This document shows positions 1 to 64,000 of a stretch of DNA of 64,000 nt, piece after piece (the stretch's first letter is position 1; each line of letters begins with the position of its first letter). Source of the stretch: Pseudocercospora fijiensis CIRAD86 (taxonomy: Eukaryota > Ascomycota > Dothideomycetes > Mycosphaerellales > Mycosphaerellaceae); the NCBI RefSeq assembly GCF_000340215.1, contig NW_006921539.1, forward strand, positions 2,880,056-2,944,055. Direction: 5' to 3'. Under the pieces are notes generated by a model. The model had not been told where the DNA came from. It saw only the letters and a program-made list of their open reading frames with translations, and did not search any database. Both the position numbers and the translations under genes were made by a program.

Positions 1-3000
1 AACGACGCCTTTCTATACCTAAAGGTTCTCGGTAACTAATATACGGGCATTAATGCAGATCGGGAGTATCTTATACAAGTTACCGCCTATCTTATAGTCG
101 GCTTAGACTGTATAGCGGCTAGTATGCTTAGCTTTAATAGCTTTAATAGGCTACTAATTGTCTCGCATCGATATATAGTTAAGTGTAGCGACCTGCTTCT
201 TATAGCTAAAAAGACGAATTGCGTTTTAGAAGGCCGTAGGATATAGATGCGAGGGATCGCGGACACGAGACACTAGTATTTGCTAGTAATCGATAGTAAC
301 CTTGCCTAGTCTAGTACGTAGGCCTTCGAGTACGGCTTTAAAAGCTTAGGTAGTAGGATTAGTACCCTGCTAGCGTTAAATAACATTAAGCTAGATAGTT
401 TTATTAAACAGATGCTATATATAGCGTCTAAGAACAACTTTAGGTATATTAGTCTAGCTTAGTCGACTAAAGAGAGGGCGACCCGCGACTAGAAGCAACT
501 AGCTAAAGTTACTATATATATAGATCGTAAAGCCTCTAAATAGTAGGGAGGTATCGACACCCGGATTATCTTAGTCCGCCTATAGATAGCTCGGATCTTG
601 CTGCCCTACCTGTCGCAGTCGCTTATTAATCTAGTATAGCTTAACTAGATTAATTATCGATTTCTCGTCGATTATAATATATAGGATATTAGTTATATAT
701 GCTTAGAAGGCCGACAATGTATTACCCTCGAGAGGGATATATTCTTTTATCGTAAGAGGCAACCGGAAAGTAGAATAGATAGTAGAGCCCTTTATACTAA
801 AAGCAGCAGCACTAGTTAGAGCGATTCGTATAATCGGATTGCCGAGCTAGTATTATACAGTACTAGAGGCATCGAATTGTTCTGCTAGTCGCTTAATAGT
901 AGAAGAGAGAAGCTCGATTATATAGGACTTACTAACGCCCGCCTTGCTATCGATGTTTAGCAAGATAGGATCCGGTATAGTTACCCTATTAATTATCTTA
1001 TTAGTATAGTTATAGATACGGTCGTACTAAAGTCGCTATTCTAGAGAGAGGCCGTTAACCTTCTACTAGTAGTTAGCAATAGTGCCGATTTTCTAATAAG
1101 TACTTCTAGTACTACGCTTGTTCTTCTACTAATCCTTAATCTCTAGTCTAAGATTATAGAGCCCGACGTAAGCGGTCTAGTCGTAATCCTTATCAATTTG
1201 ACGATTGCTAAGGTTGTTAAGATCCTTATCTTCTTTAGCGGGGTTTCGGTTAGGTATAGTACGTATAAGAAGCTCGCCCTCTACTTCCTCCTCTTTAGGC
1301 TTATAGTATTCCTCCTCGAACAGGTCTTTAGTTAGGGTAGGGAGGTTGATTCTAAAGTAGTTAAAAGCGTAACCGGTATAGTTGTTTGTATACTACTTAT
1401 ATACGTCTTACTATATATAGAATTCTTCTTCCGGATAATCGGTAAAGGTATATAGTAGGTTAGGATATCGACTATCGAAAGGGTAGTATAGGGCGACCTT
1501 AGTACGGCAGTAGTCTTCGTAGGTCCTATTATCTTCCTATAGATTGCCGTAGTACTTAGGAAAGTAGTTAATAAGACGAGCCTTCGTACAAGGTCGTAGC
1601 TTAAACGTTGCAAAGTCCTATCGAGTTAGGAACTCGAATAGGGTAAGGTTAGGCCGATTAAGGAGGTTAGACTTAGCGAATTTCGCTAGTAGGATGCTAA
1701 GACGATCGATATACTTTAGTAATAGCGATTTGCCCTATGTAACGATCTTACCGACCTGCTTATTATATCGCTTAACTTTAGACTAATGCTATAGAAGCCG
1801 ACAATCGAAGCTCTATATCGTACGAGAGCCTTAGGACAAAGGTAGACCGAGTAATTAGTAGTAAGCTTCCTAAGTAGAGATATCGCGCTTACCGATAAAC
1901 TTATTTATTATTTTAGCAAAGAAGGAGACTATAGGCCGATTAGAGTTCTAGAGTTGTAGACTAAGCTGTTTAGCGATGTCGAGTAGCAGTATACTACGCT
2001 TCTCGGCCTTGCTATAGTACTTAGTAAGATAGTCGATAACGGTACCTTTTAAGGTATAGGGAGCGAAGTCGGTATTCGTAAGCTACGCTATCGAGACGGT
2101 ACGATTATAGCTATTTATCTACTTGTCGTTACGAGGCCCGTTATATATATAGTATCGGGGGTTAAGGTCTCTACTAATACGTAGTTTATCGTAAAGCTTT
2201 CGAGGATAGCAGAAGCGGCAAGTACGCGCCCCTATGTCCTTATTCTTCCGCTAGCAGTATTCGTAGCCGCATTTATACCGCTAAACTCGATTAAGGTTTA
2301 GTATAAGGAGGTATACCGTATTACGTACCTTATACGGCGGTATAGACAACACTATAGGTTCTCCTAGCTATAGACTAGTACGATCCGGGTCTAGCTAGAA
2401 AGCAGTAATATAACGACCCTAGAAGGTAGCGAGCGCGTTACGATCCGCTTAGGTATTAGATCTCGGAGGCGGAAGCAGCGCCTACTATATATACAGGTCT
2501 AGATTATTATCCTTAAGCTAGTATATACCGTAATTATATAAACTGCCGCGAGCCTAGAATTCAAACTAGTTCTAATAATCGATAACGCTAAATTTAGGCT
2601 TAAGGACGGTTTACTAGAGGATAGTATAGCGCCGGAAGTAGTAGTAAGCTACAATTGCTAGGTTGTCTCGTATATTATTACGAGCAATCTTACGGCGCTA
2701 GTGCTTATCGCTAGTAGGGATGTTAGGCATATGCTTCTATAAAGACTACTACTAGTTGTCGGCGGCACTAAAAGTAAGGAAGAGATACGGACTACCTAGA
2801 GCTATAACGTAGACCTTAAGTTGCTTACGCTTACTAATCTAGTAAGCGCGGGTACCTCGTAGCTTGTCGGCATGTCTTATTAGATTAGAAAGTAGCTTCT
2901 TTAACTTATTATCGTTATATAAAGCTAGTGCGGCCTTTAGATCGTTAAGGGAAATCTCCTAATATTCCGGGTTCTGCTAGACTAGGAAGTCGGCGATGCG

Positions 3001-5455
3001 GTTGCTCTACTTCCTTATAGAGGTATTTAAAGCAACATATCGGAAGCGGGTATATTAAGCAAAGCGTCCGTCTTAATACTTAAGCATATACTTAATGTAT
3101 TTATCGTACGATATACTACGCTCTCGGCATTCTATAAAGTCGCCTACCCCTATTAGATATAGTAAAGAAAACGCGAGCAAGAGGAGGGCAATCGACTTAT
3201 TAAACTTAGAAAGAGGAACTCGATCGTATAAAGGGAGAGTTAGGTAGTTCTATAGCGGATCTCCTAGGCTATCGTACTAAGCGGCCTATATACGGAGCTC
3301 GTCGTCTTTAGCCTAGCGCTACTCCTCCTACTAATTAACAACCTCCTATAACTGTTGCCGCTAATCCTTTAGTATCCGGGCTTACGGAAGGGCAGATTCG
3401 AAAGGATAGTCGGCGAAGTCCTCCTTATCTTCGGCTTGCTCTACTTGTTTAGAAGAAGGCTACGGAGCCGATATATTAGGAATCGGTAGAGGGATGTCTT
3501 CCTCGGTATAGTACTAGACATTAATGCGATCGATTACATTATTATCGACTAGAAGACTAGATAGGCGGTTCTCGTCGATAGCTATATCGGAGTAGCCCTT
3601 ATAGTTAACCGTTAACTATACTAACTACTAACGAATAACGGCTTAGCGAACCCGGAAGTCGCGCTTAAATATACGCCTAGTCGTATTATCGCCTTATACT
3701 AGTTAAAGAAGAACGGTCTCTAAATGCTTAGGAAGTAAGGGAAGTTCTTACTAAAGCTTGCCTATATCGCGTAGAAAGTTAACTACGTTATTCTTATATC
3801 GGTACTACGCGCCCTTAATTAGGCGAAGCTCGACGTAGATATAGATACGTACGATAAGGATCTCCTTAATTATCGTAAGCTTTAGAAGATATACTAGGTA
3901 TTCGCCGGGGTCTATTCGATTGCGGCTCGATATAAGATTAGGCTCTTTAGGTCGCTTATTGCTATCGCATATTATACGACACTTCTTATAGATATTAAAG
4001 GTAGGCGATAGTTTGCGATTGTCTAGTTGTGTGTTAAACTAACGCTCTTTATACCCCTTCTAAAGCTCTTTATTCTAGTATATCTCTATCTTCTCCTATT
4101 CTAATACCGTAAAGAAGTCGGTAACTAAATCGTAGTCGATATTAGCGAGAGCTTACTAACCGTCGAGATCGGTACGTACTTAGATAGGTAGATCGACAGG
4201 GTTATTAGTAAGGAAGTAATTACGTAGGTCTTGCTTATATTAATCGACGCGGGTATAGTCGCGCTAGCCGGGTCGAGGCGTACGATATAGTAGAGGCTCG
4301 TTATCGTTATTACGGACAATGCGGTAAGCTATATAGCAATTCTCGAGTTCCTAAGAGCTATTAGGCATATAGAAATCGCGTCGCTTTGTCTTATATCGGC
4401 GAAGGATATACTACTTATACTAATTAGGCTCGTCGTTATCTCCTTCTACGTAATAGTAGTAGATATCGATACTAGGATCGGCCTTAGGGGCATCGAACTT
4501 GCGGGCAATAGCACGTAGCTAGTTACAAATACTATACTTAAACTAGCGTCGGGCATTGCGAATTAGTAGATTATATAGATCTCTAGTAGGTAGGCTAATA
4601 TTACTAAAGGCGGAGCTCGGTAAGGGAGGATCGCTACTATAATTAGTTTGCTATATTAGTCGAATAGTCTATAAGGACTAAAGAGGATGCTCTACTAATA
4701 GTTGTTTAATAGTTAGCGTAGGAGGAGGATGTCTACTAGCGCGACGCTCTTATCGGTATTAGCGAGAGATTGCGGCGACTTAGGTACGAGCAGTAGCGGT
4801 CGCTACGTCGTTACTGCTATATTAACCGCATAGACGGAGACCTGCCGTACTAGAAGACTGCGTTAGAAGCGGCGGTAGGCCTATCGAGCCTAAGCCTAAG
4901 CCTAAGCCTAACGAATATAGCGGGTTACGCTTAATTAGATCTCTAGCGGATAGATTAGATAAGGAGGGGATAGAGCTTAAGGGAATAATAGAGCTCTATA
5001 TAGGGGAAGGCGAGATAGAAATTAGATTAGATATAGCGCTAGCTCGTAGTATTAGTATTAGTATCTTAAATAGACGGCCGCGCTTATTTAAAGTAAGTAT
5101 ATCGGTATCCTAGTCTATATCGCGAGGATGCTTTTTAGAGGCAGCTACGTTCTTTTTCTTGCTCTTTATATTCGTAAGACGATATCTAAGGCAGTACGCG
5201 GTCGCTTTAGTCGCAGTGCTAGTGCTAGTGCTAGTGCGAGTAGTACGAAGGCTCTAGAATTAGGTACGCTTCTTACGCTTGCTATATAGCGGATTTGTGC
5301 AGACTCGACTACTATTAATACTCGGATCGACCTCTTTATCGTCGAGTACTAGATTGTCGATAGCGTCTTCGTTACAATCGGGCGGAAGAGTCTTACGCGG
5401 GTTACCGTTACCGCTAGGAGGGCCTTATCCGCCTAGTGCGCTAGTAGCGGCTTGC
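1..5455 (-). pseudogene. RIP-degraded Helitron Rep-helicase (RepHel) gene, partial
   Basis: Minus-strand coding remnant of a Helitron rolling-circle transposon. Read with TAG/TAA as former Gln codons, it shows in order: a low-complexity N-terminal part (about 5,455-4,600); the Helitron_like_N block near 2.75-2.85 kb (residues like YVIALGSPYLFLTFSAAD); the Rep block near 2.0-2.3 kb (CRF..PR then DLNPRYY....RND and YNRTVSIA.LTNTDFAPYT); an EDYCRTKVALYYPF block near 1.5 kb typical of the Rep-helicase linker; and at the left edge a PIF1-like helicase C-terminal block (IKAKHTSRYTV...PICINARILVTENL). Helitron proteins couple an HUH endonuclease to a 5'-3' helicase. The gene runs off the window at position 1. 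I did not find the 5'-TC or 3'-CTRR ends. The many in-frame TAG/TAA codons make it inactive. Confidence 0.82.
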
Positions 5456-5499
5456 TAACCGAAGTGCTAAACGTCGGCTATATTTAGATTAGGAGGGTA

Positions 5500-5625
5500 G
5501 CTAGAGTTAGCTATAGAAGGAAAGCAAAAGAGGTAGGTAGAAGTCGTAAGGGGCAAGTTAGAAGGTAGAAGATAGAAGGCGTAAGGCGGAAGGTAGAAGG
5601 CGGAAGGCGGAAGGCGCTCTCTATT
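5500..5625. repeat. Purine-rich short tandem repeat upstream of the Helitron gene
   Basis: Runs of GGTAGAAGGC / GGCGGAAGGC-like decamers, purine-rich on the plus strand, lie just upstream of the minus-strand Helitron reading frame, where its promoter or leader would be. No coding potential is seen. Confidence 0.5.
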
Positions 5626-5736
5626 TATAGAACGCTAAGCTATGCCGAATTAGGCCTAGAAGGTGAATGCGGCTTCTTATATATAACAGATTAGACTTGC
5701 TATACCTAACCGAGACTCGAGACTTGCATCGCTCTT

Positions 5737-5985
5737 AGTACCCTTATTACTTCGTCCGACGTTAGCGTTCCGGACGTATTAAGCGCTCGCTAAGGCTCGA
5801 CTAAACCGCCCTCTACTTTAGTACCCTTATTTATCTAACGTTAGCGTTCCGGACTAGTTAAGCACTCGCTAAGGCTCGACTAAACCGCCCTCCACTTTAG
5901 TACCCTTATCTCTTTATCTAACGTTAGCGTTCCGGACGTATTAAGCACTCGCTAAGGCTCGACTAAACCGCCCTCTACTTTAATA
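5737..5985. repeat. Three tandem copies of an ~81-bp unit
   Basis: Three direct copies start at about 5,737, 5,819 and 5,899. Each contains TAGTACCCTTAT, then ACGTTAGCGTTCCGGAC, then CTCGCTAAGGCTCGACTAAA and CCGCCCTC. They lie between the Helitron coding remnant and the gypsy element. Copies differ by a few bases and short indels. They could be a Helitron-internal or non-autonomous element repeat. I see no gene here. Confidence 0.8.
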
Positions 5986-7083
5986 GTCTTATTAGGTATA
6001 GGTTTAGCGACTTAATTCGGTCGGCTTCGGAGGGCAGGTTAGTATATTAGTTTAGGGCGTACCTAGTAATATTAATATCGATACTAGCTTAATATTAATA
6101 ATGCGGCTTCTAGACACGGAATTAAACCCTTAACTAGTATAGTGTTCAAACCTTACCTACCTGCCTCCCCCTTCTAACTAAGCTATTACCCTAGGTAGCA
6201 GCAATAAGGGTATATAATAACACTGCAATCTACGACCTTTAACTAATAATAATCGACTAAGACGAAGCGTCGCCTAGCTATAACTAGGTAAGGAGTTATA
6301 GTAATCCTTTACGCCGAGTTATTAAGTTACGTAGGGAACCTAAGGGATTTAGGCTATTTAATAGTCTTTTCTAAGGCAGCTAGTAGCCTAATAAACTAGT
6401 AGAGGTAACTGCCTATTGTCTAAACCTAAAGAAATTAGTTCTCCGGGACAGGTTTTCTATAGCGGCGTTTCTTCGGAAGCGTATAAGGTCGAAGTCTAGT
6501 AGGTATATTTACTTAGTTGATTCGTAACGTGTCTTAAAGGGTTAAAAGCTCGAGGTCTATATCGTGTCCGTAAGAGTGACTCCGGGTATTGCCCGTCTAT
6601 AGTTTTTTTGCCTTTTAGTATTCTCCGTTTTTTTTTTAACTAAGTCCTTTATGTCTCTAAGTCCTTAATTACTTATCCTTGCTCTTCCTTTATGCCTCTT
6701 TTACCGTTAAAGGTCGCTACAGATTGTGTTTGTTTTGCTATAGAAGGTCGTTGCTTCGTTAGTTGCGGAAGAGGCAGGTATAGGGGTATTATATAGTACT
6801 ATTGTCGCATAGTGCTATTGTCGCATAGTGCTATTGTCGTAGGGCGGTTGTCGTATAGGGCTGTTAGCGCATAGTGCTGTTATCGCATAGTACTGTTAGC
6901 GTATAGTACTATTAGGGGATTATAGTACTATTAGCGCATTATAGTATTGCCTTTATTATAGGACCTAAGGTTAGAGGGCACGTAATAGTAACTTGAATTG
7001 TTAACTAATTATAGCGCGCGCTCGATTTTGCGGGCACATCTTTAAAATTTAGCCCCCCTACGCTAATACTACTGCTACTGCCT
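5986..7083. other. RIP-mutated spacer with a ~16-bp repeat array; probable 5' part of the gypsy element
   Basis: No gene is recognised. At 6,790-6,930 there are about eight degenerate copies of a ~16-bp unit around TAGTGCTATTGTCGCA. The 5' LTR and primer-binding site of the downstream gypsy element should lie here, but I could not match this stretch to a copy beyond the integrase end, so no LTR is called. Confidence 0.45.
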
Positions 7084-8745
7084 CCTTACTACTAATATTA
7101 GCTACGTTATTAGTAGCAATCTAATTTGTTCTCGAGCTCTACGCTAGACTAAATAGACACCTTCTATAACCTTCGTCGCAAGCTCCTTAGGTTGCTCTAG
7201 GTGCCTGTTTTTAGTCTATCGCTCCGCTCGAATTAAGTAAGGCCTTCTATACGGCCTATTATACTAAGTTAAGCATATTAGACCGATACTCGCTAATTCC
7301 GCTACATCCGTACTATAGGAGCCTATAATATATTATTAGTGCTACCCCTTATTACAATAGCCGGCTCGTTACGAAACAATAACCGTACTGCCGCTAGTAG
7401 CGCTAGCAACGACAATGCTAGTAGTACAGTACCTACTAAAGTGCCTACTAAGGTACCTACTAAAGTACCTGCCGAAGAGCCTACTACTAGGCCTACCGAA
7501 GAACCTATAATCCTAGGTAACGACCTAGAGTTGCCTGTTAACGACATTCTTAATAATATTATTAATCGACGATATAGCTAACTAGCCTTTAGCCCCTAGC
7601 TAGTAGCGAGACTTTAAGAAGCTACCTAAAACAGGCTCGCTACTCTACGTTAAGAACAATAGCTAAAGGACAACCTCCTCGAAATTCGCCGCCTTTAGAA
7701 GGCCCTAACAACTAATACTAAGCCGATAGTAGGGCCTTCCTTACTATTAGTCCTAGTCTAGAAGAAGGATGCTAAACTTAAGGACTGTACTGTATTTAAC
7801 GGCTCTAGTCGAAAGCAATATAACGACTACATCCGTAACTGTAAGCTTAACTAACGAAACGCACTAAGGGCTCTACTAAATAACTATTTACTAGTCGTCT
7901 ATGCTATACAGTATATTAATAGCGACCTAAAACGTACCTAGGATAACTATTTTAATTCCCTCGATAATTAGACCGCTATTTAGTAGCAAACCTATAAAAC
8001 TATTATACTAGACACCCTTAGAAACCCTATACTAAGGCAATAATATGCTTAGGACCTGTATCTTCGAGCTAAACAAAAGACTAATTAATCGGCTCGTTTA
8101 TTCGAGGCCTATTTAAAGACCCTCGAGGATAACCTTCCGGCTAAGACTAATTCTATATAGATCTCGGAAATACGCCTAAAACTTAGATAGGAACTTATCC
8201 TCGAATTAGACCGTCGCCGTGTATTCGAATAAGCTAACCTAATACGCATTTAATTCATAGTCGAAGTAGAAACAGCCGAACGAGCTATCTAGCTCTAATA
8301 ACGACTAGAATCGAGGATCCGGCTAGCTAGTACTAACCGCGGCAATCGTAGTAGCCGCGGAGGAAACTAAGGTTCCTACTACGACAACAATACTAATAAT
8401 AGGAATAGTAATAATAACCGTAGAAGAGGCCGTAGCCGCCGGCTATATAGAGGAGGCCGCGATAGGGGCCGTAGAAGGGGCTCGTATCCCTATAATACTA
8501 ACCGCTCGGCTAATAATAGCAATAATAGCTACGGTAACCTACTAACCGGATTGAAGTGCTTTAATTATAACAGCACTAGCTATCTACTAGGCTAATATAA
8601 CAAACCTAAGGACTAGGCCTAAATTAATCGTGCTTCCGCCGAGTATAGGAAACATCTTTTAGCCGCTAATGCTACCCTAGTCGGCTCTTTTAATTAGTCG
8701 AAAAAAGAGTAAGCGCCGCACTAACTATTAGCCTTGTACGGCGTA
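7084..8745 (+). pseudogene. Ty3/gypsy gag remnant with a mutated CCHC zinc knuckle
   Basis: Degraded gag of the gypsy element. A repeated VPTK.../EEPT Pro-Thr segment lies at 7,430-7,510, and an Arg/Gly/Asn-rich basic stretch at 8,330-8,500. The nucleocapsid zinc knuckle at about 8,555-8,600 has the spacing C-x2-C-x4-H-x4-C, but several of its metal ligands now read as Tyr (TGT to TAT, CAT to TAT changes), as RIP predicts. Former Gln codons are TAG/TAA throughout. Gag would package the element RNA. It lies directly upstream of the protease-RT region on the same strand. Confidence 0.7.
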
Positions 8746-11385
8746 AGACTATCGACATTATGCTAGCTATTATACGTACCTGTCTTATATCTAGGCGCGA
8801 TACTAACTATAAGGCAAAGGTTATACTAGACCCCGGAAATTCAGTTAGCGCCCTTATTAGCTATCGCCTAGCTAAGCAATTAGACCTTCGGCAATTGCCT
8901 AGAACTAACCTGCTAACCCTTGCTTGGTTTAATAACGCTCGGCACTTGACCTATAGGGCCTACTATGTTCCTATAGTTCTAAAAGACGACCTCGGAAATA
9001 AACGCCTACTAAACTTTACTACCTACGCGGTAGATATAGACAGCCTCCTATCCGACATTGTTATTAGTAACCCTATTCTTAAGTACTATGCTATAGTTAT
9101 AGACTTAGGCAGTTAACAATAGCGATTTAGAATCGCTAGGAAAGAGGACATTAAATATATTAATGTTAGCGAGTGCCCTAACGATATTAGGGTCCTGTTT
9201 ATTAGCAACCTAATACCTGCCTTAGCTAATCCGACTGCCGACCTGCTCGGTAGTAATAACGATAAACCTGTGCCCCCTAATAATCCTAATTAGCTTGCTC
9301 GTATACTAGAGCCTATCCGAGAGACCTATATTAACGTGTTTAAATACTACCTAGCATCGACATTGCCTATGTTTAAAGAGACGGATTATAAGATTAATAT
9401 TATAGAGGGTAAGGAGGTTCCTTTTAGCCCCCTCTACAACCTTAGTAAACGAGAGCTTGCTATGCTGCGTAAGTACCTAGAGGAAAACCTAGCTAATAGT
9501 CGAATTCGATATAGCAATAGCCCTACTAGTATACCTATCCTGTTCGTACTAAAGAAGGATAGCGGCCTACGTTTATATATTAATTATAGAGGGTTTAACG
9601 CTGTTACTATTAAAGACCGCTGTCCACTCCCGCTTATTAATAAGACCCTCGACCGCCTTTCCGGTGCCTACTACTATACTATATTAGATATTAAGGACGC
9701 CTATTACCGTATCTGTATTCGTAAGGGCGATAAATAGAAGATAGCCTTCCGTACTCGCTATAGCTATTTCGAGTACTTAGTTATACTATTTAGGCTAGCT
9801 AATGCCCCTGCAATATTCTAGTCCTATATTAATCGAGCCCTTTTAGGCCTATTAGACTATCTCTGTGTAGTTTACCTAGATAACATCCTAGTTTATACCT
9901 ATTTACCTAATATCGTAGAACACTAGGCCGTAGTACGTAAGGTCCTCGACCGCCTACGAGCCTATAGACTGTATTGCAAACCTTCTAAATACACCTTTGC
10001 TACTAAAGAGGTGTTATTCCTTAGCTTCCTCGTATTAACTAAGGGTGTTAAGGCTAATCCTAATCGGATTAAAACTATTACTAAATAGCCTATTCCTACG
10101 TTAATTAAGGAACTATAGTCGTTCCTCGGCTTCGCTAATTTCTATCGTCGCTTTATTAAGGGCTATTTACGGCATATAATGCCCCTAACTAAGCTTACTA
10201 AAACTAAGGCTAACCCGTCTAGAGAGTTCAAATAGACTAATAAAACACAAGCCGCTTTTAACGGTCTAAAACAACGCTTTACTAAAGTCCCCTTATTATA
10301 CTATTTCGTACTAAGTAAGCAGATCCAAATTGAGACTAACGCTTTATAGTTCGCTATATTAGCTATTATGTTACAATAGGCTAATAACACCTATTAGCAC
10401 CCGATTGCCTTCTTTTTACGAAAGATAATCGATATAGAGCGTCGCTACGAGACCTACGAGTAAGAGCTCCTAGCTATTATCGAGGCCTTTAAGTATTAGA
10501 GGCACTATCTCGATAGTATATAGTATACTATTTAGGTCTATATAGACTATAACAACCTCCGTAGCATTACTAAGGTTACTAGGGTTATAGGTCGATAGGC
10601 TAGATAGGCCGTCTATCTCGCCGGGTTTGATTTTAATATATTATATTAGCTAGGCGTAAGCAACCCTACTAATAGCCTATCGAGGCGACCTAATTACGAT
10701 AGCGAGACCTAATATATTAATTCTTTGTTTCTAACCCTATAGTATAAGATTGCTATAGCCCGTATTATTAATAAGTAAGCGTAGGATAAGCGGACTTCCG
10801 GACCCCGCGGCGGCAACAAATACTATAGCAGAGTTGTCGTTCTTCTAGTATACGTTAGAAAGGACGTAGATCGCTCGAGCTATAATAACTCGATTAAAGA
10901 CATTGCTATCTATAGTAATAGCCTATATAGCGACAGCACTATAGAAGAGGTTGTAGTAGTTCCGGCTGCTAGTACTATTAGATATATATAATACGTACCT
11001 CGTTCGATAGTACGGGTACTATTAAATAACCTTGCAAATAGGGATAGTTAATCGTTTATAGATAAGCTATTACGTACTTAGTAGAGGGACGCCTTTGCTA
11101 TCGAGCGTATTAATAGGCTTGTAAGCAGACGGGCGACTCGATCTAGTAAGAGTAATAGTTAGTCGATCGACGACAAAGGTTACTTAAAGTTTAAGGGTAG
11201 ATACTATGTCCCCGCTAAACAATCGATTAGATAAGAGCTTTTAAAGAGGTACTATAATAGTAAGCTCGCTAGTTACTATAGTATAGAGAGGTCGTACGAG
11301 TTACTATCGCGTATATACTACTAGCTAAATAGTAAGCGGTATATAAAGGAGTATATATAGACCTATATAGTATACTAGCGAGTAA
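8746..11385 (+). pseudogene. Ty3/gypsy pol remnant, 5' part: protease, reverse transcriptase, RNase H, start of integrase
   Basis: An aspartic-protease-like segment occurs at 8,760-9,116 (ILDPGNSVSALIS where D-S/T-G is expected). The reverse transcriptase runs from about 9,340 to 10,000, with YRGFNAVTIKDRCPLPLI, LDIKDAYYRI and a VVYLDNILVYT motif, where YxDD has become LDN. RNase H follows at about 10,280-10,560. The integrase N-terminal region begins before 11,385. The frame ends abruptly inside the integrase zinc-binding region (VYQRV) where the hAT element has inserted. The reading continues at 21,326. The order protease-RT-RNase H-integrase is that of Ty3/gypsy (Metaviridae) elements. RIP stops make it inactive. 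Confidence 0.85.
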
Positions 11386-11531
11386 TTAGACCCCGTAGTA
11401 GTTCGGTTTCCGAACCACCAAACGTATATAGTTTAGTTTCTTAGCGGCGAACTAGCTCCCTAGTTCCGGTTTGGTTTTTTCGAACTATATAGATTCCTAG
11501 TTTAAACTAGAGACTATATTGGTTTTACTAT

Positions 11532-11815
11532 AAGGACACTCTTATTCGACTGCCGGCTACGATTGCCGGCTATAATAGTAACTCTGTTATATTTACTACG
11601 CTCTTTTGCCGTTGCTAGGGCGTGGTTGCCGTTGCTAGGGCGTAGTTTTGCTACAAGGACACTCTTATTCGACTGCCGGCTACGATTGCCGGCTATAATA
11701 GTTACTAGGTTGTATTTACTACGCTTTATTACCGTTGCTAGGGCGTGGTTGCCGTTGCTAGGGCGTAGTTGCCGTTACTAGGGCGTAGTTGCTATTGCTA
11801 GGGCGTAGTTACTAT
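11532..11815. repeat. hAT subterminal repeats: two ~124-bp copies plus 16-bp direct repeats
   Basis: Two direct copies (starting about 11,532 and 11,656) begin AAGGACACTCTTATTCGACT, contain GCCGGCTA twice, and end in repeats of GCCGTTGCTAGGGCGTAG. The second copy carries at least four of the latter. Subterminal repeat arrays in hAT elements are commonly transposase binding sites, so that role is a reasonable inference here. Confidence 0.75.
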
Positions 11816-11986
11816 AGTTGCGAAAGCTTACCTATATAACGTTACGTAGGCGGCAACAATTAGGGCTTCGCGACATTCTTATACTTTTAACTTCTTCCTC
11901 TATACCTATACTAATAACAACTACTATACGCTGCGCCCCCGCCCCTTTCCCTTATAATAGCAAGAGAGAAGCGCGCCGCGCGCTAA

Positions 11987-13460
11987 ATAGAAGATAGAAC
12001 TAAAGACCGCGAGTTTATTTTACCTAAGCGTCTAACCAAAAAGCGTAAGACTAAAGAGGAGTACTCTACGAAGAAGAATTCCGTACGAGACCGCGAGAGA
12101 AAGGACAAGATAGATAAAGATAAAAGAGCTAAGGATAAGAGAAGAAAGGCGCGGAATAAGGCATTCTATCGATAGCTAGCGCCTATAGAAAAAAGTAAAG
12201 GTTAGAATAAGAAGACAACCTAAGAGAAGGCTAAGAGGAGGAAAGAATTACGGCTAGTTTTCGAGCGTAAAGTTCTAGTAGCGTAAGTTAATCTAGCTAG
12301 CGGCCGTAGCTAGCAGCTATAGCCGGCAGCCGTAGCCGGTAGCTATAGCCGGCATATTTTTCTTTAACACGTTAACTAATAGCATTTAGACCTGTAGTCG
12401 CTACCTCTATCGATACGACCGATAGTAACGGAGATGTTTAGATAGCCGAGAACAACAATACTAGAGTTTAGGATACCGCGATAGAGCTTAATACTGCGAA
12501 TAAAGGAACTAAAAAAAGCGAGGAGATACTATACGTCGATCTAGTAATAGGTGCAGTCTTAGGGCCTAACGCTATAGACGATAAGCGCTAGGAGTAGATC
12601 GAGCATAGTTAAAGAGACGAGATACTAGTAAAGGGCTAAGGTATAAGTCCTATTAATCTAGAAAATTATAGTTAAAGCTACTACGAAAAGCTAGTAAGGA
12701 TTGGAATCGAGACTAGTCGTCTTTATATCCTCGATATAGAGTAGAAGTTTCTTTATTAGTATTAGAGCGAAGCCTTTACGTCTATAAAGGCAAAGTAGCT
12801 TACGATTAATGCGATCGGGGCTAGGTATCTAGGGACGGCAGAAGTGTTACTATAGGAGGAAGGGGTATAGGTAATTATTCTATACTCGGTATATATAGCC
12901 GGCGTTCGTAGCCGGCAGATACTAACAGTTAAATAGAAAGCGTTTCTCGAAGGCAGAGTGCTACTACTATATAAAATCTTTACTAAGGTAGAGAGGGCTT
13001 ATATCCGGAATCTAAGCTACTAGTAGGATAGGTTAGCGTTAGAATTCTCTAAATCTCTATATAAGCCTCCGAAGGATTACCTATTTTAGCGATACGGCTT
13101 TATCTCGACTACTCCGTAGGTACCCGAAGAAGCTCGAGCGCTCTTTAAGGTCTTTACTAAGAAGCGGAAGGAGTTCGAGGATTAGGATTAGTTAATAGAG
13201 CTATTAGTTAGTCTTAGGTTTCGTAGTTAGACTCGGCCTAAGCATTTGCTTATCGAGTGTCTTATACCGAAAGAGGATAGATTAAGACTAAAAACGAGCT
13301 TAGATTCGTTAGGTATAGTAGCTCGGTTCCGTTAGTAGGAGAGAGCCGCCGTATAGAAGGCAAAATTCAGGTAGTTAGGGTAGCTAGGAAAGAAATTCTA
13401 GTAGTTAGGCTAGCTAGGGTAGCTAGGAAAAAAAATCTAGTAGTTAGGTAGCTAGGAAAC
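11987..13460 (+). pseudogene. Unrecognised basic protein gene in the hAT element, two introns
   Basis: I do not recognise this gene. The frame opens at 11,987 with ATA where ATG would fit (a TG to TA change). The first exon is very Lys/Arg-rich (PKRLTKKRKTKEEY, then KDKIDKDKRAKDKRRK) and coiled-coil-like. Intron 1 is 12,293-12,382 (GTAAGT..CTAAT..AG). Intron 2 is about 12,871-12,936 (GTAATT..ACTAAC..AG). Both hold TAGCCGGC clusters. The C-terminal part (about 13,360-13,460) decodes, with Gln restored, to short QLGQLGKK-like repeats. The frame is open apart from TAG/TAA codons. It could be an accessory protein of the transposon. No function is assigned. Confidence 0.5.
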
Positions 13461-13600
13461 AAAAAAAAAAGGTAGCTAGCTATTTACTGCCTAGCTATTC
13501 CTAACGATACGATGCTATAAAAGAAAGGGTGTTTCTCTATAGCTACTAGTATATATCTACTACTCCTAAGTCCTTACCTTACCGTACGAAACCTTAAAAC

Positions 13601-16600
13601 ATGCCGACCGACATTGTATATATACTAGGCGCTATACTAGGAAGGGTAACAACGAGACGACAGTCGAAACAGTCTAGTATACGAGCGAGATTGCGACAAC
13701 GTCGAGAGGAGGTCGTATACTTACCTTCGAGCCTATCGAGTCCTAGACGACGATTAGGGCTAGATTCATCCTCTCCGAATCCTAGTAGTAGGAATTTATT
13801 ATAGAGTACTACTACCTAGTCCTTACCTTTACGGAGTCTAAGTAGAAGGTTATTCGGAGATATAAGAACATCGAGTATTAACCCGGAAATCTTCGAAAAG
13901 GCTAGCTAGGCGTATCTTTAGAAACCCGAGTATATAGAGCAGTTCAATTAATAGGTCTATAAGATATAGTTCCCTTTATACTTACGTTCGAAGGAGTATA
14001 AACTCCGGAAGTACTCGATGCGATAGGGGAGTAAGGAGCGAACGGATATATTCTAGAAGTTCTTTATAGAGGGGGCATTATACCGTTATACGACTTCTCG
14101 ACTTAAAGGTTAACTAGTAATTGTCTGCAACTTCTACGGTTTAATCTTAAAACACCCGAAACTAGGGGATAGGAACTTATCGCCTACGAACTATCTCTAT
14201 TCTAAACGGTGTCGGGAATCTTAAGGAGAGAGGAGAGTTAATATAGATATAGCGTTCTAGAAAGAGGTATATCTTCTAAAATGCCGGCTATAGCTACCGG
14301 CTATAGCTGCCGGCTATAGATTCCGGCTACCTAAATCAACCGTAGAGATCTAGCTAATTATTATAGGCTACGCTTAAGGAAGCTCTAGGATTAAAGGCTA
14401 CCGATTTCTCCCCCGAAGACTTTAAGCAACTAGTAAACGAAATGCTAGCTATAAACGGTCTTCCGGAAGACTTCTACGAAAGGGAGTCTATATAGAAGAC
14501 ATACCTATATCTTACAAACTACCCTCCCCTATTTCTCGGCGCGACAACCTAGCGTATTATGTTCGAAAAGAACAAAGAGGCTACGTTAGACGATATTCGG
14601 GAGATCCTCCGTAATACTCGCCGAGTAGCTATTACTATCGATAGCTAGTTAAGCCGGACTATAAGAGCCTCCTTCCTCTCGATTATACTATACTTTATTA
14701 ATTCGGATTGGAAACTCTAGGAACTTATAATCGGATTCCCTAAAATTCTAGGTTCCTATACTAGTAAGGATATAGCGAAGCTTGTCTATACGGCAATAGA
14801 TAGGGTTAGTATAACAACGAAACTAATCTCGATTACTACGGACAACGCTAGTAATAATCGAACATTATATAAGGCGTTGTATATACAATTCACTCGTATA
14901 TGTCTTTAAAATCACTAATTATATCGATAGGGTCGAGTGCGTAGAGGAGATTACAAGGTCTATAATCTAGCTTAATCTTCCGAATGTTAAGCTCGCTACG
15001 ATTCCGGATACGCACGACAATACGCACGATAATAACGATAAAGAGGAGCCTATTAATAGCCCTAGCCCTATTGAATCGGAGCCGACGTCGTTGCTAGTTG
15101 TATCCCTATAGAAGTTTCCCTACCTCGCTTATATAGTTTAAATCGCGATCCGAGCCCTCTTTAAGACGCTTAAAATTGTACTATTAAACGACGACTAATA
15201 GAAGATCCTAGATAAGGATAAAGCAAAGTCGAAAGTCGAGAAACTTATTACAGCAATAAGACGGGATAAGGTAGAGAGCCTCGCTCTCGTTTTATATAAG
15301 GTATAACTTTTGTCCGTAGCCGGTACCTATAGCCGGCAACCTAGTATAGTTCTAACTCTTTTTCTCTAGCTTCGTCGTCTAGCAATATATACGAACTCGA
15401 GCTTATAGAGATGTAACCGATTCGAGGCTATTTAAAAGAACCTAATCGAGCGCCCTAAAACCGATACCTAGAATATCGTATAGAATAAGCGATAGCAAAA
15501 GCGGCCTCCTTAGCGCCTACTCCGTTTTACCTAAGACGTTAAAACCCGGTTCGATTCGACTTTCTATATAGTTACGAGGGGATATACTTTATATACCGCT
15601 CTCGAGATCTATTAGAGTTCCGAGGGTATTAAGTAGCTCGGCCTTACCGCCGCCGAATAGCGCTAAGTAGAGTATCTCGTCGATATTAGTAAGCATTACG
15701 CGAAGGTTACTACTACGATTAGAAGAACCCGAGGACCGACGATCTACCTTATCTTTACGTACTATAACTAGCTCTTTAACGAGCTCGAGGAAACCGTAGC
15801 TAAGCTAGCTAAGAAGAGCGTTCCCTAGAAAGTAGCTATAACGAAAGCTATAGACACCTCCTATACTAAGTTGTATAAATATTATAGTGCTACCTTTAAC
15901 TCGTTCGGGGATATCTATAGCGTTGCGTACTTGCTTAACCCGGTAGAAAAGGATATATACTAGTAGAGGCCGGAATAGAAGGCGGACGAGGTATAGCCGA
16001 AGCATTACTAGACTATTCTAGAAAAGATATTCTACGAGCGTCGGAAAGAAACTAGTCTAAATGCAGCTCCTATAAAGAAAAAGAAGGTTTAGAAGGCTCC
16101 GATATTATACCTATTTCGTAGGTAGGAAGTAGAGGCAGAAGAGGAAGCAACTACTAAAGTAAATAAGGAAGAGTTCGATCTCTATCGGCGCGTGAGTAAG
16201 TACAAACCCGTAGGCTCGGAAAGAGGGCTAATAATCTCTAGATCTTACCGGTCTTCTAGACGAATTCGGAGACGATATTCTCGCTATATAGTAGCGGTTA
16301 GAGCCTAAGTTTCTAACGATAGCGTCGGTCGCTCGGGACGTCCTCGCTATCCCGAGCGTAGGTATAGGCTATAAGAGGTCTTTTAGTATCGCTCGTTACT
16401 AGGGCCGCTTTAATCGAATATACTCGCCTACTACCTTCGAATCTATTATAGTATTCCGATACTATCTCCTCTACTAGAATCGCTAAGGCAGGTTACTAAA
16501 GATTATGCTAAAGGAGTTAATTAAGGAATTAGAAAACCTTAAGATCGAAGAAACCTAGGAGCGCGAAGAGAATGCGAAATTTAGTCTAAGCGAAACCCTA

Positions 16601-16720
16601 ATTAGCGATAACGAAGAGGAGGAGGGCGGAGGTAGAAGGCGATACCGGGTCGAGAAGCGGAAACGTATACAGGCTTAGAGTAGCTTTAAGGAGACGAAGC
16701 GTTTACGTATAAGGTAATAT
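13601..16720 (+). pseudogene. hAT transposase (RIP-degraded), several introns
   Basis: The hAT transposase catalyses cut-and-paste excision and insertion. The start is ATG 13,601. Visible blocks, with TAG read as Gln/Trp: catalytic-core sequence at about 14,625-14,870 (AITIDSxLSRTIRASFLSI, then YFINSDWKL.ELIIGFPKI and LISITTDNASNN, a family hallmark); YYSATFNSFGDIYSVAYLLNP near 15,880-15,940; and the C-terminal dimerisation domain (hATC) at about 16,325-16,490 (LARDV.AIPS..IG.KRSFSIARY and R.YSPTTFESI). Introns with TAGCCGGC clusters lie at 14,267-14,366 (GTATAT..CTAAT..TATAG) and 15,301-15,369 (GTATAA..TCTAAC..CTAG). A further donor with a cluster follows at about 16,711. Many TAG/TAA codons make it inactive. 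Confidence 0.85.
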
Positions 16721-17028
16721 AGCCGGCGTATATAGCCGGTATATATCCGAAATGTGTTTCGAATTCCTAGGACCCAAATAGACTAGTTGCTATAGCAACC
16801 GACCCCGCTTACCTACGGACTATTTCTAATTCTCTATTCGCTCTTCCTCTCCTTCTTCCCTTTCCCTATATTCTTAAAGACAAATATGCCTTAAGGATTC
16901 GGCTCTTCGGGCCTTCCTAAGCCGGCTACCTCCCCTTCCTTAAGCTACTATCCTTTATTCGAATCTAACGATAACCTAATAAGGCGGTTTAATAGAAGAC
17001 TATTTGTTCTAGAAGGCAAGAAGCATTA

Positions 17029-17760
17029 ATGTCTCCCTACGATTATATGCTTATTAATTTTCTAGGTCCTACCGATATACCCTCGTCGCCTAAACGCGTA
17101 GATGAATATCTTTAGAGGCTAAAGGGTAAGGGTAAAGTAAGCTAAGTATAGGGAGACCGTAGCGAGAACGAGATATCGGAAGAGTAAGGCTCTCCGTAGT
17201 ATATACGAAGGAAGGGGGTTCTTCGGAAAACAGTACCGAAAAACAAGAAGGCTATAGGTAGATAGGAGAAGGCTAAAAAGAGTAGGCGGACGAAGACTGT
17301 CGCGAAGAAAAGTTATCTTTCTATTAAAAGAAAGGGAATAAGGCAGGACTCGACGATAAAGAAGCGGCGCTTTAAACTAGGTACTATTGCCCTTCGCTAG
17401 ATCCGGCTTTTCTAAAACAAAAGAGGGACCGAGCTTTTAATCCCTAAGACTCCCTTCTAGCGACTCGTCCGAGAAATTATATTAGATTTTCGGTCTAGTA
17501 TGCGATTTACGGCTAAGGCGATTAGTGCTCTTTAGGAAGCTATAGAGGCATTTCTCGTAACCGAGCTTAAGCTTTCAAACCTCCTTACTATCTATACGAA
17601 GCGGGTTACTCTTTAAAATAAAGATATGCAGCTTCTAGCTAAAATTCGGCGTCGGTTTATAGCGGATTAGTTAGAAATTGTATTTAGTCGTTAGATTAAC
17701 CTAGGAGGAGGCCCATTTTCGCATCCTTTTGCCGGCTATAGGTACCGGCTACATTTCTGA
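17029..17760 (+). pseudogene. Histone H3-like gene 1 of the hAT element: long basic tail plus H3 fold
   Basis: From ATG 17,029 a ~112-residue Lys/Arg/Ser-rich tail leads in frame to an H3 fold at about 17,371-17,658. It reads FKLGTIALRxIRLFxN..., then GTELLIPKTPFxRLVREI, RFTAKAISALxEAIEAFL and IYTKRVTLxNKDMQLL.KIRR, where x is TAG/TAA at a Gln-like position. The order (alpha-N, alpha-1, loop 1, alpha-2, loop 2, alpha-3) matches H3/CENP-A, with the H3 landmarks PFQRLVREI, ALQEA and KRVT. The tail lacks ARTKQTARKS, so it resembles a divergent variant. The frame continues past the usual H3 end to a TGA at 17,758, probably inside an intron with a GCCGGCTA cluster, because the same frame is open again to about 18,050. 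It is inactive now. No function is proven for the intact form. Confidence 0.8.
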
Positions 17761-18060
17761 TTTTATCTCCGCGCCGTCCCTAAATCTAAGGTACGAAGTA
17801 GAAACCTAGCGCTCTATATTCACCCGGCTCTTATAGAGACGAGCTACATTTAGATTAGTTTCTTCGTATATCGCGACCTAGCGGGTAGTAAGCGAAAGGG
17901 CGATAGAACGTTTATAATACGTCTCTATTTAGACCTAAAATACAAAGGTCCTAAGGAGCCCTAGCATCCTAACTATAAGGAGATTCTTTAGTATTAGCAC
18001 TTTGATCCTCTATACTACGAGGTAGATAGCAAGCCTACGAGAGAGAAACTTTAACGAGAA
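17761..18060 (+). other. Open segment downstream of H3-like gene 1, possibly its C-terminal exon
   Basis: In the same frame as H3-like gene 1, codons are open except for former Gln positions. Segments such as YIHPALIETSYI, FFVYRDLAGSKRKGDRTFI and HFDPLYYEVDSKPTREKL can be read. I do not recognise the domain. A shared frame and a probable intron just upstream suggest one gene with a C-terminal extension after the histone fold, but it could be a separate small gene. Confidence 0.4.
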
Positions 18061-18776
18061 ATTCTCTATAATACGTAGCGCTATTATATAGCTACAGATA
18101 CGCACTAAGTCCGGCAACTCGAAGAAGAATTAAGATAGCGTATTAGCGACCGAGGAGGAGATCGATAGTATACTAGTAGAGTCGAGGTCTTACAAGCGAA
18201 GTACAAGATAATATAGGCTCTTAGTCGTATAGAGTAACGTACTATATAAATAACTAGGCGTACTACTCTTATTCACTTACGACCTATATCCTAGGATGCT
18301 CTTATCGTACTTTTTATACTCTTTTCTAATACCTTACCTATAATCGCTCCGCGACAACCGAGTGAATATAAGCTATAGGATTTCCGCTCGGTACCTTAGC
18401 CTTCGAGATACGGCGGAGTTGATTCTCTATAATACGTAGCGCTATTGCATAGCTACAGATGCGCACTAAGTCCGGCAACTCGAAGAAGATTTAAGACAGC
18501 GACCGAGTAGGAGAATAATAGTATATTAGTAGAGTCGAGGTCTTATAAGCGAAGCACGAGATAATATAGGCTCTTAGTCGTATAGAGTAACGTACTATAT
18601 AAATAACTAGGCGTGCTACTCTTATTCACTTACGACCTATATCCTAGGATACTCTTCTCGTACTTTTTATACTCTTTTCTAATACCTTACCTATAAGCGC
18701 TCCGCGACAACCGAGTGAATATAAGCTATAGGGTTTCCGCTCGGTACCTTAGCCTCCGAGATAGGGCAGAGTTGAA
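18061..18776. repeat. Tandem direct duplication, ~361-bp unit, two copies
   Basis: Copy 1 starts at 18,061 and copy 2 at about 18,422, both with ATTCTCTATAATACGTAGCG. Both contain CACTAAGTCCGGCAACTCGA, GAGTCGAGGTCTTA and TTATTCACTTACGACCTATA, and end near CCGCTCGGTACCTTAGCC. The second copy is slightly shorter, with a small deletion near 18,500. A long frame (LEEELR, then TLIHLRPIS and PRQPSEYKL) can be read in copy 1. The unit is not a multiple of 3, so this is not a simple in-frame domain repeat. Confidence 0.85.
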
Positions 18777-19328
18777 TTTAGAGCGATAGCCGGCACTCGT
18801 AGCCGGCTATCGTAGCCGGCATATAGAGACGGTAGTAGGCCTTTTCCTACTAAATGACTAGCTTGTTTAGTATAGCCTACCTGATATTTCTTATATTTAC
18901 TAGCAATAGGCCTAGGTTACTTATAAGATTACTATAGCTAGTAAAGGCATTACTAAAGAATATCTATACTATAGTAGGATACTATTATTACGCCGGCTAT
19001 TTATTAAAAGGAGGCTTTCGCCTATTACTATACCGGCTATATATGCCGGCTATATTTCAAAGTCTGCCGTACCTGCCTTTTTTAGCCGTGCCTGCCTTTT
19101 TTAGCCGTGCCTACCTTCTTTCCTTGCTCTAACGTTACTATAATATAGGCTTACGCGAAGCTTACTCTATTGCCTAGCGATACCGCGATACTACCGCTAT
19201 ATTCAACCTTCGTATCGATACCTATACCTCTACGCTCTACATCTACTACCTCCGTAATACCCTCGCTCCGCGCGCGCCTTCGTATACCTTCGTAACGCAC
19301 TTTTTTCCTTAATTCGACGACTTTTACA
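18777..19328 (+). promoter_or_regulatory. Spacer and probable 5' region of H3-like gene 2, with TAGCCGGC clusters
   Basis: No gene is seen. Motif clusters occur at 18,787-18,822 (three copies) and 18,990-19,060. Two copies of CCTGCCTTTTTTAGCCGTG lie at 19,070-19,110. A pyrimidine-rich stretch precedes the next gene. By position this is the 3' end of the preceding unit and the promoter or leader of H3-like gene 2. Confidence 0.45.
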
Positions 19329-20170
19329 ATAGCGAGTCTACTTAACTAAGTTACGACGCCTCGTAAGAAGGGACCTACTACTTCTGCGGGTCGTAACAAG
19401 ATCGGAAATAGTAGAACGAGTATAGTACATTAACGTAAGATAGCTACTGCTACTACCGCTAGCTCCGGTGCTAGAAAGGGCGTCGCGAGCAAGGCTCCGC
19501 GTAAGACAACGGCGGGCAAGGCTCCGCGCAAGACAACGGCGGGCAAGGCTCTACGTAAGACGATAACTAGCGCTTCTACTACTAGTAGCAATCGTACGAA
19601 GCGTCGATAGCGCCTAGGAAGTAAGTCCTATTTATAGCCGGCAGCATAGCCGGTAGCGTAGCCGGTAGCGTAGCCGGCATTCTTACTGTCTTTTTACTAA
19701 TCCTTCTTTAGCCGTAGCCCTCCGTAAGATTCGGCAGTATTAGAAGAGTTCTTAGCTTCTAATCCGCAAAACTCCTTTCTAACGACTTATTCGCGAAATT
19801 GCCTAGGATTATAGAACGGACCTTCGCTTCTAAGCCTCCGCGATAGGCGCCCTTTAAGAGGCTATAGAAGCCTACCTAGTTCGTATCTTCGAATATATGT
19901 TTCTCTTCTACCTCTTTTCGGACTATACTAATACTATTTTAGCGGTCAACCTTATAGCTATCTACGCGAAGCGTATAACGATTATAGATAAGGATTTTAA
20001 AGCACTCGATTAGATTCTAAAAGGCTAGAATGTCTATATTCGAGACGGTGCTAGGTAGGATGGATATTCTAGTAGAAAGGATGTTCGTAGTGTTATCTAT
20101 AAGCTTTTCTATATACGAAATGAGCCGCTATTATACGGCGCTATATACCGCGCTCTAAATACTCTCTAAG
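19329..20170 (+). pseudogene. Histone H3-like gene 2 of the hAT element: H3-type tail with GKAPRK repeats plus H3 fold
   Basis: The probable start is 19,329 (ATA, formerly ATG). The tail contains SKAPRKTTAGKAPRKTTAG then KALRKT; GKAPRK matches H3 residues 13-18. Intron 19,621-19,711 (GTAAGT..ACTAAT..TTTAG) holds a TAGCCGGC cluster. Splicing gives GGA-A^CC-GTA = Gly-Thr-Val, restoring (P)GTVALR at the exact H3 position. The fold follows: VALRKIRxYxKSSxLLIRKT, PFxRLIREIAxDYRTDLRF, SAIGALxEAIEAYL, then AIYAKRITI. A 51-nt in-frame insert after IFEY (about 19,895-19,945), ending TACTAAT..TTTTAG, looks like a second intron with a mutated donor. The C-terminus diverges after KDFKAL and extends about 50 residues (YIRDGAR, then LLYGAIYRAL). 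All x positions are TAG/TAA, consistent with Gln. It is inactive now. Confidence 0.85.
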
Positions 20171-20339
20171 TATATATATATAGTACAGTATACTTTATTG
20201 GCCGTACGGAATAGAAGTCTCCCAAAATCCCGTTAGTACTAAGGAGTAAAAAGGCCGGCTACGCTGCCGGCTACGCTGCCGGCTACGCTACTAGCTACGC
20301 TGCTAGGTTTTTTAAAGAACTAAAAGAAGATAGACATTC

Positions 20340-20892
20340 CGGTTGATTTGTATTAGTTTAGATTTTTATAAAAAGAAAACAGGGAAAAATAAGGAAGGTT
20401 GAAGAGCCTAATAGTTATAGTTATAGGCACTATCCCTGTTTTCTAGAGTATATTATATACCTGCCTTCGCAACTCTACCTAATACTCCCTCTAAATATCC
20501 TTATACTCTACCTACTGAAAATTCAACTAGGTACCTAGACCTGCAGCTGCCTCTATATCTTTTACTATCTTCTATAGGTTAAAGGCCTCTTCTATAGCAG
20601 CCTCTACCTCCTTATATAATACGAAGTTACTACCTACCCTACCCTTTATATCTCCTAAATAACTAAGAGTTCTAAGGAACGAACTAGCATTCGGCCTTAG
20701 TATAGCGAGTAACTAGTAGAACGTTCTATAGAGCTGCCTTATAGCTCTTTTATATACTGTACCGATACCGAGGGAGGAGCTATCCTAGTACTTAATGTTG
20801 TCGAATAGTTCGGTAGGAAAGTGTATAAACTTCTTAAGGAGGAGGACTTCTAGGGAAATCGATGAGTTCTACCTAGATCTAGATAAAGACAT
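20340..20892 (-). pseudogene. Small minus-strand reading frame in the hAT element, unknown
   Basis: ATG at 20,892 opens a frame (MSLSRSR, then EVLLLKKFIHFPTELFDNI, GIGTVYKRAI and NFVLYKEVEAAIEEAFNL) interrupted only by TAG/TAA codons, as expected for a RIP-mutated real gene. I do not recognise the family. It is convergent with H3-like gene 2. An 11-bp inverted repeat (GAAAACAGGGA / TCCCTGTTTTC, about 20,375-20,442) lies at its 3' end and could form a hairpin. Confidence 0.45.
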
Positions 20893-21325
20893 TCTACTAA
20901 GCAGTTAGGGAATTGAACCGTAAACGAAAGGATGAAATTCATACCTAAGGAGTGCAGTTTCCGAACTGAACTATAATGCCTTATATATATATGTATATAC
21001 TTTTGATTAGTTAGTGCCCTTAGCTGATTGTCTATAGATTTAAGGTTATATAAGTACCTTTATATAACTACGTAGCCTAAGTAGGATTCGAAAATTCTAT
21101 AAGTACTAAGGACTAAAAATGCCGGCTACGCTGCCGGCTATACTACTGAGTCTTACAAAGGGCTTGCTTGAAGCTACGTATACATTCGTATACTTCTTAA
21201 AAACCGATAAATTATATGGTTCGAACTAGCTACTTATATGGTTGCTTAGCAAACCAACCTAAACTAAACCAGAGTTTCGGCTTAGCAAACTAAACTAAAC
21301 TAACCCGAACTACTGCGGGGTCTAA
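20893..21325. other. Right subterminal region and TIR of the hAT element
   Basis: No gene is seen. GCCGGCTA occurs twice at about 21,120-21,140. The right end, read on the minus strand, starts TTAGACCCCGCAGTAGTTCGG and continues with TAGTTTAG-type direct repeats (21,255-21,305), partly matching the left end's TAGTTTAGTTTC. Confidence 0.6.
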
Positions 21326-22583
21326 GCGAGTTAAAGCACTAAAGCACTTACTATTTAGCGAGTTGTCTTTACTCCCTATTCTAAAGAAGCCTTTTATAGA
21401 GCTTATAATAGACTTTATTATAGGTCTTCCCCTTACTAAGCGAAGAGGAAGCAAAGACGTCTTTAACGCTATACTAGTTATTATAGACTAATTTACTAAG
21501 GGTGCTCGCTATATTCCTGCTCGGAAGGATTAGACGGCTATTAATATAGCTAAAGCACTATAGAACAATATCTTCTGCAGCTATTAGGGGACCCCTAAAG
21601 GGATAGTCTCCGATAGGGGCTCGACATTTATATCGCACTATTAGAGCGAATTATACCTATAGCTAAGACTGAAGCATCGACTGTTAATAGCCTTCTATCT
21701 ACAGACTAACGGTCAAATAGAGAGGCAAAATGCTACGCTATAGTAGTACCTACGTAGCTACATTAATAAGGACTCTAATAGATAGGTTGACCTCTTATAA
21801 CTAGCTAAATTCGTATACAATAATAGTGTCTACTTATTAATTAAGGTTTCACTATATATAGCCATAATAGGTTAGAACGCTGCTATACTACAAGACCCCC
21901 TATCGCTCGAGGCCGAGCGTAAGGAAAGGGAAGCGCGTTAAGTACCCGAAACACTAGCGGCTATTAAGAAGGTTTAGAAGATGCGAGAAATCTATACTAA
22001 GATAGCCGAGAAGTTAACAAAGGCTTAAGAGTACTAAAAGACCTACTGCGACAAGCACTATACGCTAATAACCTTCAAACAAGGCGATATAGTTATACTA
22101 AGTACTAAGAACCTCCGTATCCGTAAGCACCTATTACCTAACGGCAAAATAAGGCCTAAGCTCGTACTAAGATACATTAGTCTATTCCGCATTCGAGAAG
22201 TTAAGGGCTCCTCCGTATAGGCCTATTAGTTATAGCTTCCTCCCTATTATACTATCTATAATACCTTCTATGTATCCCTCCTTAAGCTATATTACCTACG
22301 CGAGGGGGATGAAGCCCCTACTAAATACGAAGACATACTAGCGGATAGTAAAGAGCTATAGTCTATAGAACGTATTCTAAAGCACCGGACTAGGCAAGGC
22401 AAGAAGGAGTACCTATTAAGATAGCAAGGCTATTTACCTAAATAGGACTTATAGGAAGCTAAAGGTTCCTTTAAGGACATAACTAAGTTAATAGATAAGT
22501 ATTAGACTAGTATAAAGAACAAGAAGAAGGCTAAGGGCCTATAATGTCGCCTAGGAATAATACTACCCCCGGGGTGCTATTAA
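21326..22583 (+). pseudogene. Ty3/gypsy pol remnant, 3' part: integrase core and C-terminus
   Basis: Continues the pol frame interrupted at 11,385. Integrase DDE core: NAILVII.xFTKGARYIPA (first acidic residue lost in the mutated codons), ISDRGSTFIS (second Asp; S-D-R-G is diagnostic), then LLIAFYLxTNGQIERxNATL where the catalytic Glu is preserved. A C-terminal KQGDIVIL..NLRI..H.LPNGK and LRYISLFRI region follows. The stop TAA is at 22,581. A chromodomain is possible at the end but not convincing. Confidence 0.82.
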
Positions 22584-23869
22584 GCTAACTAATTAGAGGT
22601 AAGCAATTGTTAGTAAAGGATAACAAGACTATACTACGATAACGGATGCGTACCGAGCGCTAACAAACGCGCTATAACTATTAACTAATCGACTGCTCTT
22701 TCGAAGATTCTACCTCTTTACTAATGCGCCCTATAGGTCCCCCTCTTGTTCTTTATTCTATCGAGGCCTCGAGACCTAAGCGTTCGATAAGGGCGATATA
22801 CGCGCGCGTGCGAATAGCGGTAATAAAGGTAATAGTGTCGCGCTACAAGCTAGCAGTGCGCCGGCGGCTAACGCGGCTATATTAGTAACGGTATTACGGA
22901 GTATATTATTAGTTAAAGAAGGAAATCGAAAAGCAAGGTAAAGTTAGCGCTAAGACAACTAGCGCCGCTATTATTAACATTACTTGCTATTATTACTACG
23001 CCTACGGATATAACCTTACCTATACTACGAGCCTAAGGCACTTTTAATTAAAACTTTAATTAAAACTTTGAGGCTAAGTTAAAACTTTAAGCCGCCTAAA
23101 AGATTAAGCGACTAATAGACTAACTAAGGGCAAAACTATAGAGCTAAGCTAGCTAGGGTCGATCTTGCGGACAATAGGTTACTCCTCGATCTTTCTAACC
23201 CTTTAAGCGAGGCGAACCTTAACTACTGTACTTATAATAGCCTTTACCTATAGAAACTAGACAAGCTGTATTTTTTCTAAAAAGTAAATAATAGCCCTCG
23301 TAACAATAAGAACAAACCCTCGGAAGCGGACAACCCTCGGAAGCGGACATTACTAGGTCTTTTAAGAGTAGACGCAAAGAACTCGATACGATATTACTTA
23401 GAACGGAGGTAGTGCTGCAATACCTCGTACGTCTACCTATTATAGTAGGGAAGACGCGCTCGTATTGTAATTAGTCGAAGGCCTTTAATTCTTATAGATA
23501 TATATTACTTTATAGTTTATTGTCTATAGAGATAGCGCAGTTAGAGTTGTATATTATATTGTTTAGAGGTAAGGTTTAACATAGTTACATAATCAGGTAG
23601 TTAAGTATTTAATTTAGCGCGGGCTAAGCAGCTTATTAGACTTGCTAAGTTAGCGGTAATAGAGGTCGTAGACTATAGATAGGCTACGAGGGCGCGGCCT
23701 TTAGAAGGGAAGCGTATATTAGGGCTAAAGAGGCTATATGTAATTAGTATGTAACTAGGCTAAGTAAAGCTAGGGTCTTAGTGCCTTAGGCAGGGCTTAG
23801 CGCTTAGCAATAGGCTAACTTGCCTACCTTCCTCCCTCTCCTCCTAGCTCCTTATCGAATACTACCTAT
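22584..23869. other. RIP-mutated spacer between the gypsy and MULE remnants
   Basis: No gene is recognised. A short tandem of TTAATTAAAACTT lies at about 23,043-23,090, and two copies of ACCCTCGGAAGCGGACA at 23,313-23,350. The 3' LTR of the gypsy element is expected in the first part but could not be matched to a 5' copy. Confidence 0.4.
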
Positions 23870-25310
23870 ACCTACTACTACCCTATCTACCTGCTAATAT
23901 ACCCTTCTTACACTAGCATCTATAGCAAGATATACTCGCTCGAGTACGTAAAGAATGCGGCGAATTTGGATAGGTTAAGGACGACGACAATAGCGGCTAG
24001 ACTAATAGCCCTTTAACTAACTAGTTTATAAAGCTGTTTGTCTATACTATTTACAGTTAAACCGAGGCCGAGTTTAATAACAACGTTATTAAATTAGACA
24101 ACGTCTATCCTATATTTAAGGCCTATCTCTATAAGAATTAGTAGCGCTATAAGTAACGAATAGTCGACTACTAGACTAACGAAGTACTATACTTTAGCTA
24201 TAAGACAACCTCTCGAGTCGAGTCCTACTATAGACGTATTAAACTCTAGCTTAACTACAGTAGTCGCTACGATATCTTTACGCTCTTCGAGGCACTAATT
24301 AAGTAGTAGAATAAGGGTTACGACCGCCGTTGCTACGTACTTGCTAAGAACCTAAAGCGCTATAATAAGGCAATCGTTAGGCTATTTTAGGCAAATGTCT
24401 CTTGCGTTATAAGCGACTATTGTCTTCTCGAAGTATAGTAGCTCTATATACGTGCTATAGCCCTTCTTAGGACTACGATTAACGACAATAGTAACGAGAT
24501 TAAGTATTTAGGCTTCTCGTATAGCTGCGTTTAATATACCTATAACGACTATCTTACTAAGACGCATAGCTATCCTTATAAGTACGAGATTATACGCCTT
24601 CTCGAGACAAGTAGAAGCCGTACGGTACTATTGCCTTCTTACTTCTATACTTACTAGTTTATCGACTTCTCGAAGCTCGTACGTTTACGAGAGCCTATAA
24701 TAGTATATAGCAACTATAAACCTATAACCGGCGGAGCGACACTATACTCGACAAAGCGTATAGTAATAGCTCGAGAATTAGACGACCTAAATAAGACTGT
24801 AGTTGCTAAGAAGCAGAAGATAGCGATAGTAAGGACTACGGACTTTATATTAGAACCTAGAGTCTTACTTACTTAGCTTCGTACGAGGGTTGCTAAGTAC
24901 TATAAGTATATAAAGAGCTAGTGCCGTACGTAGTAGTGCCCTTGCTAGAAGGCTAACCGTCTATATAGACCTACCTACTACCCTTAAGGCTTCGAGTGCT
25001 ATAATCTACGTTAAGAAGCACTTCCGGTTAAACTATAACCTTCTTAACCTCCCTCCGAGGTAGACCTTCTATAGTAAGAACTAAATAAGCTTCGAGCGCG
25101 TAAAGAATAGCGCAATTAGCAATAGTAGGCGGCGTTATTAGAATAGTAATAACGATAGGCTACTTAGCAATACTACTAGTACTAGTAATAACAATAATAG
25201 CCGCTTATATAGCTAATAGGACGGCTACTTTACTACTAGGTACTATAGTAATAGCACTATTAGTTTACTTAGTAGCAGTATTATATATAGCAGTAGGCTA
25301 GTTAGCAATA
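23870..25310 (+). pseudogene. MULE-type transposase remnant, C-terminal part
   Basis: Read with TAG/TAA as Gln or Trp, the plus strand gives TEAEFNNNVIKLDNVYPIF followed by AYLYKN and, a little further on, TTSRVESYYRRIKLxLN and DIFTLFEALI. This pattern (T-E-x-E-F, then TSRVE..H..LK..L) is typical of fungal Mutator-like transposases with MULE/FAR1-type DDE domains. A Cys-rich segment at about 24,930-25,020 (CRT..CPC, then GFECY) may be a zinc motif. A Gln/Asn-rich, low-complexity tail follows at 25,080-25,310. The N-terminal half, with the first catalytic Asp, is not seen. Confidence 0.6.
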
Positions 25311-25449
25311 GAGGGATTAGTATAAGCTAGTATATATAGTATTACGTAGTTATAAGGCCGCAGGTCGTAACCCGCTTAGATCTAAGTAGATAGCAACTAA
25401 TAACACCTTGAATTTTGCTATACTACTAATTTGCTAACAATCTTTGGCT

Positions 25450-26573
25450 TTATAGCTAGCGGCAGTATAGTTGCCCGGTCGGAGATGGTTGCGGGGATTA
25501 GATTATCGCTTCTACACGCGATTTTGTTAGGAACAGCGGATTCCATAATCCACTATATTGCTAGGGCTCGGGCGGGCAGCTGGGGCTCGGTATAAGTGCC
25601 AGGAAAGCCTCTTGTGTCAGCTGCATCTTCGCGTAAGAGATGAAACGTCCCCACAGTCTTCGGATCCAGACCATTCCTCCGCTCCAGAATGTGTCACGTT
25701 GGGTCCCGTGTAAGAACTAAGCATGACCGGAGTTGTCCTCCGACCTCGCGGAGCTGTACAAGACATCAGACCTGCCCTGCATACAGTATAAGAGAGCTTG
25801 GACCCTGCATACAGATTAGGAAATCTTGTTGTAGAGGACTTGTCCCAAGACCCAAGTCCCAAGGGTCCAAAGTCCTGGTTGCTCACAGCTTGCCAGACCC
25901 AAATACCCTATCGTGATTGTAGGATTCGCGGCGTTCCTATTCCGGCGCCTGTTTCCCGCTTGTCTGGGTCTGTGTCCTGATCCGCCACGTTCCATGAACC
26001 AAGATCAGTGATGCATGACGATCCCACGAGCTCTTCTGTGCTCTGCAGTCGACATGAAGGATCTTGGCACATGCATGGAGGAGTTGAAGTATTGAATCCG
26101 TGAATGTCACAGAATATGTAGAGTACAGTAGCTGTCATGTCTTATTGAGTCAAGATCTGCTGTGGGAAAGTACAGTACAGTACAGCTTTGACTTTTAGGG
26201 TTTTGACACGCGAGACGCGAGACGCGTGAGGCTTTTCCGGCTTTCGAGGGATGAAACTGAAACCTGCATGCGAGAGCTGAACTCGAATAGTGTGTCATTG
26301 AGGATGGTGGGCAGCTCACGTACAATCAGCATTCGAAAGCATCCACGCAAACTCAGCTCTCCAGTTTTATGTTGGAGGAACGCGATGAATATTCGAATGT
26401 TGTCTGTCCTGTGACAGATAATTAAATTGCTGCAGTGTTTCAGGAAGCATCGTTGCTTGATCAATATCGTCCTTCTATGGCGAGTGGTCTCCTCATCTCG
26501 AGCCTCGTCATCAATCGTACATTTCGAGCCAGGATGCTCAATCGAGCCAGTCCAATGGCTTGAATCATCCAAG
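25450..26573. other. Transition from RIP-mutated repeats to unmutated DNA; no gene seen
   Basis: CA/TG dinucleotides return abruptly at about 25,450-25,560. Short frames on both strands overlap each other and lack convincing coding signal. This is the 3' flank of the following minus-strand gene. Confidence 0.5.
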
Positions 26574-27459
26574 TCACGGCGACGTGACATATACTTTCAT
26601 ATCTTCCAAAAAGATCGCTCTCCCAACGCCCTGCCAGAAAATCAAATCATAAATTTCGTTAATTTATTTCGCACCAAAGAACCCAGCTTGCTACATCACT
26701 CTTTAGTATTTGTATTGGTAGCCGAATGGTTACTTCACTCACCAAACACATCTCGCATGCATCACCAGCTTCACCACCAAGCACATAGCCATTGCAATTT
26801 CGTGCGGCGAAGTAGTAGCATCGTTGGCAGCTCAGCTCACCGATCGACGGTTGACGTTCAATTTTGCGTGTTGGCTGTGGTTTTGGTGGCGATGCTGCGG
26901 TGGTCACGGGTGGTGCTTGTCCAGGAATTGCCGGCAAAGGTCGCTTCGCATATGTGCTCACTGCTCGTGGAGGAGGGAAGCTCGTTTGGATCTTAGGTAG
27001 TGAGGGACGTCGCACTTCTTGTGTTTGGACTTGTTGTTCTGGCGACGCCAGCGGTTGAGGCGACTGGGTGGGAGGTGATGGATGTGAACGAGAAGGGGGT
27101 AGTCTCTGGAGTGATACAGCTGTCGAGGGTCGCTCTAGCTCGTCGCCGCGTTGGTCCACTTGAGGATATGTCCGCCTGTGCAAGATGGTGCCTAGTCTAA
27201 ATCTTTTCGGACTCAAAAGGAAGGATTTCTTGCTGCGAATGCTTTGTGTGTCGCTGGCACACTCCTCTAATGCTGGTGATAGTGGTCTCGCGCCGTGGAA
27301 TGCGGTTCGCAGGTCGTAGGTTGATGCAGTGCTGTTGGTCGAGATGCTGCTAGTCGACGAGTGTGTACTTGGGGTGAGAGGCGGTATATCTCTGAACAGG
27401 TTGTCCAGATAGGCAGGCCTTTGGCCCAGCGCCGATGATCGTGGCAAGGTCATGGTCAT
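26574..27459 (-). CDS. Fungal hypothetical protein with a C-terminal Cys-rich (C-x2-C...G-D-A-C-x2-C) motif
   Basis: Start ATG 27,459 (MTMTLPRSS); the frame extends upstream only with non-ATG codons. Exon 1 is 27,459-26,743, the intron 26,742-26,631 (GTGAGT..GGCAG) and exon 2 is 26,630-26,574, giving 257 aa. Exon 2 is tentative. Most of the protein is Ser/Pro-rich and disordered (PPLTPSTHSSTSS; many SP/TP). The C-terminus has CQRCYYFAARNCNGYV..GG..GDACEMC, four or five Cys likely to bind zinc. The family appears to be an uncharacterised fungal one. I cannot name a function. Confidence 0.6.
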
Positions 27460-29720
27460 GTTCGGAGTCTGACAAGGCCAGATGTCGAGCGATACTTCCA
27501 CAATCCTCAAGGCTCTGCCACGGGCTGGCCAAGGCAGACGGATGAACGAGCGGGCGTTTCAGGTGTGGAGGAGACAGTCAAGTCGTGGTGTGATGCAGAG
27601 TGTTGCAAGAAGAGAGCGGATATTGTTCAAGCGGTGGGTGGACCTTTCCTGGCAAGTTGCGAGCGAAAGGCAGCAGCAGTGTTGACGAAGAGAGAGACGG
27701 GCGGGCCACAAGAGGACGTGCTGGAGGTACAGGATCCTACAAGAGGCAGAGGCAGGGAAAGGACTGCTCCTTTCCTGTTCGTTGCTCGTGCTAAGCTCCA
27801 TGGACGTGTCTTAGCTCTCCGCGCCGCAACTCAAAAGGTCTTACGGGTTGTCACAACGCTCGATGTAGGCTCGCTGAGACTGGCTGGGATCGCCAGTCGC
27901 TTTGACTCATAAAGCATGCCGAGGATTTTGCAGCAGATGGCGCTATTCTACTTGGGCCGTCGGCACGGCGGCCATGATGGTCACCGAAGCTCCTGCCAGC
28001 ATATTCGGGGGTGCTGAAGCAAGTGGGCAGCGATGGCCTGTGTCACTCTGGTGAATCTGGTGCCCGTGTTGTTGGCAGTTGGCAGTTGGCAATTGGCAGT
28101 AGTTTGGGTGGTGCTGGCTGGCAGATCAGCATGTCCCACGGGCTCCGAGCATGGGTATACCGTGTACTGTACTCTCGAACTAGCACACGGCTTCTACCCG
28201 CGTCCTGCAGGGGCAGTTCCGCGTCAGAAAATAGTTCACGCTGGTATAACCTACGAGGCACAACACGCTGAGCGGCACCGCAGCGCAGCGCAGCAGTTGG
28301 GGATCTTTTATTCTCCGATTCCATACCGCAAGGCCGCCGATGACTTCGGCTTTGGTGAAAGGAGCTTGGCTGTCGAAGAGTGTGATGACAATAATAATGG
28401 GCGTGGGTGTGGGCGTGGGCGTAGGCAGGCGCAGATTCAAGGTTGGACTCTGGAGGTTGAAACCGTGGACAGCCGTCGAGGAGAGACTCTGTCACTCTGG
28501 CTTTCGCGCCCTGGTCAAGCACCGCTACTACATTAGTAATGATTCCCTCGGGAGTCACATCTGTCATCGGCCTTGGGAGCGGCGGATCACGCGTCAAGAG
28601 ACTCGGGGTGCCTGTCGCGGGCCGATCATGGGCAGAGCCGAATGCGCAGGCCGGCATGACAGCTGAGTGCCGGCACCGCCGCCAGCTCGCACTGCAGCTT
28701 CATCACTTGCATCCACCGAGTCGCTCCTTCTCCTCCGCCACACTATTCTTAGCGAGCCACCTCTGCCCATGATCCTTCCATCCACCGGGAAACAACCCCG
28801 GCGTTGGAGGGCAAGATAGATGCACGACACAGCATGAACAGCCAAAAGCATTGCTGCCCAAAAGCCCCAGCGCAGCCCGCAGAGTTTCGCATTGCATACC
28901 ACTTCGACCTTCGCGCTGGCTCTTCCTGGCTAATGATTATTGTACAATAACACCTTGATGGGCCCCTCACGACTTGCTTATATAGCATCTCACTGATCAT
29001 CAAGACCACCAACCGGTGCCAACTACCTTTGCACCTGCAGTTGCTGACACGCTTGAGAGTTTGGACGTTTTCGTGTGGTTGGATTGGCAATGACTCGACA
29101 TCCCGTATGATGATGCATCGATCACTGACGACAACCAGGTTGGACCGATCATACAAGAGGTCAGCGCCGCCCACTGCCACCACGCTCCGCTCTCCTAATA
29201 ACAGCCTCCTCCACAGCTGCACTTCCAAATTCCTTCCGCTCACTCTTGTCAGCTGATAACGATGCAGAATCCGAACACCTTGGCAACAACGATCGTACAC
29301 TCCGCTCAATTTCGCTGTCCAAGAGAAAGAAGTCATAATACTACCATCCGAGCCTTGTCTCTCATCACACCACGCACATCAGAGTGTATACATCGAAGAT
29401 TCTCAATCACCTCTACTACATTCACACTTTCTCACTTCATCGAACATCAACAGCAATGCAGCGCAGCGCAGCGCAGTGCAGCATCGACAATCGCAATCAA
29501 AATAGCACCAGGGTATCACTCATGCCTCCCACCCCAGAATCACAACCAGTCAACGCCATGCCCAACCTTCCCCGCCCCCGTCATCCCATTTTTTGCTGTT
29601 CCCTGTTTTTGCAAGTACCGTTCGTTCGTTGTATCATCAGATTCCCGCTTCCCACCGTTCCCACATCCGCTTACCCACAGAAAATGCCCATCAACATCTT
29701 ACGCAACAAGATTGTGCCTT
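27460..29720. other. Intergenic region, no supported gene
   Basis: Overlapping frames on both strands look like chance ORFs in GC-rich DNA. Short repeats are present: GTTGGCAGTTGGCA near 28,072, GGGCGTGGGTGTGGGCGTGG near 28,398, and GCAGCGCAGCGCAGCGCAGT near 29,459. It holds the promoter of the 26.6-kb gene and the 3' flank of the zinc-finger gene. Confidence 0.45.
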
Positions 29721-32700
29721 TCATGCTGCGCGCGTGCTCATCTCTGGACTCCCAGGTAAGAGCAGCTGCACACAACGGTTCATCATGTCACTCGCCTCAT
29801 GCAAAAGCTCCCATCGAGGTTGTCGAAAACACTCGCGCATCAAAATAAGCAGACCCAAACAGGAACTGCGGTCTGGCAGACCTTCAAGATCATCCGGACT
29901 CGCGATGCCACCAACACGGATCAAATAACGTTGCAGATCGCGGATCTGTTCATCGCGTGCTGTCAGCGTGAAATTGGCAGTACCGACTGGCCCGTCGAGT
30001 GCATAGCCATATGACCAGACAATCATGCACGCGAAATAGAGAACGTATGGTCGATTCAGCAAGTAGTCGTCTCTGGCACTGTACTTGAACGTCGGCGGTG
30101 GCGAAGATGGTGCGTTGTCATTCTTCTCCAGAGCCTCCTGGGGTACCAGAACTTCGCACAAGAATCGCAGCGCGTAGAATGTCGCATCTCGTGCCCTTGC
30201 ACTTGGCGCCCATTGCTCACGCATGCGACGCTGCACTGCTGCCCGATCCGACTCGGTCACCACTCGTCCAAGCGCACGGTCGGAGCCTGCGAACACTTCG
30301 CAGTCCACGATGTCGACATGCATGGCCATGTGCGCTAGGCTGTGCAAGCAGGTCCGCGACTCGAACACATTATCGCGGTGATCCGCATGGCACGTGGACT
30401 TGTTGGTCTGTGCGTTGTACACTTGCAGCCAGACATCATTTCTAGACAAGCTATCGTCGAAATCCCGCCGCCAGAAGTCAAATGCACGAGTGAGAGGAGA
30501 GCGCCAGCGTGTGGCACTGCCGAGCGTGCTCGACGCACCCAGCGATGATACCTGCAGGTCTCGTTGGTTCATGTGCCAGCTGACGTTCAACAGCCCTGCC
30601 ATAAGGATGACACGCCCAAAGACATTGGTTCGAACCTTCTGGCCGTTGAGTGTTTTCTTGAGCCCTTCGAGGAAGCTCGTTGGCTTGAACCCGTTCGCAG
30701 CAAGGCTCGCCTCCACCCGCTGCACTTCGGCACTGCTCGTAGCCGCCCACAAGGCCTCGTCGCACGGGAGAGGCAGGCGAAGATCGTGCGGCGACATGAC
30801 AGCCGAGTGTCCGAAGAGCGTCGCATGCGTCGAGTCAATGATGAATGCGGCAAACGCAACGCGCCTTGTAGCTTCAGCCGTGATCCAACGGTTCCAAAAC
30901 GCGTCGGGTGTGTTTTGACCGCTTGTGTTGATGCTGCCCTCTGGTCCAGGTGGCGTTCGAGTTGGGTCGGAGGTGCCCGCTGGAGTGTCGTTGGCGCTGC
31001 GACCGATCAGTGATGATCCTCGTCGCATCACCGTCAGGGTCGTGGCGTGATGGATATGTGCTCTTTCGTGCAGTGCGCGAGTGCTGTACATCTTTTCGAA
31101 CAATTCTAGCAGAAGCATGGTCTGGAAAGTCCACAATTTCGCGGTAGGTCGAAACTCTGGATCTCTAAAGACTTCCCATCGGATGTGGTAAGCGGCAAAG
31201 AATGCCAGCTCAGCACAATTCTTAATCTGGTCAGGAGAGTGCGTTCTCTCCAGACAGCATGCGCCCAGACACATCATTGAAAGGAGAAGAGCGTCGGGAC
31301 AGGTTTCTGGATTGAAGGTCGGACGGTGAAGGATGGGCATCTGTTGGTGGATGTGTATCCAGTAGCTGGTGATGTATGTTCGCAACATATTAACGCTTAG
31401 AGGATGATTTGGTTCGTTTGTATCACCAGACATGATGTCTTCCTTGACTTTCCGGCCTGGCATCTTCTCAATGTCCTCAAAAGAGCGAACCATATTGATC
31501 ATGCGATTCTGCTTGTGCTCGGTGATGATGCTTTCCCTCAAGCTTAAGTCCATGCTGGGTACGGTGGGCGAATGGGTGTCCCAGGCTTGTGGAGTATCTG
31601 TTTGTGGTTCTTCCGGCTTGCCTTCAGCCTCAAGCTGAGCAACCGGTATGTTGGGCATTTGCAGGCCAAACGTAGTTTCCCGGGGCGGTGACGGGACATC
31701 CAAGACCATTCCATTGCTCTCCAGTAATTGATTGAATAGCGCATCGTCCAGGGTTAGAGCGGACTGTGGCGATCGATTGAAACCCTCGTTACCGAACACA
31801 GGCATGGCATATCCAGCCGCGTACTGGTCCAGGATGTTGAATTCACCCATGACACTGCCAGCAGCGCGCGAGGTCGTCATTCCAAATTGATCTTGCGAGT
31901 TCAGTGACGGCGGCGACATGGCACTGGATCTATTCGTGTAGGGTGGCGGCATTCCGAACGGTGGCAGTGCTGGAATCGATCCGTAGTTATTTTGGTTCGG
32001 TTGTCGATAGTCCTGGCCTGGAGGTGGATAGCTTTGCTGGCCGTACATGTTATTGGCCGGTTGCTGCGATGCTTGTGACGGATGTATCGCAATCTGAGTC
32101 ATGGATTGTGGGTTGTAACTGCTTCCCATTGACGTCGGTCGATTATTGAGCTGTCCTTCGATACTATACCGTCGATTCGCGATTGGTGTCGGGGTTGGAG
32201 GAGCCATGCTGCCGTGCGCAGTGCCGTACGAATTCTGGTAAGCGTTATACGCGTTACCAAGAGATAACGAGGGGTCTACGGAAGCATCATTCGGTTGAAG
32301 CGAGGGCAGCTCAGATATATGCTGACTCTGCTGCTGGGCATGATTTGGGTACTGCTGGTCTCCGGCAGTCGCATATGGTTGTACGGCATGGCCCGGTGGT
32401 GGCATATATGAGTCGGGCTGCGTTGGCTGGGATACATGCGACGAATCGTTGGGCGATGAAGAAATGTTGGTCGTTGCTCCCGACGTTGCAGACTCGGAGC
32501 GTCGAGTTGCGTGTTGGCCGGCTTGCTGCCGTTGACTCTGCAAGAAGGCATCCTTGCGCTGGAGATGAGATCCCTTGGCCGTATGGCGCTCCTTGTGTCT
32601 TGCGCACAGATCGGCGCGCACGAAGCGCCGGTCACAGCCGGGGAAGTCGCAATGGTATATCTGCTTGGGCGTGTCTGTGCGGTGGTTAGCTGGGCTGCAT

Positions 32701-33033
32701 TCCCGGTGTGACGACATGCGAGCGCAGGTGGCACGAACGATTCAGTTGATGTCTATACAGATGCTCCGCGCGAGAGTACGACTTGCCGCAGTCTGGCTGC
32801 GGACACTCGTACTTCTTGTCGCTTGTCTTGATTATTCTGCGCTTCTTCTTGGGCTTGGTCTCGGGCACATGGACGAGCTCGTGGTCGGCGTCTTCCATCT
32901 GGACCACCTCATCGTTCTTGCTGCTACTGCTGCTGGTGTTGGCGGCCCGGTGGGTCAACGGCGCGGCTCCCACTGTCTCCGGCTTCGCCGCACGCATCGT
33001 TCTGATATCTCGGGCTGAGATTACGCCGGGCAT
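29721..33033 (-). CDS. C2H2 zinc-finger transcription factor with fungal-specific TF domain
   Basis: Nuclear DNA-binding regulator. Exon 1 is 33,033-32,739 and exon 2 is 32,674-29,721; the intron 32,738-32,675 (64 nt; GTTCGT..GCTAACC..CACAG) joins AAT-C^AC to give HQLNHTPKQIYHC. Total 1,082 aa. A basic KPKKKRRIIK stretch (about 59-68, likely NLS) precedes two C2H2 fingers (about 75-99, CPQPDC...HQLNH; about 106-130, CDFPGC...HKERH). A Gln/Pro/Ser-rich linker follows, then a fungal_trans (PF04082-like) region at about 520-800 (LRTYITSYWIHIHQQMPILH). This C2H2-plus-fungal_trans layout occurs in Klf1-like regulators; the target genes cannot be told. A nearby alternative ATG (MTSVV, about 33,190) is in another frame, so the 5' end is less certain. 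Confidence 0.88.
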
Positions 33034-35848
33034 GCACGAGGGTTCGCTGAGCGCAGAGTGCCGCTGGTGGCGACTGCTGCGCTGGGCTCGCGGTGATGGC
33101 TGTGTCGTAGGGTGCTGGTGGCGCGCTGGTCGCTCGGCAGCGGCATGCTCTCGTTGCTAGATGCACTCTCCGCTACCACGCTCGTCATCTCCCGGCGACG
33201 AGGCAGGTGGCGTGGGCTGTCGGAGTCGATGTCGCGGTGGCGCACGCGGTCGACGTTCCAGGTTCTGTGCGGGCGTAGCACACGTGCACACTCGTCGGGC
33301 AGTAGCAGTGGACGATGGTAGAGGGCAGAGCAGAGCAGAGCAGAGCAGCGACTCACGCGGACACAGATGGCCGAGATGACACGCAGAGATGCCACAGACC
33401 GGGAAGAGGCAGGAGGCAGGATCGGAGGCGGGGACTCCACCAGGAGTGTGTACGGGTGTGCGCGTGCGCGTGCGCGATGCCAGCTGAGGCAGGCTCAGGA
33501 GCCAATTGATGCACGACAGCAGTGGGTTGGAGAGGCAGAGGCAGAGGCAGAGGCAGCGGCGGAGGCAGGGCGGAGGCAGCCTGGTGGAGTCTGGACGCAG
33601 CTTCTCGCGCTGAAGGCTTTGGTGGGGCTCAGGGCTGCAATGGAAACCCCCACGCTCTTCGTTCCTTGCCTGCCTTGCCCGAAAGCAGTCACTGCTTGCT
33701 TCCGAGATCTTGCAAGTGCGTGCGGAGAGCACATCGGTACATGGATACTGCACACAATGGGACTCCCGGAGCCGGACGGAGCTCCTTACAAGACACCCGA
33801 GCGTCTGACTGCGCGACTGCCCGCCAACTCGAAATGCAGCTTACCTGCCGTCGCAGAGTTTAAGCGTCATCCCGTCTACGCCGCCCCCCCCCCCCCCCGG
33901 CTGCAAGATTCGAGCTCCAGGCTACATGTACATAGGCTGTGGCCTCCATGCAGGGCAGGGCAGGGCAGGGCAGCGGGGAACGGAACGAAATCATCATCCT
34001 GCGCGCCTCTGCTGAACACGCTGAGTACTACTGTAAGTGAGGCTGATGCCATCGCGAATTCTGAACACAGACAGCTGCCACACTGCAGTCCTGCATTCGA
34101 AACCACGCTTTGCCGCCGTCTTGCGCGTGAGGCGCGAATTCATCCGGGCGATCTGGCGAACTGGGTAGTCACTTAGTCCTACGGAGCACAAGGCTGCATC
34201 TGCCTCGTGGTTTTGACGCAAATCGCCACACCTGGCTAACTAAAGTCTGTGCTCCGTCGTCCAGGGCCACATACAGGCCGTGCAGGCCTGATCGCATGCA
34301 CACTGCACAGCTCCTCAGTCCTCACGACTCCATGCAGCTCCTCCGTGCCCGCGCGGAAGTCTCTTCCGGAGAAGTGCTCGTAAAGCATCACTTGCAGCAA
34401 TGCTCAACTGATTATTCCTCCAACTAAGAGAAATCGCAGGAAGCAGGTACGGCAACAACATGAAATCCGACATCGACCAATGCGTATGGAAGCGAACGCC
34501 AACACTTTGTCCAGGAGATCATCGGGAACGCCTGCTGACCTGGCAGGACTACTGCAGCAGCACAGTTAAATGTGGTCGCATAATCGCATTCATTCACCCA
34601 CCCTCGCAGGACCCACTCGCATACTGACGCCAAAACTCCTCTATCCATACATACACCCTCACGCCTTCGAAGTTCCCTGGTATTTCTAGACCAGAGTCTC
34701 CTCTATTTGGCAACGTGGCCACTGGCCATCTCCGACCTTGCACAAGTTGCCAGCACTAATAGCCTTGGCGAGGTTGGATCGGAAATTCGCTTGTTCTTCT
34801 CTCTCATCACGAAGGAGCGCATAACGCGGGATGTCCTCTGAATACCTCTTGCCTCCTCAGCCTCCCGGCTTCGCTCACGAACCGTCAATTGACCTGTTTG
34901 TAATAATGACTGTTTCGTACCACAGAGATGATTACCTCAGACTAAATGTTTGATGCTCACCATCGAACGACGCTATCCTCGTTGTGATGACGGGACACAT
35001 ACAACGCACAGTCCTGTACAGCCTAGCTGTGGCGCTTGCTTCTTACCTCTCTCCTCATGGACCTGCACAGGGCTGAGCGGAGCTAATAGTGCTACCACTA
35101 CCTACTGTATACCAATATAGGTACTCCAACCTTGTCCCAGTTACCTAACGCGTGGGGAGACACAATTGTGGCTTGACTACCGACAAGGAATTGAAACCAC
35201 TCTGGCCTCTCGCAGTGATGCCCTAATAACATCGAGACGCGCTGATGACCTCGTTCACACTAACGCAGAGCCTCAGGAACGAATTGAAGATGGCGGAAAT
35301 AAAATCCTGTCGCCATCTCATTCGACAAACAAGGCGGTCGTGGGTGTCAACTCGGGCAGGAATAATGATGATGTGATTAGGATCGTGGGCGATTCGCGAT
35401 TACTCTGCCGTTCACGCCATCGATCTGCTGTGGTTGGTGTTCTACACATAGTACCCTGGTGCACTGTCGGCCGATTTGCCTCTCAGCAGCGTGTTTCCTG
35501 GTTGAAGCATGATCATCAAGGTGCCATTTCATCATGTTCCTGCAGGTGATGTGAATTGCACGCACACGCCTCTTGAGACTCTTGGCGGTGTCGTTCTTCG
35601 TGTGGATCTATGACCCTATCATCCTAATCCGACTTCATCCCAACCTTCTTCTGGCTGCAAAGATCTTTCAAAGGCCTGCTCGCCATTATTGCCTCTCTGC
35701 AGTGCAACTACAACCGAAATGCAATAATGGCGCAGTCGCCAAGTCTCGGTGCGAGCGCACGCTTATGTTGCAGGCGTCAGACAACAGCTCGGTCTCGTCT
35801 GGAAACTTGGCAGAATGTTGCGTTCAATAATAATGGCCGGCGCGGGTC
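33034..35848. other. Intergenic region with microsatellites, no supported gene
   Basis: Upstream of the zinc-finger gene are AGAGCAGAGCAGAGCAGAGC near 33,325-33,345, GAGGCAGAGGCAGAGGCAGA near 33,530-33,555, a 16-C run at about 33,883-33,898 and GGGCAGGGCAGGGCAGGGCA near 33,953. Frames up to 269 codons here show repeat-driven composition and no recognisable domain. From 34.2 to 35.85 kb I see nothing convincing. Confidence 0.45.
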
Positions 35849-36561
35849 TCAGTGAGCCGCGGCTCCGTTGACGACGCCATTGCCATAGTATTCGTCCTGT
35901 TGCTTCTTTCTCTCTTCGCTGATATCGCTCACGCCTGAGGGTGTCTTGCCCAGCTTTTTGAAGTACGCGTTCCGATCTTCGAGCAGTTCTGCCGCCCACT
36001 GCTGCACTTCGGGTAGTACAATGCGCTTCGCAACTCTGCTGAACTCGCCCAAATCCATCTTGCCTTCAGAAGACTTCTCGTATTCCAGCATTTGCAGCAG
36101 TAGCTCCATCTTGTCAACATCGTGTACGAATTGACTTTCCTCTGTTTGCGAGTCTTCATACTCTTGCCAGATTTCCCTGATCTGCTGACCGTTCTTGCCC
36201 CCATACACGTGGCCGAGCAGGTTGTTAGTCAGATAGTCCATGGTATCGGCTTCTCTCCGCGACTTCTCGCTCTTGCTCACTCCGTCTACGGGTGTGATGT
36301 CTCCAACGAGTAGTTCAGCCATGTCGTGGATCAGCGCCATTTGAGTGCATCGGGCAATGTTTATTCGAGACGACAGACTTGGCGGGCACAGCATCGTGAT
36401 GATGGACATTCGGTACATATGATCTGAAATGGATTCTCCATGATTGATGTCGAATCGCCGCCAGCCTTCGCGCTTCGTCGTTTTCAGGCGCTCGAGGATG
36501 TGGAAGAATGGAAGAGGCGAGGATGGGTTGACTGGTGGTTGTTCGGGAAGGGTTGAGAGGA
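35849..36561 (-). CDS. HD-domain 5'-nucleotidase-like protein (HDDC2/YGK1 type), 5' end unresolved
   Basis: HDDC2-type proteins are metal-dependent phosphohydrolases acting on (deoxy)nucleoside 5'-monophosphates. The exon shows PFFHILERLKTTKREGWRRF then GESISDHMYRMS (first His), IHDMAELLVGDITP (HD pair plus Glu and Asp) and VHDVDKMELLLQ (late Asp), the full HD signature. The C-terminal tail is Lys/Glu-rich. The exon starts after an acceptor at 36,562 (GCTAAC..CGCAG). A donor at 36,647 (CTG^GTAAGC) would join in a frame open upstream (QWTPNTV) but with no ATG before a stop at about 36,765. ATG 36,663 is out of phase. So the first coding exon, or a frame error, is unresolved. The gene is divergent from the HAUS6-like gene; a transposon separates them. 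Confidence 0.82.
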
Positions 36562-36649
36562 CTGCGCGATGGATGTTAGCATGCAGATCAATTGACGCAT
36601 GTCCTCGTACAAGGTTGGCTCACTGAGCTCTCCCTATAAGTGCTTACCA

Positions 36650-37162
36650 GTGTTGGGTGTCCATTGATCGTTCGTATTCGATCGGCTCAAGATGCCAGAC
36701 TCTGGTCCTGACAAGGCATATCGTGAGCATTCATGACAAACACAAGTGTAGATGATGCCTTACGAGGCGGCTCATTGGTGACGACAGCATCTGGAGGCAT
36801 CATTATTGTGGTACAGCAGATGGACGGCGGGGTCGTTTGGGGTGAGCAGCTTGTGCCCGGGGCTGGAATTCGATGACAACACAAGAATGCGGCAGCGGCA
36901 GCGGCAGCAGCACTGACGAGGATCAACGGTTGCTATGTCGATACAGTCCAGCTGGATATATGCTGGCAAAGGCAATTACCTTATAGCAATGACAATGGAC
37001 GTCCAATTGCTGGCAGCTTTGAGCGTTTGCAATCAATTCCAGTTGGAACAAACAACAAAGAACCTGGCAAACATCGACCCCTGCAGCTGAGGACGTCTTG
37101 ACTCTTCAGTGCCAAGGCTAATCCTGGTGTCAACAACGCTAACGTTGAACGCTACTGGCCTA
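36650..37162. other. Promoter side of the HD-domain gene
   Basis: Contains the probable first exon and promoter of the HD-domain gene, including a GCAGCGGCAGCGGCAGCAGC tract at about 36,890-36,912. Nothing else is supported. It ends at the TA target duplication of the pogo-like element. Confidence 0.4.
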
Positions 37163-40100
37163 ACGTGTGCAAGGAGGACTTCGTGATGCCACCCCTTCGT
37201 TAGCGCGGATTTGTAAGCACCTCGTCGTTTTGTATCGATACTTCATCGAATTAATGTGCGCCCTATAGCGATGCGATTATACTAATTTTTATACTAAAAT
37301 AATCGCAGTATCCGGTTCTATAATTCTACAATCGTTGCTAATATATTATAATAGAATGTAGTAATATAGAAATAGGTAGTATAAAGCCTAGTCGAATAGC
37401 TAAGTGCCGCTAAGCTAAGCTCGGCAACCTCCGAGCTTCTATAAAAGGGTAGAATTAGGCTAGCTACTAGCCCTTAATACTAGGAATATACTATCTATAC
37501 TATATATAGATATACTAAATAGCGCAAATAAAGGGTCTTAATGCATATAACAAGTATATATAATATAAAGATAAAGTATTATAGAACGGTAATAGTACGA
37601 TAGTAGATATATATACTACAAAGCTAGCTTCCCTAAATTCGGACTTTAGCCGAAGCCGCTATTCTAAGTATACTTAATCGACCGAGATACGTTAATTAAG
37701 CACACTTTTAATAATTAATAGGTGTTTCTCGGCTTCTAATTAGTCGACGGCTTTTCTATTAGATTTAGAGGGCTTTAGGCGGCTTTATTATCCCTAAAGA
37801 AGCCCCTATCGTATATATCCTATATAGATAACTACTCCCTATTTAGGCGTAGATTAGCTTGCCGCGGATCGAGGAGTTCGACGTCGCTATTATCTTCTAC
37901 TAAGAATAGAACCTTACTGTCTAGTTTATTATTAGCATTATTCGCCTTCTATTTAACCTCGTCCGTTAGGTCTACTATATAGTTAAGCGTAAAGAGGGCG
38001 TCGATAGCGGCCTTATTAGCAACGTCCGCCTTACTTACTATCTACTTAAGTATAGCAATCTTCTCTTCGGCTGTCTTAAGCTTAGTCTACTTAGTCTGCT
38101 ATAGGTCTTTAGCGTACTTAGTAACCTTCTTAGCTTGTTTAAAGGCCTTAACTCGAGCCTCGAGTTGCTATATATATTAAAGGGCTTTACTAACGTATAT
38201 TAAAGCCGCGTTTGCAGGTAAGCGCTTACCTATTATAAGATACCGGATATCTCGTATATACTAGCTCTCGGTCTTGTAAGCTACTTTATACTCCTTCTGC
38301 AACTAAGTAAGCTTAGCAATAAGGTAAATACGCTCCTTACGAGCTATCCTATTCTATTAAGCGGCAAGGGTTGACCTTCGCTTGCGTATAAGCTAAAGGG
38401 CTCTAAGGTCTTCCTTTACTAATTGTCGGAGCTTCTCGTATTCGGACTTCTAAGTAGCCTCTGCTAATATAGAGTCTATAACGTCTATTATATAGACCTT
38501 AGCTTTACTAATAACGTGTTTAAGCTCTTTGTTGCGTATCTTCTGTCTAACGGTATACCGGAGCCCTTTATTCTCTCGGACAATTATATAATATTAGTTA
38601 AGGAGCACCTAAGCCGCCTTAACTATCTTCTTAAACTTGTTAACTACTCGTTTGTTATAGATAGCTAGTTACAGGCCGTAGGTATAAGGCAGGTAAGTAT
38701 TCCCGAGGTTGTTAAAGGTAGATTGTAAGCTCTAGAAGTCTACCTTCTTAGCCGTTGTCTTTAGTCGTTTATAGCTTATTAGTATAGAAGGATTGCTACT
38801 AAATAGGAGGCGCTTTGCTAGTATAACCGGTTGCTAGCGGAGTTCTTATAGTAGTAGCCTTCGTAGCGTTAGTAGTAGACCTGTAACTAGTATTCTTACT
38901 ACCGGTAGTATATTAATTAGTAACGATTCTACCTCTTCTTGCCGCCGTAGTAGTAGAGGTATTATAGGCCGAAAGGACCGTAGAAGCTTACTAATTACTC
39001 GCTCTACGTCGACTAGTACTATACCTATCCCTTTAAAGGCCTTCGTTATAATCTTAGGTATAAAGACTTCTTCGTATAGGTTAGAGTAAATTTCTAAGAA
39101 GTTAGTCTTAGTAACGGTTGCTAGACTATAATCGGTATAGCGCTGCATTAACTAGCTCGAATAGGCTAGTTTACAAGGTCTAAATACGCTATAATCTAAA
39201 GGTTAGTAGTAAGCGGTTAAATAGCTTAGAAGGCATAAGCATAGTATATAATTAGCTAAGGCATACTATAGGAAACTAAATAACTTGTAACTATCGTAAC
39301 CGTCTATTATTAGTAATCGCTATTTGCCTTCTTTACTTAGAGGGCAACGGATATTATAATGCTATATCTATTAAGCGGCAATCTTAGTATTAGACTAGCT
39401 ATTATTAGTTATAGCGAAGCTAGCACCTATATACTAGAATTAGCGCTAGAATTGCTATAACAACGCTTTAGTAACCTATCTCGCCTTAAATACGAAGAAT
39501 AGAGGTATATAATAACTATCGGCTCGAATAGCTTTAATAGTGGTTATCTACTTACGACCGCTAGGTTGTCGTATAAAGGTAGACCTAGCTTTACGCGTAT
39601 AAATAACGACCTAGAAGTTGCGCTCGTAATAACTAGTAAGGTATCCGGCTTCGTTAAAATTAGCTATATCTTCTACTGCAATATTATACTCTTTTATCGT
39701 ATCCGCTAGCTTCTTAAAGTATTTAATTAGTACCTTCGGATTATTAGTAACGCTGCGGCGGTAGTAGTCTATTATAGTAGTCTACCGAAGGCGTAGGTCG
39801 TCGTCTTGTTTAACAAAGCGAGCCGGCTAGTAGACGCCTATAGAAGGTATTATTAGAGGGTTGTAATCCGGATCTATAGTAAGTATCTACTCTACCTACT
39901 CTCGAATAGTCTTATACCTTAGTAGAAACCCTATTCCGATTATTCTTAGTATTAGCTCTTTTAGAGTAGCTCTTTATATACTATTTAGTCGCTTCTAGCC
40001 CTCTCTATATTATATAGAGCTATTATAGAGGCTACGGACTCGGTCGTTAAAGGTTATATAGGGGATTTCGAAGTCCTAATAGTAGGCGACTTTAGACTCG

Positions 40101-40420
40101 TATTCGCCGGCTCGGAAGCGCTCGATTGCCCTTCGGAGCTTCGCTTCTTTATTAGATAAGGAAAGGGCATTCTAGAATAGATATTTAGACTTTATTTTAT
40201 CGCTATTATAGTAGTATATAGCCGGTTAATGAAATTGAATAGTATAGTCGCATTTGCGACCGTAGGAGGTATTGCTTATCGAGGTTCGCGGAGGTTGCCG
40301 CTTTCTAATCAATGCTAAACTAACTACTAATCGTTTAGCGTCTACCGGAAACAGCTAGCAGCGGCCCTTCCTACTACGCTAACGAAGAGGGTAGCATCAC
40401 GAAGTCCTCCTTGCACACGT
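37163..40420 (-). mobile_element. Pogo/Fot1-like DNA transposon 1 (3,258 bp)
   Basis: Terminal inverted repeats begin ACGTGTGCAAGGAGGACTTC at 37,163 and, on the other strand, at 40,420. They match for about 46 bp with one indel and a few C/T differences. TA is duplicated at 37,161-37,162 and 40,421-40,422. A further imperfect internal match (ATGCGAYTATACTA) lies at about 37,272 and 40,240. The TA duplication plus a DDE_1-type transposase fit the pogo/Fot1 group of Tc1-mariner elements. The interior is RIP-saturated, but the outer ~90 bp at the left end and ~100 bp at the right end are not. Confidence 0.9.
37700..40200 (-). pseudogene. Transposase of pogo-like element 1 (RIP-degraded)
   Basis: The minus strand, read with TAG/TAA as Gln and Tyr as possible former His, gives at about 39,330-39,150 RLLIIDGYDSYKLFSFL, then LCLCLLSYLTAYY and PLDYSVFRPCK. 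This is the pogo DDE_1 signature (DGH.SH.., LCLP.H.TH..QPLDV..F.P.K) with the His positions mutated to Tyr by RIP. The part at 39,148-38,846 (TDYSLATVTKTNFLEIY, then FIPKIITKAFKGIGI) is the intact-frame C-terminal core. The remainder down to about 37.7 kb is Lys-rich and coiled-coil-like. Transposase would cut and insert at TA; this copy cannot make it. Confidence 0.8.
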
Positions 40421-40577
40421 TAGCATCAGGCACGCAGGAGATCCAAGCGGCCAGAAACGGCTGTCTCGTCTTGAAATGAAGTGCAGCCAGTGCGCAGCGC
40501 GGGAAAGGGCAAGGGATTGATGTCCACTGCGACACGCGCTTGATCCTCTCCCCTCTGCTGTGTGCAATAATGCGACC

Positions 40578-40606
40578 ATGGAGCGACCTGCGAGTGCCGC
40601 ATCTTC

Positions 40607-40638
<32 letters not shown>

Positions 40639-42971
40639 TAGCGCATACTTCACATACCGCGACTTTCCATACCAGCGCCACCTCCACCTCCACCTCCTCC
40701 TCCACGCACAATGTCCCCGAATCGAGGAGCTCGTGTAGCACGACCATTACATCGCTGTTCCTCAAGAACTGCCGTCTGCTCGACCTCGATCTGCTTCCAG
40801 ATTGGCCTTCGGTGACACCAGCGAGCTTGGGCAATGACGATGCGAGCACCAGAATACGATGTGCCGAGTGGTGTCTCTACCAGCTTTTCCGTACATACGA
40901 CTCTGCCACCACTGTGGACAAGCTGCAGCCTTTCTTTCCGCCTCTGGAGCCACTGCAGAGCATCAATCTGAGGGCTGCACTGTACCGATGTCTCAATGAA
41001 TTGAAGAAGAATGGCCTTCTGGGCAGGCACGTGCTTCTGCGCAAGTCAATGCTGGACGATTGTCAGGCCGACAAGTTCTGGGAACTATGCCTTGCCTTCT
41101 CGGCTATCGTGCTGCGCAAGATCAGAGTCGAGCGCAAGAACAAACATGCCAAGCCAATCGCAGAGCGCACCGCGACTGCGGAAGCGCTGAACAAGAGCCA
41201 GAGAGATAGCATGCTTCCTCTTGCCATAGCGCACAGGGCAGCACTGACGAAGGTGCTCGCGCAAAAGGACAAGAAGAGGCAGACTTATGCGAGGCTTTAC
41301 GATGTGCTTATTGACAAGGAGGCTGATTTGCATGTGAGAGGTATACATGCGCAGCATCAGGCAGACAAGAAGAGACCGCGGCCTTCGACCATGGCGCAAG
41401 ACGTGCTGGATAAGAGGTGGGTGGGGAGCAATGCAGTGCGTGATGCATTGTTGGACGGTCGTGGTGCGCCTGGCGCAGACAACCTCCTCATCATATCTTT
41501 CGACCAGGTCTGGGAGGCTAATGATGCAGATCGCCTCTTCAAACGCGAGGCATCCGACACCGGAATCTTAGAGGACGTCGAGGCCCGCACACGACATCAG
41601 AAGCGAAGGCTCGTCAAATGGCAGACCTTTCATGAGAAGCTGCTGTCGTCCAAGCCCAAGCCCACGAAAGAGGAAGTCGCTACAAAACAGCATCAACTTC
41701 GCTTTGACCGGCATCAGAACTTGACCCTTCGCGACATCTCTGACAATCCTCGTTCGCCCTCATCACCATCAAGGCATGCACGATCTGAGAGTGTTGCGAA
41801 GTATGATGAGATTCTGACTGCCATGCGAGAAGAACTGCGAAAGAGGTCTGTCACGGATCCGGTTTCGCCCACGAAGCCAGCCGAGCGCGTGCGAAGGCCG
41901 CCAAACCGACGCCCGAATAACTCAGTGGATGCCATGATCCGGTCTGCTTCGCCCGAGCCTCACCAAAAGTCCATGTCACAAACAGCCGTTCCGCTGAGGC
42001 CTATGTTTGGCAAGAGAGTTTCGTCTAGGTCGCGATCCTACCACCAGCCGAAGGTGATCAATCAGCGTGAGCCCATACCGTTGAAGTCGGAAATCTTTTC
42101 TCCACTGAAGACGGAAAGGAGAAGTTCGGCCACTCCTAGTCCGCGTGGCTCCATCCTAGCCTCGCCGATTGAGGATCCACTTCTCGAGAGCGGTATTGAT
42201 CACGTCATCGGTGGTGCTGTGCAACGAATGCGACAGAACAGCGACAGCACAGATACAGGTTTGGGCACGATTTCGCCGAGTCGAAGCACATCCAGCACGA
42301 ACAGTCCACGGGTGTCATGGAAGTCTCAGATCAGCGAGAATGCTGACAGTGCCGTCGAGATTCCTTCTAGGTTGTCAGCAGCCACGAGGAATCTGGACAG
42401 CGTCGGTCGAACAGTGCGGCCATCGCTCGCGGATCGCACGCGCATGTCGATGGCGTTCAAGAGTACTGAGGACACGCTGAGCTTGAGAACAGAAGCAGAG
42501 ACAATCGACAAGGATACAGTTCGCGATAATTTCGAGCCTGTTGAATCTGCAGATTTGCCGCAGCGACGACCAACACTTCAGGAACGGACGCGTCAGTCCA
42601 TCTCTCTGGCCCCAGGACCATCGCCAGCACCGAGGAAAGCGCCTTCCCATGCTCGCTCTCGAACTTCGCAGTATCCCGTCAACCAGTTTGAGACACCAGA
42701 GAAATCACTTCCACGCCGCTCGACAATGTCTCTCGCAGTCAATGTAGAAGCTGGTGCTGTAGAGAACGACTCCATGGTCAAGCGCAACATCACGCCGCGT
42801 GAGAAGCTGTTCGATCAGGATGCCGAGTACGCATCAATCTTCAAAGCACGACCGAAAGTCGCCCGCAGCCCAGATCTCACGCCACAGATCGACTCAGGAC
42901 ACGGAAGCATGGAGACAGAGGAAGGGGAAGAAGATGCTGTTGGAGTGGGAAGCCCACTAGTTGGACGATGA
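40578..42971 (+). CDS. HAUS augmin-like complex subunit 6 N-terminal domain protein
   Basis: Single exon, 797 aa, start ATG 40,578 (ACCATGG context). Residues about 60-187 look like the HAUS6 N-terminal domain: LFLKNCRLLDLDLLPDWP, RIRCAEWCLYQLF, FFPPLEPLQSINLRAALYR, and the block VLLRKSMLDDCQADKFWELC with FSAIVLRKI after it. Augmin/HAUS promotes branching microtubule nucleation from spindle microtubules. Helical, Lys/Glu-rich sequence follows (about 190-400), then a long disordered Ser/Pro-rich C-terminus with many SP sites. Near the start, a CAGCGA microsatellite encodes an Ala-Thr repeat. The start codon is only 158 bp from the end of pogo-like element 1. The assignment rests on family memory, not a search. 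Confidence 0.75.
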
Positions 42972-43784
42972 TGAATGAGAACGAGATCGTGTCTTTTTGA
43001 GGTGATGACTGCAAGACCGTCCTTTCACTATTGTCGTTGTTTGACAAGGGCTCTCTTATCTATCTTCTTGGCGTAGGACACGGCAGAATCGATGAATCGC
43101 TGGATAGTTGTCCACGAAGAGTGCATGTCCATGTCAGACGATGACTCTCCCAAAAGAGTATGTGCCGCCGTTTTGCTGCAGCAGGGGAACAGAACAATAA
43201 TGCATCCCACGTAAGCCGGGAGGACACCGCTTATTATGACGGTTCGCTTGTGATGTGTGCAGGCATACCATTGACGAGAGCAGATAAATCCACCTGGTTG
43301 TCGGCGACCAGTATTCTTGTCCTTGCAGTAGTATTCATGTCGCTTGCGAGACGAGGGGGAGGGAGAAGGGGGACGAGATGCAGATGTAAGCTTAAGGTAC
43401 TCGTGATGAGTCTTTGTGTGCTTAGGGTTGACTTCCGCCCTCTCTCTGATGAGCTGTTAGGGTAATTCTTGGCGGACGACGATGTTACGGATTTGATTTG
43501 ATCCGTCTGGAGATGCTATTGTGGACCTTTTTGGCCTCTTGGATCACGACTGCTTTGTTTTTCTGGTGCCTGAATCGAGGAGGTGACCCATGATTCTGGT
43601 AGAGGTATGTTCATTCGAAATCGAAGCCCGCTTGACTGCAAACACGCTCGTCAACTTTCGTCGTCTCATGTTTCGCGTCGGGAAGATGCACTGTATGAAC
43701 TGCTAGCACGTAATGTTGGACGTGGCTCAAATGACTTCTGTATAACTCTTGCTTCGCGCCATCATCTAGTCTATTCATATTTAT
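42972..43784. other. Intergenic 3' flanks of two convergent genes
   Basis: The HAUS6-like gene (+) and the acyl-CoA ligase (-) converge here. I see no gene; the short frames have no recognisable content. Confidence 0.5.
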
Positions 43785-45697
43785 CTACAACTTGGCCTTC
43801 GTCCTATCATCTCTGATCACCAACCCTCTCTTTCTTTTGACATCACGATCAGCCGCCTTCAGTACCCGTCTAAGCAACTTTCCGGTCGGACTCTTTGGCA
43901 CACTCTCGCAGAACTCAATCTCTTTGATCCATTTATACCTGCTCTTTCTCTCACCCACGAACCTCAACAACTCCATGCCCAAAGCGATGCCGGCCACTGC
44001 CCCACTCCCCAGAACAACGTATGCTTTCGGCTTCTCTCCAGAATAATCGTCTGGTATCCCCAGAACGGCACAGTCTTCCACCTTCGGATGAGAAAGTAAA
44101 CAGTCCTCGAGTTCTGCTGGAGCGACCTGTTGACCTCTGACTTTTATCATCTCCTTGATCCGGTCTGATATATGAATCAACCCTTCGGAATCTATGTATC
44201 CGACATCGCCCGTGTGAAAGAAGCCGTCTGCATCGAAGGTCTCCCTGGTGGCGGCTGGATTGTCGAGATATCCCATTGCGATCTGCGGCCCTCGAGCACA
44301 TATCTCACCAGCCTGTCCTATTCCCAGTTCTTTCCGGTTGTCGTCCAACGATATAACTTTTGCGACTGTGTTCGCACATAGCTTCCCGGCTGTGGTGGCA
44401 TACTTATAGTCGTAGTGAGACGGTGGGTGGCATGATATGCAGGCCGTGGACTCTGTTGCTCCGTAGCCTTGACGAAAGCCAGTGTCAGGAAACTTTTGAT
44501 GCAGCAGTGAGATGACTTCTGGTGGAGTCGGCGCCGAGCCTGACGACCACCGGTGAACGACTCGTTGCAGATCGGGGAGGTACTTTGATACGATAGGGTC
44601 TCGAACTATGCGGATTATGATAGGAGGGACTAATATCAGCTCCGGTATCCGGTAAGTGATGATGGTCTTCAGCATCGTTTCCATCTGAAAGGAGGGCAGC
44701 ATTATAGAATTGCCATTCATGAAGATCGGGTAGTGTATGTAGCGGACCTAAAAGTGAAGGGTAGAAGCATTAGCAGATGTCCTGAGCGAGAGGAAGCCGC
44801 TTGCCACCAGGGGACTCGATTGGCGATTGAGAGTGAGACAAGAGGGCTACAAGGAGGGAATGTGCAGGATGAGGGCCTCTGCCCTTTGGTCTACTCACCA
44901 AGCCGGTAATGTGGAATAATGGTGTGACGGCTAGGATCCGATATTGATCTCCTGGTTCGACGACCTGGAGTTGACGAAGTTGATGGCATTGAGCTATAAT
45001 GTTGTGATGGGAGAGCATGACTGCTTTGGGAAGACCTGTTGTGCCGCTAGAGAAGTTGAGGTAGCCGCATACCTCTATGTTGGTCTTGCCGGATGGAATG
45101 CTATAGGGAGCATGAGGCTTCGACTTTGAACCAAGATCGATGAGCTGTTTGATTGTCTTATGGCCAGCGTTGTTGCCTTCCAGGAGAAAGATGTAAGATG
45201 CAGGCATTCCAACATTCCTCGCCGCTGCTAGAGCTGTTTCCAACGATCCTGGGAGTGTGAATAGAAACTTTGTTCTGGCGGTCTTCAGCGCATGGGTCAT
45301 TTCCTCGACATTGTACGCAGGTGAGGCACCATTGATGCAACCACCTCCGCGGATGGTCGCCCATAAGGCGATCGGATACCAGACAGTGTTCGAGGCCAGA
45401 ATCGACACGGTATCTCCGACCTTGAAGCCATAGTCATGAATCAGAGCCGTGCTGAGTTTCGTTGCTAGATCCTTCACCTGAGCATAATCGAGGCGTTCTT
45501 TTGAGACCGCGTTCTCATAGTATCCAAGCTCAGCTTTTGATGAGCACAAGACTGGCGAGAACTCCTTGCTTTCGAAGACCCATTGCCATGTTGTTAGCGA
45601 GGTGGGTACTGCTAAAGTATCAGTCCATGGCTAAGACTCATATAGAGATTCGCTCGTTACTATGAAGATCTGGGTGGTCCGACTTCCATAGCACCAT
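43785..45697 (-). CDS. AMP-forming acyl-CoA ligase (4-coumarate-CoA ligase-like), peroxisomal
   Basis: Activates a carboxylic acid to an acyl-AMP and then to a CoA thioester. Exons 45,697-45,661, 45,608-44,899 and 44,747-43,785; introns 45,660-45,609 (GTAACG..GCAG) and 44,898-44,748 (GTGAGT..TTTAG). The sum is 1,710 nt, 569 aa, the usual length for this family. The tiny first exon reads MVLWKSDHPDLH and joins to IPTSLTTW. Motifs: P-loop SSGTTGLPKAVMLSHHN at about 195-212, QGYGATEST at about 341, FHTGDVGYID at about 427, and the C-terminal catalytic Lys in SPTGKLLRR at about 538. The protein ends in AKL, a type 1 peroxisomal targeting signal. Substrate (phenylpropanoid, fatty acid or other) cannot be told. 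Confidence 0.92.
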
Positions 45698-46914
45698 TTT
45701 AAAGAGTTCCCCTGGCCTCTAGATACAGCCGGCGGTGATTGCTGCGCAGGAGAGTACCAAATTGACGATAATGAAAGAGATATCGCTATACTTGCCTATC
45801 AATGCTGGTCAACAGTGTGGCCGGAGATGTCACAAGAGCAACCGAGGTCGGACTAGAAGTGGTGCGCGGAAGATCTTTTTACCGGGTTGCCGAGGCGTGT
45901 TACGCGCGTGGACGAGGAACGCTGGAAGAAGAACTGTGATTGATGCTGTAGTTGTGTTGCAGACGATATCGCCTCAAGGAGGACTGATGAGACTAAGTTG
46001 GCTGAGTATTTGAGACAGGTGGCTGCTACAATCCAGCGTGAACAACAACGAGGCCTTGTCCAGGACCGGCTCGTCTTTGGCATTGACCGGTCTCATTGAC
46101 CCAGAATGGTTTCGAAAGGCGATCTAGATCCTATGGCCAGATCTCCTCCAGGATAGATGGCCGTGTGAGCATATTGGTCGTTGCAACGACTCCGGGCAAA
46201 GTCCCCGCATCGGAATGGCAATGGCATTTTTGGAGAGTTGGTATGCCATTTTGCAGTTATGTTCTGTCTAATCTCGTTCGTGTTTGTGCCGCAAGTCATC
46301 GGGAGTTGAACAAATTTCGATTCAGCTATCCAAGATGTTCGCGGACGAGGGAATGAATGGTTGCGGCGGTGAGAAGTGCAAGAACCATTGTGTTCTTGTT
46401 GGAACATTGTTCTTCAACTTCGGTGAGCAGCCACATCGTCTTTCTTTTGAGACTCAGGTTACAGACGAAGAATTCTGATGGATTTCCTGTGACGCGTATG
46501 AACAAGTCTTTCCATGATTCATAAGTTAGTTTCTCATGTTCATGGTTCGGCGGGTTGTTCCACTCCTTGCTCAGAACGTCGGCGAACCCCAAGCCATATT
46601 CTCTGCGCCATACGTGTCGTCCCGTTCAGAGATTTCGTTGTTACAAAGATGATGCAGACGTGAAGGAAGAGATGGTGTTTGGAAATGTGACTACGGAGCG
46701 GAGAAACCTCGGGATCTGCCTGAGAGCCTTCTGGCACCTGCATCACACACCCTTGCACACTTTATCTGCTCTCACATGCTTGCCCCGCTGCACCATCAAC
46801 GTCCGCGTTTTCGATCAGGAAACTGTGTTCAGAACTCATTTTCACGGCTCTCTTCCTTTGATACTATACAGTACAGCACATTCCACGATTGTACATTGAC
46901 AGAAATTGCCCACT
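45698..46914. promoter_or_regulatory. Divergent promoter region between the acyl-CoA ligase and HEM12
   Basis: The two genes are transcribed away from each other across about 1.2 kb. A minus-strand frame at 46,326-46,592 is open for 88 codons but begins with TTG and has no recognisable domain, so it is not called. TATACAGTACAGCAC just upstream of HEM12 (about 46,865) could be core promoter sequence. Confidence 0.4.
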
Positions 46915-48066
46915 ATGGCGACACACGACTTCGCACCCCTCAAGAACGATCTGTTGCTTCGAACAGCTCGCGGCGAAAAAGTCTCCCGCCCTCCAATATG
47001 GGTTATGCGTCAGGCAGGTCGGTACTTGCCCGAGTATCACAAGGAGAAAGGCAGTCACGACTTCTTCGAATGCTGTCGCTCACCCGAGATCGCCTCAAAT
47101 CTGACACTACAACCAATCGACCGCTATGAAGGACTCATCGATGGCGCAATCATATTCTCAGACATCCTCGTCATCCCACAGGCTATGGGAATGGAAGTTG
47201 TCATGCTTGATGGGAAGGGACCACATTTCCCAGAACCATTGGAGTCACCAGAGGATAGGCAGTACCAGGAGATCATGGAGAGAGATGTAGATGTGGAGAA
47301 GAGCTTGGGCTATGTTTATGAAGCCATCACAATGACAAGGAAAAAGTTGGATGGTAGGGTGCCACTCTACGGATTTTGTGGAGCACCGTTCACCTTACTT
47401 TGTTATATGGTCGAAGGTGGTGGTACCAAGGTTTTCAGACAGACGAAGACGTGGATTTACAAGTATGCCGATGCCAGCAAGAAACTATTGCAGAAGATTG
47501 CGGAGCTTTGTGTGGAATACCTTGCTTTGCAAGTCAAGGCTGGAGCGCAAATCGTGCAGATCTTTGACAGCTGGGCTGGAGAGCTGAGTCCGGCTACATT
47601 TAGGGAGTTTGCGCTGCCATATCTGACATACATCTGTGATCATCTACCGAAGAGAATACAAGAGTTGGGAGAGGAGAGAGTGCCGATGGTCGTATTTGCC
47701 AAGGGCGCATGGCATGCTGTGGAAACGCTGTGCAAGACGAACTACGACGTAATTGGACTCGATTGGCTGCATGACCCGGCGGAGGCGTATGCGATTGCTC
47801 AGAAGCATGGAAAGGTACTGCAAGGAAATGCTGATCCGGGCGTGTTGTACGGCGGCCACGCTGCGATCACTAAGGTGGTGGAAGAGATGGTGAAAGGATT
47901 TGGCGGTGGCAAGCAGGGCTGGATCGCAAACCTCGGTCATGGTAAGTGGAGCTGATATGCGCATACATGCGAACAAGACTAACAAATCTCAGGCATCACA
48001 CCTTGGGTAAATCCAGATGATCTCAGATTCTACTTCGAGGAGATACACAGAATATCAGGTAGCTGA
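46915..48066 (+). CDS. HEM12: Uroporphyrinogen decarboxylase
   Basis: Fifth step of haem biosynthesis after ALA formation: decarboxylates the four acetate side chains of uroporphyrinogen III to coproporphyrinogen III, in the cytosol. Exon 1 46,915-47,941, intron 47,942-47,992 (GTAAGT..GACTAAC..CTCAG), exon 2 47,993-48,066; the splice restores NLGH-GITPWV. 366 aa, close to yeast Hem12 (362). The start is ATG 46,915 (MATHDF); the frame extends upstream only to a TTG. Signatures: [16 protein letters not shown] (about 26-41, substrate-binding Arg32 and Arg36) and [29 protein letters not shown] and [12 protein letters not shown] also match the family. Ends [12 protein letters not shown]. Confidence 0.96.
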
Positions 48067-48392
48067 CTCCGTGCGAGAGCGTAATTGAAGAGTTACATAA
48101 GCTCACGTATGCCGACTACACATTAGATGAACAGCAAGAGGACAAAATGCCCCGACTCGCGGATATTCAAGCGGCAGAGCAAAGGATGCACGATCGTAAC
48201 ATGTTGCACGGCGATTGGTAGATGGAGCAATGAAAATTCATGACGGACGCCAGTCAAATTTGTACAGCTGAATGTGTACAGCCCAAAGTTTCACTCAAGC
48301 TATCGATGCATACGTGGTGTGTGATGACTTAGACATCCTCACCAATGTCTTCGTACCTACCACAAAGTCAAGCATTAGCCAACGTGAATCGA
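48067..48392. other. Intergenic 3' flanks of HEM12 and FCY1
   Basis: Convergent gene ends. No gene or terminator-like structure stands out. Confidence 0.5.
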
Positions 48393-48962
48393 TCATCCTC
48401 GCATAATCACGCACCAGTCTTCGGGATGCTTTGCGATGAAGTCTTTCATCAATTGCTCGCATTCCGCATTCTGAAGATTCACAACCTCAATGCCATGCTG
48501 TCGAAGAAGTTCTTCGCCTCCGACAAAAGTGTTATTCTCCCCCATGACGACGCGCGACACCTTGTAAAGAATACATGCTCCCGTACACATATTGCACGGG
48601 GACAGAGTCGTGTACATTGTCGACCCTTTGTATGCTGAGGCTGGGAGACGACCTGCGTTCTCCAATGCTGACGTTTCGCCCTAGGATGCGTCAGAGACGG
48701 ACTCGAAGAATAATGTGGCTGAGTGAAGAGTATTCAAGTGTGTAGAAGGCCAAGAGTTCTTTGACTTTGAGGATGAGACTAAGCAGGTTGTAAGACATAC
48801 ATGTAGAATAGCACTGTTCTCTTGCACTCTCATGTTGTGCCCTCTTCCCAAGATTGTTCCATCGGCCGCCACGAGACATGCTCCAATGGGCACGCCGCCC
48901 TCTTCAAAGCCTTGCTGTGCCTCTTCAAGGGCAGCTGTAAAGCCTGCGTCGTCTGTGGACAT
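48393..48962 (-). CDS. FCY1: Cytosine deaminase
   Basis: Zinc enzyme converting cytosine to uracil in pyrimidine salvage. Exon 1 48,962-48,801, intron 48,800-48,681 (GTATGT..CCTAG, 120 nt), exon 2 48,680-48,393; 149 aa against about 158 in yeast Fcy1. The splice restores the zinc-site motif as NSAILH^GETSALENAGRL (His54, Glu56), and TLSPCNMCTGAC supplies Cys83 and Cys86. EGGVPIGACLV and GRGHNMR match the family near the start. The C-terminus reads HPEDWCVIMRG, as in yeast RPQDW. The start codon is 133 bp from the left end of pogo-like element 2, which therefore occupies its upstream region. Confidence 0.95.
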
Positions 48963-49095
48963 GGTATATTCACCTCAAACCCGATATAGACGACCTTGAA
49001 AAACTTGGTATTGGACGCTACACTGTGTACCTAGAATAGACAGCATCGGCTTGGGAAAGACCGATAGAATATGTGCAGGGATCGTTCGGAATCTA

Positions 49096-52000
49096 TCCGG
49101 GGTTGCGTCAGTCACTCCACCCCTCGCCCTAGCTCGGGGATTTAGGCTATACGTAAAATCGCGATTTATTAGTGGGCCACACGTAAATCTCGATACTACG
49201 GTATATTATAGAGCATATAAGCCGGGAAATTGATAGTAAGTGCGATTATAGTTAAGAAGAAGGCATATTACGACCGTATATATTAAATTAGACTATATAG
49301 ACCTGCTATTAACGGCCTTCGCGTATACGCCGCGCTAACTATATTATCGACCGCTTTATAGGTCGGTCTATATATCTATTATATTATATCTACCTCTTAT
49401 TATTATCGTTAACTGCTGCTATAGCTACTATCTTAAGAGTCTTCTAGCTTAATAGGGTTGTCCTTACTATTACTATTACTAGCCTTATTGTTGCTAGCGA
49501 CCTCGCCTTAATAACGGCTCGTTTTCTTCGAAGGCTCGTAGAAATAGCGCTTCTACTATAGCGACTTCTAACGATAGCGAGGATATACTAAATAAGGCTA
49601 AATTATAGTATATACGGTATCTTCGTTAAGTAGCGCCTTATCTCGTTCTAGCTAGTCGAGTCGCGTATTAGGCTCTTACGCGAATAGGCCGTTTAATCGC
49701 CGCTTAGGCTTAACGTTAGTCTACGTTAGAAGGTCGCCTTCGTAGTTATAAGTGCGGCTCGGTAGAGACAGTATTATTATTAGACTCTAGGTATAAGTAA
49801 CGTCGCCGTTATTACTCGTATAAGTATAGCGCTTATAATTGTTAATAATATCGGCGTACGGGTTACTAGTCTTCTTTAAAGTAGAGGTATTATCGGAGGT
49901 AAGAAGGCGCTTATCGAAGATACGTTATAGTAGCTTATCGATTAATTACAACTTAACGTCCGACTACTTAGTCTTGCTATTATTATTAAATACAATATAG
50001 AAGGCCTTACTATACTTTAATCGATAGATACGCGCCTTATTATAAGCGCTCTACGCCTTATAGAGTATCTTCTAGTATCTATTATTAGCTGCGTCCTTAT
50101 CTTACTAAGTAAGTTATAAGCGTAATTCGTTAGCCTCGATAGCACCTGCTCGAATAAGCCGATTAGGCTACTCCTTCTGCCGCTTCTTTACTCGCTTAAC
50201 AAGGCTCGTAGACTAGTATTTGCGCTTGTATTCTTTACCCTTATAGATAGCCGCGTTAACTAACGTATTATATACCTCTTCTACGTACTTTATAGGCGAC
50301 GAGGAAAATAGATTAAATAGTAATATACCCGGCGGAGCTGCCTTTAGATAAGAACGTCGGAAGTCCTTACGAGCTTATATAGTACTACGAGACGCCTTAA
50401 TCGTACGAGGGCTAGTCGTAGTATAAAGTAGCTATTCCGGCAATTTAGGGGTTAGTATACGGATTAGCCGAGATAGCAATAAAGGTATGCCTTAAGCAAT
50501 TATATTCTCGAGGTCCTATAAATAGTAGCGACTATTAGCGTACTACTACCCGTCTAGATCGACAATAGTAGGATTAACTAAACGTTCTCGCTTAACTAAT
50601 ACTAAGTGCTCCTACTAAGCGGCATCCGCTATTACTAGAGATTCTTCGTTGCGGGCTTCTTCCTATAATAACTCGCTCTTAACTACTTGCTAGTTCTAAT
50701 TATAGTTAGTAGCGCTATACTAATCTCGAATATACTTATAAGGAACCTCCCTATTAATCGGGAATAGGCCTGTCTTACGGAATGCGGCCCTTATATTATA
50801 GTTAGTAAATATCCTCGTCCGAATAGCTAAAAGGGCCTCTATAAACTCGGGTATACTAAATTCGCTAACACTACGGTATATAGCCTCTAAGACCGCCTGT
50901 CTATGCCTTAATTTATATACCTAGAATAGTATAACGTCGAGTAGCTACATAAAGTGCGAGGTATATAGTTATAGGCCCTATAACTAAATTTTGTATCGCT
51001 TTGCGAAGGTAGCGAATTCCTTAAAGCAGTAAGAGCCGTAGTTGTCGTATAATAGTACTCTCTACTAGTTTAGGTCGTTAGGTCTCGTCTTCCGCTTAAA
51101 CTAGTAAATATAGTATATAGTAGTATCGTCTGTTATATAACCGGACTCGTTAATAGTAATTAAGAAGTTGTCCTTACCTAAGAATAAGGGTATAGTAAGC
51201 AACTAATATCGTTCTTGCCTTAGGTAGTAGACTCGGAAGTAGCAATAGCGACTTACCTTCCTTCGGCACCTATCGTTCTTAGACTATTATACTTTTAATA
51301 ATTAACTAATAGTCGATTACGTTACCGTACGCGTTAACGGTCTCGATAACAGTTACGTACGTACGATTAGTATTATACGCAGTCTAGGCGCGCCGCTTTG
51401 TGTCTATTATAACGATATACTCGTTACTACTAACCCCGATTCGAAATCTAGTCTTATCGAAGTTCTATATATTCTAAGGCTTTACCCCTAGCCGCGCGAC
51501 TATCGCTTCGAACCGATTAAACTACGCTCTTATCGTTAAAGGGTTATAGGCCTCTTTATACTATTTCTCGATAGGTTTAGACTTTACCTTACTAAGGCTA
51601 TATCGAGCTAGGAACCGGTCCGCCTAATCTGCACTAAATAGCGGAATAACAACCTCTTCTAGCGCTACCCTCTTTAGTATATCTATTATAATAACGCCGA
51701 TAAGCGCTACTAGTACGAATATCCCTATTGCGTCCCTCTCTCGATAATAGTCCGCTAGTACTAATTCCTAAAACTCGTCGAGTTTAGTATTAGTTAGAGC
51801 GCGCGATAATAGCGATCTACGGCCTCTTAGTCGCTAATAGACCTGCGAATATAGGTTAGTTACTCTCTTAATCTTATATACCTACTTTATACTAAGCTTA
51901 ACTAATTTAGCCTATAGTTTACGGTACCTCGAAACGACGCGTTCTACTACCCTTTCTATCCTCTCCGTCTTAGTTAACCGCTTAGTATATATCCGCTTCT

Positions 52001-52375
52001 TTCCCTTTCTTCTATCCTTTATATATACTATAGCGACAGTCGTATATAATCTATATAGCGCTAGAAAATAAGAGAAAGAGAAGGAATACGAGGATACGCG
52101 CTATAACAAGCATTAAGGAATAAGGTAGACGCGCCTGCTAAGAATTATATAAGAAAATAGCGGTAGTAAGGTCTATAGCTACTATATACTCGGACAAGGC
52201 TATCTATATAATATTTGGACTCGCGGTTTATAATAGCATCTACCTAGATATCCGAATGGGACTGGAAAGTACGATTATATCGAGATTTACGTGTGGCCTA
52301 CTAACAAATCGCGATTTTACGTATAGCCCATTTCCCCGCGATCAGCGGGCGTGAAGTAACTGACGAAACCCCGGA
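49096..52375 (-). mobile_element. Pogo/Fot1-like DNA transposon 2 (3,280 bp)
   Basis: Terminal inverted repeats of about 100 bp start TCCGGGGTT at 49,096 and on the opposite strand at 52,375. They include a near-identical inner block GGCTATACGTAAAATCGCGA then CACACGTAAATCTCGATA. TA is duplicated at 49,094-49,095 and 52,376-52,377. The length and strand match element 1, but the TIR sequence differs, so it is a separate family. The interior is RIP-saturated; the outermost ~50 bp of each TIR are GC-rich and diverged. Confidence 0.9.
49400..52030 (-). pseudogene. Transposase of pogo-like element 2 (RIP-degraded)
   Basis: The minus strand at about 51,090-50,890 reads RVLLYDNYGSYCFKEFATFA and, further on, HFM.LLDVILF.VYK with TAG at Gln positions. 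This is the pogo DDE core (L.D..GSH...EF..., then HTSH..QPLDV..F...K). Lys/Arg-rich segments downstream (about 50.0-50.3 kb) and possible DNA-binding N-terminal sequence near 51.6-52.0 kb complete the gene. It is inactive because of many TAG/TAA codons. Confidence 0.75.
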
Positions 52376-52377
52376 TA

Positions 52378-52810
52378 CGTCAAGACGGAAAGCGCCCTCG
52401 GCCGCACTTTGCACTCGCACTCGGGGAAAGGAACGGTGCGTCTGGTTCTGCAGCGTTGCAGACAACACGCAGTTGGCGCATCGAGCCGAGCGTCGCAGCC
52501 CTCGATTGCTCGACGCGACTTGGTGCGCTCGCAAATCTTTTGTCGACGTTCGCGTTCGCCTAGTTGTCCTTTAGTGTTCACGGAGCGCACATTGCTAGCC
52601 AGCACGCGTTGTCAGTGACCAGTAACCGACCAACCACCACCACCACCACCACCACCACCACCACCACGAGAGCAGTAGCAACACGACCGCCGCAAGCTGA
52701 TACTGCCCGAGAGACACACTCCTTCATTGCAAACAAGACCTCGCTGCGGAGACTGTGCGTCGTGCTCAGACGGAACAAAGTACAGGCTCTGGCCTGCAGC
52801 ACCGAGCACG
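52378..52810 (+). promoter_or_regulatory. SIN3 upstream region with an (ACC)n microsatellite
   Basis: Between the transposon end and the SIN3 start codon. An uninterrupted run of about 12 ACC triplets lies near 52,633-52,668. No gene is supported. It is the likely SIN3 promoter and leader, and was probably shared with FCY1 before the transposon inserted. Confidence 0.5.
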
Positions 52811-55800
52811 ATGGATCATGCGCGCTGGCCTCATCCGCCCGGCGGGAGCTCGCAGCATGCAAACGAGGGCCAATATGGGTATGTATCTGCTATATCCATC
52901 GCAAAGCGTGTCAGCGTATCATCAGTGTGTGAATGCATTCGGCGCGGAGTAGTGCAGAGGGGAAGACAGGCGAACGAACGAGCGAGCTGAGCTTCTTTTT
53001 CAAGCTTCGTCCTCAGTTTCTGCTTCCGCCTTGCTTCGCTCTCATCCACAGCTTTCCGCACCTCCTTCTCCGTCCATCACTGACATTGCAAGCCGCAGAC
53101 CCGCCCATCAATCTCCGCCATCAGGCCTGCCGCACCCCGCAGGTCCCTACTCCTCCTACCAGCCGCACAGCTTGGCCAGTCTCGCGGGACTCAGCCAGAA
53201 CTCGCCGCGACAACCCACATTGAATCGACCCGAAGACCCGCGATCACAGCCGCCGCCGCCGCCGCCGCCGCCGCAGGGCTCAGCTTTCCCACTGCCTGCT
53301 CTCAGCCAAGCTACCGGCCAGCCCTCGGCTGCCGAGCGAGAGCGGGAGCGGGAGCGTGAAAGAGCTCGCGAACTTGACCAGCAGATTCACATCAAGGAGG
53401 AAGAAGATCGCCGGCATCGCGAGGAGGAACGGCGACGCATGGAACAAGCGCCGCAACACCAAGCACCGCCAGGTCCGCCTGCGCACTTGCATCAGCCAGT
53501 TGCAGTCGGTCCGCGAAACCCCATTCACGGCCCTAACGGACTGCTAGGAAACCCAGCACTGGCAGTCCCTCAGCCACAACCTCTTCACACACTCGGCGCA
53601 CCCAGCGGACCTGGAAACGTCTTCGCTGGCGGTCCCGTACAGCCCTCGCAACCGCCGAGCGCGTCCCAGCAGCACGCAGGTCTACTTGCGCCGCCATACG
53701 GACCAGGTGCGCCTGGCCAGCAACAACAGCAGATGGCACAAGGTCAGCAGGGCCAGGGTCAGCAGCCCATACTGAACGACGCCCTCAGTTACCTCGACCA
53801 GGTGAAAGTCCAGTTCGCTGAGCACCCGGATGTGTATAACAGATTCCTGGACATCATGAAGGACTTCAAATCTGGCGCCATCGATACTCCAGGTGTAATC
53901 GGCAGAGTCAGTCAACTTTTCGCTGGTAACCCGGAGCTGATCCAAGGTTTCAACACATTCTTGCCTCCTGGGTATAGAATTGAATGCGGCCAGGGTGATG
54001 ATCCAAATGTCATCCGCGTGACCACTCCAATGGGCACGACAGTCAGCAACATGCCGACCGCGAGACCACTGAGCAGGCAGGACGGGCCACATGATGGCAC
54101 TAGGCCGACCAATGGCACATTTACACCGCAACCTGGCTCGCACAGCGCACAAATGGCCTATAGCCCAAGTGGCAGACCTGTTGGTCCAGTAGCATCCGCA
54201 CAACAACACCACCTGTCGCCGCTTGACGCTGCGGCGCGTCAGCGAGAGCAAGAAGCGATGCACGCGATCCAAGAGCGCGGTGTCAACTCACTTCAGAACG
54301 CGGTTTCCGCTGCCACTGGAATGGCTGGCATTCGGGCCGGTATCTCGCCTCGTGCGACTCCCCTCCCTGGACAAGGAGACGCAGCAGGAGCCATCGATGG
54401 CGCGGGACTTGACAAGCAGCGTGGACCTGTGGAGTTCAACCATGCAATCAGTTATGTTAACAAAATTAAGGTAAGTGAACTTCGTCCTCCGATGGACCCT
54501 GGCGTTTGCTCGTCTCCATTGTCGGCTGTGAACAATTCCGCCGAAGCTGGCAAAGTGATGCACGATAAGGCTTTTCGCACTAACAACCACTTCTTCCAGA
54601 ACCGATTCGCATCCCAACCGGACATCTATAAGCAGTTTCTGGAGATCTTACAGACCTACCAGCGCGAATCGAAGCCTATTCAGGACGTGTACGGCCAAGT
54701 CACGCACTTGTTCAAGACTGCACCAGATTTGCTCGAGGATTTCAAACAATTCTTGCCGGAGTCAGCAGCGCAAGCTAAGGCCGCAGAGCGCGCTCGAGCC
54801 GAAGCGGAGGTGATGACTTCAAACATGCGCAATGATGGTGCTGGCATCTATGGTGGAAGCCCGATAATCTCGCGTGAGCCACACATGGGTACACCAGGTC
54901 AATCCCGCGGACTGCCACCTGTTGGAAACTTTGCGCCTACGCCCGCCTCGACCAAAGACAAGAAGCGACAGCGTGAAGTAGGAAGACAGGGTACTGCGGG
55001 TGCAGTTGACGGTGCTCCTGGGCCCAGTCGAGGCCATATCTTCCCGGGTCCACCCACTAAGCGCGCGAAGCACAACAACATGCAGACTGTTCGCCAGAAC
55101 GAGCAGCCACCAGTATCACCAACACTGGTTCCATCTCTTCCAATGCCTCTCGAGCCGACAACGACTTCCGCCGCGACCGACTCGGAGCTGGCATTTTTCG
55201 ACAAGGCCAAGAAGGCGATCAGCAACAAGAATGTCTTCAATGAATTCCTCAAGCTTTGCAACTTGTTCAGTCAGGATCTCATTGATCGCGGTACCTTGAT
55301 GTACAGAGCGCAGGCCTTCATCGGTAGCAACCCGGACCTACTCAAGTGGTTCCGCGACTGGCTGGGATACGATGAGCGCGACATTCTGATTGAGAATAAG
55401 CCTCGAGTGCCATCGGGCAGAGTTATGCTCAGCAACTGTCGAGGTCTCGGCCCAAGCTATCGCCTCTTACCCAAGCGAGAGCGGCAGAAGCCATGCAGTG
55501 GACGTGACGAGCTGTGCAATTCAGTGCTAAATGACGACTGGGCCTCGCATCCAACTTGGGCTTCGGAGGATTCTGGATTCATCGCGCATAGAAAAAATGT
55601 GCATGAAGAAGGTCTGCACAGGATCGAAGAGGAGCGACACGACTACGACTTCAACATCGAAGCGGCTGCTAGGACTGTGCAGCTGCTCGAGCCTATTGCG
55701 ACACAGCTTCGCCGAATGGACGACCTGGCACAGCGCAACTATCAGCTTCCGCCAGGCTTGGGTGGCCAGAGTGAGACCATCTACAAGCGGATAATCATGA

Positions 55801-57822
55801 AAATCTACGGTCGCGAGAAGGGTCAAGAGGTCATCAACTCGCTACACCACCAACCTTTCCAAGTCATCCCAGTCCTGCTGAACAGAATTAAGGAGCGCCT
55901 TGAGTCCTGGAAGATGGCACAGCGCGAGTGGGAGAAAGTTTGGCGCGAACAGACTCAAAAGATGTTCTGGAAGTCGCTTGATCATCAAGCTGCGCAGGCC
56001 AAGCAAATGGACCGCCGCGCCTTTCAGGCAAAGACACTCCAAGGCGAGATCCAGGTTCGCTACGAGGAAATGAAGCGTCAGAGCAACAACTTGCCTGGCG
56101 TCATGCGCGAGCCACAGCTGGAATTCAGCATCGTCGACAATGAGGTGCTCGTCGATGCGACGCATCTCATCCTGGTCCACATCGAACAGGTTCAGCTTCA
56201 GACCGATCATCCGAAACTTGTGGACTTCATTAAGGACTTCGTGCCTCTCTTCTTCGGTCTGGACAACGCAGCTTTTCGTAAGGAGATCGAGCTTCGGTCA
56301 GAGAACAGTGCTCTCGGAGACGAGCTGTTGTCGGGTGGTGAGGAGACTGCATCCATCGGCTCGCGTAAGGGTAACGGTAAGATTGGAGACCTGCGCCGTG
56401 CTGCTCTCGATCCCAGCCGTGGTCGCAAGCCGAAGAGAGATGGCGACAGCAACGCCTCAGCGAGTCGTGCTTCTACACCGGATGTCGCCTCGAATATCGA
56501 TCCAGATGAGATGGCCGTGGAAACCACTGAAGACGTTGAGAACAAGGCGGACGTGTCCACTAACAGATGGTTCGAACACCCTGTCGAGAACAATATTCTA
56601 AGTGGCGAGAATGTTAATCCATTGGAGCCACAAGCACGAAATACCTACCGGCTCTGGGCGAACAGCACCATTTACTGTTTCCTGCGCTTGTTCATCATGC
56701 TGTACGAGCGTCTACACAAGATCAAGCTCTCTGAGGCGTCGGTACGAAAAGCTATCGATGACGCGAAACAAGTCAAGCCCGCGGTCGAGCTCGGCATTAT
56801 CGACAAGATTCCGAGTGACTACTTCCAAGACGTCAGTGGTAATACATCATACTACAATCAGATGCTGCTTAAGCTTCAAGATTTCTTGGAAGGCGCCATC
56901 GAAATGTCTGAAGTGGAAGAAGTGCTTCGGCGATTTTATCTGCAATCTGGGTACCCACTCTACCCATTCGAGAAGCTAATCAGCACGCTGGCCAAGGATG
57001 CCATCCAGGTCATCAACAGCGACAGCAAGGAAAGGTCTGCGGAGATCTTCAATCTCTTTAAGAAGGATCGCGTCAAAGACACCAGCACTGCCCAGCAGCA
57101 GACTGACTATCGCAAGTCGGTCGAGAAGATGGTCAAGGATGGAGAGCTCTACCGTGTTGACTTTGTGAGTGATGTCTCAACCAAGATTTCGGAAGCAATG
57201 CTAACCATGCGCGCAGGATCAATTGGAGAGCAGAGTGCGAATCTTCGTGACGAAGCGGGACGAGGCCATTGCAGACGATGGACTTACAGCGCTTGACCGC
57301 GAGACTCGCTGGCGATACTATATCGCCTCTTACTCTTCGCTGGACGACACCGACGGGGTGGATCAGAGCACTGTGCTCTTGCCCTACGTCAACGACTCTA
57401 GCTACAAATCGTTCTTCGGCTCCGATTCTTCGGCGGCGGCGGGCGCGGCTGCTGAGGCACGCCGAGCCAATATTGACGCGCGACGCCGCTTCTTCGAGTC
57501 GAGGAATGAGGAAAAGCTCAAGATGCGCATTGCGGTCAACAACTACCGCGCCTTCTTCCAGGCGGAAAGCTATGAGACGTGGACCGTTAACAACGAAGAT
57601 CGCAATGGCGGCGAGCAGGGCGAGAAGGAGGCGCAAGAGGTCCATGAGCATCGCGAGGAGACGTTGATGGATCGGTTCCTCAACATGAATGCGGCGATGA
57701 AGGAGAAGAGTCGCGAGGATGTGGAGAAAGCGAACTCGTCATTCGCAGAAGTGGTGGAGAAGGGCGTTGCTGGCGAGGAGGATGAAGAAGGGAGGTCCAA
57801 TGAGGATGTTGAGATGGAGTGA
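52811..57822 (+). CDS. SIN3: SIN3 transcriptional corepressor (histone deacetylase complex scaffold)
   Basis: Nuclear scaffold of the Rpd3-Sin3 deacetylase complex. Exons 52,811-52,882, 53,052-54,470, 54,600-57,164 and 57,217-57,822; 4,662 nt, 1,553 aa. Introns are GTATCT..CAG, GTAAGT..CCAG and GTGAGT..GCAG. The start MDHARWPHPPGG splices to LSAPPSPSITDIASRR. PAH1 at about 265-330 (ALSYLDQVKVQFAEHPDVY), PAH2 at about 487-550 (AISYVNKIK^NRFASQPDIY), PAH3 at about 692-750, the HDAC-interaction domain at about 774-870 (CRGLGPSYRLLPKRERQKPC), and Sin3a_C from about 1,155. The N-terminus is Pro/Gln/Glu-Arg rich; a CCG repeat encodes poly-Pro. The acidic C-terminus ends EDVEME. Intron 2 is 129 nt and has no in-frame stop. 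Confidence 0.95.
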
Positions 57823-58691
57823 AGGGGGGCGTGTCTGCCAATTGCATTCATTTTGGGTTCAAGGGAGCGTGTAGGGGCTGGGCTCTAGAGGATGCAGACG
57901 TCGACTCGGGGAGATCGTATATGTTGGCTCAGACGTTGGCGATGGGCTTGAAGTGCCATTTCCATTTGAATTAGGCACATGTCTGAATGAAAGGAATGTT
58001 CGACAGTGATGGAGTATTCAGGAGCGCAAGTCCTGTGCAGTGGACGGACGAGTGGTCTCCTAATGGGTTTGTATAACTCTGGATGCACATCTGAGCTCTG
58101 CTACGGAGTGATGTCCGTCTCAGAATGGAGTGCCTATGCGCTGCTCGATGTCGAGGTGCTCAGGGAGTGATGTCAAAGGGCCTCGGGAGTCGGGACTTGT
58201 GCGGGTCGGAGATGACATGGATGCTTGAGGAAGGAGCGGCCGAGGGGCATTAGAATATTTTTCAGAGGGGCATTATTACTTTTCAAGAGTTGCACCGAGA
58301 AGCACGCCTTTCGGCTCGCCATTCTCGATTCTGCCCCCAGCCGCCGCGCCAGCTTACGTGATCGATCTCGTGTTCTGGAAGACTCCCATGTGCAAGTGAC
58401 ATTGACATTACTCCCATCGCCATCGCCATCGCCATCGCCATCGCCATCCCTATCGCTATCGACACATGCACCCACTTCCGTCCGAAGAATAAAATTGCAC
58501 TTATCTGACACATTTCCCTTCGAGTCGCCAAGCTGTTCTCCTCTGCCTTTCGCCGCGCAGCCTTGCGCCCTCTCCGAAGCAGCATCACTCTCCCTGTCGC
58601 CGCACTCGCCGCCCTCTACAAGCCCAATAGCACCAGCATACCGTCGTCTGCTTCTGCACTCAACTCCCCGCTCCTCCAACACACGCGCAAC
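57823..58691 (+). promoter_or_regulatory. SIN3 3' flank and TRR1 upstream region
   Basis: Holds a CCATCG microsatellite (about 58,411-58,450, seven or so units). Nearer TRR1 a frame runs from about 58,499 into the TRR1 start without an ATG (see findings). Nothing else is supported. Confidence 0.5.
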
Positions 58692-59759
58692 ATGCACTCC
58701 AAGCTGGTCATAATAGGCTCCGGCCCCGCAGGCCACACTGCCGCCATCTATGCTGCCCGAGCAGATCTGAAGCCCGTCATGTACGAGGGCTTTCTTGCCC
58801 TTGGAATTGCTGCTGGCGGACAATTGACCACCACCGATGAGGTCGAAAACTTTCCCGGCTTCAAGATGATCAAGGGCACTACGCTCATGGACCAAATGCG
58901 CGCGCAAAGCGAAGAGTGCGGAACAGAAATCATCAGCCAGACTGTTGGCAAGGTCGACCTCAGCCAAAGGCCTTTCAAGTACTGGTTGCACCCCATGGGA
59001 GACGATGAGAACTTGGAAGAGGAAACACACACCACCGACAGTATCATCATTGCGACGGGTGCCAAGGCGCGAAGATTGGATCTGCCCGGTGAAGAGAAGT
59101 ACTGGGGGAATGGCGTGTCGGCATGCGCAGTCTGTGACGGCTCATTGCCAATCTTCCGCGAAAAGCCCTTGGTGGTCATTGGAGGTGGAGATAGTGCGGT
59201 AGAAGAGGCCTTGTACCTGACCAAGAAGGCTAGCAAGGTTTACGTCCTCGTGCGAAGAGACCAGCTCCGTGCCAGCAAGACCAATGCACGCAGACTTACC
59301 ACTCACCCTAAGGTTGAGGTCAAGTGGAATACGCAAGGTGTGGAGATCAAAGGAGACGAAGGTCCGCGAGGACTAATGAAGAGCATGGTCGTCAAGAATA
59401 ACAAGACTGGCGAGACCGAGGAGATCCAAGCCAATGGACTTTTCTACGCTGTCGGCCACGATCCAGCAACTCAGCTATTCAAGGGACAAGTCAAGATGGA
59501 TGAGGACAACTACATTATCAACACTCCTGGCACTACAAAGACGAGCGTGGAGGGTGTTTTCGCCGCCGGTGATGTGCAGGACAAGCACTACCGGCAGGCT
59601 GTGACATCAGCAGGCACCGGCTGCATGGCCGCGCTCGAGGCTGAGAAGTGGCTTGCCGAGAATGTCGACGACGTTCCGAACGGTGTTGAAGCCGACAACG
59701 TGGCGAAGAGACCAATCAATGGTGAAGCGCCCGAATATCGATCGAACCCACTATTGTAA
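58692..59759 (+). CDS. TRR1: Thioredoxin reductase (NADPH)
   Basis: FAD enzyme that reduces thioredoxin with NADPH; key to cytosolic redox control. Single exon, 355 aa from ATG 58,692 (MHSKLVIIGSGPAGHTAA). FAD Gly motif GSGPAG at about 9-14, redox pair CAVC at 145/148 (SACAVCDGSLPIF), NADPH motif GGGDSAVEEA near 165, and the C-terminal FAD motif GVFAAGDVQDKHYRQA. This is the low-molecular-weight bacterial/fungal type. After ENFPGF the usual insertion (DGI.G-like) is replaced by KMIKGTTLMD. The same frame is open upstream for about 64 codons, with a presequence-like composition but no ATG. Confidence 0.96.
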   Translation: MHSKLVIIGSGPAGHTAAIYAARADLKPVMYEGFLALGIAAGGQLTTTDEVENFPGFKMIKGTTLMDQMRAQSEECGTEIISQTVGKVDLSQRPFKYWLHPMGDDENLEEETHTTDSIIIATGAKARRLDLPGEEKYWGNGVSACAVCDGSLPIFREKPLVVIGGGDSAVEEALYLTKKASKVYVLVRRDQLRASKTNARRLTTHPKVEVKWNTQGVEIKGDEGPRGLMKSMVVKNNKTGETEEIQANGLFYAVGHDPATQLFKGQVKMDEDNYIINTPGTTKTSVEGVFAAGDVQDKHYRQAVTSAGTGCMAALEAEKWLAENVDDVPNGVEADNVAKRPINGEAPEYRSNPLL

Positions 59760-60411
59760 GGCAAGCGGCCCCTAGATTTTGGACCCCAAGAGAGGCTCAC
59801 ATCAAGCTCCCAGGACGGATCGTCCGAACAAGTCAGCATAAAGAGATGCGATACGGAGACTGCATGAGCGTATATACCCTGATAGACTTACAACACCCGC
59901 TTCGGATGTTTTTTTGCATGAATTGGTCAGAACGCTGCTCGCGCATTTCAAGCGAAACGGGGACGTCCCCAAATCCTATACCGTTATCTATTGACCTCAT
60001 TGGATCCAGCTTGAGTCATGACTTCGTGCTAATTTGAACTTTCAGCGGCGAATGTCATGCTCTGCCAGAGTGGGCTGGCGAATACAACATCACATCCTCC
60101 AAAGCAAGGAATTCTGTACAGAATACATTTTGCAGTTGCATGGTCAGAGGTAAGAAAAGTACAGCAGTGGAGCTCGAGAGCATTGGGTTGAAACTGAGCT
60201 CATCCACTAGCCTTACAACTCCCCTCCACCCTCTCACAACCCCTCGGACAAAGATAACTAGGATCATACTGCCACAAAAAGTAAGGATCCTGTTGGACAA
60301 AGGACTCTACATACCTTACCGCAAGCACACATTCTTAGCTATGTGAAAGGGCTTTATTATACGCAGGTATATGAAGCCACTAAAGCCTATAGCTAGAGTT
60401 AGTCCTGTATC
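59760..60411. other. TRR1 3' flank, no gene seen
   Basis: Intergenic DNA, not RIP-mutated. Only short frames are present and none has recognisable content. Confidence 0.5.
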
Positions 60412-60712
60412 TCAAAAATAATCAACTTTCCATAGATCCGTCTCATTCGTCAACACCTCCCCAATCAATCTCGTCGAAGTGCCAAGATCGAAAGATTCTC
60501 GCATCACCTCCATGCTTCCGATTCGGATCTGTCCCCAACCCTTCTCTATTAGCTTGTCGATGCTTGTCCCGTAGATATATTCTTTGAAGCCCGACCACCG
60601 GATTGCTGAAGCACACATGGGACAACTTTCTGCGTTTGTATAGAGACCTAGGGCTTGGAATGCAGATTGGGCTTGGGATGGGGTGTAGTTGTAGGGAGGG
60701 TCCTGTGGGTGA
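60412..60712 (-). pseudogene. 5'-truncated nucleoside deaminase (CMP/dCMP-type zinc domain) remnant
   Basis: The minus strand reads DPPYNYTPSQAQSAFQALG, then LYTNAESCPMCASAIRW and GFKEYIYGTSIDKLIEKGW, followed by GTSTRLIGEVLTNETD and a stop at 60,412. CPMC with ASAIRW is the second half of the zinc site of fungal tRNA-adenosine/guanine-type deaminases. Upstream of about 60,712 the frame is lost and the His-x-Glu half of the active site is missing. RIP-type DNA begins about 100 bp further on. So only the last exon remains, or the 5' part was replaced by repeats. It cannot be a complete enzyme. It may instead be the 3' exon of a gene with distant 5' exons, which I consider unlikely. Confidence 0.75.
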
Positions 60713-60829
60713 TGTCAGGACGTTGGTGCAGTTTAGGATTCGGGTAAATGCTCAAATGGGACTCATTGGCATAGTAATTACTGAGATAGGACAACATTGG
60801 CAACATTGCCTGGGATTTCTAAAATGGTA

Positions 60830-62030
60830 TAGTTTCATAACATTGGTACATACATTAGTATATTAATTACATATATAGGAATCCATTAATATAGAAATTA
60901 CTAAAATAGGAAATATTAGCACCTCCTACTCTATCTACGATTTTTCGCATCTATAGGGTACGTAGGCAAATACAGAAATTATTGTATCTATAGTACAGTT
61001 GTAAAGGCTTAAGGTTCGTACGGTATACCCTCTATTTCTGTACCCTATCGTTGTCGCCTTAAACAATAAGATAGGTCGCGCATCCTCGCTATATAGGATA
61101 TCGCGACTACTATACCTAAAAAGCAAAGTAGGATTTCTGTATTATATAAGATAGCGTATATAATGCTAAAATGCTACTTTAGCAAAACGCCTAGGAAAGT
61201 AAAGTCCTATACCCCTATCTAGTAAAATTCTAAGTAAAGTAAAGCTAAGTAAAGTCCTTCTATTTAGCTAAGGCATATACTATTATATAATACTAAACAT
61301 TACGTACGGTAAGGTTTAACAATATAATAGCAACTTCGATAGAATCGAATATTATATCGGGTAGTAGTATATATCTTCTTACGCCCTCTCGACTATATAC
61401 CCTCTTACCCTTATCTATAACACTACCTTAAATACAAGAACTACGTTAACGGTATAGGAAGTAACAATGCGCTCTAGTACGAAGTCTGTTGCTCGCTAGC
61501 AGTCGTAGCGGCTAATTAAGATCGGTATAGCAACCTCTATACTACGCGCCGCGCGCGCCGCTAACTTCCTGCCCGCCTAGGGCACTATAGAGGTCGCCGC
61601 TGCGGCGACGCTGCTAGGTCGTCTTCGATCTAGTAAGAAGTTATATATGTCTATCGCTAACCGTACTAAGTATACCGAGAGCAAGACTAACCGATTATAA
61701 ATAGCCGTCTCGATACGAAGAAGAAGAAGAACGAGGGCTACTAGGCTATTGTTTCGTTTCTGCTAGGGTTCTTAGTCTTAGTGCTAGCGGTATAGCTAGT
61801 TTCTCGCTCTAGTAGTCTATATATTTCTACTAGCTCTGCTTTTCCGCATTTTTAAACTAAAAACTATATTTAATATAGTTTACGTAGATCTAGAAGAGAT
61901 CTCTACGCCTTGCCTGCTCCGGCCCTTGTCTCGTCGTTATAGTATAGTACGTTTATTCTATTCCTATATTATTTAGCGATGTCGCTATTTTCCGTATTTA
62001 ATAGATAGACGAGCGAAGGTAGAAATTGCC
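60830..62030. other. RIP-mutated repeat region, no gene recognised
   Basis: CA/TG depletion returns at about 60,830. The motif ATTTCTGTA or its complement TACAGAAAT occurs at about 60,972, 61,037 and 61,133. No transposase or retroelement motif was recognised on either strand. Confidence 0.5.
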
Positions 62031-62039
62031 GCTACCTGC

Positions 62040-62490
62040 TAGATATTCGGTCGGGCCCGTCGCGAGGTCGAGGTTCTATATTAGCCTCGAGATTCCGCAT
62101 TTCTGTATCTAGTATAGGGACTAGCGGATACAGAAATTCGAGTTAGAATTAGTCTTTAGGTTCCGAATTACCCTCGAGGTTGCGAATTTCTATATTCGGT
62201 AGAATAACTAGTCGATATAGAAATTAAAGCTAGCCTCGAGGTTTAGCCTCGAGGTTTAGCCTCGAGGTTGCGAATTTCTGTATTTAATAGGTCGGCTAGC
62301 GGATACGGAAATTAAAACTAGCCTCGAGGTTTAGCCTCGAGGCTCCGAATTAGCCTCGAGGTTGCGAATTTCTATATTTAATATATCGGCTAGCGGATAC
62401 GGAAATTGAAACTAGCCTCTAGGTTTAGCCTCGAGGTTGCGAGTTTCTATATTTAATAGGTCGGCTAGCGGATACGGAAATTAGTTATCT
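62040..62490. repeat. Degenerate ~60-90 bp repeats with inverted AATTTC(T/C)GTAT arms
   Basis: About five copies of a unit: TTAGCCTCGAGGTT (itself sometimes doubled), GCGAATTTCTGTATTTAATA, GGTCGGCTAGCGGATACGGA, then AATT. The 11-bp arms AATTTCTGTAT and ATACGGAAATT are inverted within each unit, so each can form a hairpin with a ~20-bp loop. Confidence 0.75.
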
Positions 62491-63395
62491 TCTTAAGGCT
62501 TAGGCTCGGATAGTTTGCGAGATCCGGAACTCTAGAAACTCCTTAGACGTCGACTTATTAAGCAGTTAGTATATACCGTTCTATATTTACTCCTCTAGCG
62601 GGATACTTGCCGAGTTACTATGTCTACTATACCGGGAATAGTAAATAATTAGGGACGATATCGTAGATTAAACCTACGACTATTATATCGTAGAAAGTTT
62701 ACCTCGTCTATAATCTATACTATTAAGCTACTACGCGAGCGACAACTGTAAAGGCATATATATATATAAGAATTAATAGTTAGTATCTAATAGCGACGCG
62801 AGCCTGCTACTATACTAGTAGGTAAGGTTAGGAGTGCAGTCCCTCCTCTGCTTAGTTATTAGTAAATATCCTTTACCTAGAGGATTCAAATACTACGTAA
62901 AACCTCGGGCTTCGGCCTAGAACCCTAGGGGGTATCGCGCTTCCTTAAACATTAGTTCTAAAGCCCTCGGGCACAGCGTCGTAAGAGCTCTATTCCGAGA
63001 TACCTATATTAGATTAGGAGGTCTAATATTGTTAGACTAAGGTAACCCTACTTCGGCTAAAGTACCGCGTTAAAGTGAATTTACCCCTTACTAGAAAATC
63101 GAGAATAGTATAAGCCTAGCCTCTAGCTGCGATCGAGTTTCTATAGCCTCCTATAAAACTTAGACTTCTAGGCGGCAGAGGATGAGTCTTTTACCTTTTA
63201 CTCCTAAGGTAAGGTAAGTATTTTGCCCTTGCTATAAAGGCTATATAAGTCTCTTATTCTAAGGCAAGCAAGGTTAGTAAGTCTTCTGCTTTTGTCTTGT
63301 TACTGTAAGGCAAGGTAAGTTAGTCTCCTACTTCTGCCCTATTACCGGATTAACCTACAAATCTACCTAACCCTCTATATCCTTTTGCTTCTATT
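62491..63395. other. RIP-mutated sequence, no gene recognised
   Basis: Includes loosely repeated AAGGCAAGGTAAGT / TCTTCTGCTTTTG-like segments at about 63,205-63,345 that grade into the minisatellite to the right. I see no coding signature. Confidence 0.4.
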
Positions 63396-64000
63396 TAGAA
63401 TTTATGCCGTATCTTATACCGATGCCGTGTCTTACACCGATGCCGTGTCTTATACTAATACCGTGTCTTATATCGATGCCGCGTCTTATACCGATACCGC
63501 GTCCTTCTACTTCTACTTGTAATTTATAATATCCTTATACCGATGCCGTACCTTATACCGATGCCGTATCCTCCTGCTTTTGCTTCTGCTTGTAATTTAT
63601 AACATCCTTATACCGATGCCGTACCTTGTGCCGATGCCGTATCCTCCTGCTTTTGCTTCTACTTGTAATTTATAACATCCTTATACCGATGCCGTATCCT
63701 TCTGCTTTTGCTTCTGCCTATAATTTATAACATCCTTATACCGATACCGTATCCTTCTGCTTTTACTTCTGCTTGTAATTTATAACATCCTTATACCGAT
63801 GCCGTGTCCTTCTGCTTTTGCTTCTACTTGTAATTTATAACATCCTCGTACCTAGGCCGTATCCTTCTACTTTTGCTTCTACTTGTAATTTATAACATCC
63901 TCGCATCGAGGCTATATCCTTTTGCCTATACCGATACCGTGTCCTTCTGCTTTTGCTTCTGTTTGTAATCTATAACATCCTCGCACCTAGGCTATATCCT
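63396..64000. repeat. Minisatellite: 18-bp then 55-bp units, reaching the window edge
   Basis: First, about five copies of an 18-bp unit (GATGCCGTGTCTTATACC-like, 63,408-63,505). Then a 55-bp unit in which AACATCC recurs at 63,674, 63,729, 63,784, 63,839 and 63,894, i.e. an exact 55-bp period. Longer variants (73 and 80 bp) hold extra copies of the 18-bp element. Each unit has CCGATGCCGTATCC, CTTCTGCTTTTGCTTCT and TGTAATTTATAAC. The array continues past position 64,000. Confidence 0.88.

Follow-up and report, generated by a model that had tools for sequence, protein, structure and literature searches.

Does a transposon that carries histone genes keep them for its own use, or do they simply travel along? 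Cargo can hitch-hike alongside a transposase without any usefulness, and the question is raised here by two histone H3-like genes (H3L1 and H3L2) that, according to the original prediction, lie inside a hAT element of the fungus Pseudocercospora fijiensis. We have analysed the whole stretch of 64,000 nucleotides around them (hereafter the window), i.e., positions 2880056–2944055 of contig C8 in a genome of 73.94 Mb and 30 contigs.

As to location, the prediction holds. The element spans positions 11387–21324 of the window (forward strand, like all features below), is 9.9 kb long, and contains both H3-like genes within its borders. It has 20-nt terminal inverted repeats (TIRs) at both ends, with TAGACCCCGYAGTAGTTCGG present at 11387 and, inverted, at 21324, and other copies of its subfamily (A, see below) align with it from ~11387 on at ~96–97% identity. 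With at most one mismatch, the TIR motif has 417 + 405 occurrences genome-wide, and the same motif read backwards has 0 + 0. The 8-bp target site duplication (TSD), judged by eye, is perfect in four of the five elements with both ends matched by an 18-nt TIR pattern, and imperfect in the window copy (AGCGAGTA/AGCGAGTT, with a 2-nt shift on the left); among 13 right flanks fetched, 10 carry no exact match to the TIR pattern. Short TIRs together with this 8-bp TSD assign the element to the hAT type. Its transposase is encoded by several exons at 13889–16714, with probable introns near 14267–14366 and 15301–15369. A match to the hAT dimerisation domain (PF05699) near 16276–16393 is sub-threshold in the window (16.3 bits, cut-off 21.4), and 11 of 11 copies match this domain with E values of 1 or less (best 0.0051). 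One database protein matched a 434-residue block of the transposase, at 31% identity. In addition, a coding-like region lies upstream at 11984–13480, where a frame-specific transversion pattern and splice-like signals suggest probable introns near 12283–12382 and 12871–12936; the two pieces tested gave no Pfam match, and the codon test, which covers the A–B comparison only, is not significant.

The element bears the marks of RIP, with a TA/AT index of 1.86 and a (CA+TG)/(AC+GT) index of 0.31, compared with 0.52 and 1.38 in a comparison region at 27–37 kb of the window. A first look at the genome gave 405 candidates for H3L1, 408 for H3L2 and 378 for the transposase (40 of each scored). Among 150 scored matches to the histone profile PF00125, from 772 candidates in the genome, 148 contain stop codons, and the two stop-free ones are the host H3 gene (L001, on contig 6, with two introns) and the host CENP-A gene (L035). 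The H3-like genes are broken in the element copies read. The window element belongs to a fungal H3-carrying transposon that is present in several hundred mutated copies.

Such a transposon has been described before, and the statement that no hAT element with such cargo was known has to be withdrawn, since elements from two fungi are published (PMC6710886; PMC3538342). Dhillon et al. (2019) described in P. fijiensis a hAT element of 9.5–9.9 kb with a 20-bp TIR and an 8-bp TSD, carrying one or two H3-like copies each (two if full-length, 784 H3-like copies in total) and damaged by RIP, with the original H3 gene on scaffold 6 (PMC6710886). The window element is almost certainly a copy of this very element, because length, TIR, TSD, the two H3-like genes, RIP, the host H3 gene on contig 6 and the copy numbers, hundreds in both cases, all agree with the published description. 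The differences lie in the interpretation. In the published reading, the H3 copies are intron-free and transcript-derived, copy 2 has a 16-aa insertion, no dimerisation domain is present, and the copies are treated as one family (PMC6710886); here H3L2 apparently has two introns, one of them equal in length to the insertion, which looks like an intron, a sub-threshold dimerisation match exists, and three subfamilies can be told apart. The other element, from Pyrenophora tritici-repentis, was reported by Manning et al. (2013). It likewise has a hAT transposase, a further ORF of unknown function, and a divergent H3-like gene for which neither H3 nor CenH3 is a complete fit, but it is 5.6 kb long (short form 2.3 kb), has one H3-like gene and occurs in 26 copies, mostly intact and with ESTs (PMC3538342). 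The two elements, compared here by description, have no sequence similarity according to Dhillon et al. (PMC6710886). Pack-type transduplication by plant DNA transposons is alike in placing host gene pieces between transposon ends (PMC8616336), whereas here the cargo consists of entire genes, and the full-length elements that hold them also encode a transposase. Therefore the H3-carrying hAT element itself is already known, and what differs from or adds to the published account concerns the apparent introns of H3L2, the subfamilies with both genes and the apparent constraint on the histone cores, and the relationship of the two genes to each other, to host H3 and to CENP-A.

We have divided 25 ten-kb loci into three subfamilies: A (the window and 18 of the loci), B (L032 and L033, with 83–90% block-wise identity to the window element) and C (L010, L017, L023, L029 and L031, ~75–86% over blocks above 300 bp). 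All 25 copies contain both H3-like genes, whole or in part, with interruptions in H3L2 of L017 and H3L1 of L029, so that the genes are common to all three subfamilies. Copies devoid of the H3 genes, which would have pointed to a separate entry, do not appear among the 25, but these loci were picked by histone match, so that a loss of H3L1 could not show.

The two genes are of the H3 type. When TAG and TAA are read through as Gln, H3L1 (17029–17709) matches PF00125 with 87.0 bits (E 1.5e-24) and H3L2 (19708–20163) with 81.7 bits (E 6.7e-23), so both Gln-restored genes exceed the curated cut-off of 26.4 bits, as the proposed profile check was to establish. Their best matches by sequence among solved structures are histone H3 chains (E 3e-27 and 8.3e-28, respectively). 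The expected restoration of RIP stops to Gln is borne out as well: in the two window cores (that of H3L2 without its final 12 residues), 9 of 11 stop codons occupy canonical Gln positions and the other 2 Glu positions. A chance match to H3 is ruled out by the profile scores, the stops at canonical Gln and the conservation across subfamilies.

H3L1 consists of a basic tail and an H3 core (17371–17658) without an intron. In the window its reading frame is broken by 1 nt near 17026 when compared with subfamily C, in which the read-through is longer and comprises 265 residues. The canonical ARTKQTARKS is absent from the read-through tails of both genes. A search with H3L1 found 34 proteins with an E of at most 0.001, each of them containing a histone domain; since its length limits exclude the 136-residue H3s, this search is uninformative on H3 versus CENP-A. 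The N-terminal part of H3L1 is shared, by eye, by none of the 13 of these 34 that were examined.

The lack of ARTKQTARKS had led to H3L1 being called CENP-A-like, and a captured CENP-A might steer the element to centromeres or disturb them. The comparisons establish neither gene as a CENP-A, and such a captured CENP-A is very improbable in our view. The tail is indeed long and divergent, and in a test with 18 rows the grouping of H3L1 with CENP-A is not rejected (p-AU 0.35), but the best sequence matches of H3L1 are H3, it lies outside the supported CENP-A branch (98/99) in the 28-row tree, and it lacks, by eye, the loop-1 lengthening and the RWQS motif of the fungal CENP-A rows compared. In the cores of six copies, H3L1 is 55–59% and H3L2 53–67% identical to host H3, and the two are 44–54% identical to each other. 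Their divergence from one another is thus about as great as that from host H3, which agrees with the earlier statement that they do not stem from one recent duplication. In the trees, each forms its own supported branch, and the two are grouped too weakly (62/74) to decide between one capture and two. Separately, the H3L2 core is nearer to host H3 in subfamily A (67%, 2 copies) than in B and C (53–58%, 4 copies: L010, L023, L031 and L033), which could reflect rapid evolution in B and C or else an exchange in A, and the trees conflict in that the H3L2 rows join B with C and the H3L1 rows join A with B.

For H3L2, the predicted H3 fold stands, but the gene reads as H3 only with two introns taken out. 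Exon 1 (19329–19620, start codon inferred) encodes a tail with KAPRK-type units, which are SKAPRK, GKAPRK and GKALRK, one each, rather than the two GKAPRK copies previously read, and their number differs among copies. It is followed by intron 1 (19621–19711, phase 1), exon 2 with the first part of the core (19712–19894), intron 2 (19895–19942, 48 bp) and exon 3 with the remaining core (to ~20055) and a C-terminal extension (19943–20166, with a provisional end). In alignment columns, intron 1 starts with GTAAGT in 26 of 26 copies and ends with TTTAG or CTTAG in 25. Its length varies from 69 to 116 bp, with modulo-three remainders of 1, 0 and 2 in 20, 4 and 2 copies, so this stretch keeps no frame, and its removal restores LG-T-VALR at the canonical place. 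Intron 2 of the host H3 gene has the same phase and is offset from it by 3 nt.

The 48 bp of intron 2 equal in length the insertion of 16 residues that Dhillon et al. (2019) describe. Three features would suit a real insertion: the stretch is a multiple of three, its length is the same in 26 of 26 copies, and it shows strong conservation between the subfamilies compared. On the other hand, it ends with TTTAG in all 26 copies, starts with GTATGT in 5 and with RIP-type variants of it in the other 21, and contains a CTAAT branch-like motif; excising it returns the core to its canonical length, and translating it would place 16 mostly hydrophobic residues within what we take to be the limits of helix alpha-2. 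We therefore regard a true insertion as improbable. From these sequence signals, H3L2 appears to have two spliceosomal introns, the second less certain than the first, and the published gene structure of the element likely needs correction in this respect. The introns, one of them near the host H3 intron in the same phase, argue against capture of a transcript for H3L2, for which such an origin is unlikely; for H3L1 it is possible, since its core has no intron.

Have the histone cores evolved under selection? RIP produces only transitions, so it cannot bias a count of transversions, and for this reason we have compared the subfamilies by transversions only, classed as nonsynonymous or synonymous by codon effect within exact exon edges. 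Codons with a stop or gap in either subfamily were dropped (15–19 of 193 for the cores, 59–170 of 777 for the transposase), and the p-values are uncorrected for the number of tests. For the pooled H3L1 and H3L2 cores, the nonsynonymous/synonymous ratio is 0.33 for A–C (p 0.002) and 0.43 for B–C (p 0.03), while A–B is not significant (0.67, p 0.27). The signal comes from H3L2, whose core alone gives 0.29 (p 0.004), 0.33 (p 0.007) and 0.71 (p 0.47) for A–C, B–C and A–B; H3L1 has too few transversions to judge (7, 4 and 4, with ratios of 0.54, 1.97 and 0.49, none significant). The transposase shows 0.42 (p 0.0008), 0.46 (p 0.005) and 0.26 (p 0.0001) in the same order, and shifted reading frames give 0.73–2.30 for the cores and 0.94–1.80 for the transposase. 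The subfamily comparisons reveal no significant constraint in the tails (H3L1 0.50–1.98, H3L2 0.99–1.64), nor any in the H3L1 N-terminal and H3L2 C-terminal extensions, where synonymous transversions number zero. Within subfamily A, transversions are too few for the test (transposase 6, cores 2, tails 4). The comparisons with C thus point to constraint on the pooled cores, in their reading frame, and to none on the tails. Because the two genes were already present in both members of each subfamily pair, this constraint acted inside the element.

Overall, the histone genes have probably been kept selectively within the element, our confidence being limited by the few transversions in H3L1 taken alone, and this suggests that they once functioned in the element and were not chance cargo. 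The published reading, in which the cargo began as a host H3 transcript taken up by a hAT element, hitch-hiked and was then destroyed by RIP, is in accordance with an H3L1 core that has no intron at the host H3 intron site, with the stops in all scored copies except the two host genes, with tails and extensions free of constraint, and with the non-significant A–B test of the cores. It does not account for an H3L2 intron so close to host intron 2 and in its phase, or for the constrained pooled cores between C and the other subfamilies, and we consider it unlikely.

If the genes were working parts, an active element would have made two H3 variants, which may have formed pairs with host H4 and been built into nucleosomes, perhaps those on the element's own DNA. 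Such variant nucleosomes would be poor substrates for H3K4/K9 marking, because the normal ARTKQTARKS start is missing, and this could have eased the silencing of the element, before RIP presumably inactivated the copies. Judged from sequence, action through nucleosomes is conceivable, at somewhat less than an even chance, and a role in silencing or insertion-site choice, as first put forward, remains an inference. The absence of constraint on the tails suits a function that resides in the core better than one based on specific tail marks. More tentatively, and with considerable doubt, a class of fungal hAT elements may retain divergent H3 variants of its own, some with introns, as functional components, whose nucleosomes would escape H3K9-type silencing or help the transposase. 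If this is true, the carriage of H3 by two hAT elements without sequence similarity would be convergence, not accident. If H3L2 has introns and the cores were selected inside the element, the view that a transcript was captured and carried as dead cargo has to be revised, and histone variants made by transposons would represent a testable counter-measure against silencing.

Several minor features of the element have also been observed. A 12–13-bp unit, TAGCCGG(C/T), is arrayed in most inferred introns, including H3L2 intron 1, and in intergenic gaps (window 11552–21141); 35 of its 39 sites in the window fall inside the element, and the B and C copies inspected show similar clusters. A tandem duplication of ~361 bp at 18061–18775 is absent from some other copies and may be the source of the ~9.5 versus ~9.9 kb full lengths. 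Four pairs of TIRs 369 bp apart (C1:8853281–8853649, C1:8896687–8897055, C1:10656736–10657104 and C2:581715–582083) are too short to hold the H3 genes, as expected of MITE-like deletion derivatives without cargo, and a further pair spans 5.2 kb at C1:261014–266203.
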